From the NCBI GenBank assembly GCA_016788885.1, contig JAEURX010000038.1, forward strand, positions 1-64,000: a stretch of DNA of 64,000 nt, read 5' to 3'. The first letter of the stretch is position 1. Every line of letters begins with the position of its first letter. This document shows, in pieces, positions 1 to 64,000 of this stretch. Under the pieces are notes generated by a model. That model was not told where the DNA came from and did not search any database. It worked only from the letters and a program-made list of their open reading frames with translations. Position numbers and translations under genes: made by a program. The DNA is from Nitrospira sp. (GTDB lineage Bacteria > Nitrospirota > Nitrospiria > Nitrospirales > Nitrospiraceae).

Positions 1-641
1 TCCATGTCTTTTCCTTGATAGATCGTCTCCAGCACCTTGGGAGTCGCCTTCAAGACCCAGACGTTCTTGTCGATCTCCTGTTCCGGCATATACGCTTCTT
101 TAATTTTGCGCTTATACTTGAACTGGATGCCGACATCGTCCTGCTTGATCTTCCCTGAGTTACCGATCTTGAGCCACTCGTTGTCGAATGGAGAATACAT
201 CGGCTTCATGAGATAGCGCAGCACTGGAAATGCGAGCGGGAATCCAATCAAAAACCCGATGGCATGAGTAAAGTTCGCAAAGAAGGTCCGGCGTTTGACG
301 CTGCGTTCCAACTCAGGAAACGGGACCAACACTTCGCCGGGCGTAACATGGATACGCTCTTCAAGGTGCGCGATTTCCACCTCATGGGTCGTCACATACT
401 CGTCGCGCTTAAAGGCAGGCAACGCCCCATACTCAGCCACCCCCAGCCGAAGCGCGACAGCGTCTTCGGTCACGGCCTGAACCTGCCCCATGGGCACCTG
501 GCGCTCCTGAGCATCTCCAGTCCCGCCCCCAACGACGATATGGCTGATTTCGTGGGAGAGCGGGTCCATGATGACCCGGCGGACTTCTCCGACTTCACCG
601 TCCGTACATCGAACTTTTGATTTGAGTTTCGGCTGCATCAT
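1..641 (-). CDS. PRC-barrel/Rieske-type iron-sulfur protein, 3' part outside window
   Basis: The frame opens with two ATG codons at 641 and 638 and stays open for 213 codons to the left edge, so the 3' end is missing. Residues about 5-80 look like a PRC-barrel domain (KVRCTDGEVGEV, then HEISHIVVG). A membrane span follows at about 125-145 (HAIGFLIGFPLAFPVL). After it comes a segment resembling the start of a QcrA-type Rieske domain (GIQFKYKRKIKEAYMPEQ, NVWVLKAT). The 2Fe-2S motifs would lie beyond the edge and cannot be checked. The expected role is quinol oxidation in a complex III-like assembly. The gene starts 2 bases after the stop of the upstream cytochrome c gene, so they are cotranscribed. 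A cytochrome b gene would be expected next. The Rieske call is inference from the segment and the context. Confidence 0.7.
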   Translation of the reverse strand, partial: MMQPKLKSKVRCTDGEVGEVRRVIMDPLSHEISHIVVGGGTGDAQERQVPMGQVQAVTEDAVALRLGVAEYGALPAFKRDEYVTTHEVEIAHLEERIHVTPGEVLVPFPELERSVKRRTFFANFTHAIGFLIGFPLAFPVLRYLMKPMYSPFDNEWLKIGNSGKIKQDDVGIQFKYKRKIKEAYMPEQEIDKNVWVLKATPKVLETIYQGKDM

Positions 642-643
642 AC

Positions 644-1450
644 TCACTTCATCTTGATCGGCTTCGGAGTGTTGACCGAAGCGTTCTTGTATCCAGCCAA
701 CCACGCCGCCAAGGCATCGACGTCTTTCGGCTCCATCAGATCCTTATACTTGTCCGGCATCTTGCCCTTCTCGTACTCCTGCTCGAAACCTTCCGCCTTG
801 TAGCTCTTGGGATCGAGAATCTTTTTGGCAATCTCGGCAGCGGAGAGCAAATTGCCGATATTATCGAGCTCCGGACCACGCTTTTTCCCGCCTTCACCGT
901 TGAGCTTGTGGCAGTTGTAGCACTCCTGAAGCTGCCACTGCTCTTCACCCAGCTTGGCAACGTCCCCACTCGCAGCTCCAGTGGTAGCCGTCGGTGCAGC
1001 CTCGCCACCGGCCTTCTGATCGGCCGGCGCCTGAGCGGCACCCAACGCCTGCAGGCGTGCGGTGAGCTCTTTCGCTTTCTCGTCGAGAGCCTTGGCACGC
1101 TGCATCAGCACTTCGACCTTGCCGGCCTCGTAGTGCTCACGCTTCGGCTTGAGGATCTTTTCAATCTTGCCCTTCTCGTCTTCAGGATCATACTGCGGCC
1201 ACATGGAGGCGCCGGCGATATAGACGACAGAGAGAATGGCGTAAAACACGAGCAACGCCCCGACTGCCTTTACTCCACCAAATGGCTTCAGCGTCGGGAA
1301 ATCAAGAATCATAAAGACAGCGGCGCCGAGCATGGCATACCCGAAAAACAGCGCCTGAAAGACGAACGGAAACCCCAGCGCATTGGTGGCGCCGAACAGG
1401 ATTCCGCCGACGACGACTCCCACTACCAACTTTTTAATAATATTTCCCAT
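644..1450 (-). CDS. membrane-anchored monohaem c-type cytochrome (268 aa)
   Basis: The protein has three hydrophobic segments in its first 85 residues, a charged and probably coiled region at about 90-140, an Ala/Pro/Thr-rich linker to about 165, and a C-terminal cytochrome c domain. The single haem site is CYNCH at residues 177-181, and KGKMPDKY at about 228-235 offers a distal methionine ligand. It probably carries electrons on the periplasmic side between a quinol-oxidising complex and the bd-like oxidase encoded just upstream. ATG at 1450 has GAGGG about 6 bases ahead of it. It ends 2 bases before the Rieske-type gene. The family assignment is firm; the exact partner is inferred from the operon. 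Confidence 0.85.
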   Translation of the reverse strand: MGNIIKKLVVGVVVGGILFGATNALGFPFVFQALFFGYAMLGAAVFMILDFPTLKPFGGVKAVGALLVFYAILSVVYIAGASMWPQYDPEDEKGKIEKILKPKREHYEAGKVEVLMQRAKALDEKAKELTARLQALGAAQAPADQKAGGEAAPTATTGAASGDVAKLGEEQWQLQECYNCHKLNGEGGKKRGPELDNIGNLLSAAEIAKKILDPKSYKAEGFEQEYEKGKMPDKYKDLMEPKDVDALAAWLAGYKNASVNTPKPIKMK

Positions 1451-1490
1451 GAATGCCCTCGTTTAGCGCCCTTCCAGTATGGTGACCGCC

Positions 1491-3194
1491 CTACTTGGCC
1501 CCAGCCGGAACCGGGCTCCCCTCGTGCGCATGGCCCTTCGAATCGGACGGACGCAAGGTCACGATAATCGCGAAACTAACCACTGCATAAAAAACAATCG
1601 TAATGCCGGTGATCCACCAGGCCGAATACGAGAGAGTCGGCGTGAAGGATTCGGCCGTGAAGTCCGGCAACAGGTTGTAGGTGTGGAAGTACTTCCGCAG
1701 AAGCGACCGCACCGCGCCCATGAGGCCCATGGTCCAGATGGCGCTAAACGCCAGGAAGACCAAGACAAATTGAGAGGCGAAGTCGATCTTGCCCCAGACG
1801 ATCGTCCCCTGCGAGACGGCTCGATTGTAGATCACGTAGTTGACAACCGTCACAAAGACCAACGTGAACGCGGCTGAATTCTTCGCCGGCATCAAGGCGA
1901 GGAAGTTCCAGTCCGATGGCAACTCCAACTCAGCCACCAACTTGGCCCCCGTCGGCACAAATCCATGCGGCGTCATCCAGATCGCGTTGCCCACGACCAC
2001 CATCAAGAATCCGATCTTGATCACCGTGCTGGAGGAGACCGTCAACGGAATAAATCGGCCAAGGACAGCCGGTGCAAGTAACAGCGGCAACAGGAAGGCT
2101 AACGACGTCGCGTCCGGCACTGGATAGTCGGTCAACACCTTGGTCATGACAATCGGCAACAACACCATGACGATGGGCGCAACCACGGTCATACGGACCC
2201 GCTCCACGCCTTCGATGCGCTTCATACTCAGCCAGATGTAATAATTACTGGCCAGGAAGATCAGACCGATCATCGCCCCCTGCATTTCAAAGAACATCGA
2301 CAGCTGGTCAGCCATCATGTAGGGACAGATGGACGCGTCGTAGTCACACAATTCATACGCCAGCAAGTAGCCCATGAACGGCAGGAACAACAAGGCGCCG
2401 ACACCGATCATGTTGCCGACAAAACCCATCCAATCGTAATAGGCCCGATCCTCTTCCTTCTTTGACCCCATGAACATGTACGCGGCAATGAGACCGGCGA
2501 CGAAACCACCGAACGTCACGTTACCAACGAGACGGTGTAGGTTGAGAGGCATCCAGCTGTAATTGAAGACCTTGTCCCAGAGGGACGCGGTCGCCAGAAA
2601 CTCCGCCGGAGAGATACCCTCAGCCCGCACAGGAGTGTTCATAAAGGAGGTTGGAGCGTCGATCACAAATAGGGTGATCGAGCCGATGAGATTGAGCAGC
2701 ACACCCAAGGCGATGTGACGCGCCTTTTTCTCACCCTTCCAGGCGTCCCACGTATAAAAATACATGTAGAGAACGATCGTTTCACCGATGAACAACAGCG
2801 GATACACCACCGCAAAGATGAGGAAGAAGTGATTGATGAGCCAGGTCGTAAACTGCGGATAGGTCGCAAGCAGCACGAAAATGAACAGGCCACCGGTCAA
2901 CGCGGTCATACTATAGAGGATGACCGTCACCTTCGTGACTTCCTTCGCCAGTCGATCGTAGCGAGGATCCTGCTTGCGATAACCCAGCCATTCCGAAATC
3001 ACCACGAAAATCGGGGCCCCCAGAATGAATCCTGCAAAGAGAATGTGGAGCTGAGCGACGATCCATACCGCCGTGCGATTCCCCGTATAGGGGAATTCCA
3101 CAGGGGGCGCACTGGGAGCCTGGGCATAGGCCACTCCTCCCAATACCGCCACTAGCGCGAACATAACCAATAAACAGCGCTGCCAGATTTTCAT
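1491..3194 (-). CDS. cytochrome bd-like oxidase subunit I homologue (567 aa)
   Basis: This is a large polytopic membrane protein related to the CydA family of quinol oxidases. It begins with a signal-like segment (residues 1-24, ending VAYAQA). The conserved-looking polar residues in membrane segments are H50 (AQLHILFAG), E138 (FIGETIVLY) and H220 (NLHRLVGN), at places comparable to the haem-ligating histidines and proton-channel glutamate of CydA. The long C-terminal part adds further spans (to about residue 545) not seen in ordinary CydA. No CydB gene is adjacent. Instead it is flanked by two cytochrome c genes and a Rieske-type gene, which suggests a composite complex. Nitrospira genomes are known to encode such divergent bd-like proteins in place of ordinary terminal oxidases. 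Whether this paralogue reduces oxygen or serves another role cannot be decided from sequence. Confidence 0.8.
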   Translation of the reverse strand: MKIWQRCLLVMFALVAVLGGVAYAQAPSAPPVEFPYTGNRTAVWIVAQLHILFAGFILGAPIFVVISEWLGYRKQDPRYDRLAKEVTKVTVILYSMTALTGGLFIFVLLATYPQFTTWLINHFFLIFAVVYPLLFIGETIVLYMYFYTWDAWKGEKKARHIALGVLLNLIGSITLFVIDAPTSFMNTPVRAEGISPAEFLATASLWDKVFNYSWMPLNLHRLVGNVTFGGFVAGLIAAYMFMGSKKEEDRAYYDWMGFVGNMIGVGALLFLPFMGYLLAYELCDYDASICPYMMADQLSMFFEMQGAMIGLIFLASNYYIWLSMKRIEGVERVRMTVVAPIVMVLLPIVMTKVLTDYPVPDATSLAFLLPLLLAPAVLGRFIPLTVSSSTVIKIGFLMVVVGNAIWMTPHGFVPTGAKLVAELELPSDWNFLALMPAKNSAAFTLVFVTVVNYVIYNRAVSQGTIVWGKIDFASQFVLVFLAFSAIWTMGLMGAVRSLLRKYFHTYNLLPDFTAESFTPTLSYSAWWITGITIVFYAVVSFAIIVTLRPSDSKGHAHEGSPVPAGAK

Positions 3195-3261
3195 GATGTC
3201 TCGCCGCTCCTCCTCATTCCAACCGATTGACCCGTGACTCGAACTACAAAGCAGGCGATCG

Positions 3262-3768
3262 TTACTTCACCTGATCCGCAGGCACCCAATCCTTCTTGTT
3301 GGCATCCCAGCCCTTGCCGGCCAAGCCGAAGGACCGCTCGAACGCCAGGATCTTCCATCGATCTTCTTCGGACAACTTGCTCTTCCACGGCTTCATCTTC
3401 GTGTTTGGCACACCTTCGGAAATGCGCCAGAACCAGACAGAGTCCGAATACATCTTCATGCGATCGCCATTGCGGAAGTCTCGCGCACCGGCCTTGACCG
3501 GCTTACCATCCTTGCCATGGCAGCTGGCGCAGTTGACATCAGGATTCTTCCCGCCGATGTATAACTCCTTCCCCTCTTCCAACACCTTCGGATCCGTCCA
3601 CCAACCGGCAGGCATGTGCTTGTCGGCATATTCCGCGGGAGCAGGGGGTGGCGGAACAACCGGGCCCTCGCCGCCGCCTTCACCGCCACCGCCGCAACCA
3701 ACCACACCGAACCCGAATCCGAGAATGCCGACCATCAGCGCCAATCTCTTCATGCCTGCCTGTTTCAT
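3262..3768 (-). CDS. lipoprotein monohaem cytochrome c (168 aa)
   Basis: The first gene of the respiratory cluster encodes a small exported cytochrome. The signal peptide ends in a lipobox (FGVVGC, Cys 25), followed by a Gly-rich and Pro-rich tether, so the mature protein should be lipid-anchored. The haem site is CASCH at residues 80-84, and PNTKMKPW (Met 125) is a likely sixth ligand. I chose ATG 3768 over the longer open frame because GGGAG lies 7 bases upstream and the signal peptide then starts correctly. It lies 67 bases before the bd-like gene. The likely role is electron transfer to or from the bd-like complex. Confidence 0.85.
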   Translation of the reverse strand: MKQAGMKRLALMVGILGFGFGVVGCGGGGEGGGEGPVVPPPPAPAEYADKHMPAGWWTDPKVLEEGKELYIGGKNPDVNCASCHGKDGKPVKAGARDFRNGDRMKMYSDSVWFWRISEGVPNTKMKPWKSKLSEEDRWKILAFERSFGLAGKGWDANKKDWVPADQVK

Positions 3769-3836
3769 AAAAGAACTCCCGCTCCTTTCTTCATGCCTGC
3801 ACTCATTCAAGCGCGGACACCCATTACCATCGACAG

Positions 3837-3887
3837 AAAAAAAAGACGCTTCCCTGAGGCGCACGTCGCAGCCTCAGCAAAAGCGTC
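3837..3887 (-). terminator. strong intrinsic terminator
   Basis: Read on the minus strand, GACGCTT at 3887-3881 pairs with AAGCGTC at 3851-3845. An inner stem pairs CTGAGG with CCTCAG. Eight consecutive T residues follow (3844-3837). It lies after the small membrane protein gene ending at 3980 and before the cytochrome cluster starting at 3768, so it separates the two transcripts. Confidence 0.85.
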
Positions 3888-3979
3888 AAGACTCACAATA
3901 CAACGAGGTCACGTTTGGACTTCCCCGCCTACTTCCTGCTATTCGATCCGGCGAGGAACAATGCCCCACGGACCGTGCC

Positions 3980-4513
3980 CTATTTCTGCCGCTTGCCCTG
4001 TCCCTTCCTTCGCCGTTGCTCGTCACGCATCCGCTTGCGGGAGATCTTTAGCCCAATCCATCCCACAATAGCAACAGCCGCAACCCCGAGCCCATACAAC
4101 AACCACTGCGGAGGACCGAGATCGCGTTCGCACCCACTCCCGAAATCAACCCGAAGCTTTCGTTCGGTCTCCAGATCGTTCGGATCGAACTGGATCTTGA
4201 GATTTCTCTGCTCCCCGCCGGCCTCTACGAGCAGCGGGTCGCCGACATTGTCGTTATGAAGGTGCAGGGTGACTTTATAGTACCCATCACCATCGGTCTC
4301 CACGGTCTGACCCACCGTGATTCGGGTGTCCTTCACCAGCACTTCGCTTTTAGTGCTGGGGCGACCGTCTTTCCCGCAGACAAACCCCTCGACCGTAAAC
4401 CGATGGTCGGCCGCGTGGCTCGCAAACAATACAGACGGTACGAGCAGCGCGCCGATCAACACCCAACAGGCCTGCCGGACGGAATGACTGCCAATTCGCT
4501 TCCGTCCTTGCAT
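3980..4513 (-). CDS. exported Ig-like/carboxypeptidase-regulatory-like domain protein with C-terminal anchor (177 aa)
   Basis: The function is not recognised. The protein has a signal peptide (VLIGALLVPSVLFASHA), a single beta-sandwich-like domain at about 45-125 (FTVEGFVCGKDGRP, TDGDGYYKVTLH) and one C-terminal membrane helix (LLYGLGVAAVAIVGWIGL) followed by a basic tail. The domain therefore faces the periplasm, held by the C-terminal helix. The start at ATG 4513 fits the promoter at 4621-4649; longer starts would overlap or precede that promoter. It has its own promoter and a strong terminator, so it is monocistronic although it sits directly in front of the cytochrome cluster. A role in assembly of that cluster is only a guess. 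Confidence 0.6.
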   Translation of the reverse strand: MQGRKRIGSHSVRQACWVLIGALLVPSVLFASHAADHRFTVEGFVCGKDGRPSTKSEVLVKDTRITVGQTVETDGDGYYKVTLHLHNDNVGDPLLVEAGGEQRNLKIQFDPNDLETERKLRVDFGSGCERDLGPPQWLLYGLGVAAVAIVGWIGLKISRKRMRDEQRRRKGQGKRQK

Positions 4514-4619
4514 CTGAAGAACCCGTGTCGGACTCGTGATTGGCCTCACCCACACCTCGAAACACGCTATGCTCCGAGAGGCCTCCTCGACACGAACTCG
4601 CGCCAATTTTGAGGCCGAC

Positions 4620-4649
4620 TCTTCTAGCATAGCCCCCCCTCTTTGTCAA
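4620..4649 (-). promoter_or_regulatory. sigma70-type promoter for the 177-aa membrane protein gene
   Basis: On the minus strand a perfect TTGACA (4649-4644) is followed by a 17-base spacer containing seven G residues and then TAGAAG (4626-4621). Transcription would start near 4614, about 100 bases before the ATG at 4513. Confidence 0.6.
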
Positions 4650-4741
4650 CAAATGGATGGAGTCAAACGGATGGAGAAACGATGGAAGAAGCGAACAAAT
4701 CCGATCACGGCAGGCTGGAAAAATCGTGAATCGAGCGGAGC

Positions 4742-4782
4742 AAAAATCAACGGCGGCGCGTGAAGAAATTTTCTTCTGCGCC
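4742..4782 (-). terminator. probable intrinsic terminator after the hpnH unit
   Basis: On the minus strand GGCGC (4782-4778) pairs with GCGCC (4759-4755) around an inner AGAAGA/TCTTC helix. A T-rich stretch (TTGATTTTTG) follows. It lies just downstream of the gene ending at 4796. Confidence 0.6.
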
Positions 4783-4795
4783 ACTCGGTCGACGG

Positions 4796-5185
4796 CTACA
4801 AATGACCCCGTGCCTTGGCATCAGCAGCGGCGCGATCCACTTCCTGGCGTCGCTCTGAATCTTTCTTCGCCATCCACGCCTCCCAAGACTTTCCGGTCGC
4901 CGTGTCTTCACCGGTGAACGCCAGGGCAGCGATCTCGGAATACGGAATGGTCATCGTCCCGCTACTGGTCGCGGGGAACAGCTCGATCGTCGGCTGGGCG
5001 CCCGTCGCTGTGCGATTGAACAGATACCCCGTCACGTGATCGCCTGACCTCAACTCAACGGTGATATCCCCCCGGTAGTCGAAGGCCAGCTCGATTGCTT
5101 CGCCCAATTCGGCCTGAGTCGCAGGCCGGAAGACTCGCCCTTCCAAACTTCCGCCTTCCGGCGCGTGGTATTTTGCGTCAGTCAT
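4796..5185 (-). CDS. small hypothetical beta-rich protein downstream of hpnH (129 aa)
   Basis: The protein is not recognised. It is soluble and has no signal peptide. Its central part (FDYRGDITVELRSGDHVTGY, then TIPYSEIAALAFTGED) has the alternating pattern of a small beta-barrel, reminiscent of Sm-like folds. The last 35 residues are charged and helical (KDSERRQEVDRAAADAK). It lies 107 bases downstream of hpnH on the same strand and is followed by a terminator, so it is the last gene of that unit. The start at ATG 5185 was preferred to the GTG at 5200; neither has a strong Shine-Dalgarno sequence. A link to hopanoid synthesis is inferred only from position. Confidence 0.6.
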   Translation of the reverse strand: MTDAKYHAPEGGSLEGRVFRPATQAELGEAIELAFDYRGDITVELRSGDHVTGYLFNRTATGAQPTIELFPATSSGTMTIPYSEIAALAFTGEDTATGKSWEAWMAKKDSERRQEVDRAAADAKARGHL

Positions 5186-5233
5186 CGTGGTTTCACTCAC
5201 TGCAAGCCATGTTATGTGATGATGGGGGAAGCG

Positions 5234-5255
5234 TTCGGCCGGCCGAGCGGCCGAA
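5234..5255. repeat. perfect 8-bp inverted repeat between hpnH and the small downstream gene
   Basis: TTCGGCCG at 5234-5241 is complementary to CGGCCGAA at 5248-5255, with a 6-base loop. No T tract follows on the minus strand, so it may be an mRNA-stabilising or partial termination hairpin rather than a full terminator. Confidence 0.5.
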
Positions 5256-5292
5256 ACACTTCTCCGTGACTGTGATTGGGGCCACCGCTCGG

Positions 5293-6309
5293 TTATCGCG
5301 CGTTGGGCAACAACGTTATCTTGACGGTTTTCGTGAAGCCGGACAAGGAACCGAAGGTGTCCTCCACCGCTGAGGCTTCATATCCGCAATGCACCATGCA
5401 GTCCGCGCATTTTTCATTTCGGCCGGTGCCATAAGCATCCCAATCGGTTTTTTCCATCAGCTCCCGAAAGCTTGAGGCATACCCCTCCTGCAGCAAATAA
5501 CAGGGCCGCTGCCAACCGAAGACGTTGTAGGTGGGATTCCCCCAGGGCGTGCATTGGTATTGGCGCCGTCCCATGAGGAACTCCAGGAAGAGCGGGGACT
5601 GATTGAACTGCCAGTCGCGCTTTCGATTGCTCAGAATCTTCGAGAACAGCTCGGTCGTCCGGCTCCGCTTCAGGAAATGCTGCTGATCCGGGGCCTTCTG
5701 GTAGCTGTAGCCCGGCGAGATCATCATGCCTTCGACGCCCAGTCCCATCATTTCATCAAAGAACTTCCGGACGCGCTCCGGGTTGGCGTCGTCGAACAAC
5801 GTGGTATTGGTCGTAACGCGATGCCCGCGCTTGAGCGCCGCCTTGATGGCCTTTACCGCCACATCGTAGACACCGTCACGGCACACCGCTAAATCATGCT
5901 CGTCGCGTAAACCGTCCATATGTACGCTGAAGGTCAGAAACTTCGACGCCGGATACTCGTCGAGCTTCCGCTCCATCAAGATCGCATTCGTGCAGAGATA
6001 CACGTACTTCTTACGCTCCACGAGACCGCGCACGATCTCGGGCATTTCCGGATGGATCAGCGGTTCACCGCCGGGAATACTGATGATGGGGGCGTCACAT
6101 TCATCAGCTGCAGCCCAGCATTGCGCCGGCGTCAACCGCTTATCCAGCACATGATCCGGATATTGAATCTTTCCGCACCCCGCACAGGCGAGATTGCAGC
6201 GAAACAAGGGCTCGAGCATCAACACGAGCGGATACCGTTTGACCCCCCGCAGCTTCTGGGTCAACACGTACTTGGTCACTGTATACATCTGGGAGACTGG
6301 AACAGCCAT
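5293..6309 (-). CDS. hpnH: adenosyl-hopene transferase HpnH (radical SAM)
   Basis: HpnH is the radical SAM enzyme that joins a 5'-deoxyadenosyl group to diploptene to make adenosylhopane, the first step toward extended C35 hopanoids. The 338-residue length is usual for the family. The cluster-binding motif CX3CX2C is at C38, C42 and C45 (RCNLACAGCG), and the characteristic HpnH segment ISPGYSYQKAPDQQHFL is present. Further cysteines lie near the C-terminus (CADCMVHCGYE). ATG 6309 has AGGAGAACGGG directly ahead. The product would be processed by HpnG, encoded at 34101-34856 beside squalene-hopene cyclase. It acts at the cytoplasmic face of the membrane. Confidence 0.92.
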   Translation of the reverse strand: MAVPVSQMYTVTKYVLTQKLRGVKRYPLVLMLEPLFRCNLACAGCGKIQYPDHVLDKRLTPAQCWAAADECDAPIISIPGGEPLIHPEMPEIVRGLVERKKYVYLCTNAILMERKLDEYPASKFLTFSVHMDGLRDEHDLAVCRDGVYDVAVKAIKAALKRGHRVTTNTTLFDDANPERVRKFFDEMMGLGVEGMMISPGYSYQKAPDQQHFLKRSRTTELFSKILSNRKRDWQFNQSPLFLEFLMGRRQYQCTPWGNPTYNVFGWQRPCYLLQEGYASSFRELMEKTDWDAYGTGRNEKCADCMVHCGYEASAVEDTFGSLSGFTKTVKITLLPNAR

Positions 6310-6417
6310 CCCGTTCTCCTATTCTGATAAATGTGAATGTGAGTAACGACTGAGACTTCCGGCCTTCTAGCAGAGGAATCGCGCGGATTCTACCACCGCG
6401 ATTGAAAAATCGTCAAT

Positions 6418-7644
6418 TTAGGTTGTCGAGACAACCTGGCGAATCCGCGTCCGGTAGTCGAGGAAAAACGCCATGAAGACGCCAATAACGAGCGCCAGCA
6501 CCCCAGCCACCGCCACATTGAGCAAGACGCGCGGGCGAGTCCGTTTATCGGCAGGGATTGCCGAATCCAATACTTGTACCGTCGGGGTATCTCTGGCTTC
6601 GGCAATCTTGGCCTGTTCATGCTGCGACGTCAGGAGAGTGAACAACGTTTCTTGAACCTTCACCTGGCGGAACAATCGCCCGAATTGCAGGGCCAAATCC
6701 GGCACCGCGACCATAGCCGGATGGAGTCGATCAGTCGACAAGAGGCCCTTCGCATCCTTCCCGGAACCCATCATAGCCAGCTGTTTCTTGAGTTCATCAA
6801 CATTGGAGCGAATTCTGGCGAGGTCAGGATTATCCGGCGACAGATATCCCCCCATGACTTGCATTTGGACTTCCTGTGCCGTGATCTGCCCTTGAATCAT
6901 CGCGGCAGCTTCGATCATCACCTTCGCTTGCGCCTCGACCGCAACCGTCTTGTTTTTGGCCTGAAAATCCCGCAGCGCCTCCTCAGCCTTCGCCATACTT
7001 TCCACCGTTTCACCCAGGCGCCGCTCGAGAAAGGCTCGATTTTGCCCTGCCTTGCTGACTGTAACTATGCGGTTCAGGCGATCGAGGTTCGCCACATAGA
7101 AATTCGCCATGTCCGCCGCAACTTGAGGGTCTTCATCTTCCACCGACACCTTGATGACCTTCTCCTTCGTCACGGTGATCCGCAGATGGTCCTCCAATTC
7201 CTTTCTCGTATCGACCATAGTCGACTCACGATATCGATTCATCAGATCGAATTTCTTGATCACTTCGTCGGCCATCAAACGGGATTTCAAAATTGAAACA
7301 AACACATCAGTTGGGGTGGTGGGAAGCCCTGGTAGGCCAAGACCAAGGTTTTGCGCCATACCGGCGGCACCCGGTGAAGTCAATAATGCCGCTAACGCAC
7401 CGCCTTCTTTAGACTCCAGCTGTGGCAAGACAGATGACGTTGATTCGTAGATTTTCGGGAGAAGAAGGCTGATGGCTAACGCGAGACTAGTCCCCACAAG
7501 AAAGAACGCGGCTATCATCGTTCGACGCGCAACTAGAACGTCCCAATAGTCAAACAATGTCACGGGATGATCTGCAGGGAGGTTCTCAGCCCGAGGGCGA
7601 GGAGGATCCAGGAGGGCGTGGGGACTATCCGAAGGCCAATCCAT
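6418..7644 (-). CDS. Wzz-type polysaccharide chain-length/export protein (408 aa)
   Basis: This is an inner-membrane polysaccharide co-polymerase. A short cytoplasmic N-terminus precedes TM1 at about 40-60 (MIAAFFLVGTSLALAISLLLP). A large periplasmic part with long coiled-coil helices (about 190-290) follows, then a proline-rich segment (SAIPADKRTRPR) and TM2 (VLLNVAVAGVLALVIGVFMAFFL). No kinase domain follows TM2, so it is a Wzz-like rather than full Wzc-like protein. It should set chain length together with the polymerase and contact the Wza-like exporter encoded 15 bases upstream. ATG 7644 was chosen over the TTG at 7650. Confidence 0.85.
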   Translation of the reverse strand: MDWPSDSPHALLDPPRPRAENLPADHPVTLFDYWDVLVARRTMIAAFFLVGTSLALAISLLLPKIYESTSSVLPQLESKEGGALAALLTSPGAAGMAQNLGLGLPGLPTTPTDVFVSILKSRLMADEVIKKFDLMNRYRESTMVDTRKELEDHLRITVTKEKVIKVSVEDEDPQVAADMANFYVANLDRLNRIVTVSKAGQNRAFLERRLGETVESMAKAEEALRDFQAKNKTVAVEAQAKVMIEAAAMIQGQITAQEVQMQVMGGYLSPDNPDLARIRSNVDELKKQLAMMGSGKDAKGLLSTDRLHPAMVAVPDLALQFGRLFRQVKVQETLFTLLTSQHEQAKIAEARDTPTVQVLDSAIPADKRTRPRVLLNVAVAGVLALVIGVFMAFFLDYRTRIRQVVSTT

Positions 7645-7659
7645 AGGCAATCCGATCGA

Positions 7660-10278
7660 CTATCGGCCAACCACCGCAATGCCTGCCGCCGTCAGAGCAA
7701 GACTGCCGATAATACTGGCCACCGTCTGCCACAACGCGAGCTGAGGGGGGCGCGCCTCGATTTTTTGCGGGACCACAATGGTATCTCCCGGGCGCATTTC
7801 CTTTGCCGAGAGATAGGAGGAGTCCGTCGTCCCATTTGCCCGCATGACGTACATCTCACGCTTATTGGCATCTTCGGTGACACCACCGGCCTGGCGTAAA
7901 TAGTCGTTCAGATCCAAGCCTGGCCGATAGACCACAGACGTTGGGTTCTTGACGGAGCCAATGATCCCGACCGTTTGGGGCGGCGTCGGAATCGAAATTC
8001 GGTCTCGCGACTCTAAAATGATATCGTCCTCGGTGCCTTCCAGACGTTCGATCGAATCCAAACTCACAATGACACGACCCAACTCGATGCGTGATGCGGT
8101 CGCCTCCAGTTGCTGGAGACGTAAGGCCAGCACCTGCTGCTCCGCCATAGCCCCACTTGCACCTGCCATGACGTTCAACCCAGCCGTGCCGGCAGCGATT
8201 CCGGCTGATTGCGCCGTTAATCGCTGGCGTTCCGCGGCGATAAACCGATCCAGCTCGGCCTGCTGCTTCACTTTGACGGACTCCCGCACGAGGACGATAC
8301 CGCTTGGAAACGCATTAGGCGTGAAGCCGCCTGATCGTTTCAACACCGAGCTCAACCGCTCGCCGATCTCAATGGTGAAGTATCCCGCTCGCCGAACCTC
8401 CCCTTCCACCAACACTAGAGCCGGGGCTCGCATTTGACTCGATATCACAACCTGGTCCAGCCGACTCAACGCAACATTGTCTGAATCGCGGCCATCAAAA
8501 ACCGCTTTGGGACTGAATGGAATCACCTTCGTCAGATACGTGGCCGGATCGGTCCGAACGATCTCGGCGCGATCGGCATACGCGTCGACTGTGAGCTGTT
8601 CGGGAGTCAGGATATCTTTCACACGCATTCCGGATCGAAACTCATAGGGCCCAGGACTTTTCACCGCACCGACAAGACTCACTACGTTCACCACTTGAGT
8701 AGGCAAAGTCGCGATTCGGATATAATCGCCGTCCAGTAGGATCGGATCTCCGCCCTCCACACCTACACGACTTTTCTCCTGCCCCTGCGAGGCGAAGGCC
8801 CGCACAAGATCCACATCGATCATATTCCGTTCCTGCAACGCCGGATCCTGGCGGAACAGGTGACAGCGTTGGCGATCTGACAAGGGCGTGAGCCCCCCGG
8901 CCAATGTCAACAATTCCGTCAACCGAGTCCCGGGTTTGAGTTCATAAATCGCCGGCCGCTTAACCGACCCGCTAATGGCAACGACCGGCCCAAGCGGCGG
9001 AACCAGCACGACATCGCCAGCTTGAAGCCGGTTGTCCTGCCGCCGGTCTCCTTGAAGCAAGAATTCATATAAGTCCAACTGTCCAATCGTTTTCCCATCC
9101 CGCATAATCCTGACCTGTCGGAGAGAACCAGACCGAGACGGTCCGCAGGCCGCATAAATCGCGTTCGATGCGGTGGCCAACGCGCTCAGCTCATAGGCTC
9201 CTGGTCGTGCCACTTCGCCGACCACATACACCTTCATGGTCCTGATGCGGGCCATCGACACATGCAATTCAAAACGCTTCAAGAGCATGCTCAGGCGAGC
9301 GTGAATGGTACGCTCGGCCTGCGAAAACGTCTGGCCGCCAACCGGAATGGCACCCACCTGCGGAATTATCACCATTCCGTCTCGTTCGACCGGTGCAATG
9401 TAGCTACGATTGAAATTTTGATCCGGGACATTCCAGATGTGGATGGCCAGCGAATCCTGGGGGCCGATCACATAGTCAGGCCCAACCGGCACATCTTGAA
9501 GCGACGTGAACCCGCCCGCATGGGCGTCGAAAAAATCATAGCCGAACTGTTTTAAGCGGCTCTTCACCCCCTGCAACACCGAAAATTGTGCAAAGGCTTC
9601 TTCCACAGAAAAGTCCTGATGCCGTAGCAACTCGGCAGTAAAGGGCTTTTGCTCCACCTGCTGTTTCGCTTGGCTAAGCTGATTCTGGGCTTGCCCCTGC
9701 ATGCCACCCACAGCCCCCTGCACTGCCGATTGCAGCCCCTGTAGCTGGGAGACGCCCTTTTTTTCCCGCTCGACCTGACTCTGTAACTCCAAACCACGTT
9801 TTTCTTTTTCGGCCTGCAGCCGTTCTAGTTGCCGATCACGCTCTTCCTCTTCCTGTCGCATGCGTTGTTCAACCGAGGTCGGAAGGAGACTATTCGCCGC
9901 CATGGGCCAGTAATCGTTCAGGTTTGGCACCGTGTTTTCTGGCGACAAGTCGGGAGCCGTCGGGATCGGGCACGGGGCATGTTGAGGGACAATGGGCTGG
10001 GTCGCCGTGGGATTCGTGAGAATGGCTTGACCCGGAGGGGTCGTCGATAATCCATAATTTCCAAACGGAAGGAAGGGGGACATTTGGCTGCTGATTGACG
10101 GGCTAACAGACGTACCGGAGGGAGCGGACGGAATCACGGGATTCGTGAGCGTCTGCGCGAGCAATGACGGTGGCAGGATCATACCCCCAACCAGCAACCA
10201 GATCACCGCCCTCATCCACCGGCCTGTGAGTTGCCCGCTACGAACACGGGGCACACGCCATTGCATTGAAAGAGGCAT
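7660..10278 (-). CDS. large Wza-like polysaccharide export protein with multiple SLBB domains (872 aa)
   Basis: This is a predicted periplasmic/outer-membrane exporter. The signal peptide is at about 24-41. A Pro/Thr-rich stretch to about 130 is followed by a Glu/Arg/Gln-rich coiled coil (about 137-210). A polysaccharide biosynthesis/export domain (PDYVIGPQDSLAIHIWNVPDQN) comes next, then several SLBB domains recognised by repeated openings such as VYVVGEVARPGAYEL, VAISGSVKRPAIYEL, VSLVGAVKSPGPYEF, VLVEGEVRRAGYFTI and VGIIGSVKNPTSVVY. It is more than twice the size of E. coli Wza (about 380 residues). The C-terminus is hydrophobic (SIIGSLALTAAGIAVVG). It belongs to the exopolysaccharide operon, next to the Wzz-like gene. 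Confidence 0.85.
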   Translation of the reverse strand: MPLSMQWRVPRVRSGQLTGRWMRAVIWLLVGGMILPPSLLAQTLTNPVIPSAPSGTSVSPSISSQMSPFLPFGNYGLSTTPPGQAILTNPTATQPIVPQHAPCPIPTAPDLSPENTVPNLNDYWPMAANSLLPTSVEQRMRQEEEERDRQLERLQAEKEKRGLELQSQVEREKKGVSQLQGLQSAVQGAVGGMQGQAQNQLSQAKQQVEQKPFTAELLRHQDFSVEEAFAQFSVLQGVKSRLKQFGYDFFDAHAGGFTSLQDVPVGPDYVIGPQDSLAIHIWNVPDQNFNRSYIAPVERDGMVIIPQVGAIPVGGQTFSQAERTIHARLSMLLKRFELHVSMARIRTMKVYVVGEVARPGAYELSALATASNAIYAACGPSRSGSLRQVRIMRDGKTIGQLDLYEFLLQGDRRQDNRLQAGDVVLVPPLGPVVAISGSVKRPAIYELKPGTRLTELLTLAGGLTPLSDRQRCHLFRQDPALQERNMIDVDLVRAFASQGQEKSRVGVEGGDPILLDGDYIRIATLPTQVVNVVSLVGAVKSPGPYEFRSGMRVKDILTPEQLTVDAYADRAEIVRTDPATYLTKVIPFSPKAVFDGRDSDNVALSRLDQVVISSQMRAPALVLVEGEVRRAGYFTIEIGERLSSVLKRSGGFTPNAFPSGIVLVRESVKVKQQAELDRFIAAERQRLTAQSAGIAAGTAGLNVMAGASGAMAEQQVLALRLQQLEATASRIELGRVIVSLDSIERLEGTEDDIILESRDRISIPTPPQTVGIIGSVKNPTSVVYRPGLDLNDYLRQAGGVTEDANKREMYVMRANGTTDSSYLSAKEMRPGDTIVVPQKIEARPPQLALWQTVASIIGSLALTAAGIAVVGR

Positions 10279-10367
10279 ACCGTTCTCAGAATCCCGCCTG
10301 TGGATAACGACTGTAGGTTCTAATCCAAATTCATCGGCTCAGTCAATCGAGCTCGGAATCAGACCAG

Positions 10368-12002
10368 TCAGAATTGCACCGCCACGGCTGTCCAGAGGAG
10401 ATGATTTTTCGCCGTCACACCGGCGGCAAAGGTTTCAGCAAAGGGTGTGAGGGCCGACACCTGACCGGGGTTAGTCAGGCGCTGATAGGTGTACCCCCCC
10501 ATGACCTGAACGTCTTTGGAACACCACCAGGTCAGATCGACGGCAACTTCACGCTTTTTCTCATGAACCGGCTGTCCCCGCTCCCGCTCCTGCAGATTGA
10601 AGTTTGCGCCCAATTGCAGGGTATCGGTCAGATACCGGGTGCTGCGCACAAAAAAGTCGGTCCCGTCGGTACCCATGTGATGTCCCAACGGAAATCCCCG
10701 GTAGCGCATGCCGCTGGTATAGGTCCCGTTGTTGTACCAGACCTGGCCCAATTCCGGATGGCGGCGCCGGCCGTAATCCGTATCGGCATATTCGATGCGC
10801 AGGTCCATGGTGTCGCCCTGAAAGACCTGCGGAATATAGAGACCGCCCAAAAACGCCGCCCGGCTCGGAATCGGTAGCTGCGACCACTTGTCTTCCGTGC
10901 CGATCTCTCCATACAGTTGAAGCCCCGCAGGGAAGGGAATCACGTAGGGCACCGAGGGAAGCCTGAGCCGGAAATCGGCCATGCCCTGCTCGTTGACGTC
11001 CTTGTCGGCTCCCTGATTGGCCGGATGGATATAGGTATCCACCACCGTCTCCGGGAAGGATTGATCCCGTCCGCGACCGCCGAACTGGGTCAAGCGCGTC
11101 AAGCCGAATTCCAACCAAGTGGTGGGCTGATAACTGATGCGCAATCCGAACACTCGGGCGCGTGAAAAATCTCGGTTACGCTCCAACTGCGCGAGAAACG
11201 CATTGACCTTCCAGTCCCCCAGCCCACTGAGCGGTCCCGGCAATTGAAACGGCCGTTCCGTGCCCAACTTGATCATGTCCATTGGAAACGCATGGTCGGT
11301 CAGCAACAATGACCCATGATAGCCCTGCCCCCACCATTGCGTTCCTCGTCCGACCTCCAGCGCAATGTTCGCGTAACTTAACTTGAGGCTGAATTCGCGC
11401 AGATAGAAGTTGTCGGCATTGTTCGTGGCCCCAATGCCCAGCAGGTGGCGATTGCTGATAAATTTCGGCTGGATCATCAGGGCTGCCCATTCGTTGAGCT
11501 CCGCCCAAGCGCGCACATCGGTTTGATTCTGCACACCATTGACAGAATATTCCCCGCCCCGGTTTTCACGGAACCGTACGGTTTGTCCACCGCCGATGGA
11601 CGACGCATCAACCTCCGATGTGACACGGGCGCCGACGCGCAGCGGCCCGGTTTTATCATCAGGACGCGCCCGAATGGTGCCGAGGCGAATGAGTTCCGGA
11701 CGGAACTCCGCGAGCAATCGTTCCAACAGCGGCTCGGCAATGGCCTCGCGACCGTCGATGTCGATCTCATCGGCACGAACCCGTTCGATGGCCCGCGCGA
11801 CATACTGCGCCGCCTGCAGACGGCTGAATGGCTTAGCCCCAATCAATGCACGATCAATCACGCCCAGAGCACTCAGGCGTTCGATCGCGTCATACGACCA
11901 ATGATGGAGCGGCACGTTCGATGTCGCGTGACCAATCCCCTCGTACGCGAGCACGAAGAGGAACATGACCGGCACAACGCGAACCAAGAGCCGACGGACC
12001 AA
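10368..12002 (-). CDS. Wzi-family capsule-assembly outer-membrane protein with SLH-like N-terminus (544 aa)
   Basis: The protein combines an N-terminal segment like an S-layer-homology unit (HHWSYDAIERLSALGVID, about 30-85) with a long beta-barrel region resembling the capsule assembly protein Wzi. Examples are GRGTQWWGQGYHGSLLLTDHAFP and LEFGLTRLTQFGGRG. It ends in a membrane-strand signature with terminal Phe (LLWTAVAVQF). Wzi-type proteins retain or organise surface polysaccharide at the outer membrane. I chose a TTG start at 12002 because GGGAGG lies 7 bases upstream and a clean signal peptide then begins (VRRLLVRVVPVMFLFVLAYEGIGHA). Starts further upstream would add an unlikely soluble extension. 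Confidence 0.8.
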   Translation of the reverse strand: MVRRLLVRVVPVMFLFVLAYEGIGHATSNVPLHHWSYDAIERLSALGVIDRALIGAKPFSRLQAAQYVARAIERVRADEIDIDGREAIAEPLLERLLAEFRPELIRLGTIRARPDDKTGPLRVGARVTSEVDASSIGGGQTVRFRENRGGEYSVNGVQNQTDVRAWAELNEWAALMIQPKFISNRHLLGIGATNNADNFYLREFSLKLSYANIALEVGRGTQWWGQGYHGSLLLTDHAFPMDMIKLGTERPFQLPGPLSGLGDWKVNAFLAQLERNRDFSRARVFGLRISYQPTTWLEFGLTRLTQFGGRGRDQSFPETVVDTYIHPANQGADKDVNEQGMADFRLRLPSVPYVIPFPAGLQLYGEIGTEDKWSQLPIPSRAAFLGGLYIPQVFQGDTMDLRIEYADTDYGRRRHPELGQVWYNNGTYTSGMRYRGFPLGHHMGTDGTDFFVRSTRYLTDTLQLGANFNLQERERGQPVHEKKREVAVDLTWWCSKDVQVMGGYTYQRLTNPGQVSALTPFAETFAAGVTAKNHLLWTAVAVQF

Positions 12003-12085
12003 CCCGATTCCTCCCACAGGACAAAGGCGTGATTGTGGGAACGCGGAGGGGAACAAGTCAATCGCAGACAGGCACTAACATGTCA

Positions 12086-12673
12086 CTATGGAAGCCGACT
12101 GATCGTGCGAAGGAGAATGAGGAGATCACCAAGAAAAGAGGCATTTTGCACATATTCCCTGGCTACTCGAATCTTATCGGGCAGTATGTGTTGGATGTAA
12201 TACTCTTCCGGACGTGTTGCCTCCGCGAGGATTGCCTCTTCGTTTCGATATTTGAGTGAGGCAGGGTCCGTGATTCCCGGACGGACCTTCAATAACTCCT
12301 CATAGTCTTGGCGGAATTGCTCAACATAGCGGCGCACTTCAGGCCGTGGCCCGACCAGACTCATTTCCCCACGCAAAACGTTCAGCAATTGCGGCAGCTC
12401 ATCGAGTTTTGTCCGTCTCAGCCATCGCCCCACGACGGTCACCCGCGCGTCTCCGCTCACGGTGATTTCGCTGCCATCCAGCCCCACACCAGGGCGCATG
12501 GTGCGAAACTTGTACATTCGAAATGGGCGAAAGCTTCGGCCAATCCGCTCGTGGACAAACATCACCGGCCCTGCCGATTCCAGCTTAATCAATAGTGCGG
12601 TAAGTGCGAACAGCGGCAACAGAAGGACGATTCCCGCTAGAGCAAGTGTCACATCCACACAACGCTTGATCAC
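12086..12673 (-). CDS. polyprenyl-phosphate sugar-1-phosphate transferase (monotopic PGT)
   Basis: This is the priming enzyme that transfers a sugar-1-phosphate from a nucleotide sugar to undecaprenyl phosphate. At 195 residues it is the minimal PglC-like form, lacking the extra N-terminal membrane region of WbaP. The re-entrant hydrophobic helix is at about 5-30 (CVDVTLALAGIVLLLPLFALTALLI). Catalytic motifs are present: YKFRTM, the Asp-Glu pair in TKLDELPQLLNVL, and SLVGPRPE. It starts at a GTG whose last base overlaps the stop of the aminotransferase gene (GTGA), indicating translational coupling. The sugar is unknown; the neighbouring aminotransferase suggests an amino sugar. Confidence 0.9.
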   Translation of the reverse strand: MIKRCVDVTLALAGIVLLLPLFALTALLIKLESAGPVMFVHERIGRSFRPFRMYKFRTMRPGVGLDGSEITVSGDARVTVVGRWLRRTKLDELPQLLNVLRGEMSLVGPRPEVRRYVEQFRQDYEELLKVRPGITDPASLKYRNEEAILAEATRPEEYYIQHILPDKIRVAREYVQNASFLGDLLILLRTISRLP

Positions 12674-13830
12674 CGACGATACTCGGCGACAATCGTGCGG
12701 ACTGACTCGATCACATGCTCTATATCGGTTTCGGTCATGCGCGGATAGATGGGGAGGGACATGATTCGCTCGAAAACGCTGCTGGCAATGGGGAAGTCAT
12801 CGGGTGTGAAACCATATCTGGTGCGGTAGTAGGGATGAAGATGTAACGGGATAAAATGTACCGACGCCCCAACTCCATACTTTTTCAGCGCCTGAATAAA
12901 ATCATTACGGGTGATTCGGAGTCGATTCAGCTCCAATTGTATGACATACAAATGCCATGAATGCTCTGCCTCCGCCCCTGCGCTCGGAAGGCGGAGTTCT
13001 GGCAGATCGGCAAATCCACACTCATACGCGGCCGCGATCCTGCGCCTTGCTTCGAGCAATCGCTGACACTTACGTAGCTGTTCGATTCCGATCGCAGCCG
13101 CAATATCGGTCAAATTGTACTTGTACCCCGGTGCTCCGATTTCGTAGTACCACGACCCCGAATCGGAATATCGTTTCCACGCGTCTTTGGTAATGCCATG
13201 CAACGTCATCCGGCGCATCCGCTCAGCCCAGGCCTGATTATTGGTGGTTGCCATCCCCCCCTCACCGGTCGTCAGCGTTTTTGTCGCGTAAAATGAGAAG
13301 CAGGTGATGTCTCCCACAGATCCGATCGGCTGGCCGCGATACGATGATGGAAATGCGTGTGCCGCATCTTCCACGACTGCCAATCCGTGACTGCTCGCAG
13401 CCGCGAGAATGCCTTGCATATCGCAGGGCAGCCCCGCGATATGCACTGGGATCACGGCCTTCGTTCGCCGGGTGATTTTTCCAGAAAGAGCCGCGACGTC
13501 AAGGTTCAAGGTGAATGGGTCGCAATCAAGCAGAACAGGCGTGGCCTTAAAGTACGCGACGACCTCCGCCGTGGCGGCAAAGGTCATGGTCGGAATGAGA
13601 ACCTCATCGCCCTCCTCAATCCCCAGGGCTTCTAACGCCACATGCAACGCCGCAGTGCATGAATTCGTTGCCACAGCATGCTCGGCCCCGACCTGCGCCG
13701 CAAAACTCTCTTCAAACTGCTGTACCTTTGGCCCTGTCGTCAACCAACCCGACTCAAGCACCTTCATCACAGCGGACATTTCTTCTGCTCCGATGTCAGG
13801 AACATGAAATGGAACTTGATGGTCACTCAT
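12670..13830 (-). CDS. DegT/DnrJ/EryC1/StrS-family sugar aminotransferase
   Basis: This PLP-dependent aminotransferase of about 386 residues acts on keto-sugars bound to a nucleotide. The PLP lysine is in FYATKTLTTGEGG, and the fold is marked by AVATNSCTAALHVALEALGI (cofactor phosphate) and VVEDAAHAF. It overlaps the priming transferase gene by 4 bases and the methyltransferase gene by 8 bases, so all three are made from one message. It probably produces the amino sugar used as the first residue of the repeat unit. The substrate cannot be read from the sequence. Confidence 0.9.
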   Translation of the reverse strand: MSDHQVPFHVPDIGAEEMSAVMKVLESGWLTTGPKVQQFEESFAAQVGAEHAVATNSCTAALHVALEALGIEEGDEVLIPTMTFAATAEVVAYFKATPVLLDCDPFTLNLDVAALSGKITRRTKAVIPVHIAGLPCDMQGILAAASSHGLAVVEDAAHAFPSSYRGQPIGSVGDITCFSFYATKTLTTGEGGMATTNNQAWAERMRRMTLHGITKDAWKRYSDSGSWYYEIGAPGYKYNLTDIAAAIGIEQLRKCQRLLEARRRIAAAYECGFADLPELRLPSAGAEAEHSWHLYVIQLELNRLRITRNDFIQALKKYGVGASVHFIPLHLHPYYRTRYGFTPDDFPIASSVFERIMSLPIYPRMTETDIEHVIESVRTIVAEYRR

Positions 13831-14581
13831 GATGTAGTGGCTTTCGAATAGTGCCGAGATAATGGGTACATAGGAACGGGATCACACTGAGAAGTTGACA
13901 GGCCCACCAGGAGATCGGGGCAACAAACCGAGCGATCGGAGGGGCGAGCGTGAGGCGATGCAGTTCGACGGTACATCCTTCGAACAGCTCTTGAATTTCA
14001 CGCCGAGAAACGCCGCGTACATCGACATTCCACGGATTATTGACAAAAAAGTCGTACCACAGAATTAAGCCGGTGGGCTTCAGGACTCTCAGCATTTCCT
14101 GAGCAAGTCGCTTCCGAACCTCCTCGCTCAGGATGGACGTAAACACAGTGGATTGAATGATAAGGTCGAAACTTTCATCGGGAATCTGGAGCACAGTGGC
14201 ATTTCGGCACTGAACAGTCACCCCTACAGGACTCAGACATCGAGCGTTCGCGACTCGCGACGCTAGCAAATCCACTCCGGTGATCGAGCCGGGGTTGGCG
14301 CCCCATCGGATGAGGTCTCGAATCCAAAATCCGTCGCCGCATCCGACATCAAGAATTTGAACCCCGCTAAGTGACGACCAGCCTGCCTGCGCGAGGATCG
14401 ATAGCGTCCGACGTTCTCGTTCCTGCAGCATGAACAAATTGCCCTGATTGAAGAGGGAGAACTGTCCAAGGCAAGAACCACGCTCACGGCGTGCATAGGC
14501 CTCACGAATTCGAGTTTCTTCTAGGTCCGATCTCACCGGACCGGTCGCGGAGGATTTATCTGAAAATTCCACGCTCATCAT
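13823..14581 (-). CDS. class I SAM-dependent methyltransferase
   Basis: The protein has 252 residues with a Rossmann methyltransferase core. Motif I is VQILDVGCGDGFWI and motif II is ITGVDLLASRV. A later motif is FDLIIQSTVFTSIL, and VLKPTGLILWYDFFVNNP resembles motif III. A hydrophobic C-terminal part (FVAPISWWACQLLSVIPFL) could sit at the membrane. It starts with two ATG codons overlapping the stop of the GT2 gene. In a polysaccharide operon it most likely methylates a sugar or a lipid-linked intermediate; the substrate is not known. Confidence 0.8.
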   Translation of the reverse strand: MMSVEFSDKSSATGPVRSDLEETRIREAYARRERGSCLGQFSLFNQGNLFMLQERERRTLSILAQAGWSSLSGVQILDVGCGDGFWIRDLIRWGANPGSITGVDLLASRVANARCLSPVGVTVQCRNATVLQIPDESFDLIIQSTVFTSILSEEVRKRLAQEMLRVLKPTGLILWYDFFVNNPWNVDVRGVSRREIQELFEGCTVELHRLTLAPPIARFVAPISWWACQLLSVIPFLCTHYLGTIRKPLHHE

Positions 14582-15612
14582 CTGGACAGCGGAATGGAAT
14601 TCGCGTCGGTATCAGGCACCTTGCGACGAATCCAGAAATCGAATATCCCGCGAACATACCCCAGGCCGTAACTGACATGAAGAATCGGAAAAACCAGCAA
14701 CATCCATCCGGCACAGCGAAGGCCACTCGACAATCCTACCGCAAACGCGAAGACAAAATCTGCCAGCGCATAGCAGCCCACCAACAGCGCCAGAATGAAT
14801 CGGGAAGGTTGGAATACCGTCGATGCAGTGGAAAGACTAATGAGCAATGCTAAACATAGAAGGGGTACCAGTTGCCGCAGGGTGCAGACTCTGCCCACTT
14901 TCCACGCAACCAGTGGTTTAAAGTATCCATACTGGTAATACATTCTCCAGAGTTGCTGCAGGGATGAACGGGCATAGTAGTAGGAGACCACGTCAGGGAC
15001 CAACAGGACTCGACCCCCTCGAGAAATTAATCGATGGTTGAATTCATCATCCTGATTTCTGATGAGTTGTTCATCGAACAACCCGATTCGGGCGAACACG
15101 TCTTTCCTGTAACAGCCCCCGAATACCGTATCGACCAATCTCGGCGTGGAGGTTCCGATTCGGAAATATGACGTTCCCACACCGAAGGGGTGCGAGAGGC
15201 CGTAAGCAATCGCGTGCGCCACGGGGCTGTCATTGGCAGGCACGGTCATACACACCCCGCCGACATTGTCCGCCCCGCTCCGCCCCAACCATTCCACCAG
15301 GCCGGAAATATAGTCCCTCGGATAGAGACTATGTGCATCCATGCGCATGATGATGTCGCCGGTTGCCTCCGCGATGCCGATATTCAACCCGCACGGAGTG
15401 GTTCTCTCCACATTGTCCAGCAGGCGTATCATGGAATGCTCCGCAAGATACCGGGAAACAATTGACCTCGTCCCGTCCTGGCTCAGGCCGTCGACGACCA
15501 GAATTTCGAGGCGATCCCTGGGATACGTGCTCTCTAGAATGGATTCTAGGCTGGCTGCAATGAAAGGCGCTTCATTGAGGCAAGGCACAATGACAGATAC
15601 GATCGGAGGCAT
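14578..15612 (-). CDS. family 2 glycosyltransferase, membrane-anchored (ExoA-like)
   Basis: The GT-A domain begins at the N-terminus (IVSVIVPCLNEAPFIAASLESIL), with ILVVDGLSQDGT and the metal-binding DAHS (IMRMDAHSLYPRDY). A second acidic motif lies in the acceptor region (NQDDEFNHRL). Two or three hydrophobic segments at about 235-320 anchor it to the membrane. The layout matches succinoglycan ExoA-type transferases. I chose ATG 15612, directly before the domain, over the GTG at 15666, which would add an uncharacteristic leader. It adds one sugar to the lipid-linked repeat unit on the cytoplasmic side. Confidence 0.85.
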   Translation of the reverse strand: MPPIVSVIVPCLNEAPFIAASLESILESTYPRDRLEILVVDGLSQDGTRSIVSRYLAEHSMIRLLDNVERTTPCGLNIGIAEATGDIIMRMDAHSLYPRDYISGLVEWLGRSGADNVGGVCMTVPANDSPVAHAIAYGLSHPFGVGTSYFRIGTSTPRLVDTVFGGCYRKDVFARIGLFDEQLIRNQDDEFNHRLISRGGRVLLVPDVVSYYYARSSLQQLWRMYYQYGYFKPLVAWKVGRVCTLRQLVPLLCLALLISLSTASTVFQPSRFILALLVGCYALADFVFAFAVGLSSGLRCAGWMLLVFPILHVSYGLGYVRGIFDFWIRRKVPDTDANSIPLSR

Positions 15613-15690
15613 CTTCACAACCTGCCCCTTGATGGCTTCATCACATTGTGCAACGCGCGAACGCACAAGCAGGCACTCAGAAAGATTCGC

Positions 15691-17004
15691 TTAGACCTTT
15701 GCCACCTGTGGAGCATTACCCCGGCTCGACACTAAGTACAGCGCATACCCAAGCCCCATACTCATGGCCATCCCTTTCAAGCCAGGGATTCCGCTACGAA
15801 TACATAAGGGGTAGGCTGAAACAAGCCCCGCAAAAATGAATTGACCCGCCACGCTCACACACGCAAACTTGAACACTGCCCAGTGAAGTCCCCCTAGAAG
15901 TAGCGCTCCAACTACCGACGCCAACAACCCATAATTTATATAAAAGTCCGTCATCAGATTCATGCCCCATCCAGTGCGTGCGGGCAAACCAGCAGAAGCA
16001 GCAAAATGCTCATACGGTCCTTCATCGGGTCGATCTTCTGCGACGAACCTCGGCACAAGAATGCTCCCAAGATAGCTAAAGGAGCCGCCGGGATACGGCT
16101 CCACTCGATTTGCCATTGCAATATACTGGGAAAATACGGTCCTAGACTCGGCATTGACTATCACCTGTGCAGCCGCTTCACTCATAACCTCGGATAGCCC
16201 CATCGGCCCCTTCATTTCACGAAACACACCAATGGCACTAAGAGGGATGAGAAGTGCTAGCGCGAGGCATATCCCACGCCCGGCCCGGATTCTATGGAAG
16301 CTTGCTAGTGCCACTGCCGCAAGTCCGCCTTCAAGGAAAATGACCCTATCTCCCAGCGCCATCATGGACGTAACAAAGAGTGCCCCCCCAATGAGTATCA
16401 GCACCCAGAATATGTACGTCAGTCGCCCCGGTCGGACTTTTAAGGTCTCGCCCATGCCGACACCTGCAAAGAGGAGAATACAAAGGCACATCGAGGCGAT
16501 ACTCAGCATCAGCTTTAAAAGCCCACCGTAGGCACCCAACTGCTCAGCTGATTTAAAGACTAGGTATGCGGATTCCCCCTCATTCAAATAAGTGAGTACG
16601 ATCTCAACCCAGGGCATGATCCCAACAATAAAGCTCACAGTACCCAGAAGGAGCACCGGCCATCCACTCAAGAACACATCACCGCACTCAAGCTTTGGCA
16701 AAACATTCGGACGCAACAATAGGACTGCCCAGGCCATCAAATAGGTGTCAGCGAACACTAGGCTTACTAAGACCGCCGCCCAAAAATGTTGGTTGTATGA
16801 GATGAAGTAGGGAAACCCATCATACCAATACTCTCCGAGGGTCCACCCCAGAGCCTCGTGGAAGAAGACCACGACATATCCGTGCAATAGATAATTGTAA
16901 GACAATCCTAATAACAGGAAGACACCGAAAGATTTGGCCCTACAGAGCACATAGACATTGAGGAGGAGAAATAACAGAACCAGCACTACTGCAAGTGCTT
17001 CCAT
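15691..17004 (-). CDS. polytopic membrane protein, probable Wzy-type polymerase
   Basis: The 437-residue protein has about ten or more hydrophobic segments and a larger external loop at about 265-345 (FREMKGPMGLSEVM, then PYPGGSFSYLGSILVPRF), as seen in O-antigen/oligosaccharide repeat unit polymerases. No short catalytic motif is diagnostic in this family, so the call rests on topology and on location between glycosyltransferases and near flippase and Wzz genes. ATG 17004 is used because the TTG at 17019 would lie within the preceding gene. The polymerase would join repeat units on the periplasmic side. Confidence 0.7.
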   Translation of the reverse strand: MEALAVVLVLLFLLLNVYVLCRAKSFGVFLLLGLSYNYLLHGYVVVFFHEALGWTLGEYWYDGFPYFISYNQHFWAAVLVSLVFADTYLMAWAVLLLRPNVLPKLECGDVFLSGWPVLLLGTVSFIVGIMPWVEIVLTYLNEGESAYLVFKSAEQLGAYGGLLKLMLSIASMCLCILLFAGVGMGETLKVRPGRLTYIFWVLILIGGALFVTSMMALGDRVIFLEGGLAAVALASFHRIRAGRGICLALALLIPLSAIGVFREMKGPMGLSEVMSEAAAQVIVNAESRTVFSQYIAMANRVEPYPGGSFSYLGSILVPRFVAEDRPDEGPYEHFAASAGLPARTGWGMNLMTDFYINYGLLASVVGALLLGGLHWAVFKFACVSVAGQFIFAGLVSAYPLCIRSGIPGLKGMAMSMGLGYALYLVSSRGNAPQVAKV

Positions 17005-17008
17005 TAGC

Positions 17009-18055
17009 TTAAGTCCCAACCTCTTCCAAAATTTGTGCTATTGCATCAAATGCCTTCTGCACTGAAACCGTAGTAATGCATTTTTGTGAAATCGGACATT
17101 TCGAAAAAAGGGGTGTCTCGAAACACGGCATACATGGCAAGGAGTAATCCGTCTTCACGATGAGATTCCTCTTTCCCAATGGCTGCGTCTGATTAATTCT
17201 TGTTGGGCCGGCAACGGTCACAACAGGCACGCCAACCGCTGCAGCAACATGCCCTAATCCGGTATCGCCACATAGAAAAACATTTGTCCTCGCTATGCAT
17301 GCAGCCACGACACTAAGAGGCATGTCCTGAAATCGCACAACCCTCTTAGCCATATCCTTCGATCCGGCCTCAAACAGCCGATCCTCTGGGCCGAAAAACA
17401 GAGCTACTTTTCCATTTGGGAATTCGGTCAAAAACCGCGAGATGACATCCCAGCACCATGGCTCTGGGAGTTTCTTATCTTGTTCAAATACGCCACAGCC
17501 TGGATGCAAACCCATGACAACATGCCCCTCGAGTTCGTGCTCACGCCATACCAACGCCGCATCTGTCTCCTGCGCCTGGTTTAAATGAAATTTTGCAGAT
17601 AAATTTCCATTGGTTTCAGCATCGGGAAGCAACAATTTAAGGATTTGGATATTCTCCAGACTCCGATGATTCATAAGGTTTGTCTGCCGCCAATGCGTGT
17701 ATCCCCAGCCGCGACTGGCAATGCCGCCTCCGGCAACCAGTTTCAAACCCGACAACAACCTCAACAGGAGACCTACTTTTGGCGATAGCCCTGTCGCTAC
17801 GATCGCAGCATCAAACCGCTCAAGTCGAACCTTGGAAAAAAACAACAGTATGTCGAGCACAGACCTTTTGCGAAATGACATGCTTCTTACTTCGTCGCAG
17901 AGATCGGAGCCTCTTATCACATCCCCAGCTGCCAACGATCCTGCCACAACTGTGACGTGGGCGTTCGGCAACGCCGTGCGAAGCACATGCAGCATCGGCG
18001 TGGTCATAATCATGTCCCCGATACCCCAGGTCTGAATAACGAGGACTTTTTTCAT
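17009..18055 (-). CDS. family 9 glycosyltransferase (heptosyltransferase-like)
   Basis: This 348-residue GT-B enzyme is related to the ADP-heptose:LPS heptosyltransferases. The N-terminal motif is VLVIQTWGIGDMIMTTPMLHVLR. The C-terminal donor site is NVFLCGDTGLGHVAAAVGVPVVTVAGPT. A cysteine-rich tail (CMPCFETPLFSKCPISQKC) is common in this family. It ends 4 bases before the polymerase start and its start overlaps an 86-codon frame as ATGA. It either builds the exopolysaccharide repeat unit or modifies an LPS core; the locus favours the former. Confidence 0.88.
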   Translation of the reverse strand: MKKVLVIQTWGIGDMIMTTPMLHVLRTALPNAHVTVVAGSLAAGDVIRGSDLCDEVRSMSFRKRSVLDILLFFSKVRLERFDAAIVATGLSPKVGLLLRLLSGLKLVAGGGIASRGWGYTHWRQTNLMNHRSLENIQILKLLLPDAETNGNLSAKFHLNQAQETDAALVWREHELEGHVVMGLHPGCGVFEQDKKLPEPWCWDVISRFLTEFPNGKVALFFGPEDRLFEAGSKDMAKRVVRFQDMPLSVVAACIARTNVFLCGDTGLGHVAAAVGVPVVTVAGPTRINQTQPLGKRNLIVKTDYSLPCMPCFETPLFSKCPISQKCITTVSVQKAFDAIAQILEEVGT

Positions 18056-18312
18056 GCGACCTCAAAGGATGGTCGCCCTTGCTGCTTCCAAAGTAACACC
18101 AAAGCCTCCACTCCGTCCTGAGACGAATACCTGGCGAGGGCTCCACATGCAACGACATAAACAACCGTCGATGCACACACATGCGCCCTATTTTCCGCGG
18201 GCCACAGAAACAGCCGGGGTAAACGTACCCCTACACAGAAAAGTGGCCCAAGAAGGCATGGAGTCGATTCACAGGCAAACACCCCACCAAGCTTTTTGTC
18301 CATCACAGCCAT
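18052..18312 (-). CDS. questionable 86-codon frame coupled to the GT9 gene
   Basis: This frame in the 327-base gap between the GT9 and flippase genes ends with a TGA that overlaps the GT9 ATG (ATGA), as true operon neighbours do here. ATG 18312 has a weak GGAAG about 10 bases upstream. The translated protein has seven cysteines, hydrophobic patches and no recognisable domain. It could be a small uncharacterised protein, the remnant of a larger gene, or chance. I see nothing else in this gap. Confidence 0.25.
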   Translation of the reverse strand: MAVMDKKLGGVFACESTPCLLGPLFCVGVRLPRLFLWPAENRAHVCASTVVYVVACGALARYSSQDGVEALVLLWKQQGRPSFEVA

Positions 18313-18382
18313 TAAAAGATCACTTCCGGCTCGTCATATAAACCTTGGCTGAATTACACGACATCTTGTGAGAGAGAATGAT

Positions 18383-19702
18383 CTACGCAACAGCCGCGGG
18401 CATCCGCCTCACCATGAAACGAAATAGATAGAGACCTTCGAATAAGACCTGAAACCCAACTGCTATGACATAGCTGACCATGAGACCATTTCGACCATGA
18501 TGCACGAATAACGGATAGCTAATGACCATTTGCAGAATGTACCGTGCCGAATAAATGATTGAGACTGCATGCATCCGTCCATCGCTGAGGAGGGGCATCA
18601 AGAGCACCCTTGAAATGGCCTCAGCGGGAAGAGCCCATACGGCCAACTCCAATAAACGCCCTGTCTTTTCAGCGGCCGACGCATCGAACAGACCACCGCC
18701 AAACGCCAACCCAACCACCTCGCGCGCGTTCCAATAAATCGCAGACGCCATCGACATGGTTACAAGGAACAGGCCGACGCAACAGGACAAGAGGATCCAT
18801 TTGGCCGAATGCACATCTCCAGATTTCAGATAGCGAATGTACCGAGGGCCCATCACCAGAGCCAATGGTTTGCCCGCAAGTATAGAGAGCGGATAAATGA
18901 GCGCGAGCGCATAGGTCATCATCGCGATGCTTCCTACCCCATCCATCGAGGCCAACGCTCTCAACAATCCCATCGCTACCTGAGCCAATACGGCCGTTAG
19001 AAGGAGCCCGAATCCTTGGCTCATAAGAGAGCACATTTTGCCCTTTCCAACGTCAAGCCTTGGCTTGTAATGAAATCCCGTGACCCGTGTGAACATCATC
19101 CATAGGAAGGCGAGACCCACCGCACCAAAGACACACAAAGATAGGGCGGTTTCGTTCAGCGTCGGAGCATAACCAAAAATCCACCAACTTCCGACAATTC
19201 CCATTCGACTTACCGCCTGACAGACTTCCGCCCCCACAGGCACTCCATACGCAGTGAGTATGGAACTAAGAAAAGACCCGACCCCCAATACAAGGACCAA
19301 CGGCATCAACAGGACAATAAGGCTGACCGCTTCATGTTTCGCCGCGCCCTGAAGTCCTGGGGCTAACAATTCGGTGAGCGGGATCGAAAACATGGCGGCC
19401 AGGACGACCAAACTCGTGAAGCATAGCAACAGGTAGCTCAAAATCCCGGAGAACAGATCATTGGCGTAATTGAAGTCTTTGCTGTGAACCCCTGAAAATT
19501 TTGCGGCGATGAGGGCCTCAAAAAATACGAAGCCGCTCATACTCATCAACATAAACGGGACCGAATAGGCGACATCAAATGCATCCTTGTGCGACGACGT
19601 TCCCCAATTCGACGCCAAAAACTTCATAAACAAATATCCAACAAACGCGTTGAGCGCGACTTGTGTCGTGAACGACCAATGCCTGAGGATGTCCTTCATC
19701 AT
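18383..19702 (-). CDS. MurJ/Wzx-like lipid-linked oligosaccharide flippase
   Basis: The 439-residue protein has about 12-14 predicted membrane helices and the overall pattern of the MOP superfamily (MviN/MurJ and Wzx). The N-terminal part shows the usual SHKDAFDVAYSVPFMLMSMSGF segment, and the second half repeats the arrangement (GLFDASAAEKTGRLLELAVWALPAEAISRVLL). In this locus it should move the finished lipid-linked repeat unit across the inner membrane for polymerisation. It is the first gene of the minus-strand cluster and starts 190 bases from the divergent barrel gene. A dedicated MurJ is less likely here but cannot be excluded. Confidence 0.75.
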   Translation of the reverse strand: MMKDILRHWSFTTQVALNAFVGYLFMKFLASNWGTSSHKDAFDVAYSVPFMLMSMSGFVFFEALIAAKFSGVHSKDFNYANDLFSGILSYLLLCFTSLVVLAAMFSIPLTELLAPGLQGAAKHEAVSLIVLLMPLVLVLGVGSFLSSILTAYGVPVGAEVCQAVSRMGIVGSWWIFGYAPTLNETALSLCVFGAVGLAFLWMMFTRVTGFHYKPRLDVGKGKMCSLMSQGFGLLLTAVLAQVAMGLLRALASMDGVGSIAMMTYALALIYPLSILAGKPLALVMGPRYIRYLKSGDVHSAKWILLSCCVGLFLVTMSMASAIYWNAREVVGLAFGGGLFDASAAEKTGRLLELAVWALPAEAISRVLLMPLLSDGRMHAVSIIYSARYILQMVISYPLFVHHGRNGLMVSYVIAVGFQVLFEGLYLFRFMVRRMPAAVA

Positions 19703-19892
19703 ATCAACGGGGAAACCATCGCTACACCGCGAACCGTCTCAAATCTTCCCAGTGAATAGAAAACCAATTCCCGCTAGGCGGCATTCCTGTCGACTCATAT
19801 TCCCTTTGGTCGATCCTTGTCCATGCCGTATCTTGAAACAATGTATTTAATTGACGCCGCACCTGCGTAGTTCTTATCATCGCCCCCCACAC

Positions 19893-22154
19893 GTGAAACC
19901 ACCGCTCATTCATCGAATTGGTTGCGGCCTGTTCTGGGCAAGCTTACTCACGCTCGCCTATCTATTCCCAATCAGTGACCTCTTTGCAGAAGAAGCCGTT
20001 CAGCCGTCAGTTGCCCGCCTCCTCGACGCCCGCTTCTCCGTCAGCACCTTCATGCTCAACCTCGAGAAACAAGGCCTGGAGGACAATACCTTCACGAACG
20101 GCCTGGGACGCGACACGACACTCATCGGCAATTTGGTCAACGCGACCGTCTATCGGCGGTTGCTCCCCAATCTCGAAGCGGAGCTCGGGGTCTTTGCCAA
20201 TATACCCTTCGGACACGATACTGAAGTATCTCAAGTCCGGCCCATCGTCCGCCTGACCTATCAGCCGATCGATCAGCTCACCGCCGTCGCCGGGACGATC
20301 CGCACTCCGCACCGGGATTTCCACGACGCCGTCTTCGACAACGGCAACCGGTTCCTGCGTCCCATCGAGCAGGGGGCTCAAATGCTAGTGGATTCCCAAC
20401 ACTATCGGCAAGACCTGTTCATCAACTGGCAGCAGGCATTTCAGGGCTTGTCGCCGAACCGCTTCGACGTGGGATATGCCGGACAGCTGAAGTTCGGTCC
20501 GCTTCGATTCAACGGCCAAGCCCATTGGGTACGCAATGGGCAAGCCCTGTTCAAGCTGGACCGCTCCTTTAATACGCGCGACAACCTGGTGGTCGCCGCC
20601 GGCCCAGAACTGGTCCTGACGCCGCCCCGATTCTTCCGCTCCGCCGACTGGTGGAATGAAATCGGCATCAGTTACACCTATTTGGCAAGTTTCAACCAGG
20701 CTGATGACGGCTCTCCGACCTCTCGTGGGCGCGGCTACGAGCTTCGGGGCTGGCTCGACCTGGCCGGATGGCGTCCCTATGTGTCCTTCTGGAAAGGCCG
20801 GAACTTTCTCAGCCAGCAGGGCGATCCTGAATTTAGGGCGAGTAATTTCCCGGAATTCGGACTCTCCAAAACGGTACGGCTTGGAGACCGGGCATCAATT
20901 GAGTTTGGGGCCCAGGCCCGCCGAATCCGCGCCTTCTATACCGAAGACTCGATCAACTATTTCACCCGCGACACGTTCAAATGGGTGAATCAGGAATATC
21001 TGGTCTTCAACTGGAACTGGGACACGAATCACGCCGACCTCATTGGCGATGTCTGGGCTTCAGTTTCTCAACCTGCCGAGAAGGACCTGGACACGTCTTC
21101 AGCACGTCGGTTCCGGGTGAAGCTCGACACCTTGACCTACGTGTATAGTGTGGCCTATTCCGGCGTTCGACAGATTCATGGACTGCCGGTCTCAAACCAT
21201 ATATTCGCGGGCCAATACCTTGCCCCAGTGCTTCAGTACAAGGTCACTCCACAGCTGACGCTTGATGCCGGTGTCTTCGCCGGTCTGCCGGTAGCGGATA
21301 CCCAACGGTTTCACACGGTGCAGCCGATTCTTTCCGCCGAATATGCGATGTTTCCGGATGTGCACCTGGTGGCTGGTACATTGCGACGCAACCATCCCTT
21401 CGTGGATGCATTGTTTGACGATGCGAAGTTATTCTCTCGCCCAATCGAACAGGGTTTCCAACTGCTGGTCGATCAGGAACACTATCAGCAAGATCTCTTT
21501 ATCAACTGGAACCAAATTGAAACGTTCCAAAAAGCCGAGCGGTTCGATGTGGGCTATGCCGGCCGGGTAGCGGCGGGGCCTTTCGCGTTAAACGGCCAGG
21601 TGTATTGGACCCATTCCGGTGGCGCACAATATTCCGAGGCGCGCACATTTTTCGGACCTGGCCTGCCCCGCGATCGTCCTGCCGGGAACAATTTTCTGAC
21701 TGCCTTCGGGCCGCAATTCACGTTTCAACCCCGACAGTACTGGTCCGCCGTGCCCTGGTTCCGGGAAATCGACATCATGGCTCTCTATCTCACTAGCCAG
21801 AATGAGCCCACGCAAAGTGGTTCCCCGATTGTCCGCGGTCGCGGATATCAATTCACTGCCGGATTGAACCTCGATGGCTGGCGCCCTTATGTCACGATTT
21901 GGCGAGGGGAGCAGTTCGTGAGTGAACGTGGCGACCCCGCGTATTATGCAGGAGATTTTACGGAATTCGGTCTCGTGAAAGACGTGGTATTACCGGCAGG
22001 TTTTTCTCTCCGCTTCGGCGGATTTGGACGCACCATCGAACGGCATCTCACCCATACCGAATATGCGCTGCTCAACTGGTCATGGGATCAATCGAGATGG
22101 CGAGGATTCTGCCTACGCCCCACCTTGTTGCATCGAGAAGAAACCCAGTGCTGA
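19893..22154 (+). CDS. outer-membrane beta-barrel protein with two tandem homologous halves (753 aa)
   Basis: Function unknown. The signal peptide is CGLFWASLLTLAYLFPISDLFA. The mature protein consists of two related units, about residues 35-360 and 420-750, that share the same order of motifs. These are RPIEQG followed by LLVD, a QDLFINW segment, FDVGYAG, then SRGRGYELRGWLDLAGWRPYV in unit 1 and VRGRGYQFTAGLNLDGWRPYV in unit 2. The next pair is QQGDPEFRASNFPEFGL and ERGDPAYYAGDFTEFGL. The alternating aromatic pattern indicates beta-barrel strands. The start is uncertain: GTG 19893 gives the cleanest signal peptide, and TTG 19851 is possible. It is transcribed away from the exopolysaccharide cluster and may be a surface partner of it. 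Confidence 0.7.
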   Translation: MKPPLIHRIGCGLFWASLLTLAYLFPISDLFAEEAVQPSVARLLDARFSVSTFMLNLEKQGLEDNTFTNGLGRDTTLIGNLVNATVYRRLLPNLEAELGVFANIPFGHDTEVSQVRPIVRLTYQPIDQLTAVAGTIRTPHRDFHDAVFDNGNRFLRPIEQGAQMLVDSQHYRQDLFINWQQAFQGLSPNRFDVGYAGQLKFGPLRFNGQAHWVRNGQALFKLDRSFNTRDNLVVAAGPELVLTPPRFFRSADWWNEIGISYTYLASFNQADDGSPTSRGRGYELRGWLDLAGWRPYVSFWKGRNFLSQQGDPEFRASNFPEFGLSKTVRLGDRASIEFGAQARRIRAFYTEDSINYFTRDTFKWVNQEYLVFNWNWDTNHADLIGDVWASVSQPAEKDLDTSSARRFRVKLDTLTYVYSVAYSGVRQIHGLPVSNHIFAGQYLAPVLQYKVTPQLTLDAGVFAGLPVADTQRFHTVQPILSAEYAMFPDVHLVAGTLRRNHPFVDALFDDAKLFSRPIEQGFQLLVDQEHYQQDLFINWNQIETFQKAERFDVGYAGRVAAGPFALNGQVYWTHSGGAQYSEARTFFGPGLPRDRPAGNNFLTAFGPQFTFQPRQYWSAVPWFREIDIMALYLTSQNEPTQSGSPIVRGRGYQFTAGLNLDGWRPYVTIWRGEQFVSERGDPAYYAGDFTEFGLVKDVVLPAGFSLRFGGFGRTIERHLTHTEYALLNWSWDQSRWRGFCLRPTLLHREETQC

Positions 22155-22247
22155 TCAGCCTCAGCCGTGGTGAACGTTTCATCTGTTTTTCAAGCAAGGA
22201 GGATTGCCACCTGACGGACCGTGCACCTGCCCGGATACACTTCTCGC

Positions 22248-22276
22248 TTGCCACCTCGCATGAAGCTCGCTAGAGT
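22248..22276 (+). promoter_or_regulatory. predicted sigma70-type promoter before the small barrel gene
   Basis: TTGCCA at 22248-22253 is followed by a 17-base spacer and TAGAGT at 22271-22276. It lies about 50 bases before the start codon of the gene at 22327. Confidence 0.45.
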
Positions 22277-22326
22277 AGCACTCTGAGACAATTTCGGGGA
22301 AATCCCTGTCGGTGAGAGGAGAAATA

Positions 22327-22950
22327 ATGGGTCGCTGGTTCGTCGCACTACTGTTCCTAGTCCTGTTGGGCTTACCTACACGCGCACTGGCAGAAACCTA
22401 TGTCGCCGCAGGCATCGGTATGAACGCCCCCTCCTTTGACACCACCGATGCCGGAAAGGTGGCACTCCAGAAAGACCTCTTTTACGGAGGCAAGATCGGC
22501 CATTATTTTAACGATCGCGGCTACAACTGGTTTGGGATTGAAGTGGACGCGTACCGTTCTACGCCAGGCATCAAACAACAAACATTGCCGACATCCAGCA
22601 ACCCTCGACTATCGGGGCCGATTCCTGGTGCGGATTTGATGGTGCATTCCCTAGCTTTTAATGCATTGGTCCGCGTCACCGGCTATCAATACAAGGTGGA
22701 ACCCTATGCAGGACTTGGCATCGGCCTGAATGTCGGGAATATTTCAAGCGGCAATTTCAGACCAGAAGCATCATTTGCCCCAAGCTTTAACGTGTTGGCT
22801 GGCATTCGGTACTACATGACCGAGTCGATTGCTCCCTTCATTGAGTACAAGTATAACTTCGCCCAATTCAAATTCGACCGCAGCAATGTCACGGCCGACT
22901 ACCGCGCCAATCTGTTCATGTTCGGCATCGCTTATCATTTCGGTCGATAG
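22327..22950 (+). CDS. small outer-membrane beta-barrel protein (207 aa)
   Basis: The protein has a signal peptide (ALLFLVLLGLPTRALA) and about eight amphipathic strands, in the style of OmpA/OmpW-like eight-stranded barrels. Examples are ETYVAAGIGMNAPSF, YKVEPYAGLGIGLNVG, FNVLAGIRYYMTE and IAPFIEYKYNFAQFKF. It ends in FGIAYHFGR, close to a typical barrel end. ATG 22327 is favoured by AGAGGAG 6 bases ahead, rather than the GTG at 22312. It has its own promoter and is convergent with the antiporter gene. The precise function is unknown; proteins of this size are often structural or adhesive. Confidence 0.75.
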   Translation: MGRWFVALLFLVLLGLPTRALAETYVAAGIGMNAPSFDTTDAGKVALQKDLFYGGKIGHYFNDRGYNWFGIEVDAYRSTPGIKQQTLPTSSNPRLSGPIPGADLMVHSLAFNALVRVTGYQYKVEPYAGLGIGLNVGNISSGNFRPEASFAPSFNVLAGIRYYMTESIAPFIEYKYNFAQFKFDRSNVTADYRANLFMFGIAYHFGR

Positions 22951-23120
22951 GACGATTCACTCGTATCCCAACCACTTTACGACAGCTGCAATCAACGTCC
23001 CTCCTTTTGGACACATCGTGGTCGGGTCCATCCGGAGCCTTGATCACTTCACCTGCGCCGGTCTTCTCATGCCATTAGGAATCATGCGGTCATAGCTAGT
23101 CGCAGAGCAGACCTTACACC

Positions 23121-24866
23121 TCAGATACTTCTCTCCGCCCCGACCTCCCCGGCTTTGACATTCTCTGCGTCTGTTTCTTCACCAGACGAGCGAAAATCCT
23201 GGCAGGATTTCAGGTACGCGAGAATGCTCGACTTCGGAATCGTTAAGGCCTGGAACGCATGCCGGATCAAGGTATGTGCCCCCTCAACTTCGGGCAGGAT
23301 GATTTCCGTGGCGCCAACGTCTTTCAGGTCTTCCGCCTCCCGAAATCCATGCGCCCGGACCAGCACGGGGATTTTCTCATTCAGTCCGCGCAGTCGACGA
23401 AGGGTGAGTGATGCCTCGCTGATGACCGGAAGCGCAACAATCGCTAACGCCGCTCGTTGAGCACCGGCTGCGTTCAACAGCTCGGTTTGCGAGGCATCTC
23501 CATACACGCATGAAATGCCTCGACGACGTAGCTGTCGCACGAGGTCCGGGTCCCGCTCGATCACCGTGTAGGGAATCTCGAAATGGTCGAGAGCCAGACC
23601 TACGGTGCTTCCCATGCGACCGAACCCGCAGACCACCACGTGCCCTGCTTGTTCGTCTTGGATTGCCCCCTGGACCGGCACCGAAGCCCGCCCCATTCGC
23701 AAATGCAATGCTGCGACCCATCTCGGTGCATATCGAACCAGGGGGGCGTTGAGCAGAATGCTGAGTAGCGAGGCGGCAAGGGTGGCATTGTACACATCTT
23801 CGCCCACATGGCCTGCCGTTTTGGCGACATGCACCAACACGAAAGAAAATTCGCCGATCTGCGTGAGCCCCACACCGACGAGCAGTGCCGTTCCCCATGC
23901 ATAGCGGAAGAACCGGACCACCAGCGTCCAAATGACAAATTTCCCGACGACAATCAATCCCAGCATGAGGCCCAGCAATGGCAGATTGGCCCAGACGACA
24001 CGCGGATCGATCAGAATGCCGATCGTCACAAAAAAGAGGGCGACGAACGCATCACGTAGTGACAGCAACCGGGCGAGCATTTCGTGCCCATATTCCGAAC
24101 CGCTGATGATCAGCCCGGCCAGAAATGCGCCAAGGGCGAGGGACAATCCCGCCATTTGCGTCACGGCCGCCGTTCCGATGCCCAAGGACAACGAGACCAG
24201 CAGAAAGAGTTCGGCATTTTGTGTCTTCGCAATACGCGTCAACAGCGGAGGAATTGCTTTCGCAGCGAGATACGAGAAGGGAACCAGAATCAGGACCGCC
24301 AACCATAAGGCTTTTCCAATCGTGGCGAACCGGCCCGGCTCCAGAGCCCCGAGCGCCGGCAGCAGCACGGTTAGCACGACCACCGCAAGGTCCTCGACCA
24401 GCGTGATCCCGATCATCACCCGGCCGTGTTTGGCACGCAAATCTCCGCTGTCCAGCAGCAAGCGAGCCAGGACCATCGTGCTGGCCACAGACACGACCGC
24501 GCCAATGACCACGCTTTGAATAAAGTTCCATCCCACCACATGCCCGACTCCGACGCCGAGCAGGATGGAGAGGACGATGCCGATGGGCCCTCCGAGGAGG
24601 GCGACCCAGCGCACCCGTAATAAATCATTCAAAGAAAATTCAATCCCGATGCAAAACATCAGGAGGATGACACCGATCTCGGCGAACAATTCGAAACTAT
24701 GGACGTCCGAGATAGAAGGACCCGGCGTCAAGGGGCTGATTAAAATGCCGCCGAAGACATACCCCAAAATCAACGGCTGACGAAGCAGATAGGCGGAGGT
24801 TCCGCCGAGGACCGCGGCGATGAACACATAGGCGAGATCTCGGAAGAAAATGGGATCTGGGGCCAT
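23121..24866 (-). CDS. CPA2 monovalent cation:proton antiporter with RCK domain (KefB/YbaL-like)
   Basis: The 581-residue protein joins about 12 membrane helices (residues 5-385) to a cytoplasmic TrkA-N/RCK domain. CPA2 features include FELFAEIGVILLMFCIGIEFSL and the paired helix GITLVEDLAVVVLTVLLP. The nucleotide-binding Rossmann motif is HVVVCGFGRMGSTVGLAL, and GDASQTELL follows at about residue 460. Such proteins exchange potassium or sodium for protons under control of NAD(H) or other ligands on the RCK domain. ATG 24866 has GAGAGGAC close ahead. It is monocistronic. Confidence 0.9.
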   Translation of the reverse strand: MAPDPIFFRDLAYVFIAAVLGGTSAYLLRQPLILGYVFGGILISPLTPGPSISDVHSFELFAEIGVILLMFCIGIEFSLNDLLRVRWVALLGGPIGIVLSILLGVGVGHVVGWNFIQSVVIGAVVSVASTMVLARLLLDSGDLRAKHGRVMIGITLVEDLAVVVLTVLLPALGALEPGRFATIGKALWLAVLILVPFSYLAAKAIPPLLTRIAKTQNAELFLLVSLSLGIGTAAVTQMAGLSLALGAFLAGLIISGSEYGHEMLARLLSLRDAFVALFFVTIGILIDPRVVWANLPLLGLMLGLIVVGKFVIWTLVVRFFRYAWGTALLVGVGLTQIGEFSFVLVHVAKTAGHVGEDVYNATLAASLLSILLNAPLVRYAPRWVAALHLRMGRASVPVQGAIQDEQAGHVVVCGFGRMGSTVGLALDHFEIPYTVIERDPDLVRQLRRRGISCVYGDASQTELLNAAGAQRAALAIVALPVISEASLTLRRLRGLNEKIPVLVRAHGFREAEDLKDVGATEIILPEVEGAHTLIRHAFQALTIPKSSILAYLKSCQDFRSSGEETDAENVKAGEVGAERSI

Positions 24867-25439
24867 GAGTCCTCTCAGATAAAGTATCGTCCTTGCAGCC
24901 TAGCAGGTTCCGACGAAATACAGCTACGCCAGTCGCCCAGTCGGCTGGCCGACTATGGAACCAGGCCTTCCATATTCTACCCATTTGGCAACTGAGGACG
25001 TGGAATTCTTTACCGATGGTATTGGATGGCTTCAGCTATCGCAAGATAGGACAGCTACCAGTCTGTATAACCCTTAACCTGGACAGTGGTCGATTGGTAT
25101 TGGCGCATCAAGGCAAAGTTTTTCCTGCAAACCATACCGCCTCGAGCAACGTGGGGAGGTTACGTCGGCCAGTCCAAACGGAATGTGGAGTCAAGCGGGG
25201 TGCAGCACAGGAGTGGGATTCAACGTCATAGGATACTTCAGTGAGGTCAATCCGAGTTGGATACCATGGACGCGAATCGGGCGTGATGGAATGTGCCGAT
25301 CGATTCGGGCAAAAGCAAAGGGTACTGACTCGCCAGCGGCTCAAGCGTATGAAGAATAAATCACTGGCGGGTTGTCTTCGGCGGCGACAATGAGGAGAGC
25401 CCTCGACTGAACAGCCGGCGGCATGCACGAAGTGCGGTT
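24867..25439. other. intergenic stretch without recognisable gene
   Basis: This stretch of about 570 bases lies between the antiporter start and the tRNA-Cys gene. Only short frames without signal peptide, domain or ribosome site are present. I see no repeat or RNA structure that I can support. Confidence 0.5.
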
Positions 25440-25515
25440 TGGAGGCGCCGGGCGGGTTCGAACCGCCGCATCGCAGTTTTGCAGACTGCTCCCTTAGCCA
25501 CTTGGGTACGGCGCC
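25440..25515 (-). tRNA. tRNA-Cys (GCA anticodon)
   Basis: The minus strand folds as a full cloverleaf: acceptor GGCGCCG with CGGCGCC, D stem CCC/GGG, anticodon stem GCAGT/ACTGC around the loop CTGCAAA (anticodon GCA), and T arm GGCGG-TTCGAAC-CCGCC. The discriminator base is T (U73), the known identity base for cysteine tRNA, and CCA is encoded at 25442-25440. Confidence 0.96.
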
Positions 25516-25524
25516 ACGGGTCGG

Positions 25525-25554
25525 ATTATAGAAGGGGGAGCGTCAGGAACTCAA
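25525..25554 (-). promoter_or_regulatory. promoter of tRNA-Cys
   Basis: On the minus strand TTGAGT (25554-25549) is followed by an 18-base spacer and a perfect TATAAT (25530-25525). The tRNA 5' end lies 9 bases further on. Confidence 0.75.
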
Positions 25555-25616
25555 CCGCGAAGAGCGGAGAAACAGAGGAATCTTCAACAATACAGCTGAT
25601 GGTCTACTGCCGTAGA

Positions 25617-26816
25617 TTACGACTTGCTTGGGAGCACGGGAATGTCACGGACGATGGTGGACTGCTCATCCGGCGTGTGGCCCATCAATTCCCAGCCCGC
25701 CTCTGCCTGCTCGTTCGACGACCCGTTGTGCGGGGCGCCGGCAGCTTCGGCTTCTTTTTCCTTGGCCAGCAACTCGACTTCCTGAATAAGCGTGTCCATG
25801 AGCTCCTCCATGGGCACCTTGCGCATGAGCTTTCCCTTCTTGAAGAGAATACCTTTGCCTTCGCCGCCGGCAATGCCGATATCGGCTTCTTTGCCTTCTC
25901 CGATGCCGTTGACGACGCAGCCCAGGACGGAGACATTCAACGGGGTCTTGATATGGCCCAGTTTCTTCTCCAATTCATTCGCCATGCGCACCACGTCGAT
26001 TTCGACCCGCCCGCAGGTCGGACAGGCAATGACGTTGATGCCGCGATGCCGCAACTCCAGTGACTTCAAGATTTCAAAGCCGACTTTGACTTCCTCCACC
26101 GGATCGGCGGCGAGTGAGACACGCAGCGTGTCGCCGATGCCGTGCGAGAGCAGCCACCCGAGGCCGATCGCGGATTTAACCGCACCCGTCATGGCGGTGC
26201 CGGCTTCGGTAATGCCGATATGCAGGGGATAATTGGACTGGGTCGAGAACAGATAGTAGGCGTCAATCGCGTGATGGACATCGGACGCCTTGAGCGACAC
26301 CTTCATGTTGGTGAAGCCTTCGTCTTCGAGCGCATGCACGGCGTTTAAGGCCGATTCGGACAGGGCTTCGGGGGAAGGCCAGCCATACTTATCGAGCAGC
26401 GGCCGTTCGAGCGAGCCGCCGTTCACCCCCACGCGCAGGGGGATGCCCCGCTCGTTGACGGCCTTGATCACTTCCTGCACTTTCCACCAGGCCCCGATGT
26501 TCCCGGGATTGATACGGACGCAATCGACGACTTCGGCCGCTTTGAGGGCGAGGCGATGATCGAAGTGAATGTCGGCGATCAGCGGCACCGTCATCGCCGC
26601 CTTGATCTTCGGCAGCGCAGCGGCTGCGGCTTCGTCCGGAACAGCGACACGAATGATCTCGCAGCCGGCGGTTTCCAACTGCTGAATCTGCTCCACCGTC
26701 GCCTTCACGTCTCGCGTATCGGTGGAACACATCGACTGGACCGAAATCGGCGCATCACCGCCGATCTTGACCGACCCTGCCTGAATTTGTCGCGTTTTTT
26801 TCCTGGTGATATGCAT
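25617..26816 (-). CDS. ispG: 4-hydroxy-3-methylbut-2-enyl-diphosphate synthase IspG (GcpE)
   Basis: IspG is the penultimate enzyme of the MEP pathway. It converts MEcPP to HMBPP with a 4Fe-4S cluster. The N-terminal barrel begins ITRKKTRQIQAGSVKIGG and contains IADIHFDHRLA. The C-terminal cluster ligands are C265 and C268 (ACPTCGR), C300 (SVLGCVVNGIGE) and E307. The length of 399 residues includes a C-terminal extension of about 40 residues beyond the catalytic domain (EKEAEAAGAPHNGSS onward) that looks disordered. It starts 51 bases after the dxs stop and is probably cotranscribed with it. Confidence 0.96.
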   Translation of the reverse strand: MHITRKKTRQIQAGSVKIGGDAPISVQSMCSTDTRDVKATVEQIQQLETAGCEIIRVAVPDEAAAAALPKIKAAMTVPLIADIHFDHRLALKAAEVVDCVRINPGNIGAWWKVQEVIKAVNERGIPLRVGVNGGSLERPLLDKYGWPSPEALSESALNAVHALEDEGFTNMKVSLKASDVHHAIDAYYLFSTQSNYPLHIGITEAGTAMTGAVKSAIGLGWLLSHGIGDTLRVSLAADPVEEVKVGFEILKSLELRHRGINVIACPTCGRVEIDVVRMANELEKKLGHIKTPLNVSVLGCVVNGIGEGKEADIGIAGGEGKGILFKKGKLMRKVPMEELMDTLIQEVELLAKEKEAEAAGAPHNGSSNEQAEAGWELMGHTPDEQSTIVRDIPVLPSKS

Positions 26817-26867
26817 CAGCGTCTCAGCCTGTCGCGTTGACCTTCGATCTATCTCAAGTACTCGACC

Positions 26868-28811
26868 CTAGCTGCCCTGTTCATCACCGTGCGGCAAGCT
26901 GCCGACGAGCGACGCCAAACGAGCGGCGTCGTCCGCCACCACACCGGCGCCGAACAACGCCTTGACGCTGTTGTAGATACCGTCGGCTGTCAGGCCATAC
27001 CGTTCGCGCAACAGATCCTGCGGCCCCTGCTCGATGTACCAATCAGGCAACCCGAGCACCTTGGTGCGCAACATGAGTCCGGCGTCAGACAGGGTTTCCA
27101 AGACGGCGGAACCGAATCCGCCCATCTTGCAACCTTCTTCCACCGTGACCAGACAACGGACGTTCTTCGCAGTCTTCAGGATGAGCTCTGTATCCAGCGG
27201 CTTGGCAAAACGAGCATTGACCACAGCGGCTGAAATGCCGTCTTGAGCCAACCGTTCGGCCGCCTTCATGGCCGGCCAGACCGTCACGCCGATCGCCACG
27301 ATCGCCACATCCGTCCCTTCCCGCAGCAACTCACCCTTGCCGATCGGCAATGCGGTGGGCTCAGGATCCATCGGCACACCGAGGCTGACGCCGCGCGCGT
27401 ACCGCACGGAGGCTGGACCATCAAAACCCACACAGGTCTTGATCATATGCTGCAATTCGTTCTCGTCCTTGGGCGCGGCGACAACCATGTTCGGCACATG
27501 CCGCAGGAACGCGAAATCGAAGGCACCGTGGTGCGTCGTCCCGTCCTCAGCGACGAGTCCACCGCGGTCGATGCAGAAGGTCACCGGCAAGTTCTGGGTC
27601 GCCACATCATGCACCACCTGGTCGTAGGCCCGCTGCAAGAAGGTGGAGTAGAGCGCCACCACCGGCTTCATGCCCTGTGCCGCCATACCGGCAGCAAAGG
27701 TCACGGCATGTTGCTCGGCGATGCCGACGTCATAGATCCGATCCGGGAATTCTTTTTCAAACGCATTCAACCCGGTCCCCTCGCACATCGCGGCGGTGAT
27801 CGCGACGACGCGCTTGTCTTGATGCGCGACCTTGATCAAGGCATCCACCGCCATGCTGGTGTAGCTGGGGCGGACGGCTTTTTTCGCCGGCACGCCCGTT
27901 TCGCGCACAAAGGGCGGGCAGGCATGGAACCAGACGGGATTATCCATCGCGGCTTGGTACCCCAAGCCTTTTTTCGTGATGACGTGCAGCAGCACCGGGC
28001 CCTTCATCTTCAGGGCATTTTCCAGGGTCGGCAGCAGGTGCTCAAAGTTGTGGCCGTCGATCGGCCCGGCATATTGAAAGCCCAGCTCCTCGAACAGGAG
28101 ACCGGGCAGGATCGCGCCTTTGGCCAACTCTTCGGCCCGGCGAGCGATTTTTTGCATTTCGGCACCGATGTGCGGAATCTTTCGCAACAGTTGTCCGGTT
28201 TCTTCACGCATCCGCGCGTAGAACTCACCGGTAAAGGTCCGGTTCAGGTAGGCGGAAATGGCGCCGACGTTGCGGGAGATGGACATCTGGTTGTCGTTCA
28301 GCACAACGAGGAAATCCTTGTTTGTGCCACCGGCATGGTGTAGGCCTTCCAGGGTCATACCCGCCGTCATCGCACCATCGCCCACCACACACACAACCTT
28401 ATGCTTCTCACCCCGCTGCTCCCGTGCTTCCACCATGCCGAAGGCGGCAGAGACGCCGGTGCCGGCATGTCCGGCATTGAACGTGTCGTAGGCGCTTTCT
28501 TCGCGCTTGCAGAACCCGCTCAATCCGCCGTACTGGCGCAGGGTGTGGAACTGTTCCCGGCGCCCGGTGAGCAGCTTGTGGGTATAGGCCTGATTGCTGG
28601 TATCCCAGACGATTTTGTCTTCCGGCGTATTCAGGAGATACTGCAAGGCCACCGTCAACTCCACGACACCGAGATTGGAGGCCAAGTGCCCCCCGACGTT
28701 CGAAACCACCGCGAGGATTTGCTCACGAATCTCCTGGCATAGTTCCGGAAACTGTTCAGGGGACAGGCGCTTCAAATCAGCGGGACTGTGGATATTTTTT
28801 AGCAGAGACAT
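26868..28811 (-). CDS. dxs: 1-deoxy-D-xylulose-5-phosphate synthase
   Basis: Dxs condenses pyruvate and glyceraldehyde-3-phosphate using thiamine diphosphate, the entry step of the MEP pathway. The 647-residue length is typical. Motifs include HLASNLGVVELTVAL near the N-terminus, the ThDP motif GDGAMTAGM...NDNQMSISRN, the transketolase pyrimidine domain with GIAEQHAVTFAAGMA, and DRGGLVAEDGTTHHG. ATG 28811 has AAGGAG 8 bases upstream, and an inverted repeat overlaps that site. It follows the lipid-transport/barrel genes and precedes ispG. Confidence 0.96.
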   Translation of the reverse strand: MSLLKNIHSPADLKRLSPEQFPELCQEIREQILAVVSNVGGHLASNLGVVELTVALQYLLNTPEDKIVWDTSNQAYTHKLLTGRREQFHTLRQYGGLSGFCKREESAYDTFNAGHAGTGVSAAFGMVEAREQRGEKHKVVCVVGDGAMTAGMTLEGLHHAGGTNKDFLVVLNDNQMSISRNVGAISAYLNRTFTGEFYARMREETGQLLRKIPHIGAEMQKIARRAEELAKGAILPGLLFEELGFQYAGPIDGHNFEHLLPTLENALKMKGPVLLHVITKKGLGYQAAMDNPVWFHACPPFVRETGVPAKKAVRPSYTSMAVDALIKVAHQDKRVVAITAAMCEGTGLNAFEKEFPDRIYDVGIAEQHAVTFAAGMAAQGMKPVVALYSTFLQRAYDQVVHDVATQNLPVTFCIDRGGLVAEDGTTHHGAFDFAFLRHVPNMVVAAPKDENELQHMIKTCVGFDGPASVRYARGVSLGVPMDPEPTALPIGKGELLREGTDVAIVAIGVTVWPAMKAAERLAQDGISAAVVNARFAKPLDTELILKTAKNVRCLVTVEEGCKMGGFGSAVLETLSDAGLMLRTKVLGLPDWYIEQGPQDLLRERYGLTADGIYNSVKALFGAGVVADDAARLASLVGSLPHGDEQGS

Positions 28812-28823
28812 TGCACAATCTCC

Positions 28824-28840
28824 TTGTCAAAGCATGACAA
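28824..28840. promoter_or_regulatory. inverted repeat overlapping the dxs ribosome-binding site
   Basis: TTGTCA (28824-28829) and TGACAA (28835-28840) form a perfect 6-bp inverted repeat with a 5-base spacer. The dxs Shine-Dalgarno sequence AAGGAG is read from 28825 to 28820 on the minus strand, so it shares the inner end of this repeat. It could be an operator or an RNA hairpin affecting translation. Confidence 0.4.
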
Positions 28841-28993
28841 TTGGACGCAAGTATTCATATCGATGGAGAATAGTCGTGTTGAGAAGGTCTGGCGAAGCAG
28901 CGAAAGAAGTTGTGTACAAATCGCCTCATCCTCACATATGGCAGTACACATGTCAAGATTCCGCCGTGCTCCGTTCACACCTTTGGCTCACGA

Positions 28994-29992
28994 TCAGGAA
29001 CGCATCCGGTAGGTGAGGAGGGTCGACAGCGTGAAGTCGGCGGCGCTCCCGGTGATGAAGTCCAGGTTCTCGACCCCATAGAGCTGCCAGAGCAAGCCCG
29101 GCAGGACGCGATAGCTGATGCCGATGGCCGATTCGGTGACACCCTTGTCCAAGACCCGGGTCCCGGTGCCATGAAACGGTGGCGAGTAGTAGTCGAACTG
29201 CGCAGTGATGGAGAAATTGTCCGTCCAGAGATATTCCACAGCCACCAACCCGCTCATCACCGGCTGGAGGTCGAGTCCGGCGATCTGCCCCGTGGGAAAC
29301 ACCCCGTTCAAGTTGGCGTACAGTATCCACCCGGTGGCGAAGGTCTTATCCAAGGCCAGGCCGATGCCGGCATCCGGATGCCCACTGCCGAAGACTTGGT
29401 CGGTATCGCCGGTCGGGGCTTTGACGCCCACGCGAAACGACAGGGCCGGAAGCGTCGAGGTTTCTTTCAGCAGTTGATATTTTCCGTAGAACGAAATATC
29501 GCCCAGTCCTGTCGCACCCTTCGTGCCGTGAAACAGCGTGCGACCACCGTTGGCAATATTGAACGCATAGGCCGTTTCCCGCAGGGCCTTCCGTGCCGGT
29601 GAGATCCCAGTCGTCCCCCGCTCCACCCCGATGATCGGCTCTTCCATAAACCCGCGATACCGGTGATACCCCGGGACCTCCGCACCGATCTCCAGCCGAT
29701 CGGTCAGACCATACCGCAGGAAGAGACCGGTTCTCACCGTCTCAAACTTCATCGTCACGTCGGCTTGTTCTTCTTGGTCGCGGGCAATCGACGCGGTATT
29801 GGCGACTTCAAGCCGGACGTCGAGATCCCCTTTTTTCAATACCGCCGCCCGGTCACCGGGCATTGCCAGGACCAGTTGATCCAGCGCCTGAAAATTTCTG
29901 ACCGGAAATGGACCAAACCCCTCCGCACCGACGGTCAGCGGCAGACCAACACACACGGTGAGCAACCAAACCAGATAGCTGATGTGCCGCAT
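28994..29992 (-). CDS. DUF3187-type outer-membrane protein (332 aa)
   Basis: The signal peptide is SYLVWLLTVCVGLPLTVGA. It is followed by GFGPFPVRNFQALDQLVLAM and a series of beta-barrel-like strands such as LFLRYGLTDRLEIGAEVPGYHRY, LSFRVGVKAPTGDTDQVFGSG and LVAVEYLWTDNFSITAQFDYYS. This resembles the DUF3187 family, whose function is unknown. The start at ATG 29992 gives a compact signal peptide; the GTG at 30016 is possible. It lies 38 bases after the Omp85-type gene, at the end of the Mla-type gene set, and so may take part in lipid transfer at the outer membrane. Confidence 0.75.
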   Translation of the reverse strand: MRHISYLVWLLTVCVGLPLTVGAEGFGPFPVRNFQALDQLVLAMPGDRAAVLKKGDLDVRLEVANTASIARDQEEQADVTMKFETVRTGLFLRYGLTDRLEIGAEVPGYHRYRGFMEEPIIGVERGTTGISPARKALRETAYAFNIANGGRTLFHGTKGATGLGDISFYGKYQLLKETSTLPALSFRVGVKAPTGDTDQVFGSGHPDAGIGLALDKTFATGWILYANLNGVFPTGQIAGLDLQPVMSGLVAVEYLWTDNFSITAQFDYYSPPFHGTGTRVLDKGVTESAIGISYRVLPGLLWQLYGVENLDFITGSAADFTLSTLLTYRMRS

Positions 29993-30030
29993 GAGCAACC
30001 CCGGCCGTTCACTCACTGCGTTGAATGCGT

Positions 30031-31236
30031 CTAATAGGGGAAGTCCAAACCCGCAAAAATTGCCCCGCCTTCGCGGCTATACCCGTAATCCAACCGACCG
30101 ACCACATTTGGCCGCACAATCGCTCGAAAGCCGACGCCCGGCGTCATCCGGTAATCCTGGAAGCTGACGTCCTTAAATGAATTAAACACCTGCCCCGTGT
30201 CCAGAAAAGGCGCCAGTTCGAAATCCGCGGTCACTCCCGCCAGTTTTGTCCGCAGGACGTGAATCCGCTCCTCAATACTGAACGCAATCAAATGTTTGTC
30301 GATATACCGATCCATCCCGAATCCGCGCAGATTGTTCTGTCCGCCGAGCGACGACTGCTCGAAAAACGGCACTTGGGACCCGATCGTGGCCTGAAGATCA
30401 GCTCTCACGACCAAAATGGCACGCTTGGATTCGCTGGGAAACAGCTTCTTAATTTCTAATTCGTACCGTGAATAGACGGGATGATCTCCGTTCTTCACAT
30501 TTTGATTCAGTTCCGCATAGGCCATCACCGACATCCCATCCGTCGGCGTGACCAGACTGTCGCGGGTGTCGTAATAAAATGACGCGCGATGCCCGACAAT
30601 GATGGACTCGCCCTGAATGCCGTCCACCGTGGGAAATTGCTCGACGGAAAAGGGCAGCTCGGTAGCTCCACGCTGAAGCTGCACCTGCCGCACCCGCTGC
30701 CCAATGGAAACCTGCGTCACTTCATTCGCATAGAGGCCGAGCCGCCAATAGGCACGCGCCTCTCTGGCCGTGTAATTGGATTCATCCGCCTGCACCGTCG
30801 ACTGGCCCAACCCGAAGAATCGTGAAGTGGCGTTCTTGAAGAAGGTGCCGCCGAAGTTCAGAAAGTACTGCCCGTTCCCGAACGCCGGATCGACATAGTC
30901 GAACAGCACCTTCCGTTCGATTTTCTCGGTCAGCGACGCGATCAGCCTCATCTGGCGTCCGCCTGGATCGTACTTGAAGAGATTGAACACCGCCCGGCTG
31001 CCGACGATCGAATTCTGAATCAGCATCGGCGCCATGAGGTACTTCAACTCGCCGTCGGGATCGGAAATCAGAATCGGCGCGATCAAGCCGGCATCGTTCC
31101 CATCGTTCTTGCTGGTGGAGACCGACGGAACGGGGAAAATTTGCGTATCGGCCCGCACAGAATCCGGCGGGCTGAAGGTGAGGAGTCCGGCCAGCGCCAG
31201 CAACACACCGATCGACGAAAAATAATGACGCTGCAT
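30031..31236 (-). CDS. Omp85/BamA-type surface antigen barrel without POTRA domains (401 aa)
   Basis: The signal peptide is IGVLLALAGLLTFSPPDSVRA. The mature protein starts almost directly with a 16-strand-type barrel: LIAPILISDPDGELKYLMAPML, RASFYYDTRDSLVTPTDGMSV (the typical D15 repeat) and LGGQNNLRGFGMDRY, which corresponds to the conserved VRGY/F loop motif. It ends DYGYSREGGAIFAGLDFPY. The length leaves no room for the usual periplasmic POTRA domains, so it belongs to the short 'bacterial surface antigen' branch rather than to BamA or TamA. It follows mlaC by 33 bases and is the natural outer-membrane candidate partner of the Mla-type transporter. Confidence 0.85.
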   Translation of the reverse strand: MQRHYFSSIGVLLALAGLLTFSPPDSVRADTQIFPVPSVSTSKNDGNDAGLIAPILISDPDGELKYLMAPMLIQNSIVGSRAVFNLFKYDPGGRQMRLIASLTEKIERKVLFDYVDPAFGNGQYFLNFGGTFFKNATSRFFGLGQSTVQADESNYTAREARAYWRLGLYANEVTQVSIGQRVRQVQLQRGATELPFSVEQFPTVDGIQGESIIVGHRASFYYDTRDSLVTPTDGMSVMAYAELNQNVKNGDHPVYSRYELEIKKLFPSESKRAILVVRADLQATIGSQVPFFEQSSLGGQNNLRGFGMDRYIDKHLIAFSIEERIHVLRTKLAGVTADFELAPFLDTGQVFNSFKDVSFQDYRMTPGVGFRAIVRPNVVGRLDYGYSREGGAIFAGLDFPY

Positions 31237-31269
31237 GGCGCTCGCCGGAACGATCGTCCCCTACGGGAA

Positions 31270-31884
31270 CTACGGAGCTTTGATCTTTTCGGATTTCTTG
31301 CGGAGTTGGTCGACGAGGTCGGAATACGAGGACGTGTGAAGGATCTTCGAAAATTGTCCGCGGTAATTATTCACCAGACTGACACCATCGACCACGACGT
31401 CATACACGTGCCAATCGTTGCTCTTGTTCATCAACCGGTAGTCCATGGGAATTTCCGTCTTCCCGGACAAGACCTTGGTGCGCACCTCGGCATATTCCTT
31501 TTCCGTCCGCTCGTTGAGGTATTGCACACCCTCGCCGGAATAGGTTTCCACCCGATCGGCATAGGTGTTGGTCAACAGCGTACGGAACAGATCCACAAAC
31601 TCCTGCTTTTCCTTATCGGATAACTGATTCCACTGCGCGCCCAACGAACGTCGGGACATTTCGGAGTAGTCAAAGCGCGCCGCGACGACCTTCTCCAGCC
31701 GCTGCCGACGATCTTCCTGCTTGGCAGGCGTCTTGAGTTCCTTATCGTTCAGAATCTTCAGCACTTCATCGATCGTCACCCGGACCGACTCGGTCGCCTG
31801 ACCGGCCATGGCAGGCGACACCCCGCCCAGGCAGAGCAACCATGTCAACACACCCGCCATGATCATCCATCGCCGTCCCTGCAT
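31270..31884 (-). CDS. mlaC: MlaC-like periplasmic lipid carrier
   Basis: MlaC/Ttg2D-type proteins carry a phospholipid or similar lipid through the periplasm. This one has 204 residues, with signal peptide AGVLTWLLCLGGVSPAMA. Its domain follows the family pattern: VTIDEVLKILNDKEL, RLEKVVAARFDYSEMSRRSLG, FVDLFRTLLTNTYADRVETYSG, and a C-terminal VYDVVVDGVSLVNNYRGQFSKIL. ATG 31884 has AGGAGAGGTG just upstream. It lies between the MCE protein gene and the outer-membrane barrel gene, matching the direction of lipid transfer. Confidence 0.9.
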   Translation of the reverse strand: MQGRRWMIMAGVLTWLLCLGGVSPAMAGQATESVRVTIDEVLKILNDKELKTPAKQEDRRQRLEKVVAARFDYSEMSRRSLGAQWNQLSDKEKQEFVDLFRTLLTNTYADRVETYSGEGVQYLNERTEKEYAEVRTKVLSGKTEIPMDYRLMNKSNDWHVYDVVVDGVSLVNNYRGQFSKILHTSSYSDLVDQLRKKSEKIKAP

Positions 31885-31970
31885 TCCAACACCTCTCCTG
31901 TGAGTGGTGATCCCTTCGCCTCACCGGCCCGGTTCGCGCATCACCGCGCGTCACTCGTGAGCCGGTCAGA

Positions 31971-32414
31971 CTAGTTGACCTTGCCGTGTACATACTGGCT
32001 AACCAATTCCTCGAGATCAAGCCCGGCCTCGGTATCGCGAATCTTGTCGCCTGGCTTCAAGACATCGCCACCCCCGCCGACCGAGAGCGAGAGATATTTG
32101 TCGCCGATGATCCCGCGCGTCTTAATCGAAGCGATCGTGTCCGAATACAGCTTTACGCCGTCTTGAATCGCCAGCGCCACCAGCGCGCGGTCGCTGTTGA
32201 GGCCGATGTGCCGCACACGCCCGACTTCGACGCCGGCAATTTCCACCGACGCACCGGGCTTGAGTCCCGACGCAGACGTAAACTCGGCCTCGACCGGATA
32301 ATTGTGCCCGCCGATCACTTCCAGCTTCCCCAACTTGATCGACAAATACCCCAGGCAGGCAATCCCCACGAGCACGAAGACGCCGACCATCAATTCGAGC
32401 TTTGCACGTTCCAT
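31971..32414 (-). CDS. mlaD: MlaD-like MCE-domain protein
   Basis: This 147-residue protein has one N-terminal membrane helix (ELMVGVFVLVGIACLGYLSIKL) and a single MCE domain with typical elements: VEAEFTSASGLKPGASVEIAGVEVGRV and the C-terminal GDKIRDTEAGLDLEELVSQY. MlaD forms a hexameric ring with a central pore through which lipids pass. ATG 32414 has AGGAG 5 bases ahead; the TTG at 32429 would place that site inside the gene. It works with MlaE and MlaF encoded upstream. Confidence 0.93.
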   Translation of the reverse strand: MERAKLELMVGVFVLVGIACLGYLSIKLGKLEVIGGHNYPVEAEFTSASGLKPGASVEIAGVEVGRVRHIGLNSDRALVALAIQDGVKLYSDTIASIKTRGIIGDKYLSLSVGGGGDVLKPGDKIRDTEAGLDLEELVSQYVHGKVN

Positions 32415-32483
32415 ATCGTCTCCTATCAACCCTTGCCCGGCTTCAGGCCGACAGCTGCGTGTGGGGCACCCTCGACAACCGGT

Positions 32484-33248
32484 TCAGGAACGGGATGCCG
32501 TTGGCAACTCTTTCGCCGTGACAGTGCCTCCGACAAAAATAAACTCGCGAATCTCTTCGTCCGTCGTCTTCACAAATTCGCTCGAGGGCGCCATCTCGGC
32601 AATGCGCCCGTTCTTCAACATGGCGACGTAATCGGAAATGCCGAAGATCTCCGGAATTTCATGGCTGACCATGACCGCCGTGAAGCCGAACTGCTGCTGC
32701 ATGGCCACGATCAGGTCATGGATGGCCTTCGCCATCAGCGGATCGAGCCCTGTCGTCGGCTCATCGAACAAAATGATTTCCGGTTCCATGACCAGGGCGC
32801 GGGCCAACCCGGCCCGTTTGCGCATCCCTCCGCTCAGCTCCGCGGGAAATTTGTGCCCCATGCCTTTCAGCCCCACCTGCTCAAGCTTTTCCTCCACTCG
32901 CCTGGTGACGGTGTCGCCTTTCAATCTCAGCTTTTCTCGCAGCGGGAAGGCAACGTTTTCGAAGACCGATAGGGAATCGAAGAGTGCCGCGCCTTGGAAC
33001 AGCATAGCAAATTTCTTCCGGACCTCATTGAGCGCTTGCCCCTTCATGTGAGCAATGTCCGTTCCGTCGATCCAGACCTCGCCGCGATCAGGCTGCATCA
33101 GGCCGATGATGTGTTTCAGCAACACACTCTTGCCTTCGCCGCTCCGTCCGATAATCGTCGTCAGCTTGCCTGAAGGAATGGTCAGATCCACTCCACGCAA
33201 CACTGGTTGCTGCCCTAACGTTTTTTCGACGCCGACCAGTTTAATCAT
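32484..33248 (-). CDS. mlaF: MlaF-like ABC transporter ATPase
   Basis: The 254-residue ATP-binding subunit shows Walker A GRSGEGKSV, the Q-loop FQGAALFDSLSVFENV, signature LSGGMRKRAGLARAL, Walker B IILFDEPTTGLDP and the H-loop MVSHEIPEI. The Phe-Asp-Ser-Leu segment after the Q-loop and the LSGGMRKR signature are typical of the MlaF/Mkl group. It powers the MlaE permease. It is 36 bases after mlaE. No MlaB (STAS protein) gene is adjacent, unlike in enterobacteria. Confidence 0.94.
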   Translation of the reverse strand: MIKLVGVEKTLGQQPVLRGVDLTIPSGKLTTIIGRSGEGKSVLLKHIIGLMQPDRGEVWIDGTDIAHMKGQALNEVRKKFAMLFQGAALFDSLSVFENVAFPLREKLRLKGDTVTRRVEEKLEQVGLKGMGHKFPAELSGGMRKRAGLARALVMEPEIILFDEPTTGLDPLMAKAIHDLIVAMQQQFGFTAVMVSHEIPEIFGISDYVAMLKNGRIAEMAPSSEFVKTTDEEIREFIFVGGTVTAKELPTASRS

Positions 33249-33284
33249 GCCTGTTCTCAGTGCGACGATTCACGCGCGACCGCC

Positions 33285-34052
33285 TTACAACAACACCGAG
33301 GTGAGGAAGTAATCCCACACCAGAACCAGGACGGCCGACAGCACCACGGCTTCCGTGGTCGCTGTGCCCAGCCCTTCGGCACTATGCTTGGTATGAAACC
33401 CCTTATAGCAGCAGACCCAACTGATCAACAGCCCGAAGCTGATGGATTTGAGGATCCCGCCGTAGACATCCTTCCATTCCACCGCCGATTCGATCGAACT
33501 CCAATACGCGCCCTCATTGCCGTTCAGCAATTGCACCCCGACGACGTACCCGCCGTAAATGCCCACCACATCGAACAGCGCGACCAACAACGGCACGGCG
33601 ATCAGACTTGCCACGAGTTTTGGGGCGATCAGATATTGCAACGGATTCACGGCCATCGTATCCAAGGCGTCGATCTGTTCGGTGATTCGCATGATCCCGA
33701 TCTCGGCCGTCATAGCGGACCCGGCGCGAGCGGTCACCATCAGCGCCGCGAGCACAGGACCCAGCTCCCGAATGATGCTGAGCGCCACGGCCGAGCCAAG
33801 CACGGCCTCCGACCCGAATTTTCGCAAGGTGTAATACCCCTGAAGCGCGAGGACCATGCCGGTGAAGACAGCGGTGAGCACGACCACGAAGGTGGACTTG
33901 TACCCGATAAAATTCAGTTGTTTGACGACTTGGTAGAACCGGAACGGCGGGCGGGTCAACCAGGCAAAGGACGACAGGACGAACAGCATCATCCGTCCCA
34001 TGTGCTCCGTCAGATCGATGGTGAATCGTCCGATACGCGCAATGCCTTCCAC
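33285..34052 (-). CDS. mlaE: MlaE-like lipid ABC transporter permease
   Basis: The 255-residue permease has about five or six membrane helices and the family core GYKSTFVVVLTAVFTGMVLALQGYYTL, ELGPVLAALMVTARAGSAMTAEIGIMRITEQIDALD and VSWVCCYKGFHTK-like C-terminal segment (SWVCCYKGFHTKHSAEGLG). I chose the GTG at 34052 because AGGAGGG lies 7 bases ahead; the ATG at 34070 overlaps that ribosome site. It starts 48 bases after hpnG, placing lipid transport directly behind hopanoid synthesis. Confidence 0.93.
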   Translation of the reverse strand: MEGIARIGRFTIDLTEHMGRMMLFVLSSFAWLTRPPFRFYQVVKQLNFIGYKSTFVVVLTAVFTGMVLALQGYYTLRKFGSEAVLGSAVALSIIRELGPVLAALMVTARAGSAMTAEIGIMRITEQIDALDTMAVNPLQYLIAPKLVASLIAVPLLVALFDVVGIYGGYVVGVQLLNGNEGAYWSSIESAVEWKDVYGGILKSISFGLLISWVCCYKGFHTKHSAEGLGTATTEAVVLSAVLVLVWDYFLTSVLL

Positions 34053-34100
34053 GTCACGCCCTCCTCTCATCCCTGGCCCGGAACTTCGGCCCCTCCGCAG

Positions 34101-34856
34101 TCAGGCGACCCCTTCCCGCGATGCCTGGGCGGCACAGGCTCGAAACAGAGCGGTCAGTTGCTGCCCTGCGATCCGACTCTGCACCCGCAGACGATTGAGG
34201 CCGATCAGACTTGAGGGATGTGCCAGACAAGCGGCGACACCCTTCGCCCACCCAGATGGCCTGAGAAACAGATTGAAGTCAAGCGGAAGACTTTCATCAA
34301 CCAAATCCGACACGGTGCGCACGATGGTGAACGAGAGGCCCCGCTCAGCCGCCACCTGCCCGAGCGCCGCACTCTCCATGTCGAGCCCGATCCCTCCCAG
34401 CCGGTCGACAATCTTCCGCTTCTCTTCGGCGCAGCAGAGGACCCGTGGAACGGTGACAAATCCGCCGCGTTGCGCCTCCAGCCCCTTGGCCTGCACGGCC
34501 CGACACACCCACTCCAGCATCGATGGCTCACAGACGATCGGTTGACCTGTGGCCACACCATCGTCCCTGATCACTCCGGTTCCGATCAAGACATCCCCGA
34601 CGCCGGCCGGCTGCAAGGCGCAGGCAAACCCCGTTGACCAGATCGCATCCAACCGCTTCGCCGCGAGCACCGTGCCGGCCGTGGCCGTGGCTCGTTCCGG
34701 CCCGACCCCCATCGGTATCATCCACCACTCGGTCTGCGCCTGTCGCGCGACCTCGCACCGAAGGCCGCCGAGGACCTGTGCCTCGGTCGTCGTGAACGCC
34801 CGGCGCACCGCGCTCAACTCCCATCGGGTCGCCACGAAGACTCCGATTGCGGTCAC
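34101..34856 (-). CDS. hpnG: hopanoid-associated nucleosidase/phosphorylase HpnG
   Basis: HpnG removes adenine from adenosylhopane to give ribosylhopane or its phosphate. The protein (251 residues) has the purine nucleoside phosphorylase-like fold: MIPMGVGPERATATA, IWSTGFACALQPAGVGDVLIGTGVI and LGGIGLDMESAALGQVAAERGL, the last being the usual substrate-binding Met-Glu. GTG 34856 is preferred, with GGGAG 5 bases ahead, over GTG 34904. It lies between squalene-hopene cyclase and mlaE on one transcript. Its substrate would come from HpnH, encoded at 5293-6309. Confidence 0.85.
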   Translation of the reverse strand: MTAIGVFVATRWELSAVRRAFTTTEAQVLGGLRCEVARQAQTEWWMIPMGVGPERATATAGTVLAAKRLDAIWSTGFACALQPAGVGDVLIGTGVIRDDGVATGQPIVCEPSMLEWVCRAVQAKGLEAQRGGFVTVPRVLCCAEEKRKIVDRLGGIGLDMESAALGQVAAERGLSFTIVRTVSDLVDESLPLDFNLFLRPSGWAKGVAACLAHPSSLIGLNRLRVQSRIAGQQLTALFRACAAQASREGVA

Positions 34857-34910
34857 AACTGCTCCCGAGGGACGATGACAAGAAGAAGTGGATTCGATGA
34901 ACACCCACGG

Positions 34911-37142
34911 TCAGCGGGGCGACCGGAATTGTCCTGATTGATAGGCCAGTTGACGCAACTCATCGGCCCTCGTTGTGCCACGAGTCTTGAGGTTGCGGTA
35001 CATAGCCAGTGCCCAGAGGGGGAAGTATTGGCAATACCAATGGTAACGAAGATAGAACACGCGCGGGAAACCGGTGCCGGTATGGCGTACCTCCTCCCAT
35101 GACCCGTCCTTCCGCTGATTCCGAATGAGGTAATGGATCCCCCTGGCCAAACTGAAGGAGTCGGTGACGCCACCTGCCATGAGAGCCAGCAACGCCCAGG
35201 CGGTTTGTGATGGAGTACTCTCGCCACGCCCGCTTTCCTCGACATCCGCATACGACAGGCACGATTCGCCCCATCCGCCGTCAGGGTTCTGCTTCGACTC
35301 GACCCAATTGACCGCCCGCCGAATATATGGCGAGGACAGATCTTCGCCGATGGCGCGCAGGCCGGACAACACGGACCAAGTTCCATAAATATAGTTCACT
35401 CCCCAGCGGCCATACCAACTACCGTCCTGCTCCTGATCGTTTTTCACGAATGTGAGCGCCGACGCCACCGAGGGATGGGTCCAGTCGTAGCCCAAGGTCG
35501 CAAGCATTTCGAGACAGCGACCGGCCAGGTCGGCGGTGCTGGGATCCAGCAGCGCACGATGGTCGGCGAAGGGAATGTAGTTGAAGACGATCCGGTTGTT
35601 ATCGACGTCGTACGCGCCCCATCCCCCATCAGACCCCTGCATCGCAGTCACCCAGCGGCATCCACGGCGAATCGCCAACCGCTGCGGCTCTTCATCGGGC
35701 AAGCGCACCTTGGACAGGGCCATCAGGACGACCGCCGAGTCGTCGACGTCCGGAAACAGCTCGTTCTCGAATTGGAAATACCAGCCGCCCGGTTCTGCAC
35801 CAGGGGCGGAGATGATCCAGTCACCCACGGTGGTCGTTTGTTTCGACAACAGCCAGGTCGAGGCTTTTTGCAACGCCGGATGGTCTTGCGGCATTCCCGC
35901 TTCGATCAATGCATTGATGAGCAACGCGGTATCCCAGATCGGAGAATGGCAGGGCTGCAGGTGCATGGCATCCACACATTGCCCGTTGTCCATCACGGTA
36001 TCGTGAATTTCGAGTTCTTCGATCTCCCGCATCGCCTTCACCACCAGCGGGTCGTCATGCTTGTACCCGAGACAATGCAAGGCCATCACGGAATTGGCCA
36101 TGGCGGGATAAATGGCACCCAGGCCGCCGCTCCCCTTCATGTGATCCAGCATCCAGTCTGCGGCGAACTTCAGCGACTTCTGGCGGACCCACTCGACCGG
36201 CGACCGGTCGTAGACCTTGAGGAGCGCGTCGAGGTTGATGAAAAAGTTTCTGGCGGTAAACCAGGTCCGGTCCTTCTTGAAGGGCGGCACCGTGCTGTAG
36301 TCGATCTCTGCCGGAGGCTGTGTGTACAGTTCGTCGATGCCCTGCTCGGGCGGCACATGGCACTGCGGCCGTTTCGCGAAGATGATCAAGAGCGGGATGA
36401 GCACCGCGCGCGACCAATAGGAAATCGCGTAGATGCTGAAGTAAAACCGCTTCGGCAAGAGCATGATTTCCGGCGGCATGCTCGGCACGCCGCGCCAATC
36501 GTACTGACCGAACAGGGCAAGAGCAATTTTGGTGAAGACATTGGCCGCAACTACGCCACCCTTGTCCAGAATGCACGTTCTGGCTTGCATCATGAAGGGC
36601 TCATCCGCCGAGACGCCTGCGAGCTTCAAGGCGAAATAGGCCTTCACCGATGCACTGATCTCAGCCGGTCCGCCATGATAGATGGGCCACCCGCCGCACG
36701 GCAGCTGTGCAGACTTCAAGTAGCGAACGGCTTTGCGCTCGCGATCAGGATCCACACAGTCCATGAAGCGACGCAGCATCACGTATTCGGAAGTGAGCGT
36801 CGTATCCGCTTCCAGCTCAGCAACCCAGTAGCCTTCGCCCGCATGTTGCCTTGAGAGAAACCAGGCCTGACTTTTCCGGAGCGCTTCTTCCAGCGCTTCC
36901 AATTGACCAGTCGAATGTGACGGAGCCCGCTTGGCAGCGCTGTCGCCGACCGTCATATCGGGCTTATTGGAAACCAGTCGCAATACCGGGGCAGAAGCGA
37001 AATCACGCGCCGCCCTGATACGGCTTGGAACCGACACCAGCAGGCTATCAGACAGACGATTGAACAAGTTTTTCAGAAGTTGCATAGCGTGATGCCGTGA
37101 ATCAGAAAAGGACGGCGGGATCGATAGTCGAGACGGTTCCAT
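34911..37142 (-). CDS. shc: squalene-hopene cyclase
   Basis: The enzyme cyclises squalene to hopene. At 743 residues it is slightly longer than usual, with an N-terminal extension of about 75 residues. The catalytic motif is DVDDSA at 465-470 (DXDD proton donor). Several QW repeats are visible: QDGSWYGRWGVNYIYGTW, NPDGGWGESC and RKDGSWEE, with HAGEGYWVAEL near the N-terminus. Helices of a monotopic membrane domain lie at about 230-260. The start ATG 37142 agrees with the promoter at 37200-37228; ATG 37085 is an alternative. It opens the hopanoid/Mla gene run. Confidence 0.95.
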   Translation of the reverse strand: MEPSRLSIPPSFSDSRHHAMQLLKNLFNRLSDSLLVSVPSRIRAARDFASAPVLRLVSNKPDMTVGDSAAKRAPSHSTGQLEALEEALRKSQAWFLSRQHAGEGYWVAELEADTTLTSEYVMLRRFMDCVDPDRERKAVRYLKSAQLPCGGWPIYHGGPAEISASVKAYFALKLAGVSADEPFMMQARTCILDKGGVVAANVFTKIALALFGQYDWRGVPSMPPEIMLLPKRFYFSIYAISYWSRAVLIPLLIIFAKRPQCHVPPEQGIDELYTQPPAEIDYSTVPPFKKDRTWFTARNFFINLDALLKVYDRSPVEWVRQKSLKFAADWMLDHMKGSGGLGAIYPAMANSVMALHCLGYKHDDPLVVKAMREIEELEIHDTVMDNGQCVDAMHLQPCHSPIWDTALLINALIEAGMPQDHPALQKASTWLLSKQTTTVGDWIISAPGAEPGGWYFQFENELFPDVDDSAVVLMALSKVRLPDEEPQRLAIRRGCRWVTAMQGSDGGWGAYDVDNNRIVFNYIPFADHRALLDPSTADLAGRCLEMLATLGYDWTHPSVASALTFVKNDQEQDGSWYGRWGVNYIYGTWSVLSGLRAIGEDLSSPYIRRAVNWVESKQNPDGGWGESCLSYADVEESGRGESTPSQTAWALLALMAGGVTDSFSLARGIHYLIRNQRKDGSWEEVRHTGTGFPRVFYLRYHWYCQYFPLWALAMYRNLKTRGTTRADELRQLAYQSGQFRSPR

Positions 37143-37199
37143 CGATCAGGCTGAGATCACATGAAACCGCATAATACCAGCTGTAACCATTAGCAGGAC

Positions 37200-37228
37200 T
37201 GTATAACAAACTGTTTTCAGCCAGTCAA
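37200..37228 (-). promoter_or_regulatory. promoter of the shc-hpnG-mla gene run
   Basis: On the minus strand TTGACT (37228-37223) is separated by exactly 17 bases from TATACA (37205-37200). Transcription would begin near 37193, about 50 bases before the shc ATG. Confidence 0.65.
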
Positions 37229-37307
37229 GGGAAGTGCCTACGAAAACGGGCACCTATGGGGTCAGACGCCGATGTTGGCAGCCCCACCGATCCACTCGAC
37301 TGCGCGG

Positions 37308-40300
37308 CTACGCCGGCTGAAGATCACCAAGCTTGACCGAGATCAAGGTTGAGACACCGGGCTCTTCCATCGTCACACCGAACAGCGAATCCGCCATCGC
37401 CATCGTTCGCTTGTTGTGTGTGATGACCAGAAACTGCGCGGTCGCCGACAGGCTGCGCAGCACGGCCGTAAATCGTCCGATGTTCTCTTCGTCCAAGGGC
37501 GCGTCGATTTCGTCCAGGATGCAAAACGGAGTCGGACGGATGAGGAAGCTGGCAATCAGCAGCGCCATCGCCGTCAGCGTTTTTTCTCCGCCGGACAACA
37601 TGGTGATGCTCTTCAACCGTTTCCCCGGCGGTTGCGCCACAATTTCTACACCCGGCTCACGAGCCCCGTTGTCCTCCACCCCTTCTTCCAGCGGCTCTTC
37701 GACTAATTGCAACTCCGCGCGCCCGCCCGGGAAGAACTGCGCAAAGACGTCTCGGAATTTTTGCTGCAGCTCGTTGAAGGTCTCGACGAACATGTCCTTG
37801 GTCGTCCGATTGATGCGCTGAATGATTTCCTTCAACGAAGCAATGGAGGTCGACAAATCCTGTTCTTGGGTCGTGAGGAATTGGTACCGCTCTTCCAATT
37901 CACGATGCTCGTCGATCGCCGCCAGATTGATCGCGCCCATCCGATCCAAGCGTTCCCGAATCTTCTGAATCTGTTCCCGTAACTGAGGGGTTTCCAGCAG
38001 AGAAACCGGCGCGGCCGGCACTTCCCCTTCAGATGCCGCCTGCCCTTCCACCGGTATCAGCAGGGTGGCTGGGTCGATTTGATACGTACCGGCCAACGTG
38101 CTTTCAATCGTCGACAGGTGCGCCTTCACCTCTGCCTTGCGTATTTCCGCAGTCATACGGCGTTCGTGCAAGGCCGACAACTCTTGTCGGACCGAGGTCA
38201 GCGCTTCCTCCACCGCATGCAAGCCACTCATCTCCTGAGCCTGCTGCTCCTGCGCAGCAACCAGTTCTGCTTTGATCCCGTCCACTTCGGCGCCCAACTC
38301 GCGACAGAGCGCTTCCTGCCTGGTCTGCTCTTCACGACTGTTCTCCGTCGCCTCCGCCAGCCCGGCCAATTGCTCTTCCAGATCGGTCACGCGGCGCTGT
38401 GCGGCATCGAGTCGTTGCGTGAACCGTGCGACATCGTTGGTGGCGCGCTCTCGTTGCCCGCGCATGCTTTCCACTGAGAGCCGAACCTCCGTCAATCGCT
38501 GCTGGATCGCCAGGCTTTGACCTTCGATCACCACCAACCTTTCCCGCACCTGCAGCAAACCGGTTTCCTGGCCGGCCTTTTCGGCAGCCCACTGGCCCAA
38601 TTGCGACTGGTTCGACAGGAATTCCTCTTGAAGCCGCGCCTGCTCGGCTACCCCCCGTTGCAGCTCGTCGGCCAATACTTCCATGCGCCGATCCAGTTCG
38701 CCGCGCTGACGCTCCACACCCGCGTCGTCTTTCTGGAGCGACAACTCCAACATTTCCGCTTCCCGAATGGCCCGCCCCAAGCGCTGCTCATCTTCGCGCC
38801 CCAGGCCCAATGCTGCGGCAGCCTCTTCACGGGCAACCCGGGCGAGCTCCAGCGCCTGCGCCGCTTCGGTTCGTCTCGCCTCAAGCCCCATGACCTCGCG
38901 TCGTCGCTGGAGCAACCCGGCACCCGCGCTGCTGCCGCCGCCGGTCATCACTCCCGCCGCATCGAGCGTCTCGCCGGACAGCGCAACATAGGTGGGCCCG
39001 GCAGGAGCCGGCCACTGGTGCAGATTCCACAGCTCCAGCGCCACCGCGACGGACTCCACGATCACGATGCCGTCAAACAGATAACTCAGGGTGGATGAGG
39101 CGGAGCCTTGCGCGCGAATCAGATCCACGGCCCGGCCGACCACACCCGGCTGCCCGTTCAGCGTCGGCCACCAGGCTGCCGAGGGATCTCCGGCCGCCGG
39201 CTCATGCGCCCATCGAATCTGCTGCGGGATAAAGGCCCCGCGACCAAGTTCTTTGCCTTTCAGGAATTCCACGGCACGACTCGCGGCGACGGGCTCATCC
39301 ACCAACCAGCCCCGAACCCGCTCTCCGAGAATCGTCTCGACCGCGCGATCTAAACCAGGCGGAATCACCAACCACTCGGCCAACGCCTCCCGCACGCCGT
39401 CGATGGTCTTCAGCGCCGTACCTTCCTCTTCTCCTTGCCGGCCATATCCCATCTCTTCCCGCACGACGCCTTGGAGGGCGCCGAGACGCGACTCCACTCC
39501 GGCCACATCTTCGGACAGCCGCACGATATCGCGATCCAATCCGGAGATTTGTCCTCCCAACCCCTCGATGCGTTCGATGGCCGCCTGGCGCTCCGCCATG
39601 AGGCCCTCGATTCGCTGCGCGGCCTCTTCCCGCTGCGCCGCGAGCAATTCGCGTTGTTCGTCGAGTCCGGCCACCTGGGCCACCAGTTGTTCCCGTTCGC
39701 GCGAGACACGTTCGGCTCGAGCGGCGGTTTCCTGCTGACGGGCCGTCACCTGCGTGAGACTCTGCTCGGTGTTGGCCACAAGAACGGCCAGGTTCAGGAC
39801 ATCTTTTCGCGCACGCTCCTCTTCGGCCACGGCTGCGGCACGATGGCCGGCCAAGGCCTTGGCCTCGCCGTCGGCCTGCTGGAACTGCGCCTCCTGCGCG
39901 ACGATGTCCCCTTCCAGTTGCAGAAGCGTCGCCCGCAGTTCTTCAATTTCCGCCTGCGCCTGCTCCTGATCTGCCGCTAAACGCTGCATTTCCTGCGCAG
40001 CCTGAACCCGTTGCCGCTCGAAGAGCTCCGTCCGGTTGCGCTCGACCTCCGCGGCCGTCAAGGCCTGTGACTGGCGCTGTTCGGTGCCGGCGAGAGTATC
40101 CCGCACGCGTGCGATGGCTTCCGCCGCATCGTTCATCCGAAGCCGGATGGCCTCCTGCTCCGAATCCAGACGGGCCTGCTCCGCCACCTGCTCCGCCTCC
40201 AGCGTTTCCACTTCGCGGGCTTCGTGATCTACGGCCTCCAAATCGGCGTGCATGGTGCGATAGTCACGGGACAGCAGTTCGATCTCCAGCCCCTTGGCTT

Positions 40301-40988
40301 CCTGCTGTAACGTCTGATAGGTCCGAGCCTGGCGAGCCTGACGCTCCAACGAGTTCAGCTGCTTCTTCACTTCCGCCACAATATCGCGAACTCGCAGAAG
40401 ATTCTGTTGCGTCGATTCCAATTTACGGAGCGCTTCGGCTTTTTGCTTTTTGTATCGCACGATGCCGGCTGTTTCTTCGATCAACTCCCGCCGGTCCTGC
40501 GGCGAGGCCTGCAGAATCTGTTCGATCCGTCCTTGCTCGATGACCGTATGCCCCTTGGACCCGGCCCTGGTTTCGATCAACACATTGCGAATGTCCTTCA
40601 ACCGGCACGGCGTTTTGTTGATGAGATATTCACTGTCACCGTTTCGATAGAGACGTCGCGTAATCATGAGTTCCTGGTATTCACTCAACTCACTCGGCAG
40701 ACCGGATATCGCATCCAGGCGCAACTCGCCGAGACCGCCGATCACCAACGATACCTCCACCAACCCCAACGGCTTGCGCAGTTCCGTGCCGTTGAAGATG
40801 ACGTCTTCCATCTTCTCGCTCCGGAGCGTTTTGGTGCTTTGTTCACCCAAGACCCAGAGGATGGAATCCACGACGTTGCTCTTGCCGCTCCCGTTCGGGC
40901 CCACGATGGCCGTGATGCCTTTCGGAAATTGGATTTTCGCCTCCGCGAATGACTTGAAGCCGAGCATTTCCAAGGTCTTCAGATACAC
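37308..40988 (-). CDS. smc: chromosome segregation ATPase SMC
   Basis: SMC organises and compacts the chromosome together with ScpA/ScpB. The 1226-residue protein has the usual order: N-terminal ATPase half with Walker [13 protein letters not shown], two long coiled-coil arms (about 165-500 and 680-1030, rich in Glu/Gln/Ala/Arg), a hinge at about 510-660 with [16 protein letters not shown], and a C-terminal half with signature [15 protein letters not shown] and Walker [17 protein letters not shown] selected GTG 40988 ([14 protein letters not shown]) with GGAGG 6 bases ahead, rather than TTG 41006. It lies downstream of ispH on the same strand, 190 bases after it. Confidence 0.97.
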
Positions 40989-41100
40989 CGGCGACCTCCA
41001 GAGCAAGAAGGTTGAGATGGGATACAGTGTGAGGAATAAACGCGAAAACCTTCTATCACAGCGATGGAATCAATGCAAAGAAAAAGCCCCTGATATGGGG

Positions 41101-41139
41101 GAATAAAGAAGCCACTCCCCCAACATATGGAAGAGTGGC
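41101..41139 (-). terminator. probable intrinsic terminator after ispH
   Basis: GCCACTC (41139-41133 on the minus strand) pairs with GAGTGGC (41117-41111), followed by TTCTTTATTC. It lies 40 bases beyond the ispH stop and before smc. Confidence 0.55.
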
Positions 41140-41178
41140 CGGTTTCGCGTGTAGGAAAATCGGATGGCGAACGGCCGA

Positions 41179-42141
41179 CTAGTTCACCGACGCCGGTTTG
41201 CGCGAGGCAGACTCGATCGTGACCAACTCCTTAGGCAGGAGGAATTCCACATCCTCTTCGATGACGGTTAATTCCTCGACCTCCTCGGAAGACCCCAGGC
41301 GCTTCAGATAGGCCACCACTTCCGTGACCAGCACTTCCGGAGCGGAAGCGCCGGCCGACAAACCGACACTCTTCGCATCTTTCAACCACTCGGGATTGAT
41401 GTCCGACGCGGCGTCGATGAGATAGGAGGGAATGCCGCAGTGCTCGCCCAACTCGCGCAGACGGTTGGAGTTCGAACTGTTCGGCGACCCGATGACGAGA
41501 ATCACGTCGACCAGCTTCGACAAGGACTTGACCGCATTCTGACGATTTTGCGTGGCGTAACAGATGTCTTCCTGATGCGGCCCCTTGATGTTGGGGAACC
41601 GATGATGCAACGCCTCGACGATATCGCGGCATTCATCCACACTCAGGGTGGTCTGGGTCACGTAGGACAGGTTCTGCGTCTTTTCCACCTGCAGCGTTTC
41701 AACATCCTGCACTGAAGAAACCAGGTGGAATTTATCCGGAATCTGACCTAGGGTTCCAATGACTTCCGGGTGGCCGGCATGGCCGATCAGAATCAGTTCA
41801 TACCCTTGCGTGTAGTCGCGATTGACTTCGTTATGGACCTTGATCACCAACGGGCAGGTGGCATCAATGACATGCAGGCGGCGGCTCTGCGCCTCTTCCC
41901 ACACCGACTTTGCCACCCCGTGGGCGCTGAAAATCACGACCGATCCTTCGGGGACCTCGTTCAACTCCTCCACAAACACGGCGCCCTTCTGCCGGAGCGA
42001 GTTCACCACGTGGCGGCTGTGCACGATCTCGTGCCGCACATAAATCGGCGCGCCGTACTTTTTCAGCGACAGATCGACAATGTCGATCGCGCGGTCGACA
42101 CCCGCACAAAATCCGCGAGGATTGGCCAAATATATCTTCAT
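41179..42141 (-). CDS. ispH: 4-hydroxy-3-methylbut-2-enyl diphosphate reductase IspH (LytB)
   Basis: IspH is the last MEP-pathway enzyme and makes IPP and DMAPP from HMBPP with an iron-sulfur cluster. The three ligand cysteines are C12 ([10 protein letters not shown]), C96 ([11 protein letters not shown]) and C194 ([10 protein letters not shown]). Catalytic E in the family corresponds to the TQTTLSVDE region. The 320-residue form starting at ATG 42141 is the standard family start, with AAGGGG 9 bases upstream; the longer GTG start at 42165 is unlikely. With dxs and ispG nearby, three MEP genes lie within 16.5 kb. Confidence 0.96.
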
Positions 42142-42313
42142 ATGCTGCATCCCCTTCACACTCACGATGGCGCGCTCGGCACTCTAGCACAACGGGCGGC
42201 ACACAACTGAAGTCACCTTACGTCAGACCCGCCCCTGTCGTCAACCAACAGGCCCTCCCAGCGCGCGGAAGATCCTGTTGAGGCGACCGCAGGATTGTGG
42301 GAGAATCCCGCGC

Positions 42314-43030
42314 ATGCCTTCCCCCACCACAACGCACAGAAAAATTCTGATCGTCGAAGACGAAAAAGACATTCTCCAGCTCGTTAAACTGTACTTGGAG
42401 AAAGACGGTTTCCGGACGGTTTCCGCCATGACCGGGACGGAGGGGCTGCGCCAGGTGAAAGCCGAACATCCCGACTTGGTCATTCTAGATCTCATGCTCC
42501 CCGAGCTGGACGGACTGGAAGTGTGCAAACGAATCCGCCTGAATCAGGAAACGGCACTCCTGCCCATCCTCATGCTGACGGCCAAGGCGGAGGAGTCCGA
42601 CACGGTGATCGGCCTGGAGTTGGGGGCCGACGACTATGTCACCAAACCGTTCAGCCCCAAGGCATTGGTGGCGCGGGTGAAAGCCCTGCTCCGGCGCCTG
42701 GACCGCCATGCGAATAGCCCTCAGACGCAATACCAATACGGGCCGCTCACGGTGGATCTTTCCCGACACGAAGTCCGACTGAAGGGCGCAGAAGTCGCCC
42801 TCACGGCGAAAGAGTTCGGCTTGCTGGAGCACCTGTTGCGGAATGTGGGACGGGTATTGACCCGCGACGTGCTGCTCAGCGCCGTCTGGGGGTACGACTA
42901 TTACGGAACGACCCGCACGGTGGACGTGCACGTACGGCGGCTGAAACAGAAACTTCCGATCCTGGACGACGCCATCGTGTCGATCAAATCACTCGGCTAT
43001 AAATTACGCGAGGCCAACCAGCCTGCATGA
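42314..43030 (+). CDS. PhoB-like OmpR-family response regulator
   Basis: The 238-residue regulator has a receiver domain (KILIVEDEKDILQLVKLYLE, phosphoacceptor D59 in VILDLMLPELDGLEV, switch T in LMLTAKAEE and K in VTKPFSP) and a C-terminal winged-helix DNA-binding domain (RHEVRLKGAEVALTAKEFGLLEHLL, TRTVDVHVRRLKQKL). ATG 42314 has GGGAG upstream. Its stop overlaps the start of the sensor kinase gene by 4 bases (ATGA), so the two form a pair. The neighbouring phosphate transporter genes suggest PhoB function. Confidence 0.9.
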   Translation: MPSPTTTHRKILIVEDEKDILQLVKLYLEKDGFRTVSAMTGTEGLRQVKAEHPDLVILDLMLPELDGLEVCKRIRLNQETALLPILMLTAKAEESDTVIGLELGADDYVTKPFSPKALVARVKALLRRLDRHANSPQTQYQYGPLTVDLSRHEVRLKGAEVALTAKEFGLLEHLLRNVGRVLTRDVLLSAVWGYDYYGTTRTVDVHVRRLKQKLPILDDAIVSIKSLGYKLREANQPA

Positions 43031-44883
43031 ACCTTGGCATTCGGTGGAAAGTCGCCCTGGGCACCCTCGCCGCCGTTCTCGTCGGCCTCGTGGTCGCGGG
43101 ATGGCTGGTCATCCGCTCCGTCGAACAGACCGAACTCGGGCGCATGGCCGAAATGCTGGAGACGCGAAGCGGCTTGGCCGCGATGACACTCCGGCCGCTG
43201 TTCGATCAGTCCGGCCCAACCGTGCCGTCCCCTCAGCTCCATGCCACCATCCGTGAATTGAGCCAACAGGCCCATCTCCGCATTTCAATCATTCGACAGG
43301 ATGGCGCCGTGTTGTCCGATAGCGCCGTTCCCGCCGAGGGCCTGGCTCACGTCGACAATCACCTCTCCCGCCCTGAAGTGGCGCAGGCACTAGCCTCCGG
43401 GCGCGGCATGGATATCAGGGCCAGCCAGACGACCGGCGAGCGCACCTATTACGTGGCCCGCCTGCTGACCGACCTCACGCAACGACAGCCCGGCACTCCG
43501 GTGATCCGACTCGGCCTGCCGTTGACCTCAATCGACGAGCGTGTGCGACATATCCAGCAGGACTTGGTGGCGGCCTTCGGCGCGGCCTTTCTTCTGGCCA
43601 TGATGCTCAGCCTCTGGGTCTCCCGAAACCTCACCAAACCTCTCTCGGAAATGGCCGCGGCCGCCCGGCAACTAGCGGAGGGAGCCCCCGGAATCCGCCT
43701 GGTGGTCGCCTCGACCGATGAGGTGGGCTTGTTGGCCCACACCCTGAACCAGATGACCGACCAGTTGGAGACAAAGATCAAGGAAGTCTCCGACGATCGC
43801 GCGCAACTGCTGGCCATGCTCATCGCCATGGTCGAAGGCGTCATGGTGCTGGACTATCGGGGGACCGTCGTCCAGGTGAATCCAGCACTGGAGCGCATGT
43901 TCGCGCTGGAATTGACGGAGTCACGCGGCCGTCACTATGCCGAAGTGATTCGTCACGAGGGGCTGACCGCACTCGTGTCCGCCGTGCTTGAAACCCGCTC
44001 CGGGCAGGGAGGGGAAATTACCCTGTCCCCCAGCAGCCGCTGCCTGCGCGTGGAGGCCTCGATCGCAGGCGGCAATCGCGAGCAGGAAGCCTGTGCGGTC
44101 TTCGTGTTTCACGACATCACGGAATTGCGTCGGCTGGAAAAAATCCGCAAAGACTTCGTCGCCAACGTGTCGCACGAGCTCCGTACGCCACTGACCTCGA
44201 TCAAGGGCTATGTGGAAGCGCTACTGGACGGTGGCAAGGATGACCCCGGCACGGCGACGGCCTTCCTCGAAATTATTATGCGGCAAAGCAATCGCCTCAA
44301 TCTGATTCTGGATGACCTGCTGCAGTTGTCACAGATCGAGTCAGGACAGGTCTTGTTCCGCCGGGAGCCCGTTGAACTGCGCGCCCTGCTGGAACGCACA
44401 GTGGCAGTGATCAAACCGCTGGCCGACAAAAAGCAGCACACCATCGAACTGACACTGCCCGACGACTATATGGTGGTGGAGGGCGACGAGGAGCGCCTGG
44501 TGCAGGTGTTCATCAATTTGTTGGAAAACGCCGTGAAGTACACCCCGGATCACGGCCGGATTTCGATGACCCTACGCCGAGCCCAAGGCCGGTCAAGCCC
44601 GTCACGTGCCATGATCGAGGTCGTTGTGGCCGATTCAGGAATTGGCATTCCCGAGGCGGATCGCCCACGGGTATTCGAGCGATTTTACCGGGTCGACAAG
44701 GCCCGCTCTCGCGAACTCGGGGGAACCGGCTTGGGACTGGCGATTGTCAAACACATTGTGGAGGCCCATAGCGGGCTGGTGTGGGTAGAAGGCAACCTCC
44801 CCAGAGGCAGCCGGTTTGTCGTGCACCTCCCCGTGGCCGAGGAGCTGCCTATGCCAGCTTCGACAGGAGCAGATAACAAATAG
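43027..44883 (+). CDS. PhoR-like sensor histidine kinase
   Basis: The 618-residue membrane kinase has TM1 at about 8-28, a periplasmic sensor region of about 140 residues, TM2 at about 178-198, a HAMP domain (LTKPLSEMAAAARQLAEG), a PAS domain at about 260-370 (LIAMVEGVMVLDYRGTVVQVNPALERMF), HisKA with phosphoacceptor H383 (NVSHELRTPLTSIKGY), and HATPase with NLLENAVKYTPD, DSGIGIPEADRPRVFERFYR and GTGLGLAIVKHIV. A phosphate-sensing role is inferred from the PhoB-like partner and from the convergent PiT transporter. Its last 35 bases overlap the 3' end of the transporter gene on the other strand. Confidence 0.9.
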   Translation: MNLGIRWKVALGTLAAVLVGLVVAGWLVIRSVEQTELGRMAEMLETRSGLAAMTLRPLFDQSGPTVPSPQLHATIRELSQQAHLRISIIRQDGAVLSDSAVPAEGLAHVDNHLSRPEVAQALASGRGMDIRASQTTGERTYYVARLLTDLTQRQPGTPVIRLGLPLTSIDERVRHIQQDLVAAFGAAFLLAMMLSLWVSRNLTKPLSEMAAAARQLAEGAPGIRLVVASTDEVGLLAHTLNQMTDQLETKIKEVSDDRAQLLAMLIAMVEGVMVLDYRGTVVQVNPALERMFALELTESRGRHYAEVIRHEGLTALVSAVLETRSGQGGEITLSPSSRCLRVEASIAGGNREQEACAVFVFHDITELRRLEKIRKDFVANVSHELRTPLTSIKGYVEALLDGGKDDPGTATAFLEIIMRQSNRLNLILDDLLQLSQIESGQVLFRREPVELRALLERTVAVIKPLADKKQHTIELTLPDDYMVVEGDEERLVQVFINLLENAVKYTPDHGRISMTLRRAQGRSSPSRAMIEVVVADSGIGIPEADRPRVFERFYRVDKARSRELGGTGLGLAIVKHIVEAHSGLVWVEGNLPRGSRFVVHLPVAEELPMPASTGADNK

Positions 44884-45841
44884 TTGAAAGCAGGGCCGCC
44901 CCCGGCAGCGTAAAGAGCCAGGCGGATAAGATCCGTCTCGTCACGCCCCATCGAACTGCTGAGAGGCGCTTCACTGCCCCGACACCCATCACCGTCGACG
45001 TAATGGTGTGCGTCGTACTGACCGGAAGGCCAATATGGGCCGTTGCCATCAGGACAATCGCCGCACCTGTCTCTGCTGCAAACCCATGGACGGGCTCCAA
45101 CTTGACGATCCGCATGCCGAGGGTCCGCACGATCCGCCATCCCCCCACTGCCGTACCAAGCCCCATCGCCACGGCACAGGAGCCGATGACCCAGGTCGGC
45201 ACCTCGGCAGTCGGAATCGCTCCGGCCGACACCAACGCCAGCGTGATGATCCCCATGGCCTTCTGCGCATCGTTCGCCCCATGGCTGAACGCCATGAAGC
45301 TCGCGGAGATCAGCTGCATACGCGAAAACAACCGAAGCGCGACGGCCCGCTGGACTCGAAAAAAGACCCAGCTTAAGATGACCATCAGCAGCAGCCCAAT
45401 GGCAAACCCGAAAAATGGCGACAGGATCATCGCTTCCAGCACCGACCGCAATCCTGAAAACTTGACGGCGGCCATGCCGCCATGCGTCAACGCCGCCCCG
45501 ACCAATCCGCCGATGAGCGCATGCGAAGAGCTCGTCGGCAAGCCTAGCAACAAGGTCAGAAAATTCCACACAATGGCGCCGGCCAGCGCCGATGCCACCA
45601 CGGTCTGCGTCACCGACTGTGGATCAACGATACCTGTGCCGACCATCTTGGCCACGGCCGTCGACATGAAGGCACCGGCCACATTGAGCCCACCGGCCAC
45701 GAGGACGGCCGTCGAGGGACTCACGACACGGGTCGAGACCACGGTCGCAATGGCATTGGCGCTGTCGTGCCATCCGTTGGAAAAATCGAAGAGCAAGGCC
45801 AAGACCACAACCACCAACAAGAGTCCGCTCAGTTCAGCCAT
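44849..45841 (-). CDS. PiT-family inorganic phosphate transporter
   Basis: The 330-residue permease has about ten membrane helices and the two signature repeats of the family: FDFSNGWHDSANAIATVVSTR at the N-terminus and SFMAFSHGANDAQKAMGIITLAL in the middle. PiT transporters move phosphate, often as a metal complex, with protons. It follows the DUF47 gene by 61 bases, the usual partner arrangement. The gene ends inside the 3' end of the sensor kinase gene. Confidence 0.94.
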   Translation of the reverse strand: MAELSGLLLVVVVLALLFDFSNGWHDSANAIATVVSTRVVSPSTAVLVAGGLNVAGAFMSTAVAKMVGTGIVDPQSVTQTVVASALAGAIVWNFLTLLLGLPTSSSHALIGGLVGAALTHGGMAAVKFSGLRSVLEAMILSPFFGFAIGLLLMVILSWVFFRVQRAVALRLFSRMQLISASFMAFSHGANDAQKAMGIITLALVSAGAIPTAEVPTWVIGSCAVAMGLGTAVGGWRIVRTLGMRIVKLEPVHGFAAETGAAIVLMATAHIGLPVSTTHTITSTVMGVGAVKRLSAVRWGVTRRILSAWLFTLPGAALLSTICYLLLSKLA

Positions 45842-45902
45842 GACTGCCGCTTTCTACCTTGCATATTGATCAGGTACGTACCGAAGAGGGCGTGGAAGGC
45901 GC

Positions 45903-46520
45903 TCACGTGTGCTTTAATGCGATGCGCTCCAGAATGTTGGCGACATCTTCACAGCGATCGGTTCCCGCTTCGAAGTTTTCGTAGATCTCTTTCCATTTAA
46001 TGACGGCAATCGGATCCGTTTCTTTTTCGAAGAGTGCGGAGATGGCATCGCGCGAGATTCGGTCGGCTTCATTTTCCAAACTGTTGACCCGCACACTACA
46101 TTCCGTGACTGCCTGATGCGACTTGCCAAGCAAATCGACCGTGGCACCGACTTCGACCGCCGCCTGATACAGCACATTGGCCAATCGAATCGCCGCCTCC
46201 GTGGGCACGACCACCTTGTATAAGACGAATCGATCGGCGATTGCTTCGACCACATCCAGAATATCGTCCAGCGCGCTCGCTAAATCATGGATGTCCTCGC
46301 GGTCGATCGGGGTGATGAACGTCTGGTTGAGTTTCCGGGCAATTTCGTGCGTGATGCCGTCCCCAACGTGTTCGACATCCTTGATCCGCTTCGCCTTCTC
46401 CACCGGATTCCGGAAGTCTTCCGTCATGTCCTTCAGCAGGCGACTGCCTTCGATCATGTTGTGGGCGGCATTCTTAAACAAATCGAAAAACGCTTCTTCC
46501 CGAGGTATGAGCCCAAACAT
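45903..46520 (-). CDS. DUF47 (PhoU-like) phosphate transport regulator
   Basis: The 205-residue helical protein starts MFGLIPREEAFFDLFKNAAHNM, typical of the DUF47 family of Pit accessory proteins. It has PhoU-like helices such as IKDVEHVGDGITHEIARKLNQTFITPIDREDIHDLASALDDILD, whose acidic residues bind metals in PhoU. It likely adjusts transport by the PiT permease encoded directly downstream. ATG 46520 has AAAGGGACC ahead; the longer frame is not needed. Confidence 0.92.
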   Translation of the reverse strand: MFGLIPREEAFFDLFKNAAHNMIEGSRLLKDMTEDFRNPVEKAKRIKDVEHVGDGITHEIARKLNQTFITPIDREDIHDLASALDDILDVVEAIADRFVLYKVVVPTEAAIRLANVLYQAAVEVGATVDLLGKSHQAVTECSVRVNSLENEADRISRDAISALFEKETDPIAVIKWKEIYENFEAGTDRCEDVANILERIALKHT

Positions 46521-46745
46521 AAGGTCCCTTTCTACCAGGCCGTCGCACAAGGCTTCCGGACCTGCTCCCGCGGCACGTACAAGACTTTCGGCATCACAAC
46601 AGGACTCGATGATACGGCGGACACGGGCGCACCGGAAGGCTTCTTCAGCCCACGTGCAGGCATCGCGGTTACTGGCGTGCCCCGCTCGATCGCAACGGTG
46701 TCTCGCTTGTGCCCGCCTGTACGAACCACCTAGCCGCCGCCAGGG

Positions 46746-47738
46746 TCACCACCGGACCAGCCCTGTGGCCCAGGTGACCCCTCCGCCGAAGGCCCCGAAT
46801 AGCACCAGGTCACCCGAGGCCACCTGCTGCGTCCGCACGGCCTGATCCAAGGCGATCGGGAGAGAAGCCGAGGAGGTGTTGCCGTACCGTTCAATCACCG
46901 AATACATCACGTCCTGCGATAACCCGAGGCGGCGGCGAAGCTGCTCCAAAATGCGGGCATTCGCCTGATGCGCAATGACGCGGGTGACGTCTCTGGCCGT
47001 CAGTCCGAATTCCTTGAACAGATCCATCACCGCCCGTTCGAGGTGACGCACCGCGGCGCGAAACACAGCACTACCCCGCATGTGCAGAAAATGCTCCTTC
47101 GCACGAACGGATTCAATTCCCCCCGGATGCCGTGAGCCCCCGGCCGGAATGGTGATGAGTCCGTGCCCGGCACCTTCGGCATAGAGCCGCAGGCCTAGGA
47201 TTCCAGCCGCGTCGGGTTGGGTTGATTCTTCCCCCACCACCACAACAGCCCCGGCCCCGTCTCCGAACAACATGGCCGTCTCTCGATCCGTCACATCCAG
47301 CGAACTCGACTTCACCTCGGCAGCCACCACCAAGCAGGAACGGATCTGCCCGCTGCGAATCAACACATCAGCCATCGACAGCCCATACAGAAAACCCGAG
47401 CAGGACGCCGACAAATCAACGGCCATGAGCGGGCCAGCCCCCAGGGCACGCTGAACATGACAGGCCGTCGAGGGAAACGCGCTGTCCGGGGAAGTGGTGG
47501 ACACCAATATGGCATCCAACGACTTGGGCGCGAGCCCGGCTGCCTCGCAGGCACGTTGCCCCGCAGCCACCGCCAAATCTGAGGAGGCCTGACCTTGCTC
47601 CGCCCAATGTCTCGTCCGGATTCCGGTCAGAGCGAGGATCTTCCCGGGGTCCAACCCGAGCGGCCTCCCCACCTCCTCGTTGTCGACAACCCGAGGAGGT
47701 ACGAACGAACCGGTTCCGACAATGCGGCTGCGCTTCAC
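46746..47738 (-). CDS. fabH: 3-oxoacyl-ACP synthase III (FabH-type)
   Basis: FabH starts fatty acid synthesis by condensing acetyl-CoA with malonyl-ACP. The 330-residue form begins at GTG 47738 (VKRSRIVGTGSFVPPRVV), with AGGA 5 bases upstream, and matches the family length. The longer frame adds 37 residues unlike FabH. The catalytic triad is visible: Cys in DLSASCSGFLYGL, His in VIAHQANARIL and Asn in ERYGNTSSASLP. It stands alone, divergent from bamD and not in a fab operon. It may also serve a specialised acyl product. Confidence 0.9.
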   Translation of the reverse strand: MKRSRIVGTGSFVPPRVVDNEEVGRPLGLDPGKILALTGIRTRHWAEQGQASSDLAVAAGQRACEAAGLAPKSLDAILVSTTSPDSAFPSTACHVQRALGAGPLMAVDLSASCSGFLYGLSMADVLIRSGQIRSCLVVAAEVKSSSLDVTDRETAMLFGDGAGAVVVVGEESTQPDAAGILGLRLYAEGAGHGLITIPAGGSRHPGGIESVRAKEHFLHMRGSAVFRAAVRHLERAVMDLFKEFGLTARDVTRVIAHQANARILEQLRRRLGLSQDVMYSVIERYGNTSSASLPIALDQAVRTQQVASGDLVLFGAFGGGVTWATGLVRW

Positions 47739-47954
47739 GGAGTTCCTAACGAAGTGTCCTTGGGGATCGTCGACGAAGCTCATCGACCACAACCTGCCGC
47801 CCCTCTCGAGGCGCGGCGCGATTATAGGTCCCGGCTCGGGGAGGGTCAACCTCCGTACCGAGAATTCGTTGCTTTTCCCCCCATGATCTGCTAGAAAAAT
47901 TGTGTAGTTACGTTTGATTCGTCCTTTGTGTTCTCAGCCGTAAGGAGTCGCTGA

Positions 47955-48875
47955 ATGCCCTGGCATTCAAGGGGTTGGTCTGCACATGTGATGGTGATGA
48001 TCGGCGTGCTCTGCCTGGCAGTCGGCTGTTCCAGCAAACCGAAGCCCACGGCCGATGCCAAGTCCGTCAGCGGCACCGACGAGCAGATCTTCCTCGGCGA
48101 TACCATCGAGAAGAACTACGACCCCAATGTCATCATGAAACGCGGCGAGGCCTTCTTCGACAAGGAGGAATTTGCCGAGGCCATCGTCGAATACCAGCAT
48201 TTCCTGGAACTCCATCGCGCCCACCCACTCGCCGTCTATGCGCAGTACCGTCTGGCGGAGAGCCATCTCCGGATGGGCAAATCGATCGACCGGGACCCGG
48301 ATCCTATACAGAAAGCGATTACCGCCTTCGAAAAGTTGCGGAAGGATTTCCCCGGCAGTAAGTATGAAGCCCAGGCCCTCCAGCGCTTAGCGGATTGCCA
48401 CGATTGGCTCGCACAAACGCACTTGTTCGTAGGCCAGTTTTACTACCGCCGTTCATCCTATCTCGCCGCGGCACATCGCTTTGACATGATCATGAAGGAC
48501 TACCCAGACAAGAAAGTGGCCCCGGAAGCCCTTTACTATCTCGCGATGACGTATCAAGAACTCGGCGCAAATGACTGGGCTACAGAAAAACTCCAGCTTC
48601 TCGCCGAAAAATATCCGAATAGTGAAGTGGCGGACAGTGGCCGGCGATTATTGGCGAAGTTGGAGAAGAAGGGCTCCTCGCCGACCCCGGTGATCACCGC
48701 GAGCACAGAGCCTCAGCCTGCACAGGATCAGCCAACGAAGGCTCTACTTGCCACCTCGTTACCGGCGGCAGGCCTTGCCGCGCCGACGTCACCGGCCATT
48801 CCTGACCTGAAAACTCCGCCGAGCATTTCTCTCCGCCAGCCGTTCGTGGCCTGCCGGCTCGGCGCCTGGTGCTGA
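47955..48875 (+). CDS. bamD: BamD-like outer-membrane assembly lipoprotein
   Basis: BamD (YfiO) is the essential TPR lipoprotein of the BAM complex, which inserts barrels into the outer membrane. The lipobox is LAVGCSSK. TPR-like helices follow: NVIMKRGEAFFDKEEFAEAIVEYQHFL, HPLAVYAQYRLAESHLRMGKSID and PGSKYEAQALQRLADCHDWLAQ, then FVGQFYYRRSSYLAAAHRFDMIMKDYP. The last 70 residues are Pro/Thr/Ala-rich and probably unstructured, beyond the usual 245-residue length. ATG 47955 has AAGGAG 7 bases upstream. It is a single gene, convergent with the next operon. Confidence 0.9.
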   Translation: MPWHSRGWSAHVMVMIGVLCLAVGCSSKPKPTADAKSVSGTDEQIFLGDTIEKNYDPNVIMKRGEAFFDKEEFAEAIVEYQHFLELHRAHPLAVYAQYRLAESHLRMGKSIDRDPDPIQKAITAFEKLRKDFPGSKYEAQALQRLADCHDWLAQTHLFVGQFYYRRSSYLAAAHRFDMIMKDYPDKKVAPEALYYLAMTYQELGANDWATEKLQLLAEKYPNSEVADSGRRLLAKLEKKGSSPTPVITASTEPQPAQDQPTKALLATSLPAAGLAAPTSPAIPDLKTPPSISLRQPFVACRLGAWC

Positions 48876-48898
48876 AGCGCGCAGCCCTTCCCACGCAC

Positions 48899-50107
48899 TC
48901 ACCGCATCTGTAAGGCTTCAAGCAGAAGGTCGTTCACGGACGCCTTCAACCGCTGCTTCGCCTCGGGCAGAAACTGTGCGGCGGTCGTGTGCCCCTGCAA
49001 CACTCTGAAATACGCCTGAACCACCTCTTGATACCGACGCAGAAGCTTGAACGCGAGGCGTGGAAATGCATACACGACCCGCGCAATACGGCCGGTCGCA
49101 CGAAAGTCGGGAAGAATCTCGCGTTCCAGCGCTGTCTCATAGGCAACCAGTGATTCCGCACGAAGCTGGTTGCCTGCCAAGATCGCCCGAGCCACCATGT
49201 GCCCGGACAGGACCGCGTAGTAGATGCCTTCCCCGAACAATGGGTCCACTAAATGCCCGGCATCACCGATGAGCGCGGCACGCCCCCTGACAAACTGAAA
49301 GCCCCCTTCCGCTCGGTGTCGGCCCTCAAGCTCCAAGTACGCAGGAATCGGATGTCCGACCGGGCGCGGAACATCCCATCCACTGAGGCCCGGCTCCTCT
49401 TTCACGAACCGATCGAAGGTCGCCCGCAGGCTGGTCGCTTTCCGGCGAAACTCTCCGACTCCAATTGAAAGACAATCCCGTTTCGGGAAAATCCACCCAT
49501 ACCCCTGTCGAGCCGCCCCCACATCCACGAGGATCGTCGTCGCTCCTGGGAAATGGTGTCCTGCGCCGATCTGTACCTCGCTTTCAAGCGCAGGCGCTCG
49601 ATAATGAGAACGGTGTGGAAACAATTGCCGCGCCACGAGGCTATTGGCACCATCGGCACCGATGATCACCTGCGCGCGAAATCGACCCCGCCCTGTGGTC
49701 ACGTCCACACCATCCGCATCCTGCGTGAGCCGCTCCACACCGTCACCGGTGCGGATGTCGGCTCCCGCTTGAACCGCCTGTTGTACCAGGTAGTGATCGA
49801 ACCGATCCCGCATCACCATGTAGGCGATGGGCTCGGACGAGTGAATGACCAGTGGATCCCGACCTCGGTGAACGAACTGCACACCCGTGATGGTCTGCTC
49901 GATGACGGACCGAAATCCAGGGTCCAACAGCGGTTCGATTCGCGCCGACAGGCCGCCACCGCAGACCTTGTAACGGGGGTGGGAGTCCTTGTCCAAGCCG
50001 AGCACGGCCAGCCCGCCACGGCTCAGAGCCGCCGCGGCGGTCGATCCGGCGGGCCCCATCCCGACGATCACCACATCATAGGTTGTGCGAGCTTGCGCAG
50101 CAGCCAT
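48899..50107 (-). CDS. geranylgeranyl reductase-family FAD oxidoreductase (402 aa)
   Basis: The protein belongs to the FixC/ChlP-like flavoprotein group. The FAD-binding motif is YDVVIVGMGPAGSTAAAALSRGG, with GGGLSARIEPLL and the second FAD motif VRGRAALIGDAGHLVDPLFGEGIYYAV. Members reduce isoprenoid chains, for example of quinones, archaeal lipids or chlorophyll side chains. ATG 50107 was chosen, directly before the FAD motif. It is the last gene of the cytochrome c maturation operon, 114 bases after ccdA. The substrate is unknown; menaquinone or another polyprenyl chain is a reasonable guess. Confidence 0.8.
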   Translation of the reverse strand: MAAAQARTTYDVVIVGMGPAGSTAAAALSRGGLAVLGLDKDSHPRYKVCGGGLSARIEPLLDPGFRSVIEQTITGVQFVHRGRDPLVIHSSEPIAYMVMRDRFDHYLVQQAVQAGADIRTGDGVERLTQDADGVDVTTGRGRFRAQVIIGADGANSLVARQLFPHRSHYRAPALESEVQIGAGHHFPGATTILVDVGAARQGYGWIFPKRDCLSIGVGEFRRKATSLRATFDRFVKEEPGLSGWDVPRPVGHPIPAYLELEGRHRAEGGFQFVRGRAALIGDAGHLVDPLFGEGIYYAVLSGHMVARAILAGNQLRAESLVAYETALEREILPDFRATGRIARVVYAFPRLAFKLLRRYQEVVQAYFRVLQGHTTAAQFLPEAKQRLKASVNDLLLEALQMR

Positions 50108-50221
50108 GTACGGTCTACCGATTGAGAGCGCTTCCCCGCCAGCCTTGCCTGACCAAAGAGACGTCCATGATGCGGCGGGAATATTCGGAGAGAGACAGAC
50201 GGGGAAAACCAGCAATCCGCG

Positions 50222-50968
50222 CTACTGCCCGAGATACCAGCCGATCCCGTATCGCTCGAGAAAGCTCGTGATCATCGTCAGCGAATTGGCATAGATCATC
50301 ACGCCCACGACGATCAGCAACACCCCGCTGACGGTTGAAACGCCCCAGAGATAGGCGCGCACTTCCTTAAAGTAGCTGAGAAATCGATCGACGCCCAACG
50401 CAGTGAGAAACAACGGCAGCGCCAACCCCAGCGAATAACAGGTGAGCAGGATGATCCCGCTGAACATCGATTCCGTCGTACTGGCATAGAGGAGAATGGT
50501 TCCCAACACAGGGCCCACACAAGGGGTCCATCCCGCCGCAAATGCAACCCCGATCAGGAACGACCCCAGGAAACCGGCCGGCCGATTTCGAAACTGATAC
50601 CGATGCTCCATTTTCAGGAAATTGAGATTCAACACTCCCAGCAGATAGAGACCAAATACGATCACCACGATTCCCCCGAATCGTCGTAGATGCTCCTGGT
50701 AAGTGATCAATGCCTGCCCCAACAGGCTGGCCGAAGCCCCGAAGGCTACAAACACAGCCGAAAACCCCGCGATGAAGAGCAGAGAATTGAGGACGATGGC
50801 CTTGCGAAATCGGCTTCGTTCCGACACGTCAGTCAACTGCTCAATGGACAACCCGGTAATGTAGGAAATGTACGATGGCACGAGAGGCAACACGCAGGGG
50901 GACACGAACGACAACAAGCCTGCAGAAAATGCAGCCACGAGTGAGATCGACTGCACCGAGTCACTCAT
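50222..50968 (-). CDS. ccdA: CcdA-type cytochrome c biogenesis thiol:disulfide transporter
   Basis: CcdA carries reducing power across the membrane to periplasmic thioredoxins for haem attachment. The 248-residue protein has six membrane helices, with the redox-active cysteines in LLSFVSPCVLPLVPSYIS and AFAAGWTPCVGPVLG. ATG 50968 has AGGAG 8 bases upstream and overlaps the end of the TlpA gene by 8 bases. It is part of the system II operon and would reduce the two TlpA-like proteins encoded upstream. Confidence 0.94.
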   Translation of the reverse strand: MSDSVQSISLVAAFSAGLLSFVSPCVLPLVPSYISYITGLSIEQLTDVSERSRFRKAIVLNSLLFIAGFSAVFVAFGASASLLGQALITYQEHLRRFGGIVVIVFGLYLLGVLNLNFLKMEHRYQFRNRPAGFLGSFLIGVAFAAGWTPCVGPVLGTILLYASTTESMFSGIILLTCYSLGLALPLFLTALGVDRFLSYFKEVRAYLWGVSTVSGVLLIVVGVMIYANSLTMITSFLERYGIGWYLGQ

Positions 50969-51533
50969 GCGAAGGCTCCTGCAACAGGGCTTCGACCAAC
51001 CGCTTTCCTGCCGGCGCGCTCCAGTCTCGGGCACCGGGTATCCGGTTGCGGATGATACCTTTGCGATCAATGAGAAACGTCATGGGCAACTGGCGCGCAC
51101 CATACTGCAGGCCGATCCTGAAATCGGCATCGTGCAACACAGGAAAGGTAAACCCAACCTCTTGCTGAAACGGACGAGTGACCACCGTCCCCTGGGCATC
51201 GGTTGACACGGCCAGGATCTCGAATTCCTTGCGGCTGAACGATCGATACAATCGCTCCATCGCCGGCATCTCAATTTTACAAGGGCCGCACCAGGTCGCC
51301 CAAAAGTTCAGGAGGACGACTTTGCCGCGAAACTGATCGAGGGTGACATTAAATCCCTGGGAATCCTTGAGCAGAAAATTCGGCGCCTCCTCATCAACCT
51401 GAGGAGCACGGTTGGCCACCGGAATGGGAGACAAGCTTGCAGGAGCCGACGCGTCACGAGCATCGGCAAGGATGGCTCCGCCGATCACTAACCCCACACC
51501 GATCATGGAGAATACAGACCAGCGATGTATCAT
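50961..51533 (-). CDS. TlpA/ResA-like thioredoxin (190 aa), copy 2
   Basis: This is an exported thiol-disulfide oxidoreductase. An N-terminal signal/anchor (SVFSMIGVGLVIGGAILA) precedes a thioredoxin fold with the active site LLNFWATWCGPCKIEMPAM (WCGPC). The AhpC/TSA-like opening is DEEAPNFLLKDSQGFNVTLDQFRGK, and the cis-proline region is YGARQLPMTFLIDRKG. It would keep apocytochrome cysteines reduced. The gene lies 5 bases after copy 1 and overlaps ccdA. The two copies differ in their N-termini and active sites (CGPC and CKPC). Confidence 0.9.
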   Translation of the reverse strand: MIHRWSVFSMIGVGLVIGGAILADARDASAPASLSPIPVANRAPQVDEEAPNFLLKDSQGFNVTLDQFRGKVVLLNFWATWCGPCKIEMPAMERLYRSFSRKEFEILAVSTDAQGTVVTRPFQQEVGFTFPVLHDADFRIGLQYGARQLPMTFLIDRKGIIRNRIPGARDWSAPAGKRLVEALLQEPSHE

Positions 51534-51538
51534 CACAC

Positions 51539-52165
51539 TTACGACGCCGGTGCCAGCTGAGGAGCAGCAGGCACGGCTGCCGCCTTTTCGGCAGGCTTTA
51601 ACAGTTGCGTGAGCACCTTGAGATTATCCAGACGCGTCCAATCCCGAGGCCCGATCACTTTTTCACGCAACACACCTTGCTGATCGATAATGTACGTCTC
51701 GGGAACGCCCATTAACTTGTAGCGTTTGTCCGTCTGCCCCCAAGAATCGACCAGCACGGGGAACGTGAGATTCAGACCTTTGACAAAGGGCGGGATCTCC
51801 TTCTTCGTCGTCACTCGATCGATGCTGACGGCAAGGATCACCAATCCGTCTTTTTCAAAGTTCTTGTACAGCACTTCCATGGAGGGCATTTCTTCGCGAC
51901 AGGGCTTGCACCAGGTCGCCCAGAAATTCAAGAAGACCACCTTGCCCCGGTAGTCGGACAGCCGCAACTGCTTCTCGTTCAAGTCGGGGAGTTGAAAGTC
52001 CGGCGCCTGCTTGCCGACGACGAGTGGTTCGTACTTCGAACTCTGCAGCCACACGACCAGAAACATCACGCCCAGGATGGTCGCGGCAACAAGCACGACG
52101 AGCATTCGACCGGGGCCGCTTCGCCCCACAGTGCCGGCTGACGTCTGATTGGCTTGGTCAGTCAT
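51539..52165 (-). CDS. TlpA/ResA-like thioredoxin (208 aa), copy 1
   Basis: The protein has a cytoplasmic N-terminus of about 20 residues, one membrane helix (MLVVLVAATILGVMFLVVWL) and a periplasmic thioredoxin domain with active site FLNFWATWCKPCREEMPSM (WCKPC). The cis-proline segment is YKLMGVPETYIIDQQG. It ends in an Ala/Pro-rich tail. It starts 3 bases after the ccsA stop. Proteins of this type reduce the CXXCH cysteines before haem ligation. CKPC and CGPC active sites in the tandem copies suggest different redox potentials or clients. Confidence 0.9.
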   Translation of the reverse strand: MTDQANQTSAGTVGRSGPGRMLVVLVAATILGVMFLVVWLQSSKYEPLVVGKQAPDFQLPDLNEKQLRLSDYRGKVVFLNFWATWCKPCREEMPSMEVLYKNFEKDGLVILAVSIDRVTTKKEIPPFVKGLNLTFPVLVDSWGQTDKRYKLMGVPETYIIDQQGVLREKVIGPRDWTRLDNLKVLTQLLKPAEKAAAVPAAPQLAPAS

Positions 52166-52168
52166 GGT

Positions 52169-53083
52169 CTACGCATACGCATGGAGACCGGAGAGCAAGA
52201 AATTCACTCCCCAGAAACAGAAAATCACCATCAGGAATCCGAAGATCGCATAGATGGCGGCCTTGTGCCCTTCCCACCCTCGCGTCATACGGGCATGAAT
52301 ATAGGCCCCGTAGATCAGCCACACGATCAGCGACCAGGTTTCCTTCGGATCCCAACTCCAGTAACCACCCCAGGCATAGTTCGCCCACATCGCTCCCAGG
52401 ATGATCCCGAACGCCAGCAGCGGAAACCCGAGCATGATCGCCTTATATCCAAGCTCATCGATGGTTTCGAGATCGGGAAAGGCCGCGTAGAATCTGGACT
52501 GCAGTCCCCGATTCACCGCTCGCTCCTTGAACAGGTACATCAGACCCAGTCCACCAGCCATGGCGAACGCAGCATAGCTGGTCAAGGTGACGGAGACATG
52601 GATATAGATCCAATAGCTGTTTAACGCCGGGACGAGCGGCTCTGCCGTCTGGTACCGGTAGGGCAAGAGCGACGCCGCCCCCATGGCGATGAACCCAATA
52701 CCCACCACGAAAGCCCCGACCGCCTTGATCCTGTACCGAATCTCCAGGAGGACATATCCCAGAATGATGGCCCAGGAGACATAGGCCATCGCCTCGAACT
52801 GATTCGACCACGGAGCAAATGTGCCGGAATGCTCCATTCGCTCGAACGCCCTGGTGGTCAACGCCAGCGTATTCAGCACCCATCCGAACACCGTGACCAA
52901 CGTGGCCACCTGCCCTAATTGAGTAGCCCAGGCACCATCACGGTCTTCAAGATTGTCGATGGGATGTCCTGCCGGAGCCATCTGCATGGCGGGGCGTTTC
53001 GCGAAGAGATACGCCACATAGAGGCCCAGTGCGGCCAGGTACAGCCAGAAGGTCATATCGAAGAGAAACAACGATCGCATCAT
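52169..53083 (-). CDS. ccsA: CcsA/ResC-type haem exporter and lyase subunit
   Basis: CcsA is the haem-handling membrane protein of system II cytochrome c maturation. The 304-residue form has eight or so membrane helices and the tryptophan-rich haem-binding motif WGGYWSWDPKETWSLIVWLIYGAY, with conserved histidines nearby (IYIHVSVTLTSYAAFAMAGG, YIHARMTRGWEGHKAA). ATG 53083 has GGAGG 7 bases upstream; the longer frame lacks membrane character. It acts with ResB, whose gene lies 79 bases upstream. Confidence 0.94.
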   Translation of the reverse strand: MMRSLFLFDMTFWLYLAALGLYVAYLFAKRPAMQMAPAGHPIDNLEDRDGAWATQLGQVATLVTVFGWVLNTLALTTRAFERMEHSGTFAPWSNQFEAMAYVSWAIILGYVLLEIRYRIKAVGAFVVGIGFIAMGAASLLPYRYQTAEPLVPALNSYWIYIHVSVTLTSYAAFAMAGGLGLMYLFKERAVNRGLQSRFYAAFPDLETIDELGYKAIMLGFPLLAFGIILGAMWANYAWGGYWSWDPKETWSLIVWLIYGAYIHARMTRGWEGHKAAIYAIFGFLMVIFCFWGVNFLLSGLHAYA

Positions 53084-53162
53084 AACAGGCCTCCGTCTCT
53101 CATATCGTCGTGTGCAGCACGCCTCCAAAGGAGGGCTCATTCGAGCGGTGCCGCATCGGTCA

Positions 53163-54599
53163 TCAGGATGAGGTCTTAGCTTGAATCTTGTCCGTCAGTT
53201 TCTTGAACTCTTTTTGAAAATCAATTTGGCTCTTATGCGTCGTGCCCCCCAGGTGAAGCGTCACCCCGAACTCGCCAGGAATAATCTTCGCCCACAGCCG
53301 CCGATGGTAGATCAGCGACGACAGCGTCATACCTACCACCAACATCGTACACCCAATCCAGACCATGTTGATGCCGGGATTCCTGGCAATCTGCAACCCG
53401 GTGAACTTCTTGGGCTGATACCCGATGAATTCAAACTGATACGCGGAGTCTTTGATCTCAAAGAGATCCGGATAATGATAAAACACCCACGGTGTGGATT
53501 GCACGGCACTGCGCTCATCCACCGCCAACCGGATCGCGGGATTGGCGTGTTCGGCCGTCTTGGAGAAGACTTTTTTCTCCGTCGAGTTGAACGCAAAATC
53601 GGCCACGAAATCCGTCATCTTCATCTTGAGGGGCAGCCCATCGACGGCTTTTTCTTTGTTCCACTCCAGGTCGACCGTCGCTAGGATTTTATCGTTCGCC
53701 TTGTCCTTAATATTGATGCGAGCGGCCTCGATCTGATCCCAGGCATCCCCATAACTGGACTGGTAAAACCAGATGCCCTTGTACACCAGCGGATCATTGA
53801 CGGTAATGGTCTTCGTCATCGTCGGCGTCCCCTGATCGATGACCGTCAAGGTACTGTTGTAGGACTTCACCGAACCGTTTTCATGGTAGTCGATCCAGAA
53901 CTTATCGACACGGAGATCAAAGTTGCCTCGCGGGATGTGATACGTCTGCCCCTCTAAGCACACCCCGAACTCTTGGAATCCATAGTAGCTCCCGAGCAGG
54001 CCACCCAACACGATCACCGTCGCGCTCAAATGGGCTACGTGCGCACCGACTCGGCCCATGATGCCTTTGGTCGCATAGACGGTGACTTCCCCAGGCTCAC
54101 TCTTCGCAAGCACTCTGTAGCCTTTTTCCGCAAAGAGCCTCACAAGGCCTTCGGCAACGGTTTCTTTGGGCTGATTGAGCGCGAGGGTCGTCTGTTGCTT
54201 CATCCCCTGGATAAAGGACAATGAGACACTGACCTTGTCCTGACGCATCGAGCGCCACACACTGGGAAACCGTTTATAGAAACAGGTGAGTGAATTGACG
54301 CAGAGCAGTCCGAGCAGTCCGGTGAACCACCAGGTGTGATACACATCGGTGAACCCGAGGCGAAGAAACCAGCGGTAGGCCTCTTCCCCATACTCCTGCA
54401 CATAGGTTTCCGGACGCTCACCCTGCTGAATCACAGTCCCGATGGTGGCGGTCATGGCGAGGACAATGAATAAGAACATCGCCAACTTAATAGAGGCGAA
54501 AAAGTCGACGACCTCGCGTGAAAACTCTTCCCATCCCAGGCCGGAAGTGGAAGGACGGGTTGCGCTCACATCGGATGCTGCATCAGATTTATCGTTCAT
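53163..54599 (-). CDS. resB: ResB-type cytochrome c biogenesis protein (Ccs1)
   Basis: ResB works with CcsA to attach haem to apocytochromes on the outside of the membrane. The 478-residue protein has three membrane helices near the N-terminus (SIKLAMFLFIVLAMTATIGTVIQQ, TWWFTGLLGLLCVNSLTCFYKR, HLSATVIVLGGLLGSYYGF). A large periplasmic domain (about 210-415) follows, then a C-terminal helix (INMVWIGCTMLVVGMTLSSLIYHRR). It is the first gene of the minus-strand operon, divergent from metK. The operon matches the many c-type cytochromes expected in this organism. Confidence 0.94.
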   Translation of the reverse strand: MNDKSDAASDVSATRPSTSGLGWEEFSREVVDFFASIKLAMFLFIVLAMTATIGTVIQQGERPETYVQEYGEEAYRWFLRLGFTDVYHTWWFTGLLGLLCVNSLTCFYKRFPSVWRSMRQDKVSVSLSFIQGMKQQTTLALNQPKETVAEGLVRLFAEKGYRVLAKSEPGEVTVYATKGIMGRVGAHVAHLSATVIVLGGLLGSYYGFQEFGVCLEGQTYHIPRGNFDLRVDKFWIDYHENGSVKSYNSTLTVIDQGTPTMTKTITVNDPLVYKGIWFYQSSYGDAWDQIEAARINIKDKANDKILATVDLEWNKEKAVDGLPLKMKMTDFVADFAFNSTEKKVFSKTAEHANPAIRLAVDERSAVQSTPWVFYHYPDLFEIKDSAYQFEFIGYQPKKFTGLQIARNPGINMVWIGCTMLVVGMTLSSLIYHRRLWAKIIPGEFGVTLHLGGTTHKSQIDFQKEFKKLTDKIQAKTSS

Positions 54600-54996
54600 G
54601 AATCAACACGCCTCGTTGCTTCGACCTGGCCGTCATGCAGACCATCATCATACCTAATGACGAGCTGCGTGTGGGATTCTGCGGCCAATGCAGGCCGGTA
54701 CCACGAGGTTGGAAGTGCCGGGGCAGAGCGTCTATAGTGAAAAGGTTCCAAATGCGCGAAAAGTAAGCCATCTTACAAGTCGTCTCGAAGGGCTGTCAAG
54801 CAAGCCGCGCGGACGGAGCAGCACCGCACCTAATCCATTAAGAACGGTAGACAAAAATCATCCGGTCAGCTACTATTGCTTTAGTTTTTTGCGGAGTTGC
54901 CATATCAGTGTAGGTGCCGAATCTTCCACCTTCGTTCGGCGTGCCACCGAATTCTAACCGCCGCATCCTCGAATCACTTCACTTCCAGGGGGAACA
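54600..54996. other. divergent intergenic region between resB and metK
   Basis: About 400 bases hold the predicted metK promoter (54848-54876) and a leader of about 115 bases. The leader contains a short hairpin, GCCGAA pairing with TTCGGC, near 54916-54940. I do not recognise a known SAM or SAH riboswitch class here, and I could not identify the resB promoter. Confidence 0.5.
54848..54876 (+). promoter_or_regulatory. predicted promoter of metK
   Basis: TAGACA at 54848-54853 is followed by a 17-base spacer and TACTAT at 54871-54876. Transcription would start near 54883, about 115 bases before the metK ATG. Confidence 0.45.
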
Positions 54997-56145
54997 ATGA
55001 GACATAACTATTTGTTTACGTCTGAATCGGTCACGGAAGGACACCCGGACAAGATCGCCGATCAAATTTCCGATGGAATCCTTGATGCCATTATTGCTCA
55101 AGACAAGCTTTCCCGGGTCGCCTGCGAGACGATCCTGACGACTGGTATCGCCTTCGTGGCCGGCGAAATTTCCACCAAAGCCTACGTCGAGATCCCCGAT
55201 ATCATCCGTGATGTGATCAAGGATGTCGGCTATACCGATGCCTCATGGGGCTTCGACTCCAATACTTGCTCTGTCCTGACCTCCATCCACCAGCAATCCG
55301 GCGATATCGCCATGGGAGTGGATTCCGGCGGCGCAGGAGACCAGGGGCTTATGTTCGGTTACGCGACCAACGAAACGACGGAGCTCATGCCGATGCCGAT
55401 CGTGCTGGCGCATCGGCTCACCAAGCGCCTGGCGGAAGTGCGGAAGAAGAAGATTCTGAAGTGGGTTCGCCCCGACGGGAAATCCCAAGTCACGGTTGAA
55501 TACAAGGACGGCAAACCGTTCCGCGTGGATACCATTGTGGTGTCCACCCAGCATAGCCCTGAGGTAACCAATAAGCAGATTGAGAAGGATTTGATGGAGC
55601 ATGTGATTCGCCCGGTCATGCCGAAAGGCCTCTATGACCCAACCAGCGTGAAACATCACATCAATCCCACCGGACGCTTCGTGGTCGGCGGTCCGATGGG
55701 CGATACGGGGCTGACCGGCCGCAAGATTATCGTCGACACTTACGGCGGCCACGGCAGCCATGGCGGTGGCGCGTTCTCAGGGAAAGATCCATCAAAGGTG
55801 GACCGCTCGGCTTCCTATATGGCCCGCTACATCGCCAAGAACATCGTTGCCGCAGGACTAGCATCAAAGTGCGAAGTTCAGCTGGCCTATGCGATCGGAG
55901 TTGCCGACCCCGTCTCCGTGCTGGTCGATACCAAGGACACGGAAAACGTCGCTCCCGAAAATTTGGACAAGTTGGTTCGAAAGCATTTCCCACTGACCCC
56001 GCGCGGGATCATCGACCATCTCAAGCTTCGCCGTCCAATCTTCAGAAAGACGGCCGCCTACGGACACTTCGGCCGTAACGAGCCGGAATTCACGTGGGAA
56101 AAGACCGACAAGGCAAAAGCCTTGCGGAAGGATGCAGGCCTCTAG
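54997..56145 (+). CDS. metK: S-adenosylmethionine synthetase
   Basis: MetK makes SAM from methionine and ATP. At 382 residues it has the standard length. The N-terminal motif is [23 protein letters not shown]. The SAM-synthase loop [17 protein letters not shown] and the phosphate-binding [23 protein letters not shown] are both present. ATG 54997 has AGGGGGAA 3-5 bases ahead. It is followed by a terminator and then ahcY, so SAM formation and recycling of its product are encoded together. SAM is used here by HpnH, the methyltransferase and the B12 radical SAM enzyme. Confidence 0.98.
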
Positions 56146-57504
<1,359 letters not shown>

Positions 57505-57877
57505 CGCGCTACACCTAAGCCGGAGCCTCGAACTGCGAGGCTCCGGCCGACCTCTTCCCGCAGCTCCATTCATTACCCGCAATACCAATCGCCTGTTTCC
57601 CCGCAGCCACTGCTTCAGCGCATCAACCGCAGCCATCCCTTTGTGGGCAGTATTACTTTGAGGAGGAGACAAGAACCTCGTATCAACACCGGCATGCGTC
57701 AGACGTCACATGCGATCAATGGCGCGATACAACCACATAGGCAATGGACCGGTAGACACATCTCTAGATGAACGTCATACCAAACTCTGCGAAGAGGCTC
57801 AGCAAGGCTCCTGGGGAACAACGGGGTTTCTGGGGCTCAGGCGGATCACAACCAGCCGACCGAGTGAACACGCCGCT
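57505..57877. other. intergenic region after ahcY
   Basis: Apart from the perfect hairpin at 57519-57547 I see no gene with support in these 373 bases. Short frames here lack ribosome sites and recognisable protein features. Confidence 0.5.
57519..57547 (+). terminator. perfect 12-bp hairpin after ahcY
   Basis: GCCGGAGCCTCG (57519-57530) pairs without mismatch with CGAGGCTCCGGC (57536-57547) around a 5-base loop, 15 bases past the ahcY stop. No T tract follows, only a pyrimidine-rich CCTCTTCCC, so termination may be of the less typical kind. Confidence 0.65.
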
Positions 57878-59512
57878 TTAGCGTGTCTGCACCATCGGCA
57901 GTTCTCGAGTTCCTTCTGCTTCCTGCTGAATCCGCTGCCGTTCAGCTTTGGATTCTTCCATGACATTGTGCAGTAACTCGTCGCTCAGCTGGGTGAGCTG
58001 GGCTGCAGCATCCTTCATTTCGGCATGCTCCACGGCACGCGAAAGAACCTCCGCCTTAGTCGCACCTTTTTTCTGACCGAGGAAGGGCTTCATGATGAGA
58101 TAGGCAACGTCACGGAACGGCATATAACGGAGGAAGCGGCGAAGCAATTTGAAGGTTTGAATGGGATACCGAGTCAACTTGTAGAGAAACAGTTTCTTCA
58201 AACCTTCCTGGCGGACTTGATTGATCACTTCCCCAGGAAGGCACGTGGGATCAATCTCGGAGCATTTGAAGTACTTGTACCAATCCTTGGCGTCACTCAC
58301 CAGACCACGTTTGACGTATTCCTGCCACAGAGGCGTGCCCCGGTAGACACAGAGACGATTGAAGCCGAACGTATCCAACGGAAGCCGTGAGGCGAACTCG
58401 AACGTCTTCTCCATATCCTCGACGGTTTCATCTGGATTTCCGACTGTGAAGAACCCGTGAACGATTTCAATGCCCGCCTTCTTCGCATTCTTGACGGCGG
58501 TCTCCACTTCCTCCAACGTCTGTTCCTTTTGCAGTCGATCCAAAATTTTTTGGCTTCCGCTTTCGATTCCAAACATGACCGTCCGACAGTGGGCCTGCGC
58601 CATAATGGGGAAGAGATGTTGCGCGACGGAATCCACCCGTCCTTCGATTCCCCACTGAATTGAGAGCTTGGCATCAATGACCCCTTGACAGATCGCTTCG
58701 ATGCGCTTGGGTTGAAGCAGGAAATGGTCGTCGACGAAATAGACAGACCCATACCCGTTGGCCTCAAGATATTTGAGCTCCGCCACCACGTGATCGGCGC
58801 TCCTGGCGCGCCACTTTCCCTCATTAAAGATCGGGATATCGCAGAACACGCAGGGCCAGGGGCACCCCCTTGAGGTCTGCATGGTCGTAAATCGTTCCAT
58901 GGAAAGAACCGCCGGCACATCCAGCGGCATCGATTCCACAAAATCCAATTCGAGGCTTTCCCGATCAGGAAACGCCCACTGATCGAGATGACGTTCCACA
59001 GAACGATTCGGGTTGTTCACCACACGCCCGTCCTTCGCCCACGTCACGCCGCCGACGGAACTGGGATCGTCCATGTTCTTGAGTAGGTCCAACAGGAGCT
59101 GCTCTCCATCCCCACGACAAACAAAATCCACTTCGGGACACTGCAACTTGACCAATCCCGCATTCAGACTGGCAAACACCCCCCCAAACGCCAACTTGAC
59201 CTTGGCATCCTCGGCTCGGATCTGCCTAGCTAAAATCTTGGCGTAGGGGTAGCTCGTCGTACTTAGGAAGCTTAGCCCGACAAGCACCGGCTTCCGGGTT
59301 TTAATCTGTTCGATGATGAAGTCGTTGGGAGTTTCCGGGTTGGCTTGGTCGAACATCACGCACTCATGTCCGGCCTGTTTTAGTACGGCGGACAGCGACA
59401 TGATGCCGATCGGCGGAAAACCCATGACTCGAATGCGACCGTTCTTCGCCCGAGTCTTTGCGGGCAATGCATAAAACTGGGGATCGCGAACGTGTATCAG
59501 AAAGACCAACAT
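57878..59512 (-). CDS. B12-binding-domain radical SAM protein (544 aa)
   Basis: The N-terminal 150 residues form a cobalamin-binding-like Rossmann domain (FPPIGIMSLSAVLKQAGHECVMFDQ, KLAFGGVFASLN). The radical SAM domain follows with the cluster motif CPWPCVFC (C217, C221, C224) and later typical elements (YFVDDHFLLQPKRIEAIC, VMFGIESGSQKILDRLQK, GFFTVGNPDETVEDM). Such enzymes methylate unactivated carbons or form rings in lipids and cofactors. The last 110 residues include a helical region with FLRYMPFRDVAYLIMKPFLG. ATG 59512 is preceded by AGGG. It stands alone between ahcY and the hydrolase gene. A lipid or hopanoid substrate is possible but not shown. Confidence 0.85.
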   Translation of the reverse strand: MLVFLIHVRDPQFYALPAKTRAKNGRIRVMGFPPIGIMSLSAVLKQAGHECVMFDQANPETPNDFIIEQIKTRKPVLVGLSFLSTTSYPYAKILARQIRAEDAKVKLAFGGVFASLNAGLVKLQCPEVDFVCRGDGEQLLLDLLKNMDDPSSVGGVTWAKDGRVVNNPNRSVERHLDQWAFPDRESLELDFVESMPLDVPAVLSMERFTTMQTSRGCPWPCVFCDIPIFNEGKWRARSADHVVAELKYLEANGYGSVYFVDDHFLLQPKRIEAICQGVIDAKLSIQWGIEGRVDSVAQHLFPIMAQAHCRTVMFGIESGSQKILDRLQKEQTLEEVETAVKNAKKAGIEIVHGFFTVGNPDETVEDMEKTFEFASRLPLDTFGFNRLCVYRGTPLWQEYVKRGLVSDAKDWYKYFKCSEIDPTCLPGEVINQVRQEGLKKLFLYKLTRYPIQTFKLLRRFLRYMPFRDVAYLIMKPFLGQKKGATKAEVLSRAVEHAEMKDAAAQLTQLSDELLHNVMEESKAERQRIQQEAEGTRELPMVQTR

Positions 59513-59641
59513 GTCAGCGTCCCTATTCTTGGAGAAGGGTTGATGAGAGACGAGCGGCGCCCCCTATGAAACCGATGGCAACTCACAGGGCCTGCAGCCT
59601 ATCACGACTAGCACACAGGGGAAAAGAAAGAATCTCGGCAC

Positions 59642-60499
59642 TCAGTGCTGCGGCTTGATGGGCTGAGCCCCTTCAAACATCAAGGTTTCCCCTGGTTGCA
59701 TCGGGAGAAATCCGATGTGCCGGCGCTTCACTTCCTCGCCAAACTCACGGGCATCCTGAGTCAGTACTGGGAAGGTGCCGTAATGATGAGGAATCGCATA
59801 CTTGGCCTTGACGCTGGCCGCCGCCCTAGCCGCCATGGCCGACTCCATCCCGAAATGTCCCCCGATGTTCAACAAGGCGATATCAGGTCCGTACTGCTCC
59901 CCGATAACCTCCATATCCTTGAAGTATGCCGTGTCTCCGGAGTGATAGAACGTCGGCCCCTGCTGGATCGTTAGAACAAAACCGGCCGGGTTTCCGCCAT
60001 ACACAAAATCCGATTCCTGTTCCTTGGCGAAAGGGTTTCCCAAACCGCTGGAATGCACGGCGGGTGTCATCGCCACCTGCACTTCGCCGTCAGCGATTCG
60101 GATTTCCCCCCCGGGATTCATGAACGTGGGAAATCCGATCTGCTCTTTTGGGTATCCGTGAAGTTTGGACAACGTGGCCGCCAACTCAAAATTGGCCACG
60201 AGTTTGGCCCCGGTCTTCTTCGCAATGGCAACGGCATCCCCGACGTGATCAAAATGCCCGTGCGTGATGAGAATATAATCCGCCTTCGTCATATGGTCGA
60301 CCGGGTTTTGCTTATCCTTGACCAGTGGATTGAGTGGGTTCTGCAACCAGGGGTCGATCAGAATGATCGCGCCTTTAGGCGTGGTGATCTCAAACGCGGC
60401 ATGTCCATGCCACGTCAGGGTTGTGCCACGTTCGGCAGCCACTGCAACAGAGCCCCACCATGTGACCGCCAACAGCACCGCTAGAACACGAATCTTCAT
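59642..60499 (-). CDS. exported metallo-beta-lactamase-fold hydrolase (UPF0173/UlaG-like)
   Basis: The protein resembles the UPF0173 metal-dependent hydrolases. Visible features are LTWHGHAAFEI, ILIDPWLQNPLNP, the metal-binding ILITHGHFDHVGDAV (HXHXDH), TPAVHSSG, YHSGDTAYFKDM and AIPHHYGTFPVL. Unlike the usual cytoplasmic members it begins with a clear signal peptide (IRVLAVLLAVTWWGSVAVA), so the 285-residue enzyme should act in the periplasm. It is a single gene. The substrate is not known. Confidence 0.85.
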   Translation of the reverse strand: MKIRVLAVLLAVTWWGSVAVAAERGTTLTWHGHAAFEITTPKGAIILIDPWLQNPLNPLVKDKQNPVDHMTKADYILITHGHFDHVGDAVAIAKKTGAKLVANFELAATLSKLHGYPKEQIGFPTFMNPGGEIRIADGEVQVAMTPAVHSSGLGNPFAKEQESDFVYGGNPAGFVLTIQQGPTFYHSGDTAYFKDMEVIGEQYGPDIALLNIGGHFGMESAMAARAAASVKAKYAIPHHYGTFPVLTQDAREFGEEVKRRHIGFLPMQPGETLMFEGAQPIKPQH

Positions 60500-60576
60500 A
60501 GCCCCTCCACGATCGTCAGTACGTGCGCCCTGTTTCTCTGCAGCATGCCCAAGCCGCGCGCGAAACTCAACCCCGA

Positions 60577-60614
60577 AAATACAGCGGGGGCGCCGGATTG
60601 CCCGACGCCCCCGC
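60577..60614 (-). terminator. intrinsic terminator after sucD
   Basis: On the minus strand GCGGGGGCG (60614-60606) pairs with CGCCCCCGC (60592-60584), followed by TGTATTTTC. It lies 22 bases past the sucD stop and closes the sucC-sucD transcript. Confidence 0.8.
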
Positions 60615-60636
60615 TCGGATACATCTTGAGCTACGT

Positions 60637-61509
60637 TTATCGGCCCAATGCAGCCTTCACGGCATGACCAATCTCTGCAGGATTCTTCACCACACGCACA
60701 CCGGCTGCTTCAAGGGCCTTCATCTTTTCGGAAGCCGTGCCCTTGCCGCCTGAAATGATGGCACCAGCATGTCCCATTCGACGCCCAGGGGGGGCAGTGA
60801 TCCCGGCGATAAAACTCACCACAGGCTTCTTTACCTGTTTCTTGATAAACTCTGCCGCTTTCTCCTCCGCATCACCGCCGATTTCGCCAATCATGACGAT
60901 GGCCTGCGTTTCTGGATCTTTCTCAAACAGCGGCAGCACATCCACAAACCCGGTTCCATTGACCGGGTCACCACCGATACCGACACAGGTCGTCTCCCCA
61001 AGCCCCAAGGTCGATAGCTGATGGACGGCTTCGTACGTGAGGGTGCCGCTGCGGGAAACCACCCCGACCACACCTTTCTTATGAATGAATCCAGGCATGA
61101 TCCCAATTTTGGCTTCATCGACCGTGATGACACCAGGACAATTGGGGCCGACGAGCCTGACATCCCGCCCACGCAGGGCTCGCTTGACCCGGACCATGTC
61201 GTTGACAGGGATTCCTTCCGTGATACAGATCACGAGCTTGACGCCTGCATCAGCGGCTTCGAGAATCGCATCCGCACAAAAAGGCGGCGGCACAAAGATC
61301 AATGAAGTGTCGCATTCCGTCTTCTTCACGGCGTCGCGCACAGTATTGAAAACTGGAATGCCCTCGACCTCCTGCCCGGCCTTGCCAGGCGTCACGCCTG
61401 CAACGACCTGCGTCCCATAGGCTTTGCACTGGGTCGCGTGGAAGGAACCTTCCTTTCCCGTGATTCCTTGTACAACCACCCGCGTGTTCTTATTCACCAA
61501 GATGCTCAC
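60637..61509 (-). CDS. sucD: succinyl-CoA synthetase alpha subunit
   Basis: SucD binds CoA and carries the phosphohistidine of succinyl-CoA synthetase. The 290-residue form starts at GTG 61509 ([21 protein letters not shown]), with AGAGG 5 bases ahead, matching the family length. The CoA site and the active-site histidine are visible ([32 protein letters not shown]). In a reductive TCA cycle the enzyme makes succinyl-CoA from succinate. It follows sucC by 157 bases and is closed by a terminator. Confidence 0.97.
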
Positions 61510-61666
61510 GATATCCTCTTCTCTTTCCCGCCTCCCCCGGAGCACCGGGCAGGCGCGCAATCAATGACGTGCGGCGCTGTGAACGCTGTACTGCGCGGAT
61601 CAACCCAGGCTGCCGCCGATTCCCGCAACGAGCGCAGAGTCAGCCCCAACCCCGGCCTCATCAACC

Positions 61667-62845
61667 TCAGGCGGCTTTTCCAGTCAACTTCACAATTTTT
61701 TGCGCCGCCTCCCAGAGGTCATCGGCAACGTCCACTTTCAATCCTGATTCCGCGAGCAGTGTTCTCCCTTCGGGCGCATTCGTACCTTGCAGGCGGACCA
61801 CAAGCGGCACATTGATTTTCACTTCCTTCGCGGCTTCGATCACACCGTTGGCGATACGTTCACAACGAACAATTCCACCAAAGATGTTGATGAAGATGCC
61901 TTTGACGTTCGGGTCCTTCAACAGAATCCGAAAGCCGGCTGCGACGGTATCCTTAGTGGCGCCGCCACCCACATCAAGAAAATTTGCAGGCTCACTGCCG
62001 GCAAGCTTAATCACGTCCATTGTGGCCATGGCCAACCCGGCTCCATTCACCATACAGCCAATGTTGCCATCGAGCTTCACGTAATTGAGATTGTTCGCCG
62101 TTGCCTCGATCTCCAAAGGATCCTCTTCGTTCAAGTCGCGCATGCTCTGCACGTCCGCGTGCTTGAAAATACCATTGTCATCAAACGAGACCTTGCCGTC
62201 CAATGCCACCAACGTTTTTTCTTTCGTGATGATCAGGGGGTTGATCTCTACCAATGCCGCATTCTTCTCCATAAAGAGACGGTAAAGATTCCCCAGCAAC
62301 TGGACAAAGGGGTTGATGACTGCCGGTTCGATGTGTTGCAGCCCAAGCGCAAACGCAACATTCCGACCATTGTGGCCCTGAAATCCAACCGCAGGATCAA
62401 CGGCCTCCTTGATGATCTTCTCTGGGGATTTCTCGGCGACCTCTTCGATTTCCATGCCACCTTCAGTGCTCGCGATAAAGGTGGCCCACCCGGTGTCTCG
62501 ATCAACCAGGATGCTGAGATACAGCTCCTTGGCAATATTAGCTCCCTCTTCCATAAGGAGGCGATGGACCGTGCGACCCTTCGGTCCCGTCTGATGAGTG
62601 ACCAGCGTCTTCCCGATGAGTTCTTTGGCCAAACCGGCGACCGCTGCCTTGTCCTTGGTAATCTTGACGCCTCCGGCCTTACCCCGTCCACCAGCGTGAA
62701 TCTGTGCCTTGACGACAAGCACCGGTGTATTCAGTTCATTAGCCCAGGTGGTGGCCGCCTCAGGAGACGTGATTTCCTTCCCGCGCGGGACTGGTACGCC
62801 GAATTGCGCGAACAACGACTTGGCTTGAAATTCATGAACGTTCAT
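61667..62845 (-). CDS. sucC: succinyl-CoA synthetase beta subunit (ADP-forming)
   Basis: The 392-residue subunit has the ATP-grasp nucleotide domain (VVKAQIHAGGRGKAGGVKI near residue 45) and the C-terminal CoA-ligase part (NFLDVGGGATKDTVAAGFRILL, INIFGGIVRCERIANGVIEA). ATG 62845 (MNVHEFQAKSLFAQFGVPVP) has AGAGG 5 bases ahead. It lies 87 bases after the flavoprotein gene and before sucD, so flavoprotein, sucC and sucD form one unit covering the fumarate to succinyl-CoA steps. Confidence 0.97.
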   Translation of the reverse strand: MNVHEFQAKSLFAQFGVPVPRGKEITSPEAATTWANELNTPVLVVKAQIHAGGRGKAGGVKITKDKAAVAGLAKELIGKTLVTHQTGPKGRTVHRLLMEEGANIAKELYLSILVDRDTGWATFIASTEGGMEIEEVAEKSPEKIIKEAVDPAVGFQGHNGRNVAFALGLQHIEPAVINPFVQLLGNLYRLFMEKNAALVEINPLIITKEKTLVALDGKVSFDDNGIFKHADVQSMRDLNEEDPLEIEATANNLNYVKLDGNIGCMVNGAGLAMATMDVIKLAGSEPANFLDVGGGATKDTVAAGFRILLKDPNVKGIFINIFGGIVRCERIANGVIEAAKEVKINVPLVVRLQGTNAPEGRTLLAESGLKVDVADDLWEAAQKIVKLTGKAA

Positions 62846-62932
62846 TGATTCCTCTTAGGAGCTAGTGGCTCATGACAAATAACGTAACCCGTGCAGACGT
62901 CAACGTGGTTGCGCGGCCGCAACCTTGCGCTT

Positions 62933-64000
62933 TCACGTCGTCACGACACGGTCTGCTTCTTTACGCGTATACGCAGGAAGAATCATCGGGGAAATCACAC
63001 CGCTGGAGTTGCCATGCCTCTTGGCTTCAGCTCTGAACCGTTGCAGGTGGTTGAGCGTCAATTTCCCTTGCTGCATGGAGCTCGCTCGAGCGGCAGCCGT
63101 CAACCCTGACCGCTTGCCGAACACCATGAGATCGAGCAGAGAATTGCCCATCAATCGATTCCGCCCGTGTAATCCTCCGGATGCTTCTCCCGCGACAAAT
63201 AGATTTTTGACGTTGGTTTCTGAATTCGCGTCGATCTTCACCCCGCCGTTCTGATAGTGCAACGTGGGATAGATGAGCACGGGGTCTTTACTGATATCGA
63301 TTCCAAATCGCTCGAATTGCATCATCATGGCAGGGAAGTGCTTCTCCACAGTGCCCGGACCATGTTCGGCATCGAGCAGTGGAGTGTCCAGCCAGACCCC
63401 GACCCGTCCGGACATCGTACGAATCCCCCGTCCTTCCTCGCATTCTCGGATGATGGAGGAGGACACGACATCCCGCGTGTCCAATTCGTTGACGAATCGC
63501 TCGCCCTTGGCGTTCACCAAGTGTCCGCCCTCGGAGCGAATACCTTCGGTCACCAGCGCCCCAATCAATTGCTCGGGATACACCGCGCCGGAAGGATGGT
63601 ACTGAAATGTATCGATATGATCGAGCTTCGCGCCCATCCGATAGGACAGGCACAAACCATCGCCGGTGGCACCATAGTGATTGCTTGTTGGGAACCCCTG
63701 AATGTGTAACCGCCCGATTCCGCCAGTCGCCAGGATCACAGATTTCGCTGCAACGACGACATGACGCTGATTGTCGAGATCTTTAAAGATCGCACCGCTG
63801 CAGTGACCTTGGTCATCACTCAGCAGCTCTACCGCTGCACAAAACTCGAGCAGCTGTATCTTTTGATTCAGGACCTCGTCCTTCAATACACGCATAATCT
63901 CGAGGCCGGTGTAGTCAGAGCAGGTGAGAAGGCGCGGCTTGGAACTTCCGCCGCCCTTTTTCACATGCAGATTGCCGTCAACCTGGCGATCAAAGAGCAC
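62933..64000 (-). CDS. fumarate reductase/succinate dehydrogenase-type flavoprotein, 5' part outside window
   Basis: The frame runs off the right edge, so the N-terminal FAD motif is missing. The visible 355 residues contain SVILATGGIGRLHIQGFPTSNHYGATGDGLCLSYRMGAKLDHIDTFQYHPSG, the dicarboxylate-site segments GIRSEGGHLVNAKGERFVNELDTRDVVS and YPTLHYQNGGVKID, and the C-terminal FAD motif LFVAGEASGGLHGRNRLMGNSLLDLMVFGK. These match SdhA/FrdA. Only about 60 residues follow that last motif, so the large C-terminal helical domain of canonical SdhA is absent. With sucC and sucD downstream it probably acts as the fumarate reductase of a reductive TCA cycle. Confidence 0.88.
   Translation of the reverse strand: MLFDRQVDGNLHVKKGGGSSKPRLLTCSDYTGLEIMRVLKDEVLNQKIQLLEFCAAVELLSDDQGHCSGAIFKDLDNQRHVVVAAKSVILATGGIGRLHIQGFPTSNHYGATGDGLCLSYRMGAKLDHIDTFQYHPSGAVYPEQLIGALVTEGIRSEGGHLVNAKGERFVNELDTRDVVSSSIIRECEEGRGIRTMSGRVGVWLDTPLLDAEHGPGTVEKHFPAMMMQFERFGIDISKDPVLIYPTLHYQNGGVKIDANSETNVKNLFVAGEASGGLHGRNRLMGNSLLDLMVFGKRSGLTAAARASSMQQGKLTLNHLQRFRAEAKRHGNSSGVISPMILPAYTRKEADRVVTT

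Follow-up and report, generated by a model that had tools for sequence, protein, structure and literature searches.

The window analyzed here, the whole 64,000-nucleotide stretch of Nitrospira sp. DNA, carries a gene for a predicted outer-membrane protein that consists of two similar units in one chain (Table 1). The coordinates and reading frame given for this gene in the earlier note, 19893-22154, proved correct. Sequence comparison favors its GTG at 19893 as the true start: in 26 aligned orthologues and the copy from a sister genus, a TTGAC-N17/18-TATnAT element is conserved 11 to 12 nt before the GTG. A longer form beginning at TTG, as in the open reading frame listing, was rejected because this placement makes the TTG part of the conserved -35 box. 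No Shine-Dalgarno sequence was seen ahead of the conserved GTG in any of the 27 orthologues inspected. The promoter-like element and the GTG lie together at 19851-19895. The sequence suggests that the transcript of the double-unit gene is leaderless or has a very short leader.

On one side, the gene is flanked by a polysaccharide cluster, at whose edge a flippase gene is transcribed divergently; on the other side lies a gene for a small outer-membrane barrel. The latter is preceded by a promoter-like site of its own and therefore may form a separate transcript. Its family, OMP_b-brl, is present in several copies in most Nitrospiraceae genomes.

Table 1. Positions of the double-unit gene, its parts, and its neighbors in the window
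Feature	Position	Strand	Remarks
Polysaccharide cluster	6418-19702		Wzz, Poly_export, Wzi, sugar transferase, glycosyltransferase, flippase; upstream of double-unit gene
Wzi gene in polysaccharide cluster	10368-12056		PF14052, 260 bits
MurJ-family flippase gene	18383..19702	-	Divergent neighbor; edge of polysaccharide cluster
Sigma70-like promoter, TTGACG-N18-TATCAT	19851..19880	+	12 nt ahead of GTG; element shared by 26 aligned orthologues and G414 (sister genus)
Double-unit outer-membrane protein gene	19893..22154	+	GTG start, 753 aa
Probable signal peptide (residues 1-32)	19893..19988	+	By inspection: hydrophobic N-terminus ending ...SDLFA; 31% mean identity
Unit 1 (residues 43-386), LpxZ-like	20019..21050	+	Unit alone to NF052651, E 8.2e-8
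H140, invariant His of unit 1	20310..20312	+	26/26 orthologues, all single units compared, LpxZ
E159, conserved acidic residue of unit 1	20367..20369	+	In RPIEQG
Variable linker (residues 387-404)	21051..21104	+	30% mean identity vs 76-83% in units
Unit 2 (residues 405-733), LpxZ-like	21105..22091	+	Unit alone to NF052651, E 5e-10; 16-stranded model
H501, invariant His of unit 2	21393..21395	+	26/26 orthologues, single units compared, LpxZ
E519, conserved acidic residue of unit 2	21447..21449	+	
C-terminal tail beyond last predicted strand	22092..22151	+	Conserved cysteines C740 and C753
Promoter-like site of downstream gene, TTGCCA-N17-TAGAGT	22248..22276	+	Consensus match only
Small outer-membrane barrel gene (OMP_b-brl)	22327..22950	+	Orthologue adjoins in each of the 20 genus loci examined and also in G414

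Two homologous units in one chain

The duplication is real, and the two halves are homologous. Aligned with each other, they score 573, compared to 37 ± 6 for shuffled sequence, and over the best local alignment (283 residue pairs) they are 42% identical at the amino acid level and 49% identical at the nucleotide level. The motifs named in the earlier note occur once per half and in the same order, at residues 156/516 (RPIEQG), 173/533 (QDLFINW), 191/551 (FDVGYAG), 278/648 (RGRGY), 292/662 (GWRPYV), 310/680 (GDP), and 321/691 (EFGL); the exception is RGDP, which is found in the second half only, the first half reading QGDP. Similarity at the DNA level, which had also been reported, was recovered as well, with both of the quoted 21-mers located, at 20399 and 21479. 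Together with single units encoded elsewhere and a 16-stranded model of one unit, the alignment score bears out the proposal of a tandemly duplicated outer-membrane barrel.

The two units are not conserved to the same degree. Mean pairwise identity among orthologues is higher in unit 2 (83.0%) than in unit 1 (75.6%), and it falls to 30 to 31% in the linker and signal peptide. A set of residues is nevertheless common to both units, the single-unit relatives, and the one LpxZ sequence compared, from Parabacteroides: an invariant His (H140/H501), an acidic residue (E159/E519) that is Glu or Asp throughout the 26 orthologues, the single units, and this LpxZ, and an NW pair (N178/N538 and W179/W539) that is invariant or nearly so. 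Other positions distinguish the units. D505 is invariant in unit 2, whereas its counterpart in unit 1, D145, is Asn in 9 of the 26 species; the same position is Glu in the Parabacteroides LpxZ. Conversely, a Glu at position 58 of unit 1 is kept by the single units (as Glu or Asp) and by LpxZ but is lost in nearly all unit-2 copies. From their conservation, we infer that the His and acidic residues may have a catalytic role.

Distribution, neighborhood, and origin

Lack of conservation outside this genome had been named as grounds for doubting the earlier proposal. Full-length orthologues were instead retrieved from 27 of the 29 genus (Nitrospira) genomes searched, this one included, at 70 to 82% identity and with one copy each; a further full-length double-unit copy is present in one sister-genus genome (G414). 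The two remaining Nitrospira genomes, G002 and G011, gave no match to the double-unit protein. G011 retains the downstream gene on a contig that ends 244 bases before it, and those bases do not encode the end of the barrel; the double-unit gene is probably absent from G011, as judged on a fragmented assembly.

The search for single-unit homologues, likewise proposed in advance, was productive. Within the same taxonomic family, such genes are present in G313 (L059), G462 (L144), and G413 (L060, split across two contigs), and outside that family there is one in G338 and a broken copy in G217. The G217 gene (L092:3049-4150) is split into two reading frames and could be a pseudogene or reflect a sequencing error. 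In addition, G336 has two adjacent, slightly overlapping, unfused single-unit genes (L093:6935-9219), which the tree of units resolves as an independent tandem duplication with support of 100/100. A match in G375 was discarded as a single unit, as it is a MotB-like protein by sequence, and a nucleotide search of plasmids gave no relative of the double-unit gene.

The tree of units gathers every unit-1 row into one group (support of 100/99) and every unit-2 row into a second (98/100); these groups are sisters (94/90) with the single units outside both, while long branches leave the deeper order uncertain. This topology is therefore most simply explained by one duplication and fusion at the base of the double-unit lineage, which would have occurred before the radiation of this Nitrospira genus. 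The occurrence of single-unit homologues elsewhere in Nitrospirota likewise argues for one duplication and fusion and not for an artefact. We are highly confident in this account of the architecture and ancestry of the fused two-unit protein.

The divergent neighbor in other species is usually also a flippase, but these flippases fall into several dissimilar types (by Pfam, those tested are MurJ or Polysacc_synt); otherwise, it is an oxidoreductase, an aldo/keto reductase, or a sugar transferase. This divergent side (18383-19702 in the window and its counterparts in L021-L040 and L143) constitutes a hypervariable polysaccharide locus. Because the upstream side is swapped between species while the double-unit gene stays fixed, the gene marks a constant border of a surface-polysaccharide locus that itself varies. 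Single-unit genes adjoin other kinds of genes, including TldD-like and hydrolase genes and, by sequence, Wood-Ljungdahl-type genes; no polysaccharide cluster was seen beside a homologue at the single-unit loci examined. The link with polysaccharide surface biology drawn in the earlier note thus holds as genomic context in Nitrospira, where the gene is the fixed edge of the locus and usually adjoins a flippase; since the single-unit loci show no such link, it does not demonstrate function.

Relationship to LpxZ and predicted fold

No Pfam model matches the double-unit protein, and a sequence search of the PDB found no relative. The NCBIfam model NF052651 (LpxZ), on the other hand, matches the whole protein with an E value of 2.8e-17 and 62.6 bits, covering profile positions of about 101 to 311 of 371. 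The separate units score 31.5 and 38.8 bits, unit 2 being slightly closer to LpxZ. When this model was run over 395 genomes of the phylum, matches occurred only in genomes carrying this barrel family, and the similarity is therefore not a general barrel effect. We further compared the units with a Parabacteroides LpxZ-family protein (WP_211744403.1, L118; 567 bits on NF052651), a single member taken from the plasmid set that stands for LpxZ in all our sequence comparisons. The alignment runs end to end at about 20% identity, and hhalign, with this one sequence on the LpxZ side, gave a probability of 98.9% and an E value of 1.4e-17 over 294 columns. The corresponding gene (L118:3884-5122), a full LpxZ-family gene on a 375-kb record labeled as a Parabacteroides distasonis plasmid, is annotated as encoding a hypothetical protein.

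The name LpxZ was given to PGN_1123, identified by mutant phenotype as the lipid A deacylase of Porphyromonas gingivalis: when it is deleted, the lipid A stays penta-acylated (PMC11784228). The literature searched gave no catalytic residues for LpxZ. We did not place the double-unit protein within LpxZ because its 62.6 bits lie far below the curated cutoff of 460 bits and because its 753 residues in two units depart from the single-domain size of LpxZ (about 370 to 410 residues). Single-unit relatives outside the genus do fit that size, and none of the 395 Nitrospirota genomes gave a match above the 460-bit cutoff. By sequence, then, the protein is a distant, fused relative of LpxZ and not a member of that family. 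The original description of it as a barrel of unknown function is only partly right, since both units are distantly homologous to a lipid A deacylase.

Structure prediction with AlphaFold was informative for the single unit. Unit 2 alone, modeled with 40 units as the alignment, gave 16 strands with a pLDDT of 72.6 and a pTM of 0.72, while the full-length model (pLDDT of 46.5, pTM of 0.41) was unreliable and was left out of fold searches. The best PDB fold matches of the single-unit model are porins and AlgE, with Z scores of 16 to 19 and an rmsd of about 4; the top match has a Z score of 18.7 over 271 residues at an rmsd of 3.8. The model supports a porin-sized barrel per unit, the fold match being generic and devoid of functional information. 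LpxR is missing from the fold-match lists, an absence that rules nothing out. The model places the conserved His and acidic residues in the stretch linking predicted strands 5 and 6, and its confidence there is low.

Proposed function, alternatives, and related systems

As a whole, the observations are best explained by a two-barrel LpxZ-like hydrolase in the outer membrane, a reading to which we assign a probability of roughly one-half. Two complete 16-stranded barrels, presumably separate from one another, would stand in series in a single polypeptide, with a short linker of variable sequence between them, a single-barrel gene having probably been duplicated and fused before the radiation of this Nitrospira genus. 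In the outer membrane, the protein would act like LpxZ, hydrolyzing acyl chains of outer-leaflet LPS or lipid A at one putative site per unit around the conserved residues (H140/D145/E159 and H501/D505/E519). Deacylation of lipid A in particular is a tentative assignment that we hold slightly short of even odds. LpxC is present, and the genome can therefore make lipid A; it also encodes three PAP2 proteins. LpxR was not found in 31 genomes, this one included, and PagL was not found in this genome. The PagL family of lipid A deacylases is patchy in Nitrospira, occurring in G002, G009, G010, and G013-G016. The units are probably unequal: unit 2 is the more constrained and lacks one Glu, and unit 1 has that Glu but shows the replacement of Asp by Asn in 9 of 26 species. 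Whether unequal means complementary, with one barrel catalytic and the other binding substrate or regulating, so that the protein would be a two-barrel lipid A-remodeling machine, fixed in this genus, at the edge of a variable polysaccharide locus, is a more doubtful proposition that we consider less likely than not.

Two alternatives concern the architecture. An assembly artefact or a recent, unfixed duplication is refuted by the orthologues, with nothing found in its favor: the same architecture occurs in 28 genomes, single-contig chromosomes among them, and identity between the halves has dropped to about 42%. It is very improbable that both halves form one large barrel of about 32 strands, as single units exist as separate genes, the linker is hypervariable, and a unit modeled by itself has 16 strands and is matched to porins over residues 8 to 330; on this question, the full-length model asked for in the earlier note is too poor to decide either way.

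The other alternatives concern function. One is a twin porin, glycan-binding barrel, or exporter that would serve the neighboring polysaccharide in the manner of AlgE or Wzi, with the loop between strands 5 and 6 as a constriction or ligand site. It would suit a gene that forms the invariant edge of a variable polysaccharide locus and has a flippase adjacent or nearby in most genomes. AlgE ranks high in Foldseek (E value of 6.6e-10), and the top VIA matches are all channels. Sequence homology, however, is to LpxZ, with none detected to AlgE or Wzi; AlgE does no better than generic porins in the fold matches, the cluster already has its own Wzi and Poly_export genes, and the single-unit homologues adjoin unrelated genes. 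We consider a polysaccharide-serving barrel unlikely. Less probable still is a related outer-leaflet lipid hydrolase or acyltransferase with another substrate, for example, a phospholipid or an LPS-linked glycan ester. Such an enzyme would have the same His/acidic core, and its similarity to LpxZ is distant enough to allow for a different substrate, but the sole characterized relative, as far as the source cited above goes, acts on lipid A.

The relationship to LpxZ gives a surface protein found almost throughout a nitrifying genus of central environmental importance a function that can be tested, and it extends LpxZ-like barrels to Nitrospirota, beyond the Bacteroidota in which LpxZ was named. 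As a natural chain of two predicted barrels, for which single-barrel relatives could serve as controls, the protein would also allow study of how the assembly machinery handles two linked barrels when the first lacks a free C-terminus. The earlier note calls fused double barrels rare; nothing usable on multi-barrel outer-membrane proteins was found in the literature searched.

Among known systems, LpxR and PagL are outer-membrane barrel lipid A deacylases of 12 and 8 strands, respectively. The double-unit protein resembles them as a proposed lipid A-acting barrel of the outer membrane; it differs in that neither profile matches it and in the 16 strands predicted for its unit. AlgE and the classical porins (OmpM1, OmpC) share the overall barrel fold of the single-unit model at Z scores of 16 to 19, a generic match with no sequence relationship detected. 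The capsule anchor Wzi is likewise an outer-membrane barrel near polysaccharide genes, but PF14052 has no match to the double-unit protein, even at E values of up to 10. The LpxZ family differs from the protein described here in having one unit per chain, in its host phylum, and in its low identity to the Nitrospirota protein, which scores far below the family cutoff, yet each unit aligns with LpxZ from end to end and has the invariant His, the conserved acidic residue, and the NW motif in common with it.
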